This document shows, piece after piece, positions 1 to 64,000 of a stretch of 64,000 nt of DNA (position 1 is the stretch's first letter; each line of letters opens with the position of its first letter). The notes beneath the pieces are model-generated. The model did not search any database. It was not told where the DNA came from and saw only the letters and a program-made list of their open reading frames with translations. This DNA comes from Carallia brachiata. Its lineage: Eukaryota > Streptophyta > Magnoliopsida > Malpighiales > Rhizophoraceae. The stretch lies in contig JADCRB010000011.1 in NCBI GenBank assembly GCA_021464245.1, positions 1,821,226-1,885,225 on the forward strand. The letters are read 5' to 3'. The translations under genes and the position numbers were made by a program.

Positions 1-264
1 GATAAAATAAATATTATAATATTTTTTATTTTTTTCTTTTATATTTCACTTCTTTTCAAATCTAATATTTTTAATTTTTTTTAACATTATACTTTTTCAA
101 ATATGAGAAAAATGGAATATAATCCTCTTTTTTAACATTTATTCCTCTTACTTTCATTTTTTTTTTTTGTATTCTTCTCCTCCCGCATTTTTTCCCAGAT
201 AAAGGGTAAGCGTTGAAATTTTAGTTGTTTACGAGTCTTTAACGGAAGAGAGATCTCGTACCTT
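1..264. repeat. Direct repeat, copy 1 (cut by window edge)
   Basis: This AT-rich segment is repeated almost exactly at 777-1036, an offset of 776 bp. Both copies run from GATAAAATAAATATT through a shared tract ending AGATCTCGTACCTT, then diverge. Differences are mostly in T-run lengths. The repeat may extend left of base 1. It could be a segmental tandem duplication or a pair of short LTRs; no coding sequence or clear terminal motif lets me choose. Confidence 0.85.
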
Positions 265-776
265 CTGCATCTGGTCCATCTTCACCTACACCCAGTGATA
301 TGCAAAGTCAATTACATTAATGGCTTTTAAAATTAATCGAGAGGAAATAAATAATGAATTTAATTCTGAAAAGAATAAATTAAGAAGAATGGGATAACAA
401 AAATATATCATATTATGACCACAAAAATTTTTTACGGTTTCAATTTTATATATAGACGCAAAATATTTTACATTTTTATACTATAAACAGAATATTTCAA
501 ATCACATACAAAATATTTTATATAAGATGTATAAAATCATAAAAATCTCTTTTTATCTATCTATATGTGTGTATCCCTGTGACTTGTTAATTGTTACATC
601 TCACCACAAAATAACAAGGAACTTGGAGAAGGAGAAGCAAAGCCCGAACGAAGAACGTGCAGAGTTTTATTGGGGGGAATGGCGCAGAAAGGCGGCTTTT
701 TGTTTGTTTCTTTTTGTTTTTTACTTTAAATTATTTTTTTATCTTTATTATAATTTTTTAATTTTTATTTTTTAAG

Positions 777-1036
777 GATAAAATAAATATTATAATATTT
801 TTTATTTTTTTCTTTTATATTTCACTTCTTTTCAAATCTAATATTTTTTATTTTTTTAACATTATACGTTTTCAAATATGAGAAAAATGGAATATAATCC
901 TCTTTTTTAACATTTATTCCTCTTACTTTCATTTTTTTTTGTATTCTTCTCCTCCCGCATTTTTTCCCAGATAAAGGGTAAGCGTTGAAATTTTAGTTGT
1001 TTACGAGTCTTTAACGGAAGAGAGATCTCGTACCTT
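777..1036. repeat. Direct repeat, copy 2
   Basis: This is the second copy of the segment at 1-264. The 512 bp between the copies holds only low-complexity AT-rich DNA and no supported gene. Confidence 0.85.
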
Positions 1037-2579
1037 ATGCGTACTATACATACTGAAAAACTATATTTGAATAGCAAATAAATAGTTTGTATCTTTTTTT
1101 TTAAACAAACAATAATATTATTAAACTTATCATTATTTTAAAATTCTCGTATTAAATCTTAAATTAAAAAAACAGGCACGTATCATGAGAGCTTATTTAT
1201 TACAATAAAAAAATTTAAAAGCCTTTTTATTTTCATCTCCTGAATTGTATGTTATAAAAATCATTGACAAAGATTTATCTTTGTTTATGAGGTTACTCTT
1301 GTTATTTAGTTCTATTCTATTCTATAATTATTGCAATTTTTATTGGAAACACTAATTTTCTTGATTAATTTTATTATAAAAATTATTTCTATTTTTCACT
1401 CTTTTCCATCACTAAGAAGATTTTGTCCTACCAAAAATTTCTAATAAATAGGAATAAAAATACTTTTAAAAAATAAATTTTTTATGTATTTTTTAAATTT
1501 AAATACTTATATATTGATAATAATAGAAGAATTTTTTATAAGTGCAAAGCCAAGAGGGGATTTTGTTTTTTTGTTTGACACAGCGAAGACGAAAATGACA
1601 AAAGTACAAAACAAGAGAAGAGCTTCCCAATTTTCACTTTATTTCCTTATTTTTCTGCAAATAATTTTGTTGGTCAAAACTTCTGCAAATAATTTTATTG
1701 ATGTCGAAATTACTAATTGTAAGTTTACTAATTTGATTTTCTATTTATTGCTTAGGCTGTCCTTGCTGTAGCCCGTAACCCTACCAAGAACAGTAACAGT
1801 TCCTCTCTCTGGAGGAAGAAGACTGTCTCCGCTAATGGCGGTGATGGTGAACCAACCGACGTCGTAGAATTCGAACAAAACGAGAAGAAGAAGAGGAAGA
1901 AACGAATAGAGTTTTCTCGGAGTCAAAGCCCTGCTGTTTGGAGAAACTAGGTCTTCTCCAAAGCCCGTCATCGCCGCCCACTCTCCTGCTGGCATTCCTT
2001 CTCTCCTTTTCTCGTGCCACTTCTCTCCAGCCTCTCTTCTAGTACGCGCCTCCCTCCTCAATTCTATTTTTTCTCTGTTTTTTTTTTTTTTCGGTTGTGT
2101 GTGAAATTATATTGTCTTATATAATTACTACGCTCTTAAAATCCTAACGGGGTTTTGTGAGTGAACAAGACCGTGGGATCCAATGCTTGCGGGTGGTTTT
2201 CGAGGGATTTCAGTGGCACTAGCAGTTATAAAGTTCGAGTTGCCGGCGGCTCTTAGCTACTAATTATGTCAAAAGATATAATTCCGAAAAATCTTGCCCT
2301 CAAATATATATGCATACGCACAAGCCTCCTATCTATTTCGATTTTTATTTAGGCCCCCTTCCTCTTTGTTAATCTTCTTTTCTCTTTATTACCTGACAGA
2401 AGGTAGTCCACAGCGCTGGCAAAGAAGAGGAAGTGACCTAACCGTTGTGGTGTATGTATACTAGTGTGTATCTAATAATAATTTTTATGTGGTGTTTTTT
2501 TAATGGAAAAATTGAATTGGAGAATCTAGTGTTGCTGTTGTTTGTTTAGTTTAGGGCTTGGTGGTGAATCTGTGTCAAA
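1037..2579. other. Upstream region of the NOC2-type gene
   Basis: No confident gene. 1037-1740 is AT-rich. 1757-2060 is less AT-rich and open in two frames: a minus-strand frame of 106 codons, and a plus-strand frame from a possible splice acceptor near 1756 to a stop near 1950 (rich in K, R and E). I recognise neither. A telo-box-like AACCCTA lies at 1777-1783; such boxes are common upstream of plant ribosome-biogenesis genes, but this one is about 800 bp from the ATG. The 5' leader probably lies within 2340-2579. Confidence 0.4.
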
Positions 2580-5500
2580 ATGGGGAAACTGGGAAAGAAG
2601 GCGAGGAAGTTTGCGAAGAAGAACCTGCAATCAGTGCTTAAAAAGAAGAGGAAAATCAAGTCTATGTTCAGGAAGAAAGCAGCTAAGAGTAAGCCTTCGG
2701 TTCAATCATACATGATTGCAGAAAGCAGCTTTATATATTTGCATAGGTTGAGTTGTTTGCTAAAAGTGCTTTTGTTGGTCATCCCACTGCCTGCATATTG
2801 CTGTAGGAGTCGAGGAGTCCGGTCAAGATGTACAAGTGGACCTGGAACATAAGTCTAGTAGAAGGTAACCCCAAAGACAGAAAAGAAAAAAAAAAAATCA
2901 AATTGGTGTATTTGATGTAATTTACACGTAATTATATGTTGAAACTTAAAAGAATTATTTATCCTTAATTTTTTTATAAAAGTATATTGCTTTTCTCGTC
3001 TCTGTTTTATAGTTTATATTTATATTCATTATTACAATTCAACTCATGATTTCATTTGAGAATCTGTTGATTTTTATATATTGATTGAAGTTGACCTCTT
3101 CCTTTTTCAAAAATTTCTTTTTGCTTCTCAGGAATCTTGAAGTTGAAGATTTTGAAGAAACTGTGCTTGGTGCTGTTTTTGATGAGGATGACTGTGACTT
3201 ATTTGGAGATGATTCTGGGAGTGATGGATACTTATCAGAGGTGTCAAACCATGCCATGCCAACATTTTTTTTTTCTTGAACTTGATTTGGTTTTCCATAA
3301 TCTTCTCTAACGTTATTGATGTGGTGAATTGAACAGGATGCAAGTTTTGCTCTCATGGGTCAGAGAGAAAATGGGAGTCATCAGGAAGGTTGGGATGCTA
3401 ACATGCTATTGCTGTTCTTCCAATTTCTTCTCTGTTTCAAAAGAAATGCATTTTTGATTTCCTTGTGTCAGTTATTTACTTTCTGCTGATTGTTATGCAG
3501 ACATGAAAGCTGATAGTTCTTTATTGGTGGAAAAGAGAGACATTCATTTGGAACTTGCAAAGAAAATGAAAAAATTGGAGAAGTTAAAAGACAAGGTGAT
3601 ATGCCATATCTGCTTCCCCAAAACGTTACTTTTTGAATTGCATATGCTTTCATATTGGCCTTATTCTTGTAGGTATCATGGACAATAAAAAATATGATTA
3701 CCGATTGATCCTTCGATCTGTTTTATTTTTTCAAATGACTGAAAATATTTATTTTATTTGACTGACTTATTCTTGATTTAGATTTGTCTGAAGCTGCCTA
3801 ATATTTTAGCATGCTTGCATGCCCAGGAAACAATATCTGGTGTCATTTTTCCATTTAAATTTGATGACACAATGATCTGCTTCCAAAAGGCATTTTCTGT
3901 TTATCAACAACATTGTTGAGAGCACTGTTCTGTTACATATATTCAATTTGAGGGTGGTCACATTAAATATTTGTATTGAAAAAAAAACAAAAAGAAATAA
4001 TTATTATAAGGAGAAAAGACATGAAATCATGAGGTTGTTCTATGTTTATTTTCACCTTTTACATTCTAATATCTATTCCACCTAGTCATGGATTTTTTTT
4101 TTTTTGTTTATTTATTTTGCTTTTCTTTGTTTATAAAAAAACTCACATCTTGTTAGATATTTAGCTGACAAAAAAATTATTGCTTGGAATTTCCAGGACC
4201 CAGAATTTGCTAAGTTTCTGGAAAGCAACAACAAACATCTCAAGGCATCTAGAGATGAAGAAAATGTAAGTCACACACACACACACCCACATGTATATAT
4301 AGTATAATTTCTGAATTCTCTGCTGGTGCTGACTGCTGAATGTTGTTAACATTTCTGGCAACTAATCATGTGACTTCTTGTAACTTTCTTCTTGTATAGA
4401 ATTACTCAGATGAAGACGAGACTAGTGATGATGGCAGTAACTCTGCAAAAGAAAATGTCACAAAATTCAAAATAGGCACATCATTGAGTAGCATTGCTGT
4501 TAATACTTTACATCAACTAGTCATCGAGCAGCATAATGTGCCTGCCTTTACAAGGTTGTTAAATGGGTATAGGGCTGCATGCCACTACAGAACTGAATCT
4601 TCGAGCATTATTCAAGACAGCTCTACTTTTAGCGAGATTTTGTTGTTTATGCTTCGTGAAGGTGATACAATGTTCAGGAAAATACTTGGAATATCATGTT
4701 CTAATAGAAGGAAGGAAGCCATTTTGGAACTGAAGACTTCCTCTAAATGGAAAACTCTGAAACCACTGATTAAGTCTTACTTGAGAAGCACTCTGTTTCT
4801 TCTGAACGAGGTTACTGACCCTGAGATATTGGCCTTTGCCTTAACTCAACTCAGAGATTCTATAATGTGGTTTGCTCCATTCCGTGCTTTACTGCAGAGA
4901 CTCATCAAGGTACACGCAGATACATAAAATAGCATCTTTCTAGTTTGATGCTGCTTGACATTAAGATGTCTATGAGTTTCTTGCATCATTAGGATATGTT
5001 TGCATACATATTTGTCACGGTATGCTTGGTTCTTGACTAATTTATGTTGCAAGTGGATAATTTTGGCTTATCTTGTAATGTAGAGTCTTGGATCTTAAAA
5101 ATCTTTGACCTGTAATACTGGTATTTAGTGGGAATTATTTTGGTGATTTAGATTGTGTGTCATGAGAGATCATGACTTTCCAAATATTGGGGTTGAATGC
5201 AGATATCAGTTCATTTGTGGGCTACAGATGCAGGGACTTTATCACTGCACTCCTTCCTCATCTTGCAAGATGTGTCTACTGTATTCTCTGATTGCTTTGA
5301 TACATGCTTCGTTAAAGCTTACAAGACTTTCATCAGTCACTGCAAATCCCTAGACCCAGAGCTGTTTAAGCACATGCAATTTTTGAAGAATTCCTTTGTT
5401 GAACTTTGCTCTCTAGATATGCAGAAATCAATTAGCAAGGCAACAGTTTCAATCCAGCAACTTGCTGGGATATTGCGACTAGGTTTACAGACTAAACGGA

Positions 5501-7678
5501 AGGTACTTCATGAGCAAGCTCTTGTGCTTTTGGCTTGTTCACGTTGATTTGGAGCTATTAATTCTCTGGTCCTTGGTGGTGTACATGTGGTTATTTTAGA
5601 TGAGGTGATTGTCATTCCATGTATTGTATTTATTATATGCAGGAAGCAGTCAAGAAGGTATGCAGTTGGCAATATGCTAACTGCATTGATCTTTGGGTTT
5701 CATTTACATCTATCAATGTACGTGATTATGATCTTCAGGATTTGCTTTATATGCTCGTGCAAATCATAAATGGAGTGGCAACGCTGTTTCCAGGGCCAAG
5801 ATATTTGCCATTAAGAGTGAAATGCATTCAGTGGCTGAATAATCTTTCTAGTTTTAGTGGCATTTTTATCCCAATTGCGTCCTTAGCTCTGGATATTTTG
5901 GAATATAAAATTGACAAGGTGGGATGGAAACCTGGTAAAGACTTCAACTTCTCATCGGCGATAAAGGTCAGTAATAGAGTTGTTATTAGTTGTTATTAGT
6001 TGCTTTGAAATGTGGCTTTTGCTTCATGTCCTTTCTGGCTTAAATGGGATCATCATTCAACTAGCAGCATGTTTTTTTTTTTTTTTTTAATCTTCTTTGT
6101 GCTTCAACAATTTTGATTCCGCTTTGTGTCATCTCTTTAGCATAAAATTCACTATATATGGTGTATTTGATTGTGGACTTGTGCAGTTACCAAAACGCTG
6201 GCTAAAATCTCGAAACTTCCAAGAAGCATGTCTTTTTTCTGCCATTGAATTGCTCGTGGCACACTTTGCTCAATGGAGCTACCATATTTCTTTTCCTGAG
6301 CTGGCAACTGTTCCACTCATCCGTTTTAGGAAATTCCATGAGACGACTACCATTGAGGGCTTCCAAAGGGTGGCAAAGCGTTTTATTGATCAGGTACAGG
6401 ATGTTCTTGAAGAATGCAATGTTCTGTTTAACAACTTAACTTGACAGACAGCTTCCTTCTGCTTATAGGATACATGAATTACATATCAGTTAGTCTTCTC
6501 TTTGGCCTGCGTCTGTCACAATGCTGGAATGATGTTGTAAATTTCTCTCAGTTATTAAGTTTGGATGATATTAGTTGTCCCACTTCTATTGGAAGTTTTG
6601 GCTTCCATAATATCAATCATACCATTCAATGGATGCTGGAATGATGTGCTTTTCTCTCAACAATGTGGATGGAAGGATTTGTGACGCTTATTAGAGATTT
6701 TTTTGATTCACACTGTAGGTAGAGCTGAACATCGAGTTTGTGCGGAAGAAGAGGGATGAGGTTGCCTTTTCACCCAAAGACCAACAACTTGTCGAATCTT
6801 TTCTTCAGGTTTGGGTGGTATTCTTTTATTTTTTTCTTTTGTCATGGCTGATGACACTTTTTTGGGGTTTTATAAAAGCAGTTTAAACTCAGCTTGATGT
6901 TTGATTGATTGTGTGCAGCTTGAAAAGAGTAGTAGCAATGCTCCATTTAAACAATATTACAGAAGTGTCATGGAAAAGGCTGCGGCTAGGAATTTGCTTC
7001 TGGATAATAAATTTAGGTGCACCTTTAAATTCCTTTTTTGACCTTTTATTTTTGCATTTGACGTTTAGTACTTTGCATTAGTGTGATTATTCATATAGAA
7101 CACCCTCTATGGCATGGAAACCTTTTGATTTAAACATTAGAGCTTTTTACTTATTTTGATAGCATCAGGAACTTAAATGCCAGTGCTTAGGCGTTGAGGA
7201 TGCTGGATTGAATGTTAATTATGATCTACAATTGGATATGGATGACAAAATGCCATCTCCTTTTTGATGGTGTTCCGGGACATATCAAAAGCGGACACAA
7301 AGTACAGTTACATAGGAGTGCGTTGCTGGGTTCTGATATAGCATTGTTTTTCCTACTCTGAAGTGACTCCTAACTATTCCATTTGGGTAAAAAATCTGTC
7401 GAGTAGTGGTGTTTAAACTTGGAATTGGTTTTTCTTAATATTGATTTAAGTGCTTTCTGTGGTTGGAAGCACACCATATGGTGTCAGGTTGTATGTTAGC
7501 ACACGGTTGTGCCCTGAAGATTGTCAATTGCCATACTTTCGGTAATTCTTTTCGGTAGTGATGATAGTGGTACAGTTGTGATGATGATGATGAGAAATGG
7601 TAAAGCTGCCTTTTGGTAATCAACCTATGATATTGATGCAGTTTGACGGAGCAGAAATCAAAAAGAAAGAGGCAATAA
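2580..7678 (+). CDS. NOC2: NOC2/REBELOTE-family nucleolar complex protein, 13 exons
   Basis: Nucleolar protein of the Noc2p family, which works with Noc1/Noc3-type partners in assembly and export of pre-60S ribosomes. My splice model joins exons 2580-2688, 2807-2864, 3132-3240, 3337-3388, 3501-3595, 4197-4265, 4400-4909, 5203-5502, 5643-5966, 6187-6393, 6719-6808, 6919-7016 and 7642-7678. All introns are GT..AG and the frame stays open for 685 codons. The N-terminus MGKLGKKARKFAKKNLQSVL is the family hallmark and fixes the start; it is very basic, fitting nucleolar targeting. An acidic stretch (DEDD, DDSGSD) follows in exon 3 and another in exon 7. The Noc2 domain covers roughly residues 270-590, with recognisable blocks such as WQYANCIDLW and PRYLPLRVKC. 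The C-terminus is basic (KSKRKRQ). Exon 2 (58 bp) is needed to keep frame. I see no break, so the gene looks functional. Splice sites are inferred by eye. Confidence 0.93.
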
Positions 7679-7764
7679 CTTCTGAACAGGAAAGATGCAG
7701 CTTTTGGGGTTGATGTGGACGGCTATTTTGATTGAATGGAAATTTCTGAAGAGATAGAAAGTGC

Positions 7765-7770
7765 AATAAA
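7765..7770 (+). terminator. Poly(A) signal of the NOC2-type gene
   Basis: AATAAA lies 87 bp after the stop codon of the NOC2-type gene, in a suitable 3' UTR position. Confidence 0.55.
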
Positions 7771-8290
7771 ATTGAGGAAATTGATAAGCAATATTTTCCT
7801 CTCGTTTATTTTATGCTTTGTATAATTAGATTGTATAATTAGAAAATATTAAACGATTTCCTTTCTCCACTTTTTTGTGGTTGAAAGTTAGTCGTTCATG
7901 ATAGAAACCTGGTATATTTTTTATTTATGCATTTAGAAAATTTTGAAGATAGAGTATGATCAAGGTATTCACATTTTTCTTTTCTTTTTCTTGTGCGCAG
8001 AGGTTAGATTTGATGATTCCAGTAGTTGAGTCTGGTCAAAAAGGTGGGGGTGGTGGATAGCTGCGTGTTTGTTCTGTTGTAAATTAGCAATTGCAATTTG
8101 CAAGAAAATTATATACGGATGTATGAATTGCAGGAGTTTCAAGAAATCTGCTACACCTTGTAAATGCGCAAATTATTACAGTGAATTGTTCAAATTCAAC
8201 AGTTTGCAAGTGAGCTCTTTGAACAAAGTTGTTGCGGAGTCAGGCGCCAATATAGTCTTAATTATAAAGCTGTGAACTCAAGACTCAAAG

Positions 8291-8446
8291 TTAGATTATG
8301 GCTTCTCTTTTATCTTCCTCATCAGCAGTCATATTCTTCTTTATTTCTTTTCCATTGTGGGATTGAAACATATTGGCTACCTGCTGACGCTTCTTGCTCT
8401 GCCTTGTCCTGATGTCACTCCTGCTCCATCTCCACAGGAAGCCTTC
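8291..8446 (-). pseudogene. Orphan terminal-exon-like ORF
   Basis: On the minus strand a good splice acceptor (TTATATCAG before 8446) opens a 51-codon frame beginning EGFLWRWSRSDIRTRQ and ending DKREAII at a TAA (8291-8293). The composition, rich in K, R, Q and E, is unlike the AT-rich surroundings and looks like real coding sequence. No matching upstream exon is visible at higher coordinates, which are AT-rich and repeat-like. I do not recognise the family. It may be the stranded last exon of a gene broken by transposons. Chance is also possible. Confidence 0.3.
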
Positions 8447-10310
8447 CTGATATAAATAATAACGCGTACCATCTTGACTTAATTGTAGTTGTTGCTAGTC
8501 TTAAAAATATAAAATATTTTAATATAATTAAAATAATTTAAATTGTTTGAATAAGTATCAATATATTATATATAATTTTTTGTTGAAATTTAAATAAGTA
8601 TACGATTTAAATATTGCCTTTAATTTTTATAATTAATGATTTAAGAAAAAACAAAGAAAAAACAGTATGAAATGGTGATATATTTTGTTCTGCTAAATAA
8701 AATTTATAAATAGAAAAAACATATAAACTATTATTTGTAGCATAGTGGAAAAATTGACATTTTTATTTCTTGAATCATAGTTCAAATCTTACTGCCTATT
8801 TTTCATCTTAATTTTAAACTTATTTTTAAAAAGGCTCGTGCTGAGCCCGTTTACTTGGGTCGTGTCCAAGCTTGTACTGTGCTTGGGATCGTGCCATGCC
8901 TAAGGCCTAATCCACACATGTTGTGTTTGGTCCATCTCATTGGTCAGAAAATATAAATCCAGCTCAAATCTTAGCATTGGGTGTGTCTAATATAAACTCG
9001 ATACTATATAATGCAGGCGATAGTTGGCATGATCCATGTCAGGCTGTTGAAATTTCTTAGGCCATTTTTGCTCTCTACTGGTTCGATTAGACTCATTTCT
9101 TCGGCAACAATTTTCGGATGTTTGGGGCCAGGGAAGGAAGTGCATCCAAAAAGTGAATAAGAATGGAAGAGGATATTAAGACTTGCTGTGGCCTAAGTCA
9201 GTTAATTGCCGATATCTATATCCATATATATCTATATATATATATATGAATGGGAGAGAGAGCAAGAGTTTTTTTTTTTTTCTTGTTGCTTGTTGGGGTT
9301 TCGTTGATAATCCATTGATGGGGATGGCTTCTAGACGAGGAAAAATAAAAGATAGAAGAAAAGAAAGACGGTCCTTCCTCCTTCTAGAGGAGCAAGCAAC
9401 ATGCAAGCATGAATTCATTTGCATGGATTTTTGACTTCACGTTATCAAATCACTAAGAAGAAAAGTGTACCTTAAATAAATAAGAACTTATTTGATAATT
9501 CCATGAAATTAGAAGCCAGTTTCTTATTGATTCTAATTACGAAAAATTTTGCCTTAAAATTGTTGGAATAGGAAAAATGATAAGATTAGAAATGAAAAAA
9601 ATTGTTTCGAGTCGTGTAATGATACCACTTTCTTTAAAACAAAATTCGCCCTCACTAAATTGTAACAAAATTATAATGCGAACTCCTTTATAGGATAAAT
9701 GAAACACACTCGACTGCAGGTTATAATACTGAAATCGAACTCTTAAAATATAATTATAATATCCAAAGATTACTCTTAACATGTGTATGTATTTTCTTAC
9801 TTTTCTCTGTATCTAAGTGAATGCCCAAATCACATATTTATAGGGAGAATAATTAAGTAGTTATTTTGAACAAGAGAAGCATTTTTTGAACCTAATAAAC
9901 GCAAACCTTTTAACGTATTTTTTTATTAATAGACGCATTTCAATAACTACCAAATTAATTAAAAGATAATTATTTATTTTAAAAATTTCAGCAACAGCAG
10001 CACAGCAGCAAGTGCTGCAGCTCACGGTGCCTGAAAATTAGAATACAAAAGTGTCGTTCTTTTTGTGTCAGAGCAGCTCACTATTCAATTGTCAACTTGG
10101 AATAACCTTATTTTTTGGGAATATCTTTCTCTCAAAAAAAAGTTTGGTTGACTTGACATGTGGTTTCCAAATAATGTTAAGAAATGGTTTCCAAAAAAGA
10201 ATCACAGCTCTTAAGACAGAGGATGACCACTCGAAATGAGACACTGAGGTTCTAAAGCAGATAACCCGTGCTTTATTTTTTTAAAAAAATGTGCACTTAA
10301 GAATCATCTT
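8447..10310. other. Gene-free, repeat-like DNA
   Basis: No gene recognised. 8825-8930 is a GC-richer tract with repeated 'cgtgc/gcttggg' words, like the subterminal repeats of some hAT-type elements, but no ends are definable. 9205-9250 is an (AT)n microsatellite. 9280-9430 has short open frames without recognisable similarity. The remainder is AT-rich. Confidence 0.4.
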
Positions 10311-10841
10311 CGTTTCAGGATGCCATGCCCAAAGAACAGTTTAGGGTGATTAATGGTAGTTCTCATGATTTATTATAGCGAGAGTTCTCTACTAAGGAAG
10401 TGAAGCGTGAAGTTTTTGAGATTGCAGCCAGGCCGGATGGTGACCAGGATTTTTTTTTATAAAAAACTCTAGGTTATTGTGGAAGATTCTGTTACCTAGT
10501 TTGTATTGAACACGTTTAAGAAAAGCAACATTCTAGTTGGTGTCCATGACACTCAAATGACTTTGATCCCAAAATCAAAGACCCCACAGGTGTTCTCTAA
10601 TTTGTGTCCCATCAGTTTATTCAATGTTTACCATAAATCATTATTGATAAGTTGAAGCTATCATTACATGATTGGATCGCGCACTCTAATTTTTTTCATG
10701 GTAGGTGGATCAGGGATAATATAGTTATCTTACAGGAAGTCTTCCATACTTTGAGAGGATACCATGGGAAAAAAGGGAAATAGTTTTGAAGTTGGATTTA
10801 GGAATGGCTTATGATAAGCTTAGTTTGGATTGAGCTAAATA
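10311..10841 (+). pseudogene. L1-type LINE reverse transcriptase remnant, left part
   Basis: Translated with frameshifts, this gives successive blocks of a plant L1-type reverse transcriptase: LIPKSKTPQVFSNLCPISLF (family: LIPK..P..., RPISL.N), then FHGRWIRDNIVILQE (family: F..GR.I.DNI..AQE), then LKLDLGMAYDKLSLDW (family: LK.D..KAYD...W). Several stops and frame changes show it is dead. A copia element is inserted at 10842, and the same domain continues at 17098. Confidence 0.8.
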
Positions 10842-11274
10842 TGTTAGATTTAGACATAAATCTCATCATCATAAAATATAACTTTAGGATCTTGAAACTG
10901 AATAAAATCATGTAAATAATATACCTGAGTTAACAGAATTCATAACTATTTTCGCGTCGTAATAGAGGCTGAGACTTTTCTTTAACCTAATAACTGATTT
11001 CTCTCTCCTGACCTTTACTGTACTCATACGCTTTAGATGGAGTTTTCGTGTATGTGTAGAAAGAGAGATGACCGGTTATATGTATACACAACTTTAAGGT
11101 TTTAATTTAGACATGTTCATCAATATCTAAATCACGTCTTCCTAATTAATCGGGCCACATTAATGATTTATTCCTTAACAGTAATTTTCTTTGGGTACAC
11201 TCCAAGTAAATCAATTACGGTAATTACTTTGTTCTTACTCAAAGAAATTAATTAACTAGGAATAAATTCTAACA
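10842..11274 (-). repeat. 3' LTR of the copia element
   Basis: 433 bp, TGTTAG to CTAACA on the plus strand. It matches 16665-17097 along its whole length with scattered substitutions. The polypurine tract adjoins its inner end. Confidence 0.95.
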
Positions 11275-11290
11275 TTCTCCCACTTGACCC
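11275..11290 (-). other. Polypurine tract of the copia element
   Basis: Read on the minus strand, AAGTGGGAGAA directly precedes the 3' LTR. That is the position and composition expected for plus-strand priming. Confidence 0.75.
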
Positions 11291-11726
11291 AATTATAATA
11301 TGTTACTTTAATCGTTCTGCGCAAATGACGATAATGTCTAATCTCTCGTGATTCCATCATAATGCCACAATATGATAAACTGTTTTGTGCGAGTTATGGC
11401 GGTCATACCTTATTAGTTCAGAATACTCCGTTCCATATGCCACAATACTTGCAGATTACCATATCAGGCTCATAAAGCATATATATGAAATATAATTTCA
11501 TAATGGTCCATAATAATGTCTCATAGAGACTTTCCTGTTAAACTTAAAACTTTTAGTATACACAATCATAAGGTAACAGGAAAACATAACGTATATCAGA
11601 AACATATAAATGACCTAAGTGTTATTACAAGCACAAAATATCAATCATCAATACAACTAAGTCTCATCCTGAGAACATGCTCTTTAAAAGACTTAAGTTG
11701 TAAACCTTTCGTTAAAGGATATGCGA

Positions 11727-14700
11727 TCATAAGATCCGTGCTAATATACTGAATAGACACTCTTTGTCACCTTTTGAGTATTTGTCGTTCTTGGAGAAGA
11801 ATACCTTTGTAGAATTATCACAGTAAATTTTCAACGGCTTGGTAATGGTGTCAACAACCCCTAGTCCTGAAATAAAGTTTCGCAGCCATAATCCATGAAT
11901 AGTAGCCTCAAAACATGTTATAAATTCTACTTCCATAGTGGATGAAGCAATGATAGATTGTTTCGCACTTTTCTATGATATCGCTCCTTCAGCTAATAGG
12001 AACAAATAACCAAAAGTGGACTTTCTGCTATCAAGGCATCCAGAAAAATCTGAATCCAAGTATCCAATAACTTCTAAAAGGTTGGATTTTCTATACATGA
12101 GCATGTAGTTCTTTGTTCATTGTAGGTACCTCATCACTTTCTTTGCAGCTTTCCAATGATTCATTCCAGGATTACTTTGATATCTACCCAGCATTCCGAC
12201 TGCGAAGCTGATATCTAGTCTAGTGCAAGTTTGCAGACACATCAGGCTACCAACAACAGAGGTACATGGGATTGACTCTATTGCCTTGTGTTCCACATCA
12301 TTCTTGAGACACTGCATGAGACTAAATTTGTCACCCTTTTTTATGGGCGCAATCCCATGTGAGCATTTATCCATATTAAATCTCTCTAAAATTTTCTTGA
12401 TATAGCCTTTCTAAGACAATCCTAACATTCCTTGTGATCTGTTACGGAATATCTCTATTCCTATCACATATGATGCCTCCCTCATATCCTTCATTTCAAA
12501 ATTCTTTGAGATAAAATCTTTAATCTCACGCAACATACTCAAGTCATCAGTAGTAAGTAAAATGTCGTCAACATATAGGACTAGAAAGATGAACTTACTC
12601 CTACTGATCTTTTAGTATATACACTGATCAACAGTGTTTTCCTTAAAACCAAAAGATGTAATGATATCATTGAACTTAATATACCATTGTCGAGAAGCTT
12701 GTTTCAATCCATATATTGACTTTTTAAATTTACACACCAACTATTCTTTTCCTTCTATGGAAAAACCCTCAGGTTGATCCATATAAACTTCGTCTTTGAG
12801 ATCTCTATTAAGAAAGATAGTTTTCACATCCATTTGATGCAACTCTAAATAATACTGAGCCACCAATGCCATAATTATCCTTAATGAATCTTTTTTCGAG
12901 ACTGGAGAAAAAGTTCATGTATAGTCAATGTCGCTCTTTTGAGTATAATCCTTAGCAACAAATCTAGCTTTATGTTGTTCGATATTGCCACTTTAGTCGT
13001 GTTTGGTCTTAAAGACCCATATACAACCAACTTTTTTACAACCTTCTAGTAATTTGACAAGATCCCAGACTTTTGTTCTTTTCCATGGATTTTAACTCTT
13101 CTTTTATGGTATCAACCCATTTTTCAGATGCAGTACTTTCTATTACTTGTGAAAGCGAAACTGGATCCTTATTGATTCCAATATCGAAATCTGACTCTTG
13201 CAACTAAACCACATAATCATTGTGAATAGCTGATCTCCTTTCCCTTTGAGATCTTCTTAATGCTACTTCTTGTGGTTCAGGTGCATTAGTGATTGGTGGG
13301 TTAGTTTCTTCACGGAGTACTTTTTCATCCAAATGTTCTTCCATTTTTGGAACATTTGGTATTGTAGTAGATGAAGGAACTGTTATGGGTAAATGAACAT
13401 TTATCCTAATTTCCTTTATTTCCACCTTTTGACATTCATTACTCCCATTAACCTCGCCATTTTCAACAAATCTTGCATTTCTAGCTTCCACAATTCTTAG
13501 ACTATGGTTTGGACAATAAAATATATACCCTTTAGACTTTTCTGAGTAACCAATAAAGTAACCATTGATCGTTTGAGAGTCTAACTTCTTTTCATATGGA
13601 TTGTAAATCCTCGCGTCCGCTGGGCGACCCAAAACATGCAGGTGCCTTAAACTAGGTTTTCTTCTTGTCCACAGTTCAATAGGAGTACTTAATTAGATAA
13701 TTTGCAGTTTTGAGTGCATAAATCCACAAAAATTTGGATAGAAAGGAGTTACTCATCATACTCTTGACCATATCCATTAATGTCCAATTATGCCTTTCTG
13801 CCACACCATTTCGCTGAGGTGTGCTTGGTATAGTATACTGTACACATATGCCATGACTTTTGAGGAATTTCGCAAATAGACCTAGACACTGTCATGATTC
13901 ATTATATTTGCCATAATATTCACCACTTCTATCGGATCTTACGATTTTTACTTTTCTGTCTAATTGCCTTTCAATCTCCTTTATGAATACCTCGAGGGAA
14001 TCTAATGATTAAGATTTTTTATGAAGCAAATAGACATACTCATAACATGAAAAATTATCTATAAAAGTGATAAAATATTTTTCTCCATTAAGAGTTAAAG
14101 TGTCAAACGATTCGCATATATTGGTGTGTATAATTTTAAGAAGCTGGGTGCTTCTTGTGGCTTCTTTCTTATTGTGTTTAGTTTGCTTTCCCTTAATGCA
14201 ATCTACGCACATTTTGAGATCAGTAAAATCTAGATTCGGTAGAATATCATTACTTACTAGTCTCATCAATCTTTCTCTGGATATATAACCCAGACATTTA
14301 TGCCACAAGTAAGCAGAATCTTCATCCATCGTGCTATGCTTAATTCTAGTATGATGTGCATGAAGTAAGGATTCAACAAACACATTATCAAGTTTCAATT
14401 TATATAAACCATCAATAAGAATACCAAAACCAATAATTTGAGTATTCTTATATAAATTGAAACTTCCACATCCAAACTTAACGTTAAACCTAGAATTATC
14501 CAATTTAGAAACAGAAATAAGGTTCCTTGAAACTAAAGGTACATAAAGAGTCTGTAATAGGTCTAAATGATAGCCAGTATCTAAGAACAAACAATAAGTC
14601 CATATGCCTTCAATTGGAGTCCTCATGCGATTTCCCATAGAAAGAAAATTTTTAGTTGGGTTTGTGGTTTGGATCGTAATGAATCCCTACATCATATTAG

Positions 14701-15610
14701 ATACATGAGTAGTAGCACCAGAATCAAGCCACCAAGTATTATGAGGAATTTCAGCTAAATTTGATTCGAAACATATTAAGGCATTAGATTTACATTTCCT
14801 TTCGGACCAAGCCTTATGCTTCGAGCAGTGTTTTTGATAATGTCCAACCTTCTTACAGAAGTGACATGTATCACAATTTCGTTCCTTCTTTCTAGCTTGA
14901 GGAGCATGAGCAGACTCTTTCCCTTTCTTGAACTGGTTGGCTTTGACTTTCATGGCTTTCCCAACTTTCTTACCCACAAGATTAATAGAGTGACTCTTTT
15001 GACTTTTCAATCTCGTTTCCTCCTAAACAAGCATACTGGCCAATTAATTAATATTCCACTTATCCTTTATAATGTTATAATTAATTTGAAATGACCCATA
15101 CTCAAGAGGTCGTTAGTTCAAAATGAACTGCATGAGAAAAGCGTCATACATTGTCAGTCCCAGGGTCTTTATTCGCTGCTATATTAGTCATCTTAATAAT
15201 ATTTGCTTGCATAGTTCGCGAACCAGTAAACTTCATGGTTGTGAGCTCTGCCATAAGAGTACTAGCAAGTGATTTATCGCAGAACGGAAACGTTCTTCCA
15301 CAGACTACAAAAATTCTTTTGCAATTTTTGTCAGTAGAATAGTTGACTTAATGTTGTTGGCAACAGTCATCTTTGGAAACATAAGGCTTAATCTGTTGCT
15401 TCATTTCCATGCCTTATGATGTAATTTCTCTGCCTCGCTGCTTGAGTCAGTAATAGCAGTAGGTTTCTCCGTTAATAGTGCCAAGTCAAGATCCATAACA
15501 TCTAAGTGGAAATTGACTTGTTCACACCATTCAGAGAAGTTCAATCTATTGAACACAGTAATAGAGGAAGCATGCGACTGAATGGAAATAGCTATACAAT
15601 AAATGCTCAT
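11727..15610 (-). pseudogene. Copia gag-pol, degenerate
   Basis: In reading order (right to left): 15610-15401 gives a gag N-part (FNRLNFSEWCEQVNFHLDVM). 15010-14687 has a zinc knuckle CHFCKKVGHYQKHC (CX2CX4HX4C) and the protease active site DSGATTHV. 14638-14009 is the pre-integrase/integrase zinc region (LWHKCLGYISRERL, C-DCIKGK). About 14009-13680 is the integrase core with VRSDRSGEYYG and TPQRNGVAERHN, so the catalytic D and E remain readable. 13632-13204 is the integrase C-terminal segment (NGYFIGYSEKSKGYIFYCP). About 13000-12400 is reverse transcriptase with the YVDD box at 12550-12575. 12374-11727 is RNase H. Several in-frame stops and shifts break it, so no functional polyprotein remains. 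Confidence 0.92.
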
Positions 15611-15810
15611 AATTAATTATAAGTCGGATTCAATAAACAATTAAAACATATTATAGTTCTCCTTTGGGAAATACTATAATATGCTATCATAATATCCTAT
15701 AGTTCCGATAATTAGTAACGTCAATTTATCCAATCATTTTTTTAATAGTATTTTATTATAATCATGGATAAATGACTATTTATACGTGTCATTGAATATA
15801 CTAATTTGGC

Positions 15811-15925
15811 CACTTTGGTGACTAACAAACTATAAACATAATAATACACGCACTTTATTTGATTATTCTAATTTGGTCACTTTGGTGACTACAAACTATA
15901 ACCATAATATATATGCATGTAATAA
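15811..15925. repeat. Short direct duplication in the copia leader
   Basis: A segment with 'ggccactttggtgacta' followed by 'acaaactataaacataata' occurs twice, about 65 bp apart, in the untranslated leader between the 5' LTR and gag. It probably arose by slippage during reverse transcription; no function is implied. Confidence 0.6.
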
Positions 15926-16651
15926 TTTAATTCAATCATCATTAATAATTAACATGCATGCTTTCAGGGCATATAAATTATCAATTAAATCTAATTTTGA
16001 TATTCAACAGTAATTTTAAATAATAAAATTAAATCTTAAATAATGGTAATCAACTATCCTTAGCAAATAATAATCTTAAATCTGAAACCCATAAAATATG
16101 AATTTGATCACACTGTCTAGAAGAAGTCGGTTTCCCTACAAAAATAAATTACCAACCACTGTGCCTTACACATTCAAGGAATTAAATATTCCTTCACTGA
16201 CAGTTTTTTCGCGATTCTGGGACAATTGCAATTTTAATTGGATTGTCTCATGCGCTGCGCATCTTCGGCGGCTAGCGAAATCTAATATTTTTTTTAATTA
16301 AGCATAAAAGCCACAGTAACTTTTTCAAAGAAATTAAAGATTCTTTTATCCCCTTTCGATCGTCGTACATGCAAGACCACCAATTGGCCAAAACAAAAAA
16401 TTATTGTTTTATTAATTAAACACATCAGGAGGCGTCCATTCTATCAACAATATTATGAAATTATTTTCCGCCGCAGTGTTATAAGTATTAGGCCGAGAGC
16501 ATCAAAATCTAATGGGAAAATATTTATACGGCTAATTTTATGCATAAGGCCATACCGATTATTTTTACTATAAATACACAATCATCATTATTAATCAGGT
16601 AAAGATACTTTATTATCATACATAAAAAAATATTCAGTTTCATAACTCATG

Positions 16652-16664
16652 CTCTAATACTACA
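16652..16664 (-). other. Primer-binding site of the copia element
   Basis: On the minus strand the bases next to the 5' LTR read TAGTATTAGAGCATGAG. This matches the tRNA-iMet primer site TGGTATCAGAGC with two substitutions, fixing the element's orientation. Confidence 0.75.
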
Positions 16665-17097
16665 TATTAGAATTATACATAAATCTCACTATCATAAAAT
16701 ATAACATTAGGATTTTGAAACTAAATAAAATCATGTAAATAATATACCTGAATTAGCAAAATTCATAGTCATTTTTGCATCAAAATAGAGGCTGAGGCTT
16801 TTCTTTAACCTAATAATCGATTTTTCTCTCCTGGCCTTTACTATACTCACACACTTTAGATGAAATTTTCGTGTATGTATAGGAAGAGAGAAGACCGGCT
16901 ATATAATACACAACTTTAGGGTTTTAATTTAGGCATGTCCATCAATGCCTGAATCACGTCTTCCTAATTAATCGGGGTCACATTAATGATTTATTCCTTA
17001 ACAGTAATTTTCTTTGGGTACACTCAAAGTAAACTAATTACAGTAATTACTTTGTCTTTACGCAAAGAAGTTAATTAATTAGGAATAAATTCTAACA
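16665..17097 (-). repeat. 5' LTR of the copia element
   Basis: 433 bp, the partner of 10842-11274. The first base pair of the terminal motif has decayed (TATTAG instead of TGTTAG). The other end reads CTAACA and is followed by the AAATA target duplication. Confidence 0.95.
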
Positions 17098-17410
17098 AAA
17101 TATTCCATTTAAAATACTAGTGTTGATTATGCAACCTTGCCAAAGAAGAAAATTTTGTGGAATGTAAAATTTGATTCAAATGTTCATGCCATCCTGTGGT
17201 CTTCGATTGGGTACCCTTCGCCACTATTTCTCTTTGTATTGTGTACGGAGAGACTATTGAATCTGATTGAGTAAAAGGTTGAAGAGGGAATCTAAAGGTA
17301 ATCTCTATGTCTCGAGGCCCAACTCTTTCACATTTATTTTTTTAATGATGTGGTTCTATTTATTGAAGCTAGTGTTGCTAGATTCAGGTTATTGAGGATT
17401 GTTTGGCTAC
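17098..17410 (+). pseudogene. L1-type LINE reverse transcriptase remnant, right part
   Basis: Continues the domain interrupted at 10841. KKILWNVKFDSN, then YPSPLFLFVLCTERLLNLIE correspond to the family blocks around G.RQGDPLSPYLFVL..E.L. GPTLSHLFFNDVVLFIEAS corresponds to the catalytic FADD block, here with N and V substitutions. The active site has therefore been lost. It fades after about 17410. Confidence 0.78.
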
Positions 17411-18512
17411 GATCTTCTTGACATTAGTCTACAAGTCATGGGTGAGCTTGAATTGAACATCGACCTGGAGGAGGGCTTAGGTGCTGTCATTCAAAACCTG
17501 ATCAGAGGAAGATGAAGAAGAGGTGCAAAGCTTAAGGTAAAAATGTTGAAAGAAAAAAAAAAAACTCTTGAAGTAAAAAAAAAAAAATTGATGGGTTTTG
17601 CTTGTTTCCCTCAAATTTAGGCAAATGCTTTTGTGAAACTAATGTTCTCAGCATTTGCTTCATTTATTTGGCAACAAACATCAGCTTTCACGTATTTGTT
17701 GTAGTATGTACTTCGTTTCCCTTTTTCATTTTCCTTGAAATATAACTCAGTGTGAAAAATTACCAAAATTTTTTGCTGGCAAGCACTAAGCTAAATCTTG
17801 TTTCTTCAACTTTTAGTTGATTGGGTTGGGTAAAGATATCGAATCAAAACGAATCCCTATCAAAATAATTTTGGGTTCCATGTTATTACCAACTTCCAAG
17901 GACATTTTTGGCTTACAATCTTGAAGAAGTTGTGTGTTTCTATCTCTAGCTTTTTTTTTTTTTTGGTTTTGGTAATATGCGTCTAGCTTAATGAAATCTC
18001 CTCACCGGAATTGGAAAAAGAAAATTAAGGTAAATTTGTTAGACTGGCCCTCACTTGACGCTACAAGAAGGGTTGGGAATTGTACATAGCCACATTGACG
18101 GTGATGGTAATTATATGCATACATCTTTTTCTCAAGAATGCAAGGTGTCCTGAACTAATAACAGTAGTATTAGCTATCATCAATTGCTTTTCTCTCATCC
18201 TTTTCAAAATTTTTACCTTTTCTTTGATTGAAAGTGGATAAATACCGGTTTCATGAGTCAATGTGCTCTATATGTGTGTGTGTCACACATGTTTGTACTT
18301 TTCTTTTATTGTAAAACTGAAGGATAGGTTCGAGGTTCCAATTCAAGGTCTTCAAAGCTCTGCTCCCAAGAAGTTGATAAATTGAAGAAGCTTCTTCTAC
18401 ACAATTTGTACATATTGACTTTGCCAGAAGTTGGAGTTTAGCAATTTTTGGATAATGCTGTTCCACTATAGGAGAGCATATCTCATTTTAATTGTACAAC
18501 TCTAATTTCAAT
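17411..18512. other. Gene-free DNA
   Basis: Poly(A) runs near 17555-17590 could be the tail of the plus-strand LINE, which would put its 3' end there. Beyond that the sequence is AT-rich, with short open frames and no recognised protein. Confidence 0.4.
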
Positions 18513-18529
18513 CTTCATATCTCTTTTCT

Positions 18530-18626
18530 TTTTTTTTTTTTGGTCTAGACCGCCCAGTATCCAACCCATTGGGCTGATTAATCTGGACCAATCTGGGTAG
18601 GACCCCGAACGGCGGTAAAGGTCTCC
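18530..18626 (-). mobile_element. Short SINE-like insertion with perfect 17-bp target duplication
   Basis: The 17-bp word CTTCATATCTCTTTTCT occurs at 18513-18529 and again at 18627-18643. Between them is a 97-bp unit that starts with a T-run on the plus strand, so it has an A-tail on the minus strand, and is GC-richer than its surroundings. On the minus strand it begins GGGAGACCTTTACCGCCG, followed by a pol III B-box-like CGTTCGGGGTCC. The tail plus long duplication is the mark of LINE-assisted retroposition. The unit is short, so it is probably a 5'-truncated SINE, perhaps Au-like; the family name is a guess. Confidence 0.8.
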
Positions 18627-18643
18627 CTTCATATCTCTTTTCT

Positions 18644-19499
18644 AATGAGTGTAGTGTTGCATATTGCGTGCAGTGATCATCATAAGCTACTTCAAATTCT
18701 GGTGCTTTTGAAGTTGGAGCTGGTTCCGAAAAAATTTTAATATTTGCAAATTCTATTGACATGAGTTTTAGATTGAAATTCGTTTTGGAAAAGGTACTAA
18801 TTGTTCTTTAGGTTACTTGACTAAAACTGTAGTTAGATAATAACCTTCTATCACTAGTTGGTTGTTTTATTTTCAAAATGAAGGGCATTATAAAAACTGA
18901 AATTTTGAAATGGAATGCGGATGTTGTGTGGTTGAAGCCTGAAGGGTTGAATAATTTATCTTTATCCCATGAGGATCTGCACTTAGATGTTGGAAGTTGA
19001 TCAGCTACTAGACATCAAGGATTTATATGAGTTTGGTGCATGTTTTTTTTTTTGTATCGGTGTTTAGGTGAGAGAGAATCGATTTGGGGGGTCAATATGA
19101 GGTTAATGTGCTCCAGAGGTTCATCCTTTTTGCTTCACTGCTATCCTTCTTTGAGTATAGAATACTTGGACTCTAATGTTTTGAGTCAGATAAATGTGTC
19201 ACGATCTCATATTTATGTTAATGACTTTCTTCTTTCTTCTTATGATTGATATTTTAAACTTCCTTTTGTGAGTTTGGAATCAAATCAACAATCTTGAATG
19301 CTTAGTCGCCACAGAATTCCTATCTCCACATCCTCAGCTATGATATTTTTCAATTTTTCAGAAAACCAAACATTTGTTCAGCTTAATGACTATTTTTCCT
19401 TAAAAGACATGATAAGCGAAACCAAAGAACAGCAAAGGAACCGAAACAACAAAAACAGCAAAAAAAAATCTAGTTTTGAAGAAGCGAGAGCGAGGAAGG
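18644..19499. other. Gene-free DNA
   Basis: Short open frames only (for example 19040-19249), none recognisable. Confidence 0.4.
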
Positions 19500-19712
19500 G
19501 GATAAGTACTTTTTTAAGTCACTAACTCTCGTATTTTAAAAAATTTAGGATATTAGCTTTTAAAAAGTCCAAAGACAAAGGATAGAAGAGGAGAGAGAGA
19601 GAGAGAGAAGAAAGTTGCACTGGAAAGTGGAGAGAGTGAGAGAGTCTTCTTCAATGGAGGGGAGAGAAGAGACCACAGAGACAAAGCAAAAGAGAGGAGA
19701 GAGAGACAAAGA

Positions 19713-19743
<31 letters not shown>

Positions 19744-20037
19744 AACCGAAGAGTCCGACCAAACAAAGAAGAAACAGAGAGGAGGGAGAAAGAGTTTGGT
19801 CCACGCCACCCAAAATGTGTCCAGTCATGAAGTGAGAGAATTTTTTTTTTACACGTCATAAAATGTTGTTGACTCACAATGCTACATAAGCATCCACGTT
19901 ATCTAGATAATGGAGCAAATTGATAAAAGATCCAATTGCACTAATTTTAAACAATTCTGTCCTTAATTAGACTTTTTTAAAGTTAGCGTCCTAAATTTTT
20001 CAAAATTGAGAGTTAGTGTCCCAAAAAATGTTTATCC
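19500..20037. mobile_element. Foldback (MITE/MULE-like) element with about 60-bp inverted ends
   Basis: The left end (19500-19566, GGATAAGTAC... ACTAACTCTC... AAATTTAGGATATTAGC) is the inverted complement of the right end (19968-20037). Matches run over about 60 bp with scattered differences. The core contains a GA-rich tract with (GA)n at about 19590-19610 and 19720-19740, and no transposase. I find no clear target duplication, so the boundaries are approximate. Confidence 0.7.
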
Positions 20038-22436
20038 TCCAAATTAGTACCTATACTTCATCAATTACCACGCATATATCATCCTCTGGCTCTCTCTGGT
20101 TTTTTTTTTTTTTGTCGTTTCTTTGCTTTTACTAATTAATAATTATATAATTGTGTATCTTGCTTATTTTCAACTTCAGACCTTAAAATAAAACTCATAT
20201 TTCAAGCCACTAACCATTGGGATCATAAGACGTTACTGGACGGGCTTAATCAATAGCCTTTTGTTTTTTTGACGGAACAGTTAACAAGTGATTTAGATTG
20301 AAGTTCCTTTTCTATCAAAAGAAAAATAATAATAACAATAATAAAATTTTGAATTAGTGTCTTCTGATCTTGTACAATCGTCCTTATTTATAGTGTCAAG
20401 AACTTATTTTTTCATGTCATGTACCCAGGCTTCCTCTCCTACATTTTCACATTTATTTATGTATTGAGAAATTGCTGTTTCGGAGCAAAAGGCCAGATTT
20501 TATATATTCTACTAAATAACACAAATTTTCATACCGAGACATTACTTTTTGTGTACCACTAATCTTATTTTGTACTGTCCAGGATACTTTAGTTGAACTT
20601 ATATTATTTTTATAAATGAATCAGTTTTTAATTTTGAGAAGGGAAGGTGTATAATTTTTATGAAAAAGAGAGTTACCATATTATATAGTTTATAACTTAA
20701 TATATCTTAATGGACAAGAAAAAAAAAATCTTATTTTGTACCAGCAATTTGCACCAAATATTTTGCACCCCATAGCGTGCCGCTAAAAATTGAAAAACAG
20801 AGTAAATTTTATAACCACATGAAGAGAAAAATCGTCACTATAATGAAAAGATTCATTGTTTGGAGAATTGGAGTGTTTCCCATTTGGAGAACGCTGCCAA
20901 TGGCAACACTCTTCTCAATTCAGCGTTTTGACTGCGAAATTTTTTAGAAGCACCGAATTAAAAAGTCCAATATTGTCGCATTGTGGATGGTAGTGTTGAG
21001 AAGTAGAGAGTTCCCTTTGGAAGGGCAAAATTTTGACAGTAGCCCAGTAGTTAGAGTATTTCGTTTATATCATGTGATCATGAATTTTAATATTTGATAA
21101 GATATTCGGTAGACTTTAATATATATCTGACCTTACAGATTTTTATGAGTGATCAGTAACTTTTGTTGGACACCTAAAATTTGATTCCTTGTGGGTTTAG
21201 TTTACAAGCCTGACCCACCTTGTAGTGCGACTTGGACAATCTTCTTTGACAAGGTATTTTTGACCAAAAGAATATAAAATTAAAACAAAAAAAAAACAAA
21301 AGAAAGAGGAAAAAGAAGGTAGAGTGAGGGAGATATGCTGACAGTCATATTATTGTTCTTTGGCTAATGAATGTAATTCAACAGACACTACAAAAGTTAA
21401 AAGATATTTTTGTCAAGACTTTTCAAAATCAAACTCATGAGAAGATTACACATCTTAATTTCATAAGGTCGAAACATGATCCTTCATTAGTTTCTTTGAT
21501 GTTGTATTATAACAGAGAAATTAAGATGAATAAGTCCAATAAAGGCTTGCATCCAGAGCTATTCACAATCATCGTCCGATTATTCATTTATTTTCCTAGT
21601 TCACGTCAATTGCTTTCATTTTTTTTTTCAATTTTTAACCTTTCAGTCATTAAAAAAATAAAATAAACGGACGTGTGGGTTGCACTTAACTTGATCAAAG
21701 TGAAAAGTTTAAATATATTACTGTTGGTTGTGGCATAAAATTTTACTTATGAAACTAACATATCATGATAGCATTAAAATTTTTAAGCATCATGATGGTG
21801 TCATGTATAATATTGGGTAGTGTATATTATTAAGAATTTTGCATCAAATTAGCCATAATTCTTCATTTGTCTACCACTAATTGAATGTGGCGCACGACTG
21901 TATGGAAGTCGTGTGGTCATGATTAATAGGTTTTTTTTTTTTTTTTCTAAGAACAGAAAAAATAAATATGGAGGTTGATGGTTAACCACATTCCCATTGA
22001 TTGCGGTCACCGGAGCCCCATACTGAAGCAAGTAATTCGTGTTAGTCCCGCATTCATTCAACGTGGAATTGTTAAAATCTCACAATTTTTATTGTTGATC
22101 AGATCGCGTTGTATTATTTTATCTGCGGCAGCATAATATTTTTGGTCTGCCTGTTGCACGAAGACAAATATGGAACAAGAAATTGGTTCAAGATACATTA
22201 TATATCAAAAAATGGTCAAGATCTAGTTTGACACGGAACTTAATTACCACGGAAAGCGCATAATGATAAAATTAGGTCACCAATACATGGGGTTCATTGA
22301 TTCAAGAACTAGTACAAATTTGATCACTTTCATCCCTCAACCACCTTTTCTGCTCGTTTCTTCTTCATGTTAGGCATTCTATTCCCAATAAAATTACAAG
22401 TAGGGGAGGTGACTAGTAGAAAACATTGATCGCCTA
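20038..22436. other. Gene-free DNA downstream of the LBD gene
   Basis: AT-rich with poly-T tracts at 20100 and 21930. The open frame at 21367-21666 resembles nothing I know. No RNA gene seen. Confidence 0.4.
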
Positions 22437-22442
22437 TTTATT
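22437..22442 (-). terminator. Poly(A) signal of the LBD gene
   Basis: AATAAA on the minus strand, about 80 nt after the LBD stop codon. Confidence 0.55.
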
Positions 22443-22520
22443 GAAAATTTCTCCCGATTTTAATTTTCTCATCTCGATACCCCAATTTGAAGGCTCGAAT
22501 TTAGCATATATATATATATT

Positions 22521-24384
22521 TCAGGCCCAAAGAGGTTCCCATTGCGTGCCGAAATTGTTGTCCTCGAGGAAACAGCTTGTATCGATGTATTGTTGATGCG
22601 AAATTGGTTCTTGACATTGCGTATTTTCCATGCAAATTAAAGCAACTAAGTTGGCATGCTGGCATTGCATGTTCACTAGCTCAGCTTGCGCCTTTGCCAA
22701 TTGTGCTTGTAGCTCGCCGACTTGTTTCTGAAGGTGGCAAATCGCACCAGCACAGCCATAGACTGGATCTCTTATTCTAGCATTTGCTTCATAAACCATG
22801 CTGCTCACAGCATCTGCTCTCTGCGACTCCGGAAGTTCCTGAGAATTTTCATAACCTTAATTAGCCGTAAAAAAATTGGCAGGTCTTGTTGACTACGCGC
22901 ATTTGACTTACTTGTTGCTACTTTTTCTAACCATTTAATTATTAATTATTATATTCTTGGGTGTATAAAATTGATCATTATTTTTTGTTAGGAAATAAAG
23001 TTGAAAATTCAAAATGTAACTTTATTACAATACGTAAATGAATCTCTAACAATATGACAAGCTAGGTAGTTAGAAATTAATTAATTTTGAAAACTGCCCT
23101 TCACTGGTATATGACGTGTATGTTCCACGCCAGACGGTCTGGACATGAACAATATGTGCATGTAAATATGTATGTAAGCGGAATAGGAATGACTTCTCGA
23201 TAAAGTATTGCCGGAAGAGGTATCACTGACCACTAATTTGTACACCTTTTGGTCTTTGACTTCCATGGTAGGCATTTTTGGCTTTCTAAAGCGCGTAACT
23301 AACCGGCAACTTTTCGTTGTTGTTAATTAGTTGGTGATGCCCCATTTTCCCCTCATTAGCCATCATGATCATCTTTTATTAAAGGTGAGAGGTGCTGCTT
23401 ACTTTAAGTGAAGACAGTTGAAAACACAGAGCAAAAAGAGGAAAAGATAATCATATAATGAGAAGGGTCACGTTACGTAGCTGGAAGAATTTGTCAGAAA
23501 AATTTTCATAATACAACTATATAAATTTATTGTATAACCGTATTAACTACAAGTGCAGTGAAAAAAAAAATCACTATTTTTTTGTTGCAGAATGAATTTA
23601 CAAGTGCAGTGAAAAAAAAAATCACTATTTTTTTGCTGCAGAATGAATTTATATATTTACAAAAAAATTTTTATTAATTATATTCTGAATATTCTTCTGG
23701 ATACTTTTATTATTCACATAAACTTTTTTCCTAATAAGAATATGAAATTACATGTTGATGTTCATCTTTTCTTTTGACAAAGCCACTAATGATTTGTTTT
23801 CGTCTAGAAAGGGTTTTTAGTTAGATTTTTCCAAGTCAACCCTGAGTAGTTAATTATATGTACCACATAATTATATCACAAATATTAAAAATAAATTGTA
23901 ATCAATTTTTAGAGGACAAGTTTTGGTGTAATGTAAGAAAATTAAAATGGAAAAAGAAATTAAAATGGAAAAAGAAATTGATATTGTGGAACTACCATAG
24001 TTGGAGTTTAGGCTAAAGGGTATTTACCTGCAAGAACTTGATGATATTGCTAGCTCCAAAGACTCTATGAGCAATGGTGAACTTGAATGGTTCAGTAGGG
24101 GGAAAATAAGGAGCTAAAACACACTTCTCCATGCATCGCCGGCGAAGGATTTTGCAGGCTGCACAGGGGCTAATGACAACTTGAGGAGGAGGAGGAGGAG
24201 GAGCAGAAGAAGGTGGAGAAGGTAACCTGCTGCTTGGAGAAGATCGAGAAGAAGGAATAGTTTTACTACTTGGACAAGACTGAGAAGTTGGGGACGAATT
24301 AGAAGAAGATGGAGATGAGTAGGAGAATAATGGAGAGGGAATTGCCATTGGAGATACTGCTACAACTTTGCTACCGTTCTCCAT
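22521..24384 (-). CDS. LBD1: LOB-domain transcription factor, LBD1/LBD11 type
   Basis: Plant-specific DNA-binding transcription factor of class I LATERAL ORGAN BOUNDARIES DOMAIN. Exons are 24384-24028 and 22838-22521, joined by a GT..AG intron of 1189 bp at phase 0, giving 224 residues. An S/P-rich N-terminus of about 70 residues leads into the LOB domain: the zinc-finger-like CAACKILRRRC..KC (CX2CX6CX3C), then APYFPPTEPFKFTIAHRVFG, the GAS block ending FGASNIIKFLQ at the exon junction, and DPVYGCAGAI followed by the leucine-zipper-like LX6LX3LX6L coiled coil. The intron position just after FLQ is typical of the family. Order and wording of the blocks place it near Arabidopsis LBD1 and LBD11, but I cannot separate these two without a tree. 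The frame is intact. Confidence 0.95.
23549..23650. repeat. 51-bp tandem duplication in the LBD intron
   Basis: Two adjacent copies, each beginning ACAAGTGCAGTGAAAAAAA and ending GCAGAATGAATTT. Each copy carries a small inverted pair (AGTG... CACT) around an A-run. The copies are almost identical, so the duplication is recent. Confidence 0.85.
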
Positions 24385-24572
24385 TTCCAGGGAGGTAGCG
24401 CGAGAGAGACAGAGAGAGGTTGTGATAAGTAATTAAGAGTCGGGAAATTAGGCAATGGATTTCTCCGATAGACCGAAACAGAAAATAAATTAAAAAATGG
24501 AGAGAGACAGAGAGAGAGAGAGGACAGAGGAGTTACTTTGGCTACGTCGAAGAAGAAACTTAAAGTGACTGT

Positions 24573-24580
24573 TATTTATA
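24573..24580 (-). promoter_or_regulatory. TATA box of the LBD gene
   Basis: TATAAATA on the minus strand about 190 nt before the LBD ATG. Between it and the ATG lies a GA-rich leader (24405-24530), a common feature of plant 5' UTRs. Confidence 0.55.
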
Positions 24581-24599
24581 GAAGGGAAGGCAAAGTGGC

Positions 24600-27500
24600 A
24601 AATGGCAAATGGTATGTCATTAATCAACTTAATGGGGCCAGAGTTTGAAATCGCCTTGGAAAAAATGTTGCGGCTGTTTTATCTAGTTTTTCCTTTGTCC
24701 GTCACTAATTATTTATTTAAAGATAAACGTTTCATTGTTTGTTATATTCTGATTTAACTGTAGAGCTACCCTGTTCTAATTTTTATATATTCGTACGGTT
24801 CAATAAATAAACAATTAAAATCGTAATTTTAAGTGATAACAATTCACCGATTGTATCTTGGAAGAAAGGATAATTTAAGTTCGTTAAACTGGGCGGCAGC
24901 TTAAGGGAAAATGATTTGTTCACATTTGCGCTAAACTTTAACCCTTTGTTTGGATAGCATAGAGAGAGGAAAACAAAGGAGAGGGTACATGAGATGAGAG
25001 AAAAATTTATCAACGAAGATGCTTTCAAGTGTGTGTGTGAAAATGCGCAATGTTGCTTGTGTGGTGTGGTGTAATCCACCTAGCTGCATATTTCTCATTT
25101 TCATCATAATAAAAATATCAGTAATATAATCCTCGTAATTTTCTTCCATCTCATCAGGAATTGATCCAAACCCTCTGGAGTTTACAGTGAACCATATTCT
25201 GTCAAAAATCTTATTATTATTATTATTATTTTTTATCTTTCAAAAATCTTATTTCGAGGTCTGCACAAATAGAATGGTGAAAACATTACTAGGCGAAGTG
25301 AACCACATTTCTCAGTTGAAATCTGAGGCTAACGCAAGAGGAATTATTCACAGTAGCCAGAATGAAATTAATTCAAAGCTATGCACGTCAATCGCAGTTG
25401 AAAATGTATAGATTACTCAAATTGTTCAATGAAAAGATTATGTTTCCTATTTAAGAAGTCATAACTTTTTTCAGTACCTAAAGAACCAATAACTTTAGTT
25501 GTAGCTGATCGCTGAGTTTGTCCGAGATGACAGAACAAGATGAAATTAGCGCTTAGATTTTATTTTTTTTATTTAACAATTGTGTCTTTTTGTGCTGCCC
25601 GGGGGAAGAGGGGGTGGAGGTCCTGGACTCTAATGTTTGGTTTGGTTGCAACGAAACATATGATCTTTCAATTTTTCGCTGATTTTAAGACCTGTGAATG
25701 GGTCAGCTTCGGGGCACTGGATATGATGTATGAGATATGACGTCAGGGATGGAGTGAGGTACCAAATGGAAACCCACTAAGCTTGACGAGAAGCTTGGGG
25801 CACAAAATTGTTCTTAAGACACGATCCATCATGGCATCATCATCAGTGTACGTAGTTTTGGAAAAGTACTGAACAATATATTTCTTTGGAAAAAAAAAAA
25901 ACCAAACTGTTTTTTCCGGAAATTGTTCCCAGCCTTTTACGTTGAGTGAATGGAAATTTTTCATCAATTTCATTCTCTTCGTTTTCAAATACCACATCCT
26001 TGTGGTTTAGTAATTAACAGAATTCGTTCATGCCAAAAGATTAAGGGTTCGAATCTTTGTCAATATTTTTGATGAGACGTAAACGTGCATTTTTTATGCA
26101 GTTGTAATAGTAGTTTGATAATCCTTATTAGTTTAGGTGGTGTCTTCCTCTAATAATTTAATATAGTTGTTTTTACCCACTATATACAATGAAGTGGTGC
26201 AATCCTCTTAGACGAATTTATAAGATGATATAATCCTTATTTTTTCATTTTGTTTAAAAAAAATAAAAAGAAGATATTTTTCTACAAACAAAGGATTTTT
26301 AGTACATGAAAGTTGTTTGTAGCGGATACATAAAGATGTAATTTGTCGGTTTAATTAATTAAGGACACACTTTTCAAAAGGCAATGAACGTGACTTTCTG
26401 TCCCGTTCAACATGAGAACATTTACTATTATTACGTGTGAAACTGGTTCTAATTGAGGAAAGAAAAACAACTCCACAATCTCCTCTTACTATACTATAAA
26501 CCAGGTAGGGGATTGCGCTTACCCTTGCATTGAATCTAGATATTGTTTTGATCGATTCAAGGGGAGTTATCTCTCCATTTACCGTTCAAATTTAGGCAGC
26601 CACATTGGCCCTTCAACAACGCCATACCGGAATATATCTAATCAACATATATCCCCACGAGGCCAGCACATATAATTGGTCTCAATGCGGACGCTGGCAC
26701 AGTACTCCATTGTGCTGAACGTACATGTTCTATGAAGATAATATTTTTTCTTAATTTCTTTTTTTTTTTCTTTAATGGGGCCGTTAGTTTCGTAAACATT
26801 TGATATTTAAGGTAACAAATTGACCAACTTTCGGTAGGTTTCATCCATCTTACTTACGCTGGCTTGTTTAATCCTTCGAGGTGAATAGAGACCTTTATTA
26901 TTAGCCTTAACATTAGTAGTTATAAATTTATAATTCTGTTTCTCCTTTTTTCTGTTTTTTATTTTTTTTCTCTCAATTGCAACGACTCATAGTCTTAAAT
27001 GGATGACTTGGTGATCAATTGATAATGAATCGAGACCTTTAGTGTAGAAGAAGTAAATGTAGCCCTTTGGGTCCACATGGTGGGACAGTTGTTCGGCGAC
27101 TTAATCTATGGGCTTGTGGAGAAGCAAGAAAATAATCGTGATGACTCATCTCTATTTTGATCCCAAAAAGTCCCACCAAAGAAAGAAAGCATATTGTGAC
27201 CTTTCCAAAGAGACTTTTGTTATTTGTGATATTTCTACTCCAAATGTCTTTCTTTCTTCAAGTGGGAAATATTCGGGTGCTTGACATGGTTTTTAGTGGG
27301 AAGTAGCTGAAGGGTGTTTTTCCAATCATTCCTAATTAAAATTTGGTATGTTTCTCAAGTTTAGTCTTCCGATCGATCTCCTTCAAGAATATCTTGCCCC
27401 TGTGCGTGCCGGGAGCCTACATTCTGAATCAATCATCCAATGAGGCTCCCTTTTTTGTCATAATTAAGAGGACCGTATATTGTATTTGTTTCCAATATAT

Positions 27501-27756
27501 TTCTTATAATCTGCATGTTTATCTTGACCAAACAAAAAATAATCTGCATTTTTATTTTTTAAAGAAAAAGAAAATCTTATTCATATTGTTAGCAATATAA
27601 AATTTCACTTAGATAAATATAGAAAAATCAACTTATAATGTCTATGAGTTTTTTCATCTACTAACTTATAAGTGAATATGAGATTCTATAATACTAGTTG
27701 AGACATAGAAAAGAAATTTTTGGAACATCTTTAATAAAATATTATTTTTGGGGGAA
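24600..27756. other. Gene-free DNA upstream of the LBD gene
   Basis: AT-rich, with short open frames only (for example 25187-25411 and 25540-25740), none recognisable. An (ATT)n run lies at about 25212-25230. A possible tRNA-derived SINE head at about 25996-26060 is listed under rejected calls. Confidence 0.4.
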
Positions 27757-27761
27757 AAAAT

Positions 27762-28018
27762 TGTTAGTTTAAATTAACTTAACACTACAACTTTATTAAC
27801 TGAATAATGTCACACAACAGTAATGAGAAGCACACACACTAATATAACCTTTCAACAAATATTTTCACCAGTCACACAATAATATGTAGCTCTTAACTCC
27901 TTATATACTAGACTAACAACTTATATTCCGACTCTAATAATGAAAATATGACAAACTAATCACAATTCTACTAAAACGCTAAATCCTAATTTATGACGAA
28001 TCTGAATTAACCTCAACA
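27762..28018 (-). repeat. 3' LTR of the non-autonomous element
   Basis: 257 bp, matching 29705-29962 with roughly a dozen differences by eye. Confidence 0.92.
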
Positions 28019-29704
28019 TCCTCCCTTAATTCTGATTCGGTCTTGCAGTCATTCACAACATCTGCTTCGTTTAACAGAATCTTTAAACTTCAATTTCATC
28101 ATCGAAATCTGCATCAAATCAACAATTTCATAATTTCAACTAGAACCTTCACTCTTCTTCAAACTGGTTCATAATCTGCAAATAAACTTTTAAAACTTCA
28201 CTAACATAATCATCAGGAGTTTCCTTGACAATTCTTCCTTTAAATTCTTCTAATCGATTTCAACATGGTCTTTGATTTTGTTTTGCCAATTCTTACTTAA
28301 CCTTTCAATCTTTGAAAGAACTTGTGACAAATGACCTTCCATAAGGTCTGAGACTTCATTCTTCATTACAGGCAACCATGAAATTGTAGAGTACTTTTAC
28401 TCCACTTCTTAGTTTTTTTCCAATCACACATGGAAAAACTGAAACGACCTATCATTAGCTTTCAACTGAGTTGAGCATCTTAGCTCTCAACATAACATGT
28501 CCCTAACTCTGAACTCTTTTAGCTCCACAAGTCCACATATGAGTTTTCTGATTAACTGTAACAAATACTTTCATCTGAGCATTCACTTGCTTTGGATTGT
28601 TGATAGTATTAAAATTCAATTCGACTCCTGAATTTATCTTTAACTCCAAATTTTCCTTCGCTTCAACTTAACTCTACCTTCTCCTTTTTGTTGCTTCATC
28701 GTTTTAACTGCTTTATCATTATCTTGACCTCCATGATTGTTTTGACGTATTTTTATTGTTTTGATTAAAACTCTTCGCTTCTAACTCCACATAACTATTC
28801 TCTTTTTTACTTCTGAATTATCTGCAACTTCAAATCTTTTTTCTCTTCGTGACTGCTTTAAAGTTATTCTTAAAATTAGTCTCTCTACCTTTCTTTTTCT
28901 TCTTTCTCTTTTTCTTCTTCTCTTTTTCTTCCTTCTCATACCCATAATTATTAGATCATCAAATTTCTTCCAACTTTTTTATATTTTTCACGCCTGTCAA
29001 ATCCTTAAATTCATCAATAATTCTTTTCTTACTTGCCCTTTAATTTTCCAACAATTCTTTGTTGTTCTCCTTTGAATTTTTCATACTAACCCTTTATTTT
29101 TTCTTTTTCTCCGATCTGCCCCCTTTTGTTTTTTTTTTTGAAAGCTTCTCTCTCGGGTTCAACAACAAACACCCCGATGATGGTATGGTGCCGGCATCGG
29201 ATGGCTGATGACGACCTCAGGGACGACACCTCAGAAGGACGGTGACTGGAAAGGCGGTGAACGGCCACGAGGTGACAGAAAACGGCGACTGGGCGGCGAA
29301 ATCAACGGTGGCAGAAACGAAAGAGGTGAACCACTCGGATTCTAGCGAGAAAACGTCGAGTTAGGGACTGCGGAAGGAAGATCAGTGGCCGGGGACACGA
29401 TTTCTAGTGGTTTTGACGTTCGTCGGTGAGTGGAGGTGGCGGAATTGGCGATTACAAAACCGGCAAGAACGGCGGTGCGTGTGGCGATGGGTGGATGGTC
29501 GACTGCGGCTCCCGCGGAACTCCGGCGATAATCCGGCGGCTGCTTTCTTTTTCTTTGGTTCAGATCAGATATCTCTCACAATATCTGACGGTGATAATTT
29601 CGCTAACACTTAATTGGAACAAACTTAACGAAATTCCTTATTTTTGATCAACGGATCCGAAATTCGGTAACGGTGACTTCTCAATCGACAAGCTCTGATA
29701 TCAC

Positions 29705-29962
29705 TGTTAGTTTAAATTAACTTAACACTACGACTTTATTAACTGAATAATGTCACACATCAGTAATGAGAAGTACACACACTAATTATAACCTCTCAAC
29801 TAATATTTTCACCAGTCACACAATAATATGTAGCTCTTAACTCCTTATATACTAAACTAACAACTTATATTCCGACTCTACTAATAAAAATATGACAAAC
29901 TAATCATAATTCTACTAAAACGATAAATTCTAATTTATGACGAATCTGAATTAATTTCAACA
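29705..29962 (-). repeat. 5' LTR of the non-autonomous element
   Basis: 258 bp. The primer-binding site lies just left of it (29692-29704). Confidence 0.92.
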
Positions 29963-29967
29963 AAAAT

Positions 29968-30599
29968 AACAATTTGGACTTTCAACATGAATTTGACATT
30001 CAAGGGTGCAACTACAATTTCTTGCCAAGAATAATTTTCGTTGACACTACCGCTTTCTCGTTATCATTACGATATTCTATAGGCGCTATACTGTTCTACA
30101 AAATCAACCTCGTCTCACAAGCCAGAACGATCGTGAAGATTGATTAAAAATTCTTATGAGATGCGAAAGTCATTTTCAGAATTTTTAATTTAATTTTTAA
30201 GTGAGTATAATTTACATATACTCTTCTATCATATGTGACTAAGGTTTATTTAAAATAAAAAATAAAAAATAAAAATATATATTATAAAATTATAAATAAA
30301 TTATATAAAAAAAAATACAGACACAAAATACTAAAAATTCAGTATCAGTCAAATGGGAGCAGAAACTCTCACTCAAAAATAGGACATTTTCGTGTATTAT
30401 TACCAACTTCATTCGGATAAAAATAATAAAGAAAAGAAAGAGAGAAACACTGTATAATATGATGAGACAATGGCACAGCACAGGCGATTTGACAACTTCA
30501 AACAGAGTGGAAAAAGAGGAAGGTAAATTGAAGCTATGGAGGGATGATTGGGACTAAATAAGAAAAAAAAAAAAAAGAATAGAAAAAGATGGACCTATG
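29968..30599. other. Gene-free DNA
   Basis: AT-rich; nothing recognised. Confidence 0.4.
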
Positions 30600-31515
30600 C
30601 GTTAAAGTGCATCATATTTTATATTTTATTTTATATTAATAAAAAAATAAATTTATAATATTATTTATAATAATTTTGAATTTTTTTAATTTTTAGCTTA
30701 AATTTTTTATAGGATTTGAGACACGTGATTATTATTTAATATAGTATTAAATTTTAGCTTATTTCTTTTGTCTACACTCATTAATTAAGTTCATTTTTAT
30801 GAGTTTGATCAATTTTAATCTAGTGTTCTTATATCACATATTAATTGAATTTAATACATGTTAAAAGGCATGTTAAAGTCTACTATTTCTTATAATTATA
30901 ATAAATAAATATATAATATGACTTACAATAATATGAACTCTTACTTCTAGTTTGAGCTTTTAATAAGTTTTGAGAATTATTGTCATTATTCGGTATGGTA
31001 TTAAAGTTTAGTTTTACCTCTATTATCTGTATTCGTTAATTTGACTTTTTTTATGGGTTTGACTTATTTCAATTCAATTTTTTTATACCGCGTATTAATT
31101 GAGTCTAACACATATCAAGAAAACATGTTAAAATGTATTATTTTCCATATTGATAAAAGAAAAATTATATATAACTTACAAATGAAGATAAAATTTCTTT
31201 GCTTGCAGGTTAAGCTTTTAATAGGTTTTGAAATTTATTGTCATTGTTTGATATGATATCATAGTTTAGTTTAATTCTTTTATTTACGCACATCAATTTA
31301 GTTCATTTTTATGGGTTTGATCTATTTCAGTTGAGTTTCCTTGTATCACGTATTAATCAGGTTTAGTACATATCAAGAGAGTATATTAAAGTGTATTATA
31401 TTCTATATTGATAAGAAACTAGTTTATAATATAATTTATAAAAATTTTCAATTTTTTCTACTTTTGATTTGAACTTTAAATAAAATTTGAGGCTGATCAA
31501 CACAATGATATCATT
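30600..31515. repeat. Diverged tandem array, period about 258 bp
   Basis: Landmarks such as 'gagcttttaataagttttgagaatt', 'gtcattattcggtatgg' and 'gtgtattatattctatattgataa' recur at intervals of about 255-260 bp (for example 30727, 30982, 31240 and about 31497). This makes roughly three full diverged copies and a partial one. The repeats are AT-rich and have no conserved frame. Confidence 0.75.
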
Positions 31516-33239
31516 GGCATTTTTCTTGTACTTGAGAGAAAAAAAAAATATTTTTTTTTTTCAAAGCGCTAAAAGGCATATTAATGATGGATCGGGAGTT
31601 ATGACAATGGCTAAAAGATACCCAACTCGACATAATTAGATAACTTTTAAAAAATTATATACTCTAAATAAAATGATGTCGTTTTGCAATAAAATAAATC
31701 AAAGAATTGGAAATTAATTATTATTTGACTTTATGAGTCGTTCATTGTGATCTTAATTTTCATGAGAAGCAGGTAGTTATTTTTTAGACTTGAGGTATAT
31801 TGTTATATGTTATATTGTTATGTTATAGTAGTTCATTTGCAAATATATTATATATTTGGGAAAAATTTTCAAGTAAAATTTCAAACGTTACCGCCCCAAA
31901 CCGTCTCCATGCCATCTGTCAATTAGGATTATTTCAACAATTTGGATTACTATGACAATGTATAGTCTGAGTGTAAACTAACCTTTAAAAAAGCTGTCAT
32001 GCATGCGTCGAATATAACATTTTCCTTCAAGTCGCCAAATTTGATCTAGGATATCCCTACACATTGGAGTTTTATAATACTGTCAATGCGTTCTCAAAGA
32101 ATATAAGTTTTTTACTCTAAGCATTAATCTAAGTAATTACTAATTTTATTGATTAAGAGTGTAATCGATAGTTTAAGTTAAATTTAAAATATAATGCTGA
32201 AGCAACCATTTGGCGTACTTGTGACCCCGTATCAATTTGCAAAATTTATTCTAGAGTCTGTCGTGTGAGAAGAACCCTTCAACTAACCGAAATCTTTTGT
32301 GATTAATGAGGGGTCTCTTGCGTGCGGACCTGAACTCGAGTTCAGTTTGGGGAAGGCGGGATGGAAAATCCTTAGCAAAACATAAAAATGCAAAAAAAAA
32401 AACAAAAAAAAAAAAAAAGTGCATATTATAAACCCTGGTTGACGCTAGTCATAATCCTGCGAAATGTGATATATTTCACAAATGACAACCGCTATGTAAA
32501 AATGTTTATTAAGCAATATGAAGAATATACGAAAGCAATAAAATAATTGTTTTGCACTTAATTTTATTTATTTTACGAATCAAATTAGATGTAATTGATT
32601 TTTTTTTTTTTGAAATATCTCACAAACTCGATTGTGAAGTCAATAAGTTTTTGAATCAAAAGTCAACATGTGTACATTGAATATTTCAGCTGCTTTTCGT
32701 TGTTTGTACTTAAAAAGGTTATGCATAGAGACAAATTTCTAAATAAATCTTACAATAGTAAATAAAATTAATAAATAGAGCCATAAATATGTTTGTGTTA
32801 CATGCATCGTGATTTTTTTTGGTAAAAAAATTTGCATAATCTCTTTTTTTTTTTTTTTTTGAGGAGATAGTCGATTTAAAAAATTGATATTTTTTATAAA
32901 ATAGTCACATTAGCTATGTGTTTCTTTAAACATCTTATAACATCTAGCACGCCCTAACGTTTGTTCATGGAAATAGTAAATTTTCAAATTATTCTGCCCG
33001 TCTCTCTCTCTCTCTCTCTGTGTTTTTAACCGTACGAAATTGAATTATAATACATGAAAGATGAAAATAAAAAAATAATTTCTGAATACTATTTATGAAG
33101 ATATATGAGCAGTGCAATAAAAATAAGTAAACATTGCAATAATTATATAGCATATCATGTTTACCTAGCATATATATAAGGATTTGCATTTAGAAAATAT
33201 TCCGAAAATAAACTTTACCAAGTCAAAGATACTTCTTTA
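31516..33239. other. Gene-free DNA
   Basis: AT-rich with poly-A and poly-T tracts and a (TC)n run at about 33000-33019. No gene or RNA recognised. Confidence 0.4.
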
Positions 33240-33251
33240 ACAGGTTAAAAA

Positions 33252-33751
33252 GGGACATGCATTAAAAAAGTCCTAAATTTTTAGATTTTTTTTATTTAAG
33301 TTCTAAACCTTTTTGAGATTTCATTTCAGTCCTAAATCTTTTGATTTTGCTCCAAATCAATCTTCCGTTAGTCAAACCGTTAAAAATTACTGTTCACTAA
33401 CGGAAATTTTTTTAAAAAGGTAAAATACACTATTTAAATATTTTTTTTGTTATTAAATGCTTGTATTTTACTCTCAAATAATAACATGTAAGTTGAGATT
33501 TTAGTTTTTTTATTTCTTATTTTATTTTTTTTAAGATTATATAAAGTATTTTGTTAACTGGTAAATTGAAATAGTGTATTTTACCTTTTTAAAAAAATTT
33601 CCGTTAGTGAACAGTAATTTTTAACGGTTTGACTAACGGAAGGACTGATTTAGAGCAAAATCAAAAGGTTTAGGACTTAAATGAAATTTTAAAAAGGTTT
33701 AGACTTAAATGAAAAAAAATTTAAAGATTTAGGACTTTTTTTATACATATC
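33252..33751. mobile_element. Foldback element with about 190-bp inverted ends
   Basis: The left arm (33252-33447) and right arm (33556-33751) are inverted complements over nearly their full length, leaving only about 110 bp of loop. The inner halves (for example TTCCGTTAGTCAAACCGTTA) are virtually identical. The word ACAGGTTAAAAA flanks both sides (33240-33251 and 33752-33763), a target duplication of up to 12 bp. Size and duplication length suggest a MULE-derived non-autonomous element. No coding sequence. Confidence 0.85.
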
Positions 33752-33763
33752 ACAGGTTAAAAA

Positions 33764-36659
33764 TGGCAAGATGTTACTCGATGTTATAAGAATTTGCCAC
33801 AAAATCTGTTTTTAATTCTATTTTTTGGTTTAACATCTACTGATATTTGGATGTCATATTGAACTCTGATCAAGTTCGAAACTAGTTGATTATTTAAATC
33901 TATTATAAGAAAAATAGAATAGTAGATAGTTGTCGTATAAATAAAAACACAATAGATGTAAAAAAATATAACACATATAAAAAATAGTGCAGCTAGCATT
34001 ATATATTTTGAAAGAGTTCTAAATATATAAAGAAACACAAAGGTTTTTTCTTTTTGACTAATGTTTAGAGGTGTCAAACATGTTGAGCCGATCGGGATCA
34101 GATCGGGTCATTGCATGTTCAGGTTATTTTTAGGACGTATTATTTTGACTTCATGTCACTTTTGGGCCAATCCATATGAGTTTCGGTCAATTTGGGTCAA
34201 CCCCCAAGTCGAGCTGTTTTGTTCATTTATAATTTATTTTTCTTCATTCTGAACTATTTTTTATTTTATTATATGTTCGAGTAAGTTAAAAATATATTAC
34301 TATTTTTTAGGTTTTAGTAATTAACTTGAATCAAAAGTATATAAGTGTATAATATAAAATTAATTAAATGTTTATATTATGGATAAAATATTTGTATTTA
34401 TATGTTTAAATATATATATTCTATGCATATATGTATTAAATTTATCAAATATTATAAATACAAAATAATTATATATAATGACTAAATCATCATCTTCCTC
34501 ATCACTATCATTATCTTCTTTCACCATCGCTCCAATTTTGTTTTGAAAAAAAAAAAAAAAAAAACCCCTAGAGTGTTGGGTATTTGGAAAAGTATGTTAC
34601 TAAGTACTTGGTGTTATATTCTGTTAAATACTTAACGTGCATAACAATTTCTATTGAAAAAAGAAGTATTGAGACATAGATTTTAAAAGTATAAGATTCA
34701 AATAAAAACTCAAAAAATTAAGATGAGAAAAGTGTTTGATTTTACATCTCAAGGGCCCTATTGTTGATGTTGCTGTTTTGAAAAATAAAAATTGTGGTGT
34801 TTGGTTAAGTTTTTCGAAAGTAGTTGATTGCTCCTACATGACTTGAAAGGTAGCTAATTAAAAGAATAAGTACAAGCTATTTGTTATTTTCATCTACAGC
34901 TAATGAAAAATAAAATTACAAAATTGACCTTAATGTACAAAGCTACAACACCGTCAACAGTGCTGCACTGCTTGTCTCTTTGTACAAAATTAGAACACGG
35001 TTGCACTGCTGTCACAAGCGACTGCTTTCACAAGCGAGGGAAAATTAGGTATAGCATTTTTTTTATTTTTTCATGTAAAAATAATAAAATAATATTATTT
35101 TAATAAACATACACGACTTTCCATATTTTTTTCTCTTTTTTCTAATTTTTATTTTTCATTGTGTAAATAGTAACTTACACCAAAAAAATAATAATATTTT
35201 TTTAAACACAATAATATTTATAATAAAAATAATATATGTAAAAATAATAGTATTTATTATAAATTGTCTTTTGTTTTCAAGTCATACATTTAATAAATTT
35301 TGACTTATAAATACATAAGATTCATTTTTATAAGATTAATTTATATAGTTTAGAGATAAAAAATATTATAATAAAACAAATTTGAATATCTAAAATAATT
35401 ATTTTATTATTTAATCAATAACAGTTAATATTAATTTAACTAAACACTATAACTTCATTTTATTCATTAGTAATAGAAATCACAATCAACATCAAAAATA
35501 GTAACAACAATTAATAATTAATAATAATAATTACTAACAGCAAAATAAAACACCCTTTATATCGAAAAAATAGACTAAATTAATGCTTATACCGTGAAAT
35601 GTCCTATTTTCGACGGCTGAACATTATAAGGGAGAGTTCATTTCTTCTTGTTTTATTGTTCTTCTTTTTTTTTTTTTTTAATATCATTTGGTCATATGAT
35701 GTCCTAGCCAGCCAACTAATTCCGATTGCTTAGAAAAAGGGTTTGAGTCACTTTTGCTAATGTTGACCGCTTATAAATTATATGATTCTTCGCAAGCTAA
35801 GTTTTGATTGATTATCTAAACCTACTTATTTTCCAAGTCTTTGCTAGAAAATTTGCATGCACTACTGCCTTATGGAGCATGTTACGGTTGGATACCATTT
35901 CTCCTACCCCAACTCACAAGGGTCAAGACACATTAGCCCCCTGTCTAGAAGTCATTAGCTATAGTGCTTTCATACAAGAAGTTTCTAGGATAAAAGGGCT
36001 TTAGAGCTATAGTTTTATAGTCCTTTTTAGAGCAAGGTTTCTACACTATACTAGCCAACCACCGTACAAAATAGTCATAGTGAAGACAATAAATGCAATC
36101 CGTTTTAACAAAATACAACTACATTCATTAAATATAAAACAACAAAACTGAAATATAAAATTAAATAAGTATTATTTAAAATATAAAATATAGATTCTAC
36201 ATAGTTTGTGTTAAAAAAAAATTTTTTTCTTCAAAATTTTTTTTTTCTAAATAAAATATTTTCACATAAAATATTAATATAATTATATTTTATTAATAAA
36301 TAGTTGCAACTATTAATTTGTATCTTGCGCAATAATATGCATACTGGATATAGCTACCAAACTTTTTTCTTTATTTTATATGCATTTAGAATATGAAATC
36401 ACACATAACGCAAAACAGTGGCCTTGCGTACAGTTGCTTTCCCATTTTTCCGTACAGTGTGAAACAAGTTCACTCTTTTGACGTGAAATCGCGACTTTTG
36501 GCACCCAATTAATCAAATTTAACTAACAAAGAAAAATATATATAAAGCAAAGACCAGCAATTGGAGATCATTCGCAGAATTAAATATTTGATCATGACTT
36601 TCCCCTTGATAACAAATTGCACAGAAAATATACGGAGTCCAGCGATCCCCTCTATGTAA
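33764..36659. other. Gene-free DNA
   Basis: AT-rich. 34064-34240 begins GAGGTGTCAAACATG and continues with 'gatcgggtca/gggtcaa' words, like one end of a hAT-type element, but no partner end was found. Short open frames are unrecognised. Confidence 0.4.
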
Positions 36660-37158
36660 GGGACATTAATATTTTTAATTTTAAATCTTTAAATTTTTTT
36701 ACGTATGAATTTTAAATTTTTTTAATATTTTATTTGAATTTTAAACCTTTTGATTTTCTACCAAATCAATCTTTCTGTTTACAAAAAGTGATCAATCTAT
36801 TAAAAAATAATTTTAACTTTACAAAAAATTATTTAAAAAAAGATTAAATATATGAATTGAATGTCTTTTCTATCAAAAATATGCATATTACTTATTTAAT
36901 TCGTATATTTGTTGATTAAAAAAATATTTAATGTGTATATTTTATTTATGAAAAAAATATTTAATTCATATTTTTAATTTTTTTAAATAATTTTTATTAA
37001 GTTAAACTCATTTATTAATCAATTGACTACTTTTTGTAACTTAAAGGACTGATATATTATGAAATCAAAAAATTTAAAATTCAAATAAAATGTCAAAAAA
37101 ATTTATAATTTAAACGTAAAAAAATTTAAAAATTTAAAATTAAAAATATTAATATCCC
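36660..37158. mobile_element. Foldback element, older relative of the one at 33.3 kb
   Basis: The left end GGGACATTAATATTTTTAA and the right end (inverted complement GGGGATATTAATATTTTTAA) open arms of about 190 bp that still pair. The internal words CTTTTGATTTTCTACCAAAT and AATCAATCTTTCTGTT match the 33252 element's CTTTTGATTTTGCTCCAAAT and AATCAATCTTCCGTT, so the two are one family. Flanks CCTCTATGTA and CCTTTATATA may be a decayed target duplication. Confidence 0.75.
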
Positions 37159-40100
37159 CTTTATATAGATCAGAAGTCAGAAGAATACAAGTAGTGTGGG
37201 GAGAAAAGGGTAGGTCAAAAATAATGGCAGCTAGTGCGCATTGGCAAGATATTAATTAGATATTTACTCAAAATATTAAAATCTTTTTAGGGAGGAGTAT
37301 TTATCTGGTGACTTTTTAACTACTAAACAAGAAGGCAGGTGTCGATAGTCTTTAGATAATTTTAGATTCTTACGTATGGCTGAGAATATAATCCATGCTT
37401 CTTGACCCTGTAGCAGTGGGAAAATAATTATTAAATTACCAGGCATATTGGCGTTCCCGAGGACAAAGGTTCCCATCCAAAGCGATATTCTAAAGAAATG
37501 GAAAGTCGGAGGAAAAAACAGAATGAGAAGAGGAAGAATCGTTGACGTGGCTTTTCATAAATTTTGTTTCATTTTATGTCGTGAGAGAATAAGAGCCGAA
37601 GACCAAGAACATCTGGCCTTTTAGTGGGTTACCGGCTTCACTAAAACAGTAACCAAGAGGCCGAATGCTCGCCTGCGAGAAGGTATGCTACTGGCGATTA
37701 ATATTTGGAGACATTGGCTTTGGAAGTCTCGAAACTCTCGAAATAATTATATGACGTGAGATTTATTTTTTGTAAAAAAAAAAAATTAGAACTCATTGTC
37801 CAACACATCTTCTAGCTAAAAAAAGAAAAAAGAGGCCTGAATGCATGAGTTACATTTTTTTGTTTTTTGAACTTTATCTCTATATCTGAGAATTGAGTTT
37901 GCTCTTTTTGTTAGCACTCAGCAGACAGATTACCCAAGTGCATTTTGCTTCCAACATTGCTCAATGCTCAATTTCTTAACAGATGACTGCAGGATTTCAC
38001 GAAATTATAATAATCATTAAGATACTTTTTCTAATTCCAGCTCCAGCCTAGAATCGAGCTACAAAGAGCATACAACAAATTTCTAGATTAAAGTAATTTA
38101 ATGTCACCGAGTGAATACCCTCAAAGCTAAGAAATTGAAATTCTGAAATTCGGATTCACTCAATGATGGGGAAGACATTTATGGGATAGAAAAAGACTGC
38201 CCCTGATGCATATCGTAATGAACCAGAGAGTCTCCTAGAACTGGATTTACATGTAATTATACACATAGTTTAAATCAAAGGGCATAAGGGTACAGAATTC
38301 CAAGATTCATGCAGAAACTTGAAGAGTTGCATCATCTTTCCTCCCGCGAAAGCATATGATGCGACCTTACCCTCCTTTTGCCGTCATAAGGTTGGCTATC
38401 ATTCTTTTCTCTTAGGACACACCTGTGTTCTGATTCCAGTTGAAGCAAGGAAAACCTCTTGAAAATCAGCCATTTTCAACTGCTCTATCCCTCTCCAATT
38501 GGATCAAACAAACATCTGGGTGTTGCGGTGAAGAGGCTCCTTAACTGGATGATACTCCTTGTTAAGTATTTCTGTCACAATTTGAGGTTATTTGAATAAA
38601 AAAGGCCATTTTCCAGAGATATGATTTGGCCTTAACATGAGACCATTGAACAGTACGGAACAAGCGCCCATTGAGACAATCAACTACGAGAACAATAGCT
38701 GACAAGCTCCTCCATGAGACATAGTGTGCGTGCAATATTTCACTTGAATAAAAAAACAAATAAAAGAAGAAACTAAAGGGTTTTCTATCTCTGGATCTAA
38801 TGCATCGATTGCAACTCAACTAAAGATTCTCCTCTAAGTTTTAATTGCATCAAAAATATTTTGCCACAACCCAAGGATAACAAACAAAGCCTATAGGTGT
38901 CATGGACAACCATACAATATAAGACCTCTATATCATTCAGCTTTTGAACACTCCATCCAGACAAATGTCCACTTAGCACCAGCAAGACAATAACGTTACC
39001 AAAGTGAAACCACTAAGTATAGCCTAGTGACAACCAAACTTAAAGTTTGGGGAAGAGGTCTAGTTTGTGCACCTCTAGTGTTCAACTTACTCATAAAAAT
39101 ACCCTGTCCCCCAATCAAAAAAAAACCAAAAGAAAAAAGTCCAAAGTGAAAAAAGAAATGGAAACTTCCAGATACTTGTCATGTTCCGACAGAGGCGCAC
39201 ACATCTGCACACGCACCATTCCCTCAAACCAACTTGCTTTGATATTCATGCAGCTTCTGAACACTTCATCCTCACAAATGCCCACTTAGTAAAACAAAAA
39301 CATTACCAAAGGGAGGAAAAAAAAAAAAAGCTTCCAGATATTTGTCATGTTCCCATAGAGGAGCACACATGCACACCCACAACATTCCCTCTAACCCAAC
39401 TGGGAAAATCACTCTCTGTAGGGACATCCAGTCCCTGCCCCACAAAAGAATAAATAAAAGACTAAGTCAAGATGTGTTATCTAAGTGAAGATGTGTTGTC
39501 ATTATACACAATCTCAGAATGCACCCAAAAAAAAAAAAACAAGAAGATTCAGATAACATGACTCTACCTAGCAAGATGGCCCAGATACAGGGAATAAAGT
39601 TCTAGAAAGGAAAACAGCAGGGATGAAAAGAAAAATAGTAAAAATACAGTACAATATTTACTGATGCAGGACAGTCAAATCAAAGCAAAAACAAGAAGGA
39701 AAAAAAAAAAAGCAGGAGACCGCCCAAAAGGTTAAAAAAAACAAAAACAAGAACCCATAGGTAAACACACATGCATGTGCACTGAAAAATAGAAACAGAT
39801 GGAAATCAGCACTTGAAACAAATGAAAATCAACAAATGTTAAAAAATTCGACATTCAATCTCAATTATCAACAATCATAAGCAATCTTCTCTAATGACAT
39901 AATATAATCCCTATTTATGGAGCTAAGCTAACTAGGCTATAAAAGAATAACAATTATAGTCTAAATAGAAACATAACTCTAGATAAGAGAATAACTCTCA
40001 CTAGGAGAAAATCAAACATAATAGAAGTCTAATAAAATAGATCATCTAACGAATAATCACAAGCTAGATTATCATAATTACATAATATCAATAAATTCCC

Positions 40101-40411
40101 AAATAGTACATATTCTTCTTCTTCATCCCTCATTATATTCCCATTAGTCTAAGATATGCATCGATTAGATCATACAAAATTTTTGAAACAAATCAATTAA
40201 ATTCAGAGAGACAAAGAAATATGCAAAACAGAAAAGCCAGCTTCTCCTAAATAGAACTCTGGCCACACTGCCAAGTTCTTTCCATCACCAACCAGAGAGG
40301 AAAAAAGTTACCTAATCTCCTTGTTGCATTTGATTCCTGATGGCTGTATGCAGGAGATGATGATGGATATTCACCAACTTGACATTGCTGGAACAGCCAT
40401 AAAAGAATTCT
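37159..40411. other. Downstream region of the PPR gene; no gene recognised
   Basis: No supported gene. Parts of 38000-40400 could be long 3' UTR of the minus-strand PPR gene. The minus-strand open frames at 38562-38819 and 38797-38985 are unrecognised. Confidence 0.4.
38940..39401. repeat. Local segmental duplications
   Basis: 'gcttttgaacactccatcc...ccacttagca...cattaccaaag' at 38940-39005 is repeated in diverged form at 39251-39317. 'cttccagatacttgtcatgttcc...cattccctcaaacc' at 39165-39236 is repeated at 39330-39401. The two spacings differ (about 311 and 165 bp), so this is a compound tandem rearrangement. Confidence 0.7.
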
Positions 40412-42775
40412 CTATGGTGGAATGGCTGCTGATATGCTTTTTCGTCTCTTAACAAGTGCATTCATCAACTTAATGTAGGCAGATTTATGTAAACTAATGC
40501 CCTTCACTGCAGATTCTTGAAAGAATTGCATTGCATCCTTGTACATCCCCAGATCACAAAGCTCATTAATCTTTTGCGAATAAGCAAACAACTCTGGATC
40601 AGTTTCCTCAGGATCTAGGGTGCCAACGTGTTCTCCCTTGTGCAACAGTGAGGATTGGGCATCTAGCTTTCCTCTTTCCACAATTTTTTCCATGAACTCC
40701 TCTGCATCTTTCATCCTACCTGCGTCAGTAAGGGCACCAAGAATGGCATTATATGTATAAATATCAGGCCCCAGTTTCCTTGCTTCCATTTCTGCATAAA
40801 GATCAAATGCTTCCTTGAATCTTCCTTCTTTGCAAAGGCTTGATATTATGGTGTTGTATGTAACTGAATCAACTTTCCCTTTTGAAGCCCATTTATCAAA
40901 GAGCTTCAGAGCCTTTTCAAGCATATTCTCCCTACAAAGTCCACGGAGAAGTATATTACAAGTAAAAATATTTGGCTTGAAAGATTTTTTAACCATTTGA
41001 TTGTGAAACTGAAATGCTTTCTCAACTTGCCCCTCCCGGCAGTATCCGTATATGATTGTATTGTATGTAGTTTCATCTGGGACCAAACCATTCCCAAGAA
41101 GCTCATTCATTTATCTATTGCTTGATCAGTTTTTCCCACTTGGCATAACCCTCCAATGATAGTGTTATAGGTAACAACAGTTGGAATTATCTCTTTATCC
41201 TTCATTTCATCCCAAAGCTCGAAAGCTCTATCCAATTCTCCAATTTCACAATATCCCTTCATCAGTGTTCCATAGCTGATCTCATCAACAAAATAACCTC
41301 GCTTACTGGCAGTACTAAGCAACTGATATGCCTCATCAAGATTTCTCTCCCTACAAAGTGTACGAAGAAAGACATTGAGAGTGAAACTATCCATCTTCAA
41401 ACATTTTTTTCCCATTTCATTCATCATGCTGAATGCTTCACTCATCTTCCCAGCCTTACAGTAACCATTTAGCAGCGTGTTGTAAGTAACATTGTCCGGT
41501 GAAAACCCCTTTTTCCCATCTTAGTAAGGGTTTCACTTGCCTCATCCAGCTCCCCTCCTTAACATACCACTTAAGCATTATGTTATGCGTAACTTCATTC
41601 AATTTCACTCCCCTCTCTCCCATCTCTTCAACCAACCTAAATGCCTCCAAACTGCTACCACGATCAAAACATCCATTAATCAAAGTGTTATAAGTAACCA
41701 CGTCAGGCAACAACTTCAAGTTCTCCATCTCATCTTTCAACTTCAATGCCTCCTCAAGCCTAGCCTCTCTGCAGAACCCGTCGATCAGCACATTATAGGT
41801 CCAAACATCAGCCAACACGTTATTCTGTGCCATTAGTTCAATCACATTGGCCGCATCCTTCAACCAACCCAACTTACAATACCCAGAAACCAAAATGTTA
41901 TACGTACACCTATTTGGTGCCAAACCATTTGTTTTCATGTCCAACAGCAAATCCCTAGCCTCGTTCAACAAGCTTTTCTTTAAAAAAGCATCCAACAGCG
42001 TATTATATGTGATAGCATCCGGCAAACAACCAAACTCCCCCATATTACGGAGAAGCCCTTTTGCCTCTTTGAACTTGCTCTCCAAACAACACCCACGAAT
42101 CAAAATATTAAAAGTAGTGGTCGTAACATCGATATCAAGCTTGATCACATCACCGAAGATGGCTTTGGCCAAAGAAACGGAATGCGAAGAAGGGTACCTG
42201 ACGAGAGCACTGAGAAGGGTGTTGCAGGTCAGCACGTTGGGCTTGAGGCGCAACCTCTTCATCTTGTTAAAAATCTGAGCCGCATGGTGGGGCTTACCAG
42301 AGGCCACGTAGGCGCTGATGGACAGGTCAAGAAGAGCCTTGGGGATTCTGCGGGGGATATAGGTGGGATCAGGGCGGAGGATTTGGCGGTGGAGGGAGTC
42401 GTGCTTGTCGGCGGCGATGAAGGAGGTGAGGAGGGACTTGGCGTCGGGGAACTTGTTGAAGGCGAGGACGGAGGGGAGCAGGGAGAGGAGAGGGAGCGGA
42501 GAGAGGGCGGCGACGGAGGGAGGGAGGTGGGACTGGGCCCATTTGTACAAGGCGATGAGGTTGCTGGTCCTGTGGGCTAGGTTTTTGGAGGACAGCAATG
42601 ACAGGAGGATTTTAGGGTTGTTGGAGAGGTAGGGGATGCAGGCGTCCAGAGATGGGGAAGGGATTCTAAATTTCTCCAAACTCAGAGTTTTGGTTAGTGT
42701 TTCTATCACTTGTGCGTCTGTCATGGACTTTGAATTTGGGATACTTGGCGTCGCCATTCTCCTTGTTTCATCCAT
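40412..42775 (-). CDS. P-class pentatricopeptide-repeat protein, broken by three frameshifts
   Basis: PPR proteins bind organelle RNA one base per repeat and steer its processing, stability or translation. Start ATG at 42775 (a second, 18 nt on, at 42757); stop at 40412; span 788 codons; intronless, as usual. About 160 N-terminal residues without repeats are followed by a run of 35-residue P-type repeats (for example VVTYNTLINGCFDRGSSLEA, DVWTYNVLIDGFCREARLEE), so the P class is clear and no E or DYW domain is seen. Three one-base shifts break the frame: near 41551-41558 (GGGG run), near 41506-41517 (GGGAAAAAGGGG) and at 41107-41112 (GATAAATGAATG, one A too few). All lie in base runs and the protein is otherwise well kept. 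They may therefore be sequence errors, or a very recent pseudogene. Organelle targeting is inferred from the family only. Confidence 0.9.
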
Positions 42776-42967
42776 CCATCAGTGTCTTTGTGTCCCACAA
42801 ATTTTAAGGTTTCGGAAACATTTATTTGGTGATTTTGAGCTTAGAAAGAAAGAAACTACCGTTGTTTCTACCTGTTTTTGCAGATTGCAGAGTAAAGCCG
42901 TTTGCTTTGCCGGTAATATGGAGAGACAGAAATGGAGGCCTCGTATTTTATTTCAATGGAGAAACAC

Positions 42968-43202
42968 GGGGTGTTTGGTTGTTTTTTTTTTGCTTGAGAA
43001 TAAGAATGAGAATGAGTAATTCTCATTCTTAATATTTGGTAGGAAAAAATTCAATTTTCATTCCCTTATTTTTTGGAATAAAATTCTCTCATCTATAGGA
43101 ATCACCATTCTCATCTTTAGGTAGTTAATCATTCTTATTCTCTCATCTCCTCTCTCACTTTGTAAATTGTTTTATAATAAAATATTACAAATAAATCTCA
43201 TA

Positions 43203-43246
<44 letters not shown>

Positions 43247-43554
43247 CAATAAATATTTGTACATTATAATAAAATGAAATTTTCAAAAATTAGGATAATG
43301 ATTACATTATAAATGATAATAATATTATCTATATTTTCATAATATTAATAATAACCATAAATAATAAAATTATTTGCATAAAAATTTATAATTTTAATAA
43401 TAATTTATTTATTAATAATGACTTATTTTATAATATCTACAATATCATTTTTGTATAACAATATTATTCATACTTCTTCTTTGTTATCATTATTAATAAA
43501 AATTTATGTTATTTTTATTTTGGATTTTATATTTATGATTGTTATTGTGAAATA

Positions 43555-43586
<32 letters not shown>

Positions 43587-43890
43587 TAATTTATTATTAT
43601 TATTATTATTATCGTATTTAATATTTTTAATTTGAAATTATGTTACAATATTTTGGTATTTTTAATTTTTATTTTGATATTCATAATTTTTTATTTTTTG
43701 TATTTATTGGTTATTTATTTTTAATGAAATAAATATTATCATATATTTGATATTGATTCTGATTCTAAACTAAAACAAACGATTACAAAAGGTTTTGATT
43801 CTGATTCCTGAATAAAACAAACATGTCATAAAAAAAATCATTCCGTTTCCAATTCCACTTCCGATTCCAGCTCTTAAACCAAACGGCCCC
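42968..43890. mobile_element. MITE-like element, TAA-rich
   Basis: The left end GGGGTGTTTGGTT (42968) and the right end AACCAAACGGCCCC (43877-43890) form a short terminal inverted repeat. Near the left end is a 12-bp hairpin (AAGAATGAGAAT..ATTCTCATTCTT). The interior has (AAT)n at 43205-43245 and an (AAT)n/(ATT)n hairpin at about 43557-43612. No transposase. I find no matching target duplication, so the superfamily is open. Confidence 0.6.
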
Positions 43891-44084
43891 TAAATGGATA
43901 TAAATATAATTGAGACAATAATTTTCTGTGCATCTATTTGTGGGTTGCTCTACGCAAGAAATAATAAATTAAAGGAATTAACGAAATTTACTAAATTATA
44001 TTTGGGTAGGTCGAACAAATCACTGATATAATAATTTAGTAATATCTTACAAGATAAGATGTGTGGTTCAAAAATTTTCAAGTA

Positions 44085-44674
44085 GAGAATGTGAGAATGA
44101 ATAATTCTCATTTTTAGTATTTGCTAAAAAGTAATTTCATTCTTATCATTTGTTCATAGTAATGAGATTCTCCAAAAGAAATGACTAATTTTTCTCTTAT
44201 CAAAAGTATTCTTAGTCTCATTTTCTTCTATTTTCATTTTCTTTTATTATATATGCACACACAAATCTTTGAAAAACTTGTAAACAATTATAAACATAAT
44301 AGAACCAAAAACCAAAAATTTAATAAAAATATGTATAATAATAATGACAATAACATAACAATGATTATAATAAATAATTAAACTGTGCATTATAATGACA
44401 TTAAGTATTTGAAAAGTACGAAAATAATTAAATTAATTATAACAATAATTATAATATGAAAAATTTAGAAAATACATAATAATAATAATAACTTCTTAAC
44501 AACAACCAAAAAATAAAAATATTAGATCAAAAATAAAAATATTTACATAAAAATTTTATTTGATAATAATCATTTGTCAATTAATAATTAATAATATAAA
44601 ATACATGTTAAGAATAATAATAATGATAATAATAATAATAATAATAATACTACCAATAACATAAAATTCATATT

Positions 44675-44709
<35 letters not shown>

Positions 44710-45030
44710 TAGTAGTAGTAGTACTAGTAGTAGTAGTAGATTAATTCTTGATGGTAATTACAATTTTATTTTGATCATAATTTTAACATTTTTAATTCAC
44801 ATATTATATATTATTTTATATTTCATAATTTTTAATTTACATTTCTTTTTCAATTTTAATAACATTTCTCTTATATTATATTTGATATTGATTCCAATTC
44901 GAAAAAAAATAGTTGCAAAGAGAATTTGATTTTGATTTCATAGTAAATCAAACAAGTTTTAAAATTAGTTATTTTTTTTTCAATTATACTTGATTTTCAT
45001 TCCCATTCTGATTCCAATTATGATTCTACG
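44085..45030. mobile_element. Second, degenerate copy of the TAA-rich MITE-like element
   Basis: It has the same architecture as 42968-43890: a 'gagaatgaataattctcattttt' hairpin near the start, (AAT)n/(ATT)n tracts at 44610-44720 followed by AGT repeats, and a 'cccattctgattccaattatgattct' end. The terminal motif is lost. Boundaries are approximate. Confidence 0.5.
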
Positions 45031-46560
45031 ACGCCCCCTCAAAATCAAGATGGTGATGTGGCCAACTTGTGTTTGGAAACCAAATCAGTGAATTGCTCAA
45101 GTGGATGAGTTTTAGTAAAATTAGTAGTCAGATCAGTACAAGAGACAAAGGCCAAGTAATTAGTATTCTACACAATATACTAGCGAACAAAGTGACTAGT
45201 AATCTCAATGTGCTTGGTCTGCTCATGGAAAACATTATTTTGAGCAATCTCAATGGCACTATGGTTGTCACGATGAATTGATGTGGTAGAAGAATGTGTA
45301 ACGTATATCCTATAGGAGCCATCAGAGCATATCAATTCAGAGGCAGTATCTGCAGCCTGATGCTCAGCTTCAGTGCTAGATCGAGTAGTGACTGTTTGCT
45401 TTTTTTTACGCTAAGAAATTATGAATTTCCAAGAAAAAATAATATCGTATAGTAGAACACTTGTCTGTAGGATCTCCTGCCTAATCAAAATTAGAATGAG
45501 TTACGACTCAAGTAATGAGCGAGCAGAGAAATAAAGTACATAAAACATAGTCCCCTTGACATAATAACAAATATGAAGAACATCAAAGTGAATAGATCGA
45601 GGTACTATGCAATCTCAAATTGAGTAACTGTTAGATATACGAGACTTCCAACTAGTTGTCGATAAAGAGCAAGATCCTTCAATAGTGCGTCATCAGTGGG
45701 AGAAAATATGACATAGTACTTGAGAGGAGTACATAAATTTTTCCTATCACTGATCCTTATTCGAGTGAGCAAATCTGATGCATTTTTAGCTTGAGACAAA
45801 TAGTACTCTATAACATTAGATGAAACCTTGAGCTCTAAAAAATAATTGAGTAGATCAAGGTATTTCATCTTAAATTGTTGACTGATATACTTGAAATCAC
45901 TAACGTCCTACAAATCATCTCTTATGATAATCATATCATCAACATAAAGAGTAAAGTGATTCCTTAAGAACTTTTGCGAACAAACAAGTCAGTATTATAA
46001 GGACCCGAAGAAAAGTTAAAATGGTGCACTGTAGCACTGAATTTAGCAAACCATGACCGGGATGCTTGTTTGAGACAATAAAATGCTCAACGGAGACAAC
46101 AAACCATATTAGGTGGGTGATCATAACTAGGTGGAGGTTGAATGTAGACCTCTTCAATAAGATCACCATTAAGAAATGCATTCTTAACATCCATCTGGAA
46201 GAGTTATCAGTGATGAACTACAACAATTGTTAGCAAACTCCTGATAGAAGTAATTTGAGCCACAAGAGCAAAATCTCCTCATAGTCAATGCTCATACTCT
46301 TAAGTAAATTCTTTGGTCACCAATTGAGGTTTGTACTGCTTAATAGATTGTCACGACGAGCCCCCTGGGTGGAGGTACAACGAACATGGAATCTCCAGTT
46401 AGTAGGCCTTGGAAAAAACTTTTGGAAAATGACTTGAAGTCACCACTAACTATTTAGGTGAGATTGGAACACTATAAACCATCAATTCAGGAAATCGCCT
46501 TTTTCCAAAAATAATGAGACTTGATCTGCTCTACTAGCATTCAACGAGATTCAGTAGTAC
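45031..46560 (-). pseudogene. Copia pol remnant: reverse transcriptase and RNase H
   Basis: Reading leftward: YKPQLVTKEFT at about 46350 and a frameshifted segment equivalent to MDVKNAFLNGDL with a KQAS.SW block (46190-45939). Next is YYLSQAKNASDLLTRIRISD with TDDALLKDLALYRQLVGSLV (45868-45605). The RNase H words TVTTRSSTEAEHQAADTASE follow (about 45400-45340), then IHRDNHSAIEIAQNNVFHEQ (about 45280-45220). Its tail reads FTKTHPLEQFTDLVSKHKL near 45110-45065. Multiple stops and shifts. No LTRs are definable, so it is a truncated remnant. Confidence 0.85.
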
Positions 46561-46767
46561 AGTTATACTTGACAAAAGCCACAACTAGCCCAAAAGCCCA
46601 TCACACGTGGCAGTACCACTATTCACCTGATTTCATGTTAATGTACTTCTAATTAATTTTATTTGTTTATCTCTATATGACATACAAATTATCTATCACA
46701 TATATGTACATACATAAGCTTTTAAGAATTTTTATTTGTTGAAATTTCATAATTAAAAAAATAAATG

Positions 46768-47326
46768 GTTAATATAAAAAAATCACCAACTTTGCGTTAA
46801 ATAACAAATTTAGCACTAATTTTAAAAAATAACGAATTTAGCATGATCTAATTATTTTTTTTTAACAAATCTAATATGCCATCAATTTAACTTAATGGAA
46901 TCTGTTACCTTGCACACTTTGCACGCTTACGCGTAAAAATTTGATCACGTAACATGTGACGTGTAATTTAATTTATAATTAATAAAAATAAAAAAATACT
47001 TGGATAAAAAAAAAATCTGTCATCTCTTTTCTCTCTCTTTCTCTCTCGTGGGTCTTTTGATGATATTGATGCAACCCACAAACCTAAATTTGTAGTCTTT
47101 TGGCCAAGATTTTTCTTTTTTGGAATAGTTATAGTTTAAGTGGCTTTAATGTTTTGGGCAAACATTTGGTATTTTGTTCTTTTTTTTTTTTTTTTGTCTT
47201 TTGGCTTGATGATGCACATTATGAACTGTTATTGAAGTGTTGCTAATGAGTTCTTAGTTCATGGCGGCTTCCCTCACCTGCCACTGCAATGTTCTTACCA
47301 CCACAGTCCTCTTCCTCTCTCTCCCA

Positions 47327-47372
<46 letters not shown>

Positions 47373-48038
47373 CCCCATTGGGGTATGTGGTTGTGGGTGG
47401 ATTTTTTTTTTTTTATTGAGAAACAAAATTTGGTAGCTAGGTTTTTAGGGCTAATTTCGTCTCTAGGTTTTTGGTTTTGTTGTATGATTGGTTCACTAAT
47501 TGGTTGGTCTTTGAGGAGGCTAGTGACTCACAAAAGTAATTGAAAGAGTATGAAGTATGAAGAAAAAATTGAAAATGGGGCTATTGATTGACTATTGGCA
47601 ATTTTTGTTTCTATCATTGTGGATGAGAATTCAAATACTAAGAATTTAGAGTCTATGATTTGTTTGATAGGTGAGAAAGTGGAGACAATCTATTTGGCAA
47701 GCGAGAAAAGTGGAGAAAATCGTTGAGAAAATCAATGAGAAAGAGAAAAGGGTGGTAAATGAGAGAGGAAAGAAATAAGGGATTTTCTTGTATTTTTTTT
47801 ATTTAATTATCCTCTTATTTTTATTAATTGTAAATAAAATTACAAATGGCATGCCATTTAATTAAGTTTTTACGTGTAGGTGTGCCATGTGTATAAAGTA
47901 ACTGATTTCGTTAGGTTAAATTGACTGCGTGTTAAATTTATTACAAAATAATTAAACCGCGCTAAATTTGTTACTTTTTAAAATTTGTTCTAGATTTGTT
48001 ATTAAATATAAAGTTGGTATTTTTTTTTATATTAACCC
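46768..48038. mobile_element. MULE-like element with about 170-bp inverted ends and 11-bp duplication
   Basis: The ends GTTAATATAAAAAAA and its inverted partner open terminal inverted repeats of about 170 bp (46768-46945 against 47860-48038). Shared words include ACCAACTTT, ATAACAAATTTAGC and AATTTAAC. The 11-bp word AAAAATAAATG flanks both sides (46757-46767 and 48039-48049). Long inverted ends with a 9-11-bp duplication are the Mutator signature. There is no transposase. The GC-richer core (47240-47530) holds a frame opening MAASLTCHCNVLTTTVLF that runs into a (CT)n microsatellite (47335-47369). The core could be captured host sequence, as in Pack-MULEs. Confidence 0.85.
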
Positions 48039-48049
48039 AAAAATAAATG

Positions 48050-51000
48050 AACTAATTATTAATTTATTTAATTTGTTTTACAATTGAAAAAAATTTTGGA
48101 ATACTTGATTAAAAGAAAATTTTGGGATTTTCAAAAATATGTTCGAATGCTTTTTACAGTAATCCTACGCACTAAATTTTTGAAAATCACGTTTATAAAA
48201 ACGTTTGGATGATTTTTATGATGATCCCTGCCGTCAAAGGGATTTTGAAATTTTTGAATATGACTTGGATGATTTTGGGGTAATCCTTACTACCGAAAAG
48301 ATTAATCTTGAAAATTTTTGACATGATTGGATGATGAAAAGATTAAATTTTTGACGTGACCGAAAAATAAAAAATAAATTTTGACGTGACCGGATGAAAA
48401 ATTAAATTTTGACATAACTGGATAATTTTGGGGTGAACCTTTGAGCTAAAAAGATTTTGCTTTGGAAATTTTTGACATTATTGAATGATTTTGTGGTGAT
48501 TCTTAGTACCGAAAAGATTGACTTTGAAGATTTTTGAACATGACTTAGATGATTTTAGTGACCCTTCGCACTGAAGTTTTAAAATTTTGATTTTTGAAGA
48601 ATATTGGGATGATTTTTACTGTGATTTATGGGACCGAATTTTGAAAATGATGTATTGAAAAATATTTGGATAATTTTAATGGTGATTTGTAGCACTGGAA
48701 TTTAAAAGAAGAAAACATTGATATTTGGGCATTTTTCAATAATTCAAAAGATGAATTGGACTATTATGAAACTATGTCACTTTTTAAACAAACAATATCA
48801 ACATTTTTTTGTGTTTTTTTTTTTGAAATAAATTACTAAAATATTAGACCAATATATTACTAACTTTGAAAGTAGACCACAAATCCATACTAACGAAAAT
48901 TCTCGTGGGCTTAATTAGTATAACAAGAAAGGCAAGACATATTTGTCAAAACTCCCAAATCAACAACCCAAATGAACAACTAGTTTAAATATCTCAATTT
49001 GCTGAATTTTTAAAAAGAACCAAAGATTGTCGCTAAAAATTTAATTTCTTTTACTAACACGGTATCAGCTCGATAACTGACTATTCTTTCTATCTTATTT
49101 CATTATTTGTTTTGTTAGAAATTAGAATAATAAATCAATTAACTACTAACTTTAGACTACAAACTGTCTAAATTATACAAATCAAAGGATCTTAGAGACT
49201 TTATCAAGACAACTCAAGATACAAGGTTCACTTTTTGATCTTTAGACTTAAACATTCAATTTCAACAGCTTATTTATCTTGCTCACATTACAAATCCTTT
49301 GTTTGGAACCTTAAAAACCAAAGTTGTCCCAAGAAACTAATCCAAATAATCTTTGCACCCAAAACTATTTTTCTCTGTTTAATTTTTTTCTTTTAGGAAA
49401 AGCGTTGTCTTTAAATTTTTTTGTTGTCATCTAAAAATGAATCGGGTCCAAAGGTATATACAGAATTATTGAATTTTATACTATTATCTAAAAGCAAATT
49501 GGGTCTAATGGTATATACATAATTACTGAATCAAAACTGTGAGACTATTTAAACACTAGAATATTTCAAAAGCTTTTAACATTAATTGGGATCGTTGTTG
49601 CATTTGAATAGTTAAAGTTAATTACATGAATAGTAAAGAAATTGACCTAAATAGATAATTGTACATAAATTGCTATAAACATAAACAAATAAATAAACAA
49701 AATACAACAAGTTATACATGTAATGAACATAAATTGCAGTAATACAAACAAAGAAATTTGTTAAAAATTAAACAACAGGCAATAAAGGATATAAAATTGA
49801 AAATTGAAAAAATAAAGACTATATGTGTGTGTGTGTACCTCTGTGCATGTGCGTATGTTAAAATAATGAATATTTTTTAGTACAGAGTTTGTATTTAGTC
49901 AGTTAATTGTTAAAAAAAATGAAAAACACGGGTCAGATAACATTGCACAGGGTGCAAAGCACCTTAACCACAAGGTAGGCACCTTAGAAGGATTTTAGTT
50001 AGTCTGTTAATTATTAAAAAAAATGAAAAAAACACGGTCAGATGACACCGCACGGTGTGCAAAGCACCTTACCCACACAAGGTAGGCATCTCTATGAGGA
50101 TTTTGGTATTGAAATAATAAATATAATTATATTAAAATATAAGTGACATGAAATAAAGATAAATAATAATGACAAAACAAGAAAAAAAATGCAATAAGTG
50201 AAATAAAATCAAATTATGACTTATAGGAATGTGACTTTATTACCTAAGTCCTCGGTTTACAAGAAAGATGAGAATTTTTTACCACTACATGGATAACTTT
50301 TTTTAAGTTTTTGCTTTTGTAATAAACTGATAATTAACATGGTTTAAAACTAATTAATTTGGGCTAAAAAAAAACATACAATTGCATGGTTTCAATGTAT
50401 ATTCACTCTTTCTGCTTTTGCTTTCATTCTCTCTCCGTGACTCTATTCCTTGCTTGACTTTGCAATGCCCAATTTATGGGCAAACATTTTAACTTGCTGC
50501 GCTATTTAATTTTTAATGTTTGGGCTCTAATACAGCTGAAATAGTATGCTAATATTTTAATTCTTGAGCGAGAGGCATGAAAGATTCAGCATTTTTCGCT
50601 GACTTGTTGACGATAGATGATTTATAAAGTTGAATTTTTTTGAAGACATTCGAATAGGATCTCCTCTTTTACTCTTTTTCTTTCGAATATGAAATTTGGG
50701 CTGATCTTGTATCATTATTTTTTACACTATGTGTAGCCCTTTTGTATTGCCACATTTATCATCATTGTACTATTGCTCATCGGCATTAATAAGAAGAGGT
50801 AGAGCAAAATGGATCGTAGAGCCACCCATTACTCCTATTGTCTTTTTTTTTTTTTGTCTTTACTTTTTTTTTTTTTCACAAATGCTACATTCTCAGTGCA
50901 TGTTGACTGCATTTAGTTACAAATATGTATTGCATAATAGTAACAACTAATCAAAGGATAAAAGCATATAGTCCTTGTATCAAGCCAGAAAAAAGGAGTA
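48050..51000. other. Gene-free DNA with local repeats
   Basis: 48110-48710 is a degenerate run of units around 'gattttgaaatttttgacatgattggatgattttggggtgatcc', period roughly 60-75 bp. 49431-49555 has a short duplication around 'ggtatatacagaattattgaat'. 49826-49838 is (TG)n. No gene recognised. Confidence 0.5.
49890..50102. repeat. Tandem duplication, unit about 107 bp
   Basis: Two adjacent copies, each running from 'tttagt(c/t)agt(c/t)(a/t)gttaatt' through 'aaaaaaaatgaaaaacacgg' and 'tgcaaagcacctta.cca' to 'aaggtaggca'. Moderately diverged. Confidence 0.75.
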
Positions 51001-52440
51001 CAACATAGATCCATTAGATCACGTTTTAATCTTGTAGACCTAGTTGCATCTAACAGCAGATTTACCAAGAGGTAGCTCAACCAAATCCCAAGTGTGAGTT
51101 TCTAATAAGGCATGAAGTTCTCTACTATTACTTGTTGCCAAAGAGGGTTCGTACTAGCTTCTCAATAAGTTTGAGGCCCATATAGAGGAAATAGTGGATT
51201 AAACATCAAAATTTTTAAGATGAGAGGGTAGTTTACTTACTTGAGAAGAACGACGCTCAAGTAGAGGCTTAGAGGGAGACTCAAATGGAGGCACTAGAAT
51301 CACAGAAGATACTTGAGGATTAGCTCGGGGTGGACAACATGTTGAACCTGTATCAAAACTATAAAGAAAATCTATGAGAGGAGATTGTAGAGAAATGTTG
51401 GATATGCAATGTCTAGTAGTAAGTTAACCAAAAGATAAGTGAAGACTGACATAGCATCATAGCATCTGTAATCCTTATGTTGAATACCATAGTCTAGAAA
51501 ACAACACAGATGACCTCAAGGTTCTAATTTAGTGCACTCATGAGGTTCAAGAAGAACAAAATAGGCATAACCAAAAGTTATTAAAAGATTATAGTTAGGT
51601 AATTCTCCATAAAGACACTCATATGAAGTTTTGTTTTTTAGAACAGAGGAAAGTATCCTATTAATTGTGTATATTGCATTAAAGCAGCTTTGCCCCAAAA
51701 TGATTCAGAAAGAGAGACAAAAATGAGTAAGGAGTGAACAATATCTAGAATATAACCCAATTTTTGTTTTGCACAATCATTTTGTTGGGAGGTACCAGGA
51801 TCATATTTATGAAAAATAGTCCCATGTTGTTCTAAAGTTGAAACAATCAATGGTGCTTTAAATTCTTTAGCATTGTCAATACGAAGAATTTTAATGCACT
51901 TGGAGAATCAAGGGTAAATCATGGTTGAAAAATCTTGATAAATTTGAGTGCTTTCAGAACGATTTTTCAAAAGATAAATCCATGTAAAGCTAAAAAAAAT
52001 CATCAACAAAAATGACAAAATATTTTGAACCTTCTTTTGTTGAAATTAGAGTAGGGCACCAAATATCAAAATGAACAAAATCAAAAAAATATGAAGATAT
52101 AGAATCACTGTTACTAAAAGGTAAAACTTTGTGTTTACCAAGTTGACACGATATGCAATCAAAAGGCTCTTTAGTAACATGCCCCAAATAAGTGATGGAT
52201 GCTAATATTGAATTTTGGATAAAGAAGCGTAACCTAGTCGCGAGTGTCAAAGACTAATAGGAGTAGAAGATGAAGCTGTTGTGGAAAGACTGTAAGGAAT
52301 ATGAGGAGAGGTAAGCTCAACAAGGCATCCAACTTTACGACCAGTCCCAACAACCTAACTTGTTCGAGGATCCTATACTTCATTTCCATGGTTATAAAAA
52401 TAAAGTTTCAAACCAAGATCACAAAGTTGGCCAACAGTTA
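51001..52440 (-). pseudogene. Copia remnant: pre-integrase, integrase and start of reverse transcriptase
   Basis: Reading leftward: GTGRKVGCLVELTSPHIPYS and LWHSRLG-like words (52360-52200), and DCISCQLGKHKVLPFS with KYFVIFVDDF (52190-51990). The integrase core words QHGTIFHKYDPGTSQQNDCA and ESFWGKAAL follow (51850-51640). Next is AIYTINRILSSVLKNKTSYE with the integrase C-terminal part (51698-51516). A reverse-transcriptase start equivalent to NPLWQQVIVENFMPY lies near 51140-51100. Broken by many stops and shifts. Confidence 0.82.
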
Positions 52441-52479
52441 ACAAGAAATATGATAAAGCTAGAACTAAATAAATATCAT

Positions 52480-52902
52480 GTAAGGACAAAGAAGATGTAG
52501 ATATAGACCTAGAATTCTTGGAAAGGTGAATAGCACTCTTATTATCATAGAAGAGAGTATACCTTTCCTACTTGAAACCTAGTTCATATAAGAACTTTTT
52601 GACCATAGCAACTCCTTGTTGGCTTCAGTTGTCATTATATAATTGACCTCAGTAGTGGACAAAGCATCACTTTTTTATAATTTTGATTGCCATGACATAG
52701 CTCTTTATGAAAATTAAATATCCAAAACAATTTTCTAGAATTTATGTCATGTACCATATTTGCATTTTTATATACATCCAATACATGGTCAATATCACCA
52801 CATCATAAACAGAATTTGGAGGTGCCTATAAGATAGTTAAGTATCCATTTAACAGCTAATTACTGTTCTTTTCTCGGGTTAAAGAGAAATCGGCAAACTA
52901 CA
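52480..52902 (-). pseudogene. Copia remnant: RNase H of a different element
   Basis: Minus-strand words WILNYLIGTSKFCL, ALSTTEVNYIMTTEANKELL and the following NKSAIHLSKNS-like stretch match copia RNase H with frameshifts. It lies upstream, in reading direction, of the integrase remnant at 52440-51001, the opposite of the normal copia order. It should therefore come from a second element or a rearrangement. Confidence 0.72.
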
Positions 52903-52999
52903 TGATAAGTCTAATGTTTCTATATATTTTATGCATATTTTCATATATAATTTGAGTTTATTTATGTAAATATTTTGAATTTTGGTGGATTTTACTTTG
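52903..52999. mobile_element. Possible LTR fragment, left part, split by the SIRE-like element
   Basis: TGATAAGTCTAATGTTTC starts a sequence of the kind seen at the start of some Ty3/gypsy (Tat/Athila-like) LTRs. It is cut at the CTTTG duplication and would continue at 60172. The assignment rests on general appearance only. Confidence 0.35.
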
Positions 53000-54464
53000 T
53001 GTTGGAAAATTCACACCCCATGCATACATTATAAAATTGTTACTAAGTGTGAATTCATGTTTTGATGATGAGTGTTTTGATAATGAGCTATGAACCAATC
53101 TAACATAAGTACGAGTGAATTTCATTTGTATGTTCTTCAAGTATACAATTCAGGTTCAAGAAGTCTAAAGAGGTACACATATGCCATCTTACACGTGCAT
53201 GGAAGTGCATGGAAGATAAATATCACATTGGGCCTTATTAAGCTACTATCTTATAAAGACAGCATAAGAGCAAATCTGTTTGGACAGATTTCAGGTACTA
53301 AACTCACTCACTTGAGATATATTTTGGGCCTAAAATATATATATATTGGCAGGACTATAAGTCTAGTTTCAAATGAGTTTGGTCGTGCAATTTTTGGAGC
53401 CCTAGAGAAAAACGTATGAATTTTATACCAAGAGGGTGCAAGCTGTCAGGAACTTTCAGTGCACATGGAGTGAATTGCAACGGCTGCCTAGAAGAGCACA
53501 CGACGAATTTGAATGTGAAATTTTGTGTGTAGATTCTTTGTTCTGTCTATTAATCAATGCAAAAAGAATCACATCAAAATTCAAAGCCATCTGCAAGATA
53601 TTACCATTCTACTAAACGTGTGCAGACTGTCTAACGGAACTTTAATGTCTGTATTCAAACATTTATTGACTATGCTATACTCATTCAAAAATAGTCAATT
53701 TGGTGGGTAGAGAGCTCTGACAGTCTAAAATAACAAAAAAAGTAATCGCAATTTTCAAGCTGTCTGTATCAAGTTATAGCCGTTCAACCAGAGGTGTCAA
53801 ACAAGAGAATCAATGCAAAGCTGTCAAGAGGGCAACAACAAGTTATGCATGTGCAACTCATGGCAACGCTCTACAAGTGCTAACCTATCTTGCAGCTATT
53901 TAAACATCACTTGAAGATGTTTTACTAGTGAAGAAAGTTATATTCAACCACTGTACAATCTCTCTCAAGGCAAAAAGGCTTTCTTTACTCTAAGTGCTTT
54001 TATTGTAAAACTAGCATTCAAGCTAGTAAGTTTCATTTGTATTGTAATACATTGTGAGAATAGGTGAGAGCTCTCAAGTGGGACTTGTGAGGATCATCTT
54101 GTAGGAGTTAGGGTTGAACTCCAAGAAGGAAAACCTAAAAGAAAAGGGAAAGTGGTGTTGGCACGTGGGACTTGTGCCAACAAGCGTTTTAGAAGGCGGA
54201 CGCAAGGGTGTTTGCGGAGTCTTCTTGTAAACTGTACGTGGTGATTGGTGCGCCCAAAGGCACCCTTATAGTTGAACTCTCAAGAATCTCCAATAGAGGG
54301 ATTGTTGAGAAGACCAAGGACGTAGCCATTTGGTGAACCTTGTAAAAATCGGTATTGTATTTCTTTCAATCTCTTGTTTACATTCATTTGTAGAAATTTA
54401 TATTTGAGGATTTCATTGGTAAAGCCTATTCACCCCCCTCTAGGCTTCACCCTAGGGACCAACA
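53000..54464 (+). repeat. 5' LTR of the SIRE-like element
   Basis: 1465 bp. It matches 58707-60171 with only scattered substitutions and small indels, for example in a (TA)n run near 53340 and at 53535. Short open frames within it are not genes. Confidence 0.96.
53897..53904 (+). promoter_or_regulatory. TATA-like box in the 5' LTR
   Basis: TATTTAAA about 570 bp before the LTR end, kept in the other LTR at 59604-59611. It is a plausible core promoter for the element's transcript; the start site is not proven. Confidence 0.4.
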
Positions 54465-54466
54465 TT

Positions 54467-54478
54467 TGGTATCAGAGC
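54467..54478 (+). other. Primer-binding site (tRNA-iMet)
   Basis: TGGTATCAGAGC, an exact match to the usual initiator tRNA-Met primer site, two bases after the 5' LTR. Confidence 0.92.
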
Positions 54479-54519
54479 TTAACCTCACTTGTAAGGCTTA
54501 ACATCCTTGAGGGATCCCC

Positions 54520-55970
54520 ATGGAATCCTCATTTAATGAAAACAAGAGACCTTTCTTTGATGGTAGTGATTTTCAATACTATAAAGATCATATGGAAAGT
54601 TATCTTAAATTTAAGGGGATGAAAGTTTGGCAAAGTGTAGAAGAGGGACCATATGTTCCTAAGGAAGAAGTTGTTGATGATAAGGGAGTAAAAACCTTGA
54701 GAGTAAAACCAATAGAAAATGGGATGAAGAGGACTATAAGAAAAACCAAATAGATGAAATAGCATATTATTATTTGAAAACGTCCATAGCTAGAAGTGAA
54801 TATAACACCATCAAACATTGTAAAAATGCTAAGGAAATTTGGAATACATTGTGTCTCTCAAATGAAGGGACATTAAAAGTTAGGAAAGTTAAACTTGGCA
54901 TGCTTATGAAAGACTTTGAACTTTTCACTATGAGACCAAATGAATCGGTTAAAAGTGTGTATGATAGACTCATGATTATTGCTAATGGACTAACCGATCT
55001 TGGCAAAGTGTTTGGAAAGGGTGAACTTGTGCAGAAATTAATGAATTCGATGAATGAGGAATACGAAATGAAGATTAATGCCATTGAAGAAACTCACAAC
55101 GTGGAGGAGCTAACCATGGAAGAGTTACTTGGGTCCTTGATAACTCATGAGATCAAACTCAAAAGGAGAAGTGCATTACCACAAGTAGAACCATCCTCAA
55201 AAAATGTAGCACTCATGGCCCTAGATGACGATGAAAGTGACAATGAGGTAATGGATCTTCCCTCTTATGAAGAACTTAGAGAAGCTTTTGATGATTTATT
55301 GATCACTTTTAAAAGGAAATGTAAACAATATAAAGAGCAAAAGAAAGCATGTGAAAAACTTTTGTTAGAGAAAGATGAAATTGTATTGGAAAATAGTCTT
55401 TTAAAAGAAGAACTTGAAAAGGCTAAATTAGATCATAAATCAACTTGTAGTGAGTTAAATTTTGTTAAACAAGAGCTTGCAATATCTAAAGAGGCTCCTA
55501 ACATCAAAGACAATTTACATCATGCTTTGGAAAAAGAAGTTGAGGACCTTAAAGAAAAGAATTTAAATTTAGAAAAGTCCTTTTCAAAATTCACATTAGG
55601 TAGCAATAAGTTAGATGAGATGTTATCTTGTCAAAAGAAATTTTTTAACAAATCCGGTTTGGGATACCTCACTAAAAACAAGACTAATCTCATAAAAGAG
55701 AAGAAAAATGTTGTATCATGTTTTTATTGTCATAAAGAAGGACACAAATTTCATGATTGTAGACTTAGAAGACCTAGTGATCCTAACAAGTATGTGTCAT
55801 CTTCTAAAGTTTGGGCAAAATCTAATAAATTCAAACAAGTATGGATGGTTAAAGATTCAATGAAGAAGAATGATTGTTGTAACATTGAAGGACCCAAAAA
55901 GATATGGGTACCAAAATATTCTACATCTTGTTTTGTAGGTGGAAAAGTACTTGAAGGCAACATATTTTAA
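54520..55970 (+). pseudogene. SIRE-like gag polyprotein, one frameshift
   Basis: Structural gag protein of the element. The first frame (ATG 54520) opens MESSFNENKRPFFDGSDFQY, then stops at 54752 because of one extra base near 54714. The second frame continues the same protein as KWDEEDYKKNQIDEIAYYYL and on to a stop at 55970. Parts in order: a UBN2-like capsid region (ending about 55200), an acidic linker, a long coiled coil rich in K, E and L (about 55300-55600), and a zinc knuckle CFYCHKEGHKFHDC (CX2CX4HX4C) near 55720. The C-terminal KKIWVPK is usual for this lineage. With the frameshift this copy probably makes no full gag. Confidence 0.92.
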
Positions 55971-56249
55971 AGAAGATGCCATTTGGTATCTTGATAGTGG
56001 ATGTGTCACATTTGGAGACAATGGAAAAGGCAAAATCATTGGAGTTGGCACTATAGGTAACAATGTATCGAGTTTTATTGAGGATGTTGCTTTGGTAAGT
56101 GGTTTAAAGCACAACTTAATTAGCATTATCCAAATGTGTGATAAAGGTTTTAAGATATTATTCAAACCCATGACTTGTGAATTATATGATCCCCATACTA
56201 AAGCATTGAGATTTGTAGGAAAAAGAATAAGTTGTGTAATGCATGTGCT
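55971..56249 (+). pseudogene. Protease and pre-integrase stub
   Basis: The frame reads AIWYLDSGC, the aspartic-protease active-site block, but jumps at once to VTFGDNGKGKIIGVGTIGN. The SRHMTG-type stretch normally between them is missing, an in-frame internal deletion. It continues VALVSGLKHNLISI.QMCDKG and ends near KRISCV, where homology to copia pol stops abruptly at 56249-56250. No later pol domain is present. Confidence 0.85.
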
Positions 56250-57000
56250 TGTTAAGACCCTAAGGTTTCGTTTTTTTTTGGTTTTGATGATTGCTAAACA
56301 CTGAGAGTTACTAATATGTTTATTTAAGTGTGTAGTTAAATGATTTAATCAAATAAACATCAATTGAAATGGAAGCAATGCTAGCATAGGGCAACTATTG
56401 ATATTGGTCACATTCAGTGTAAGTACTATCCAGTATGGTCAACTTTAAAAGGCTCGTTTGCTCACATGGAGATGAACTAGATAATGTGCTATATACGGTT
56501 AGAAAGATAATTCTGTCTAGTTTCTGAATTCGCAAGAATCATCTCAATTGGATATTTGTGGAGGAAGTTATAGTCTATGAACTGAAAGGTGCTCAATCTG
56601 TCAAGGCAGACAGGATCAGTCCACTTTAAGAGATGATTGCAACAAAATGGGAAGGAAATAGCTGTTGAGTTCTATATTCATACAAATATAATTCTGTCTA
56701 GTTTCTAAATTGACCAGATTCACGCAAATTGGAGTTCTGTAGAAGGAGATATTGCCAAAATACTAAAGGATGTACAGCCTGTCCCGTCCAGCAGGATCAG
56801 TCAACGTCCAGAAGACACTACGGCTAGCTGGAGTGGAATCAGACCATGATCTATACATGTATGAAAAGCTCTATGAGTCTACTTTCAAATGGGAAGAAAC
56901 AGGATATGATTTGGAGTTATACAGGTAGACTTATGATTGATTCTTTAAGAAGTGCCAGAGCTGTCCAATTGAGAAAGGAAACTAGCTTAAATTGGGTGTG
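56250..57000. repeat. LTR-like fragment with about 181-bp tandem units
   Basis: Begins TGTTAAGACCCTAAGG, a typical SIRE-class LTR start, directly at the pol breakpoint. Inside, a unit with 'aattctgtctagtttct' and 'ggatcagtc' occurs at 56509 and 56690, with a diverged third unit starting about 56869, so the period is about 181 bp. The matching LTR end was not found. The boundary on the right is approximate. Confidence 0.6.
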
Positions 57001-57328
57001 ATGCATGCTTAGATTAAAACAAATACATACTTCATTTTCAGGGCAAGATCCCAAGAACAACGTCTCACACACTTTCACAAGGTTTTACATTTTTCCCCAC
57101 GTCTTTATCTCAGTAGTACATGCAGACTTACCAAAATTGATAAGTACACAATTACAAGACAAATAACACCAACCACTTATTCATACATATTAGAGTACAC
57201 CAACCATGACTCATCCATGTACTATGCACTACAAGACAACATCCCTGCGCATACATACATTCCAGTAAAGCTTTGTATGTTGGAATCCATATTCCAACGC
57301 CAGAAAATGTCTTCAGATCTTACCCCTG

Positions 57329-57985
57329 TCAGTCGCTCCTAGGGGGCCTAAGGCGTAGCTCTAGATCCATAAAGCCCTCATTGTTCGGCAGGTTGGCAAT
57401 ATCAATAGTACCAGCATTTTCTTGTTGATTGAGATCGCCTAGATGAACAGGAAAGAGACTGAGTGTTTCTCTTTCTCCCTCACGAGAAGAGTTGACCGAT
57501 CTGCTTCTCACTGGAGTAATGCTTCCTACTAAGTGAAAATATTCATGGGAATTTGATCTCTGACCCACATCAAAGATTTCAAATGATAAATGGGAAATAC
57601 CTGGTGGCTGGCGATGCTGGTTGGGATTTCCTTGAGAAACAATTGTTGTGTTGGTGGAATGAATAACAGGAGGTGCTCTGCCTATTCTCACACTGCGCCT
57701 TCGGTTCTGGATCCAGAGTCTAATGTTACTTGGCTGAATTGGACCATATGGTCTCAACAGTGAGACAAGTTGAGTAAGTTGGCTTGATGTCGGACGAGCT
57801 TCTTCAATGCCATGAAAAATATTTTCCAAGATTTGTAATTGCTCCGGCACCGGTCTCCATCTGGAATTGGAAGAGTCTCCAGTTTCCAGGTTCTGATGGC
57901 TTGATGGTGGTCTCATTTTGTTGAACAGAAAGGTGAGTGAAAATTTTGAGACTCTGGATGATGAAGAGAAATTGAGATAATGCAT
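57329..57985 (-). CDS. WUSCHEL-related homeobox (WOX)-like protein inside the retrotransposon
   Basis: Uninterrupted ORF of 218 codons; a likelier start is the second Met at 57916 (MRPPSSHQNL), giving 195 residues. Residues 41-102 form a diverged WOX homeodomain: SRWRPVPEQLQILENIF in helix 1, RPTSSQL in helix 2, the GPI turn and a recognition helix NIRLWIQNRRRSVR. The family has N-V-F-Y-W-F-Q-N there, so F-Y is replaced by R-L and W-F by W-I, while W, Q, N and the basic residues stay. Residues 174-181, TLSLFPVH, fit the WUS-box (TLxLFPxx), and LELRL at 208-212 fits an EAR-type LxLxL repressor motif. Together these point to the WUS clade of transcription factors that act in stem-cell and organ initiation. 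It lies antisense to gag, where integrase and reverse transcriptase should be. Lack of introns suggests a processed copy. Whether it is expressed is unknown. Confidence 0.8.
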   Translation of the reverse strand: MHYLNFSSSSRVSKFSLTFLFNKMRPPSSHQNLETGDSSNSRWRPVPEQLQILENIFHGIEEARPTSSQLTQLVSLLRPYGPIQPSNIRLWIQNRRRSVRIGRAPPVIHSTNTTIVSQGNPNQHRQPPGISHLSFEIFDVGQRSNSHEYFHLVGSITPVRSRSVNSSREGERETLSLFPVHLGDLNQQENAGTIDIANLPNNEGFMDLELRLRPPRSD

Positions 57986-58114
57986 ATCTCCATTTATGTC
58001 TGACGATCCGCAATTTACGCCTGACTGTCAGCGGTAATAATTGCCTGGCTGTCCTCAACTTTCGCTTAACTGTCAGAAACTTGCGTCTGACTGTCTGCGA
58101 TTTACGTCTGACTG
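57984..58114 (-). repeat. Six-unit 21-bp tandem repeat upstream of the WOX-like ORF
   Basis: On the minus strand, units of the form CAGTCAGACGTAAATCGCAGA follow one another six times (one of them 24 bp, the last diverged). They end just before the first ATG of the WOX-like ORF and about 70 bp before the second. Repeated potential protein-binding words this close to a start suggest a promoter or leader element. The unit length is a multiple of three, so one frame through it reads TVRRK-type heptads, but I see no reason to call that a protein. Confidence 0.85.
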
Positions 58115-58185
58115 TGCGGCACGTCAACAACTTTTCTGATTGTGTGCCATGACAGCAACTTTTTTGACTAGGTATGCCATGTCAG

Positions 58186-58245
58186 CTTCCACGTAAGCAA
58201 TTGACTACTGAGATGGACTTCCACGTAAGCAATTTGACTGCGGTA
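58186..58245. repeat. Short direct repeat CTTCCACGTAAGCAA
   Basis: CTTCCACGTAAGCAATTGACT at 58186 recurs at about 58219 (CTTCCACGTAAGCAATTTGACT), within 200 bp upstream of the WOX-like ORF. ACGT is a bZIP-type core, so a regulatory role is possible but unproven. Confidence 0.6.
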
Positions 58246-58522
58246 ATATTTTTGACCTACTCATGAACTATTATTGAAGGTAATGATCTACATTGTATTT
58301 TTTGGTAACATAGTGACCAAATTTTGAATAAAGACCTTTTGATAGATCATTTTTTTAAGAAGAAAATTGGGCATGTCACACCCCATGCATTAGCATAGGC
58401 TTGATTGTCTTCATTTCCTTAATTTAATGATTGTATTTGAACTCTACAAGGCCTGCATTTCAAAGTTACTATAACTTATATGCTAAATTGTAAATGTGAA
58501 CTTGTGATACATGCATACATTA

Positions 58523-58706
58523 AGGGGGAGTCTTAATCTCTTAACCTAGTTAGCATTCACATTTTTTGTTTCAACCATTTTTATTGATGACAAAAAGGGG
58601 GAGAAAATTAAGAGCGTGTCATCAAGAAAGAGCATTTCTAGAGGAAGCTTAGATTAAGGGGGAGCATCTATTTTAAAGGTTTTGTCATCATCAAAAAGGG
58701 GGAGAT
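58523..58706 (+). other. Polypurine tracts, four AAGGGGGAG copies
   Basis: AAGGGGGAG occurs near 58524, 58596, 58659 and 58696. The last one (58693-58706) directly adjoins the 3' LTR and is the functional polypurine tract by position. The others may be duplicated or auxiliary tracts, as is common in SIRE-class elements. Confidence 0.8.
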
Positions 58707-60171
58707 TGTTGGAAAATTCACACCCCATGCATACATTATAAAATTGTTACTAAGTGTGAATTCATGTTTTGATGATGAGTGTTTTGATAATGAGCTATGA
58801 ACCAATCTAACATAAGTACGAGTGAATTTCATTTGTATGTTCTTCAAGTATACAATTCAGGTTCAAGAAGTCCAAAGAGGTACACATATGCCATCTTACA
58901 CGTGCATGGAAGTGCATGGAAGATAAATATCACATTGGGCCTTATTAAGCTACTATCTTATAAAGACAGCATAAGAGCAAATCTGTTTGGACAGATTTCA
59001 GGTACTAAACTCACTCACTTGAGATATATTTTGGGCCTAAAATATATATATTGGCAGGACTATAAGTCTAGTTTCAAATGAGTTTGGTCGTGCAATTTTT
59101 GGAGCCCTAGAGAAAAACGTATGAATTTTATACCAAGAGGGTGCAAGCTGTCAGGAACTTTCAGTGCACATGGAGTGAATTGCAACGGCTGCCTAGAAGA
59201 GCACACGACGAATTTGAATGTGAAATTTTGTGTGTAGATTTTTTCTGTCTATTAATCAATGCAAAAAGAATCACATCAAAATTCAAAGCCATCTGCAAGA
59301 TATTACCGTTCTACTAAACGTGTGCAGACTGTCTAACGGAACTTTAACGTCTGTATTCAAACATTTATTTGACTATGCTATACTCATTTAAAAATAGTCA
59401 AATTTGGTGGGTAGAGAGATCTGACAGTTAAATAAAAAAAAAAGGAATCGCAATTTTTCAAGCTGTCTGTATCAAGTTATAGCCGTTCAACCAGAAGGTG
59501 TCAAACAAGAGAATCAATGCAAAGCTGTCAAGAGGGAAACAACAAGGTATGCATGTGCAACTCATGGCAACGGCTCTAATATGCTGCTAACCTATCTTGC
59601 AGCTATTTAAACATCACTTGAAGATGTTTTACTTGTGAAGAAAGTTATATTCAACCACTGTACAATCTCTCTCAAGGCAAAAAGGCTTTCTTTACTCTAA
59701 GTGCTTTTATTGTAAAACTAGCATTCAAGCTAGTAAGTTTCATTTGTATTGTAATACATTGTGAGAATAGGTGAGAGCTCTCAAGTGGGACTTGTGAGGA
59801 TCATCTTGTAAGGAGTTAGGGTTGAACTCCAAGAAGGAAAACCTAAAAGAAAAGGGAAAGTGGTGTTGGCAAGTGGGACTTGTGCAACAAGCGTTTTGAA
59901 GGCGGACGCAAGGGTGTTTGCGGAGTCTTCTTGTAAACTGTACGTGGTGATTGGTGCGCCCAAAGGCACCCTTATAGTTGAACTCTCAAGAATCTCCAAT
60001 AGAGGGATTGTTGAGAAGACCAAGGACGTAGCCATTTGGTGAACCTTGTAAAAATCGGTATTGTATTTCTTTCAATCTCTTGTTTACATTCATTTGTAGA
60101 AATTTATATTTGAGGATTTCATTGGTAAAGCCTATTCACCCCCCCTCTAGGCTTCACCCTAGGGACCAACA
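58707..60171 (+). repeat. 3' LTR of the SIRE-like element
   Basis: 1465 bp, the partner of 53000-54464, followed by the CTTTG target duplication. Confidence 0.96.
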
Positions 60172-61513
60172 CTTTGGTTGGTTATTTTTATGTTTGTAGG
60201 AAAAATACACAAAACTCAAGTATTTCAAGAAATTATCGGAGACTTATCAGGTTTGGAGAGAGTTAGAAATGAGCCAAGAACTACAAGAACCAAACCAAAA
60301 TTTGGTTGGAAAGTTGACTTGTGGTTCAATTCAGGTAGAATTTAACAACTTTGGGCACTACTCATTTTTTCAGTTAAACTTACTTTACGCAAGACAGAAT
60401 TAGATGATTCTTAAACCGAATCGAAGCTAAAAGATAAGCTACAATTTTACTATTTTGACCAAATTCAGATTCTGCCTAGAATGGGTTGAGAATTTGGCCA
60501 CAAATCACAAGATCAAAATTGTCCAAAAACTTTCAAATCCTTTTTTAACTCAAATTTGAATATTTTAGGGCTTACACCTTTATTATTTTGAAGAGATATA
60601 AATATCCAAGTTACAAAATATTTTAAGGAGACTTTGGGGAGTCTTTTATTTTAGATGCAAGATAAAGATAATGTAAAGAGGCAAAGGAGGAGTGCAAAGA
60701 AGGAACGTGAAACCGTCAAAGACGAGTTTTTCACTTCCTTTTCTTCCTTCTTTATTTTTTGAACTCTATGATGTTTAACATTGGTTTATATTTACTTTTT
60801 AGCATGAGTGGCTAAAACCCTAACTAGGAGGAAAGCGATGTAGCCTAGTTTAGGGTTTAATTATTTAATTTTTGTGGATATTTATTTGTTCTTTTGATTA
60901 TATTGTAATTATTTGTTAAGAAATTGATTTGATTTATTTTGTTTTTAATTATGCTTTTATGATTAGTCACCATGAAATTAGTCATAGGATTTGTATTGAG
61001 ATCAATAAAGACATAATCGTGCACTAAATAAATAAATATATAAACTTTGTGTCAGACATAAGATAAGTTTATATGATGTCATTAAAATTTGATGTTCTTA
61101 ATGGGTTTGATATATCCTTGTGTGAGTTCGAGAGAAGATCACAAATAGATTGAATATGGTTATAGTTGCTTAACAAATCACTTTATCCACATAAAGGCAA
61201 TTAAAGAAGAATAATTGACATTTAAATCGATTTATCCACATAAATTGATGTTATTTAGCTCCTTCAAGGTGAAAATCTATAGCCTTGGTACCCTTTGTCT
61301 TGTGCTGAACTTTTAGTTAAATGCCTCTAGTTTTTAATTAGTTAAATCGCCTAAGTTAGTTTAATAATTTTGCTTTTTATTAATTTTTACAATCATCAAT
61401 TTTTTGTTCAAATAACTAGAATTACAATTAATTCTTTATTCCCTTGGGTTCGACAATTAGGATATTTACCAAATAATAATACTAGAAAAAGGTAATTATA
61501 AATTTTACCACCT
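60172..61513. mobile_element. Possible LTR fragment, right part
   Basis: Resumes the sequence cut at 52999. The end region 'cccttgggttcgacaattaggatatttacc' near 61440-61470 resembles the 3' part of some gypsy LTRs, which would make 52903-52999 plus 60172-61513 a solo LTR of about 1.4 kb. No target duplication was confirmed. No gene seen. Confidence 0.35.
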
Positions 61514-61539
61514 TTGGTCAGACCCAATACAAATTAAAT

Positions 61540-61910
61540 AACTTATTAAAATGAAAGAATATCACTTATTTATCTCTTTTAGTCCATTTACTTTTACCCC
61601 TATTTTTCCCATAAAATTAACCCTATATTATGATCAAAATCTCACAGAAAATTCATTAATAAAAGAATTGAATCTCAAAGTGGAGTTTCCTCATCATACA
61701 GGTGATGATCTCTAGAATTGGATCTACCAAAAAAAAGGATGATGTTTTCAGGACATAATAAGATAGAATGAGATCAACATTCTATTTTCCTTCGCTGAGA
61801 CAACAGCCAACACTAATGTTCATATTAGTAAATCTTGTGTACATTTTTGAAATAGATTCATCACTCTTCATCTCAAATAGCTCATATTCCCTCATTTTCG
61901 ACATTGTGAT
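61540..61910 (-). pseudogene. Copia gag (UBN2) remnant
   Basis: The minus strand gives YELFEMKSDESISKMYTRFT, the characteristic gag block, followed by a frameshifted NVDLI-like segment. Short and broken. Confidence 0.55.
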
Positions 61911-62079
61911 TTAAACAAATAACTTAAATCGAAATGGTAAAATGGGTTAAAAAAATTAGCCGAAGTTACTCCTTGGTTTCATTACTGCTTGCATTTTACA
62001 CTTCTAAAAATGAGGATTATGTTACATGAGGTTTTATTACTACGATTGGCCCTATGCGCTTACAGGATTTTATCGGTCA

Positions 62080-62181
62080 CATAATAAATCTTCTTCACTT
62101 CTTCCTCTTCCTCGACACTTTTAAGACACCATCTCATGTACTTAGTTTGAAATAGCTTACAAGTAGAGTATTAACATTTTT
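62080..62181 (-). pseudogene. Copia pol segment left of the solo LTR
   Basis: Minus-strand VNTLLVSYFKLST, then a frameshifted EEEEEVKKIYYV, continue the copia reverse-transcriptase segment that ends at 63482 (family: V.TPLA.HFKLS......EEE..M..VPY). The solo LTR therefore split one coding block. Confidence 0.55.
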
Positions 62182-63481
62182 TGTTAGAATTTATTGAGTA
62201 TTGGTTTTAATACCCCATTATTGTTTGATGATTATTTATGATGACTATATATTCTGTATAATGATTGATCGATGATCGTTAGTACTTATTGTATTATCTT
62301 ATTTGTGTTAATTAGTTAGCTAGATGATTGAGGAACTTATATGGTATATATCCTTTTTTATTAGGACAAGATCTTTACATTTGAATTTGATTGAGCTGAC
62401 CATCTTTGTAAAATCTTGTAATATTTGTCATATCTCCTATATAAAAAAAGTTTTTCATGTGATTTTGTGAGATCATAGGTAAAGAAGGAAGTTTCCATGT
62501 GTTGAAAGATATAGTAGGGTAAGACCGGTCGACCTAACGAAGTCTGGGGTCAACCGAGTAATCAGAGAAGCAAGTGTGCAAAGTTACAGAAAGTCCATAC
62601 TGGTCAACCAGATGTAAAGGAAACAAAAAGTGAGAAGTTATAGAAAGTTTAGTCGGTCAACATAACGAAGTCTGGGGTCAACCGGCTAATCAAAGAAGCA
62701 AGTCTGCAAAATTACAGAAAGTCCAGACTGGTCGACCGGATGTGAAGGAAACAAAAATTGAGAAGTTATAGAAAGTTCAGGTTAGTAGACCTAAGGTGGC
62801 TCTGGTCGACTGATGTAGTTAAGAATCAAGATGGATAAGTTTCGAAAAGTTTTGGTTAGTTGACCAATGCAACTAGAAGGCTAAAGTATATAGTTATAGA
62901 AAGTTCGGGTCAATTGACCAAACAAGAGAGTTGACCAATACAACTGCGGTCTACGGTGACCGATGCCTCAATAGATAGAGCTTTTTCAGGAAGGATATAC
63001 TTGTTTTGGGAAAGAATCAATGTTGAATGGTAAGTTGTGACCTAGCTGCCTATAAGGAGGTAGAAAAAATCCTTGGTAGGTGTGGCTTTGTGATTGATAA
63101 TTTTTAAAAATATATTGTAAGGGTATGAGAAAAAGAAAGAGAAAATCAATGAGATTTTGAACTCAAATGAAAAGGTAAAAAGGAACAAGAGTGTTCTTGA
63201 GATCAAAAACTTCGCAAAAGCTTGTTGATTGTATGTTCAAGTGATTGTAAGGGGTTGTTAGACATAGGTTCCTAGTTGGAATCGTACCACTATAAATCAT
63301 GGTGTCATCTCTCCTGTCCTTATCTCTCATTTACTTTAGTTGCATTTACATTGTTTATTTATTATTGATTATCGATTATTATTACGACTAATAGTTTGGA
63401 GTTGAGATTGAGTGAACCGTTAGTGAGCGAATAAAAAAACACCCAATTCATCCCTCTTATTGGGCTATATCAAGACTAACA
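62182..63481. mobile_element. Solo LTR, 1300 bp
   Basis: Starts TGTTAG and ends CTAACA, the perfect inverted termini of an LTR. No primer site or polypurine tract adjoins either end, and copia pol coding continues on both sides, so only one LTR remains after recombination. Flanks TTTTT (62177-62181) and GTTTT (63482-63486) fit a decayed 5-bp duplication. Confidence 0.75.
62521..62800. repeat. Tandem units of about 129 bp with GGTCGACC words
   Basis: Inside the solo LTR, a unit running from 'ggtcgacctaacgaagtctggggtcaaccg' to 'gagaagttatagaaagtt' occurs twice in tandem and partly a third time. It is rich in small palindromes (GGTCGACC, GGTCAACC). Diverged relatives of the GGTC..GACC words continue to 62960. 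Confidence 0.8.
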
Positions 63482-64000
63482 GTTTTGACTTGCTCATGTT
63501 GAACTCTCAAGGACCTTTTCAATATATCTCTCCTAAAATAACTAAAACTTCTTATTGTTTCTATCCCGAATGATCTTCATGCCAAAAATTTGTTTTGCCG
63601 ATCTCAAGTCTTTTATGGCAGAAAACTTGCTCAACTCTCTATTCAGGCCAGCAATTTTCTTGGTATCACAACCAAAAAATCAACATATCATCCATATACA
63701 GTAGGAAAATAATAAAGTCACAATCAGAGAATTTTTTTACAAACACACAATGATCAAAAGTGGCCTTACTGTATTGATGATCTTCCATAAAGGAATCAAA
63801 CTTCTTGTACCATTGTTTAGGTGTCTGCTTGAGCCTGTAGAGATTCATTTTCAACATAGACACTAGCTGCTCTTCTCTTTTGGTTGGAAAACTCTCAGAC
63901 TATTCTATATAGATCTACTCTTCTAAGTCACCATGGAAAAAAGCAGTCTTGCATTGTCGGTTCCTAATGAAGAGAGAATGTAATATTTTGGATGTGCTAA
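63482..64000 (-). pseudogene. Copia reverse transcriptase remnant (runs off the window)
   Basis: Minus-strand MLKMNLYRLKQTPKQWYKKF, DHCVFVKKFSDCDFIIFLLY and MDDMLI (the catalytic YVDD box changed to YMDD) at 63863-63666. After a shift come SKFSAIKDLRSAKQIFGMKI and RYIEKVLE. The upstream part lies beyond base 64000. Confidence 0.85.

Follow-up and report, generated by a model that had tools for sequence, protein, structure and literature searches.

The window, by which we mean the whole 64,000-nt stretch of DNA analyzed, contains a non-autonomous Copia-type LTR retrotransposon flanked by the target site duplication CTTTG on the left (52995..52999) and on the right (60172..60176). The preliminary description of this locus had claimed intact element ends, and these were confirmed: there are two LTRs of 1465 bp (5′ LTR, TG...CA, 53000..54464; 3′ LTR, 58707..60171; both on the + strand), a primer binding site, TGGTATCAGAGC, at 54467..54478 (+) that presumably fits initiator tRNA-Met, and a polypurine tract, AAAAAGGGGGAG, at 58693-58704 within the element's own 3′ region (58381..58706, +). 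Between the two LTRs there are 21 substitutions in the 1456 columns that were compared, and a further 12 indel events. Downstream of the primer site lies a Copia-type gag (54520..55970 from its first ATG, +; Pfam Retrotran_gag_2, E 7.6e-26) with a CCHC-like knuckle near 55720, read in the overlapping frames 54511-54753 and 54684-55970 with a frame break near 54684-54753, and then the start of pol (55939..56250, +), which has a Pol_BBD domain (E 2.5e-7) and ends at the cargo. LTRs, target site duplication, primer site, polypurine tract, gag and pol start are thus those of a Copia-type element, which is not autonomous. The shape of gag and repeated GGGGGAG tracts recall the SIRE lineage, a resemblance only, as the element has no reverse transcriptase.

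The foreign cargo extends from near 56250 to near 58380, where the 3′ region of the element itself takes over. Integrase, reverse transcriptase and RNase H were not recognized among frames of at least 60 aa in 56305-58706, where only the WOX frame and short unplaced frames occur (ORFs of at least 150 aa were listed, and Pfam was applied to four coding frames, those of gag, of the pol start and of the WOX ORF); the earlier claim that these enzymes are absent, with an antisense WOX-type ORF in their place, is borne out, the ORF running from ATG at 57916 to a stop at 57329. The left part of the cargo (56251..57010), in which no known protein domain was found, holds an internal repeat (56500-56624 and 56681-56805, 70%) and shows weak LTR similarity, and the flank upstream of the WOX ORF (57917..58380) contains short degenerate tandem repeats and differs by up to 14.5% between copies. 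Because more diverged subfamilies have an extra ~170-190 bases at 57010, and some of them also ~214 at 58381, the cargo seen in the window has probably itself lost sequence by deletion.

The ORF encodes 195 aa plus stop (57329..57916, − strand, antisense to gag). Its homeodomain (57683..57865, −) is predicted to form three helices (pLDDT block means 79-93), and it is followed by a WUS-box-like motif, TLSLFPVH (57443..57466, −), and a C-terminal EAR-like motif, LELRL (57350..57364, −), for which we assume the definitions TLxLFPxx and LxLxL, respectively. The homeodomain resemblance is far above chance: Pfam Homeodomain matched at E 6e-6, the best solved structures were STENOFOLIA (E 1.8e-8) and WUSCHEL (E 2.9e-8), and the homeodomains of these two proteins were the top matches both by sequence and by fold. 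A protein database search with the ORF gave 90 candidates, none at E 1e-3. In the window copy the recognition helix (helix 3) is altered, reading WIQN for WFQN.

The cargo is present at about 40 places in the host genome (40 of 302 candidates scored, with 71 rows merged by eye), and copies complete at both ends have the order LTR, gag, cargo, 3′ region, LTR. At 12 distinct sites this LTR-gag-WOX-LTR layout is enclosed by perfect 5-bp target site duplications (CTTTG, ATTTT, GCGCC, GAAAA, ACTTT, AAAGG, CTTAT, CCATG, CATTT, TACTT, AGAAT and ATATT), and K2P distances between the LTRs of 13 pairs were 0.0014-0.043. Among the matches listed, an antisense WOX lies 1.0-2.6 kb downstream of gag at 65 of 91 gag places, at 6.7 kb (with another element between) and 19.6 kb in two others, and is missing from the remaining 24; coordinates for this cross-match were copied and merged by hand, pieces of tandem arrays were mostly left out, and the count includes assembly duplicates (C49/C128). 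The window element belongs to a recently mobile, non-autonomous family; further copies with the same plan and different target duplications were what the preliminary description had named as proof of one. For its movement such a family would rely on the LTRs, primer site and purine tract that it carries, as well as on gag in some copies, while pol-bearing relatives probably supply reverse transcriptase and integrase in trans; pol would have been lost, and the single open frame derived from WUSCHEL would have come to lie antisense in its place.

The ORF of this Copia family is unbroken in 18 of 38 copies and broken in 20, and errors of assembly could account for some of the single-base breaks. 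Changes in it numbered 107 nonsynonymous (N), 44 synonymous (S) and 7 stops, versus 107.3, 42.2 and 8.5 expected, while dN/dS was 0.36-0.57 in nine of ten pairs among the copies WIN, L040, L094, L095 and L096 (WIN/L040, 0.88). These values would fit a protein constrained in the past and drifting now, and given near-neutral substitution and the 18 unbroken copies the ORF looks like a fading passenger. Its antisense position argues against simple co-expression with gag. The proposal that the element is a mobile vehicle spreading a meristem regulator was right as to the mobile family; that this family spreads a working regulator is not supported, given the 20 broken copies, the near-neutral substitutions and the WIQN helix.

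The same genome harbors a second WOX-bearing family, of Ty3/gypsy type, in which a sense-oriented WUSCHEL-like ORF follows pol. The order is reverse transcriptase, RNase H, a second RNase H (RVT_3) and integrase (L048:1319-4510) and then the WOX ORF, in which helix 3 has the canonical WFQN (L048); from its second RNase H and lineage traits we take the family to be Tat-like. Copy L049 has the target site duplication CTCTA. First-look searches gave 1369, 2398 and 1340 candidates, which are not confirmed copies and in the case of the 1369 include real WOX genes. WOX-bearing retrotransposons in this genome comprise one modest family, that of the window, and a second, apparently much larger one. 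The best 150 of the 2398 candidates were 82-100% identical, and 115 of these best-scored places were stop-free by eye; 19 of the 150 reached full score, and many copies are therefore very young. A protein database search with the gypsy ORF yielded 15 of 267 candidates, the named ones being WOX or homeobox proteins and the others unnamed plant products (the best match covers 30% of the query at 50% identity), and an IMG/VR scan returned four pattern matches, none of them a relative. We rejected a derivation of the window cargo from the gypsy element, since at E 1e-5 its DNA matched neither of the two gypsy stretches L048 and L049.

Both retrotransposon ORFs carry the marks of WUSCHEL. The window ORF combines a WOX homeodomain with the loop length, WUS-box and LxLxL of the WUSCHEL clade, and the gypsy ORF shares all of these (WUS-box TLPLFPEY and LxLxL motif LELHL, which like those of the window are as in WUS proteins). 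The spacing from W to the loop P is 22 in WUS and in the readable retrotransposon ORFs (two of 11 could not be read) and 21 in seven other host WOX proteins, two WOX11-type references being ambiguous (21 or 22). Host WUS genes have the homeodomain and WUS-box in separate open stretches that we read as exons, whereas the retrotransposon ORFs run from one to the other in a single frame without an intron. This lack of introns, together with the features specific to WUSCHEL, suggests that a spliced WUSCHEL-class transcript was caught during reverse transcription. Nine host genes of the WUS clade lie at places other than the retrotransposon copies; in a small tree with weak support, host WUS genes fall near Hevea, with 83% identity over 121 columns for L051, and the same group also takes in Psidium (Myrtales). 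The window and gypsy ORFs are homologous over 215 aa (E 8e-27, 34% protein identity), and QLQILE..F and the C-terminal layout are common to both families. In a 67-column tree with long branches the retrotransposon ORFs form a group separate from host WOX (support 92/97, not starred); a clade of WUS plus retrotransposon ORFs is absent from the best of these 67-column, long-branched trees and is not rejected (p-AU 0.21).

Taking the evidence as a whole, we consider it probable that the window holds a member of a recently mobile Copia family with a WUSCHEL-derived ORF, and that this family belongs to a wider "retro-WOX" lineage together with the large Ty3/gypsy family. The window taken alone would allow a native WOX locus with LTRs mis-assembled around it, or a one-off capture in a single copy, the two outcomes that the preliminary description had named as fatal to its proposal; with the same layout at 12 sites under different duplications, flanks that match both upstream and downstream only in L014/L015 and L017/L018 among 18 compared copies, and nine WUS-clade host genes elsewhere, we reject both, and the chance that either is correct is negligible. 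Nor do we favor an unrelated accessory ORF that resembles a homeodomain by chance. An antisense ORF before the 3′ LTR does occur in Grande, RIRE2 and Retand (PMC7264820), and the helix-3 signature of the window copy is altered, but the ORF combines a homeodomain with the spacing of WUSCHEL, a WUS-box and a C-terminal LxLxL motif, and the long homology to the gypsy ORF makes this reading very improbable. Harder to weigh is whether the Copia and gypsy families each took a WUSCHEL transcript independently, as their difference in element class and ORF orientation, the missing DNA match to L048 and L049 and the modest protein identity would allow; the common grouping apart from host WOX in the 67-column, long-branched tree and the shared QLQILE..F and C-terminal layout speak against it, and we regard separate captures as somewhat unlikely.

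To be inherited, new copies of plant elements must arise in cells that contribute to the germline, and WUSCHEL is active in those tissues. For the gypsy family, a stronger case than the window family for a regulator-carrying element, there are signs of purifying selection on the homeodomain. Homeodomain changes shared by at least four copies numbered 1 N and 8 S, where 5.6 N and 2.6 S were expected (P 0.0007, one of 16 tests without correction); the copies of this sample had been chosen for protein score and an open frame, a choice that favors conserved proteins. Five copies picked by flanking DNA, four of them from one subfamily, again showed an S excess in the homeodomain (P 0.019), which was open in all five. 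That the gypsy ORF is also a passenger, its open frames reflecting recent amplification and its constraint the picking of copies, is nonetheless a real possibility that we place somewhat short of probable: many copies are very young, the frame is broken outside the homeodomain in three of the five flank-picked copies, no clear constraint was detected there (omega about 0.87, P 0.15; flank-picked, P 0.30), and WUSCHEL-type binding sites are not enriched in the gypsy LTRs, points against which stand the two homeodomain results. The gypsy protein would most likely serve its element by binding DNA and regulating transcription of the element or the host, and meristem cells, which found the germline, would be the natural site of its action. 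The fuller reading, in which the gypsy lineage adopted a WUSCHEL homeodomain repressor as a lasting element gene in the env position that was selected for DNA binding and lets the element act on shoot stem-cell transcription, and in which the window Copia family is a later, decaying offshoot, is one we put forward as speculative and unlikely as it stands. A gypsy family with a WUSCHEL-like gene that is often unbroken and whose homeodomain seems to be conserved would offer a natural test of mobile DNA exploiting a host stem-cell regulator. In the LTRs of the window element, G-box sites were above shuffles in the 5′ LTR (two) and not clearly so in the 3′ LTR (one), and TAAT was below shuffles in both.

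Non-autonomous LTR elements with LTRs and gag and without pol are known as TR-GAG elements, and the window family has this composition in several mobile copies, with a Pol_BBD remnant; a regulator gene is not known to us from any TR-GAG element described so far. Among known systems, the antisense aORF-3R of Grande, RIRE2 and Retand is kept family-wide (PMC7264820, PMC11963269), and the review describes it as of unknown function, TRP28-type in Retand, and sees no host gene source (PMC7264820). The window family shares its position before the 3′ LTR, whereas the window ORF derives from WUSCHEL and the window element has no pol. Transduced genes are described as present in one or few copies and usually sense to gag-pol (PMC7264820); Bs1 of maize, too, is an LTR element that has transduced sequences of host genes, but here there are dozens of copies and the ORF is antisense. 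Orchid Ty3/gypsy elements that carry an AlkB RNA demethylase ORF (PMC9289625) resemble the gypsy family in having an extra ORF of host kind fixed in a family, though here it is a homeodomain protein. The accompanying screen of 121 angiosperm genomes reports extra domains including B3 and LONELY GUY-type YgdH, and its main text has no match to homeo-, WUSCHEL, PF00046 or Vigna (PMC9289625).

The closest parallel is in Vigna. A 2023 meeting report, the single precedent for LTR-borne WOX among the matches listed from the open PMC literature, describes an amplification of WOX in Vigna marina and V. riukiuensis, the latter having over 1,000 copies; as here, there are many copies with LTRs on both sides and target duplications, and in Vigna most LTR pairs are identical (PMC10714607). 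The earlier statement that no family with WOX cargo had been described thus holds only in part, since LTR-flanked WOX amplification had been reported there. Vigna belongs to Fabales, whereas the host here is nearer Hevea (Malpighiales; weak support), and the Vigna elements, which may or may not be of the same lineage, were compared by description only, from a passage that mentions neither element class, orientation, coding content nor a test of selection. A second host lineage beside Vigna would suggest an older or more repeatable habit than a single burst, and retrotransposon copies can inflate the number of WOX genes counted in a plant genome.

The ends that the preliminary description had given for the Copia-type element at 53000-60171 stand in the sequence: two LTRs of 1465 bp each, the CTTTG duplication, a primer site that matches exactly, and a purine tract. 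Between them the element codes for a gag of Copia type, interrupted by a single frame break, and for the opening portion of pol; as had also been stated, no frame for integrase, reverse transcriptase or RNase H was found in it. The WUSCHEL-type (WOX) ORF runs antisense from 57916 down to 57329 and encodes 195 residues including a homeodomain, for which STENOFOLIA and WUSCHEL are the closest solved relatives. In the predicted structure the homeodomain has three helices (pLDDT block means of 79-93) and the remainder is of low confidence; Foldseek with this model ranked the STENOFOLIA and WUS homeodomains at the top, one match having an E-value below 0.001, a result that is not independent of the sequence because WUS proteins were in the alignment behind the model.

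The Copia family is mobile, as had been proposed for this WOX-carrying element, and has inserted at many sites. The cargo of the window element was found at about 40 places in the 337.5 Mb host genome (302 first-look candidates, 40 scored, rows merged by eye). Among 20 stretches of approximately 10 kb each taken for layout comparison, copies complete at both ends shared the order LTR, gag, cargo, 3′ region, LTR, while L010, L016, L021, L022 and L027 were truncated or rearranged; further pieces of the family adjoin L024 and L026. Perfect 5-bp duplications, all different, were present at 12 sites. One of these comprises L014 and L017 on contig C128, a tandem LTR-internal-LTR-internal-LTR unit that has a single AAAGG duplication and was scored as one site; the same unit occurs a second time in the assembly, on contig C49, as the assembly duplicates L015 and L018. 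Divergence between the LTRs of 13 pairs ranged from 0.0014 to 0.043 (K2P; 0.0146 in the window), and thus the family is young.

Loss of pol is a feature of the family. Among the matches listed, whose coordinates in both lists were carried over by hand, an antisense window-type WOX lay 1.0 to 2.6 kb downstream of gag at 65 of 91 gag places, so WOX replaces pol as a rule; at two places it was farther away, once at 6.7 kb, where another element intervenes, and once at 19.6 kb, and at 24 no WOX was listed. No copy with both WOX and pol was seen among these 91 listed places. The 24 gag places with no WOX listed may be pol-bearing relatives of the window element and are candidates for its pol-bearing partner, by which Copia-family elements could be mobilised in trans. 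Examples lie at C99:3862014, C1:3807212 and C3:1776858, and in some the gag frame is longer, reaching 659 aa.

Within the Copia family the ORF is drifting. It was free of a frame break and early stop in 18 of 38 copies (L015 and L018 excluded as duplicates, a few of the remainder being sequence-identical), and its distinct changes comprised 107 that were non-synonymous, 44 synonymous and 7 to stop, where the same mutation spectrum predicts 107.3, 42.2 and 8.5. Those found in at least two copies leaned slightly toward constraint (24 synonymous versus 18.0 expected, P = 0.04), which was not clear for those in at least four (9 versus 6.7, P = 0.20). In the most diverged subfamily the motif is still the WUS-like LRQYG, the window having LRPYG, and deeper relatives of the window ORF (48-70% protein identity), including tandem arrays on three contigs (C19, C101 and C136), keep the same ORF layout. 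Of the ten pairs formed by five sequences, nine gave a dN/dS of 0.36-0.57 by simple counting and the tenth (the window versus the sequence L040) 0.88, with near-neutral recent changes at about 0.7 on the same measure; together, these deep pairs and recent changes suggest an ORF that was probably once constrained and now drifts. The arrays, in which the window-type WOX ORFs are degenerate, span C19:1604293-1611709, C101:458531-466536 and C136:4140449-4143407; in the array stretch L094, the repeated unit of about 1.2 kb links the WOX and the flank upstream of it to the initial 43 bases of the 3′ region of the element.

A second element class also carries such an ORF. The Arabidopsis WUSCHEL homeodomain, used as a query against the genome, yielded 1369 candidates; 150 were scored, and the nine best of these were real WUS-clade host genes (judged by eye as two WUS, two WOX1-like, two WOX4-like, and one each WOX2-, WOX3- and WOX5-like). 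All 10 further places sampled from the remaining candidates belonged instead to a different repeat, a Ty3/gypsy element as judged from two fetched copies, L048 and L049. In L048, a slice that stops short of the element's 5′ end, reverse transcriptase, RNase H, a second RNase H and integrase are followed about 0.5 kb on by a sense WUSCHEL-like ORF (L048 5059-5679) that keeps WFQN in its homeodomain and TLPLFP and LDLELHL in its tail. L049 is a shortened copy with LTRs of 792 and 768 bp and a CTCTA duplication, the one copy for which LTRs and duplication were observed. Near-identical ORFs are numerous: in a search with the gypsy ORF, the best 150 of 2398 candidates, the only ones scored, were 82-100% identical, 19 with full score, and 115 of these 150 were stop-free by eye.

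For the gypsy-borne homeodomain there is a first sign of selection in the substitution counts. Among 16 uncorrected tests on 22 copies chosen by protein score or open frame, a biased sample, synonymous changes in the homeodomain numbered 24 versus 15.0 expected (P = 0.0017), most strongly for changes in at least four copies (one non-synonymous, eight synonymous; P = 0.0007), with no clear excess after it (45 versus 39.6, P = 0.15). Because of this bias, five copies, four from one subfamily, were chosen by the DNA after the ORF; the homeodomain was open in all five and the whole ORF open from its ATG in two, with 14 synonymous changes in the homeodomain versus 8.4 expected (P = 0.019) and no synonymous excess outside it (P = 0.30). 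The protein might act in stem cells as a regulator that binds DNA; the lack of clear constraint outside the homeodomain counts against this role, as does the finding of no binding-site enrichment in the gypsy LTR.

The retro ORFs of both classes have WUSCHEL-clade features. The spacing from W to the loop P was 22, the WUSCHEL loop length, in all nine that were readable of eleven, versus 21 in seven other host WOX and ambiguous in two WOX11-type references, and a WUS-box and C-terminal LxLxL occur in both types, which are 34% identical over 215 residues. Host WUS genes have the homeodomain and the WUS-box in different open stretches of genomic sequence, which look like exons, whereas the retro ORFs hold both within one frame, as would be expected if a WUSCHEL-type transcript had been captured after splicing; the ORF would then have been acquired from mRNA. 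Two separate WUSCHEL captures, one per element family, are possible. In the homeodomain tree, whose long branches call for care, the retro ORFs cluster together (support 92/97), and a single group of WUS and retro ORFs was not rejected (p-AU = 0.21). Our first choice is a single capture followed by exchange between elements.

Antisense accessory ORFs in the same place of LTR elements are known (PMC7264820), as are gypsy elements with extra domains of host kind (PMC9289625). For LTR-borne WOX copies, we found no account in the open-access literature searched fuller than a meeting report that describes them in two Vigna species (PMC10714607); the host lineage here is probably different from Vigna, placed close to Hevea by a tree with weak support. 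Besides this probably different host, the present analysis adds the anatomy of WOX elements of both classes, the finding that the window family has lost pol, the features that the ORFs share with the WUSCHEL clade, and the initial indication of selection on the gypsy-borne homeodomain.

Elsewhere in the window, a minus-strand pentatricopeptide-repeat gene in two adjoining frames (40412-42778) looks like an ordinary host gene, and a minus-strand remnant of another Copia element (13204-14686) has gag_pre-integrase and SH3_retrovirus domains, with Pol_BBD just below the cut-off. Two-copy tandem repeats lie at 62526-62777 (128 bp) and 49895-50104 (104 bp).
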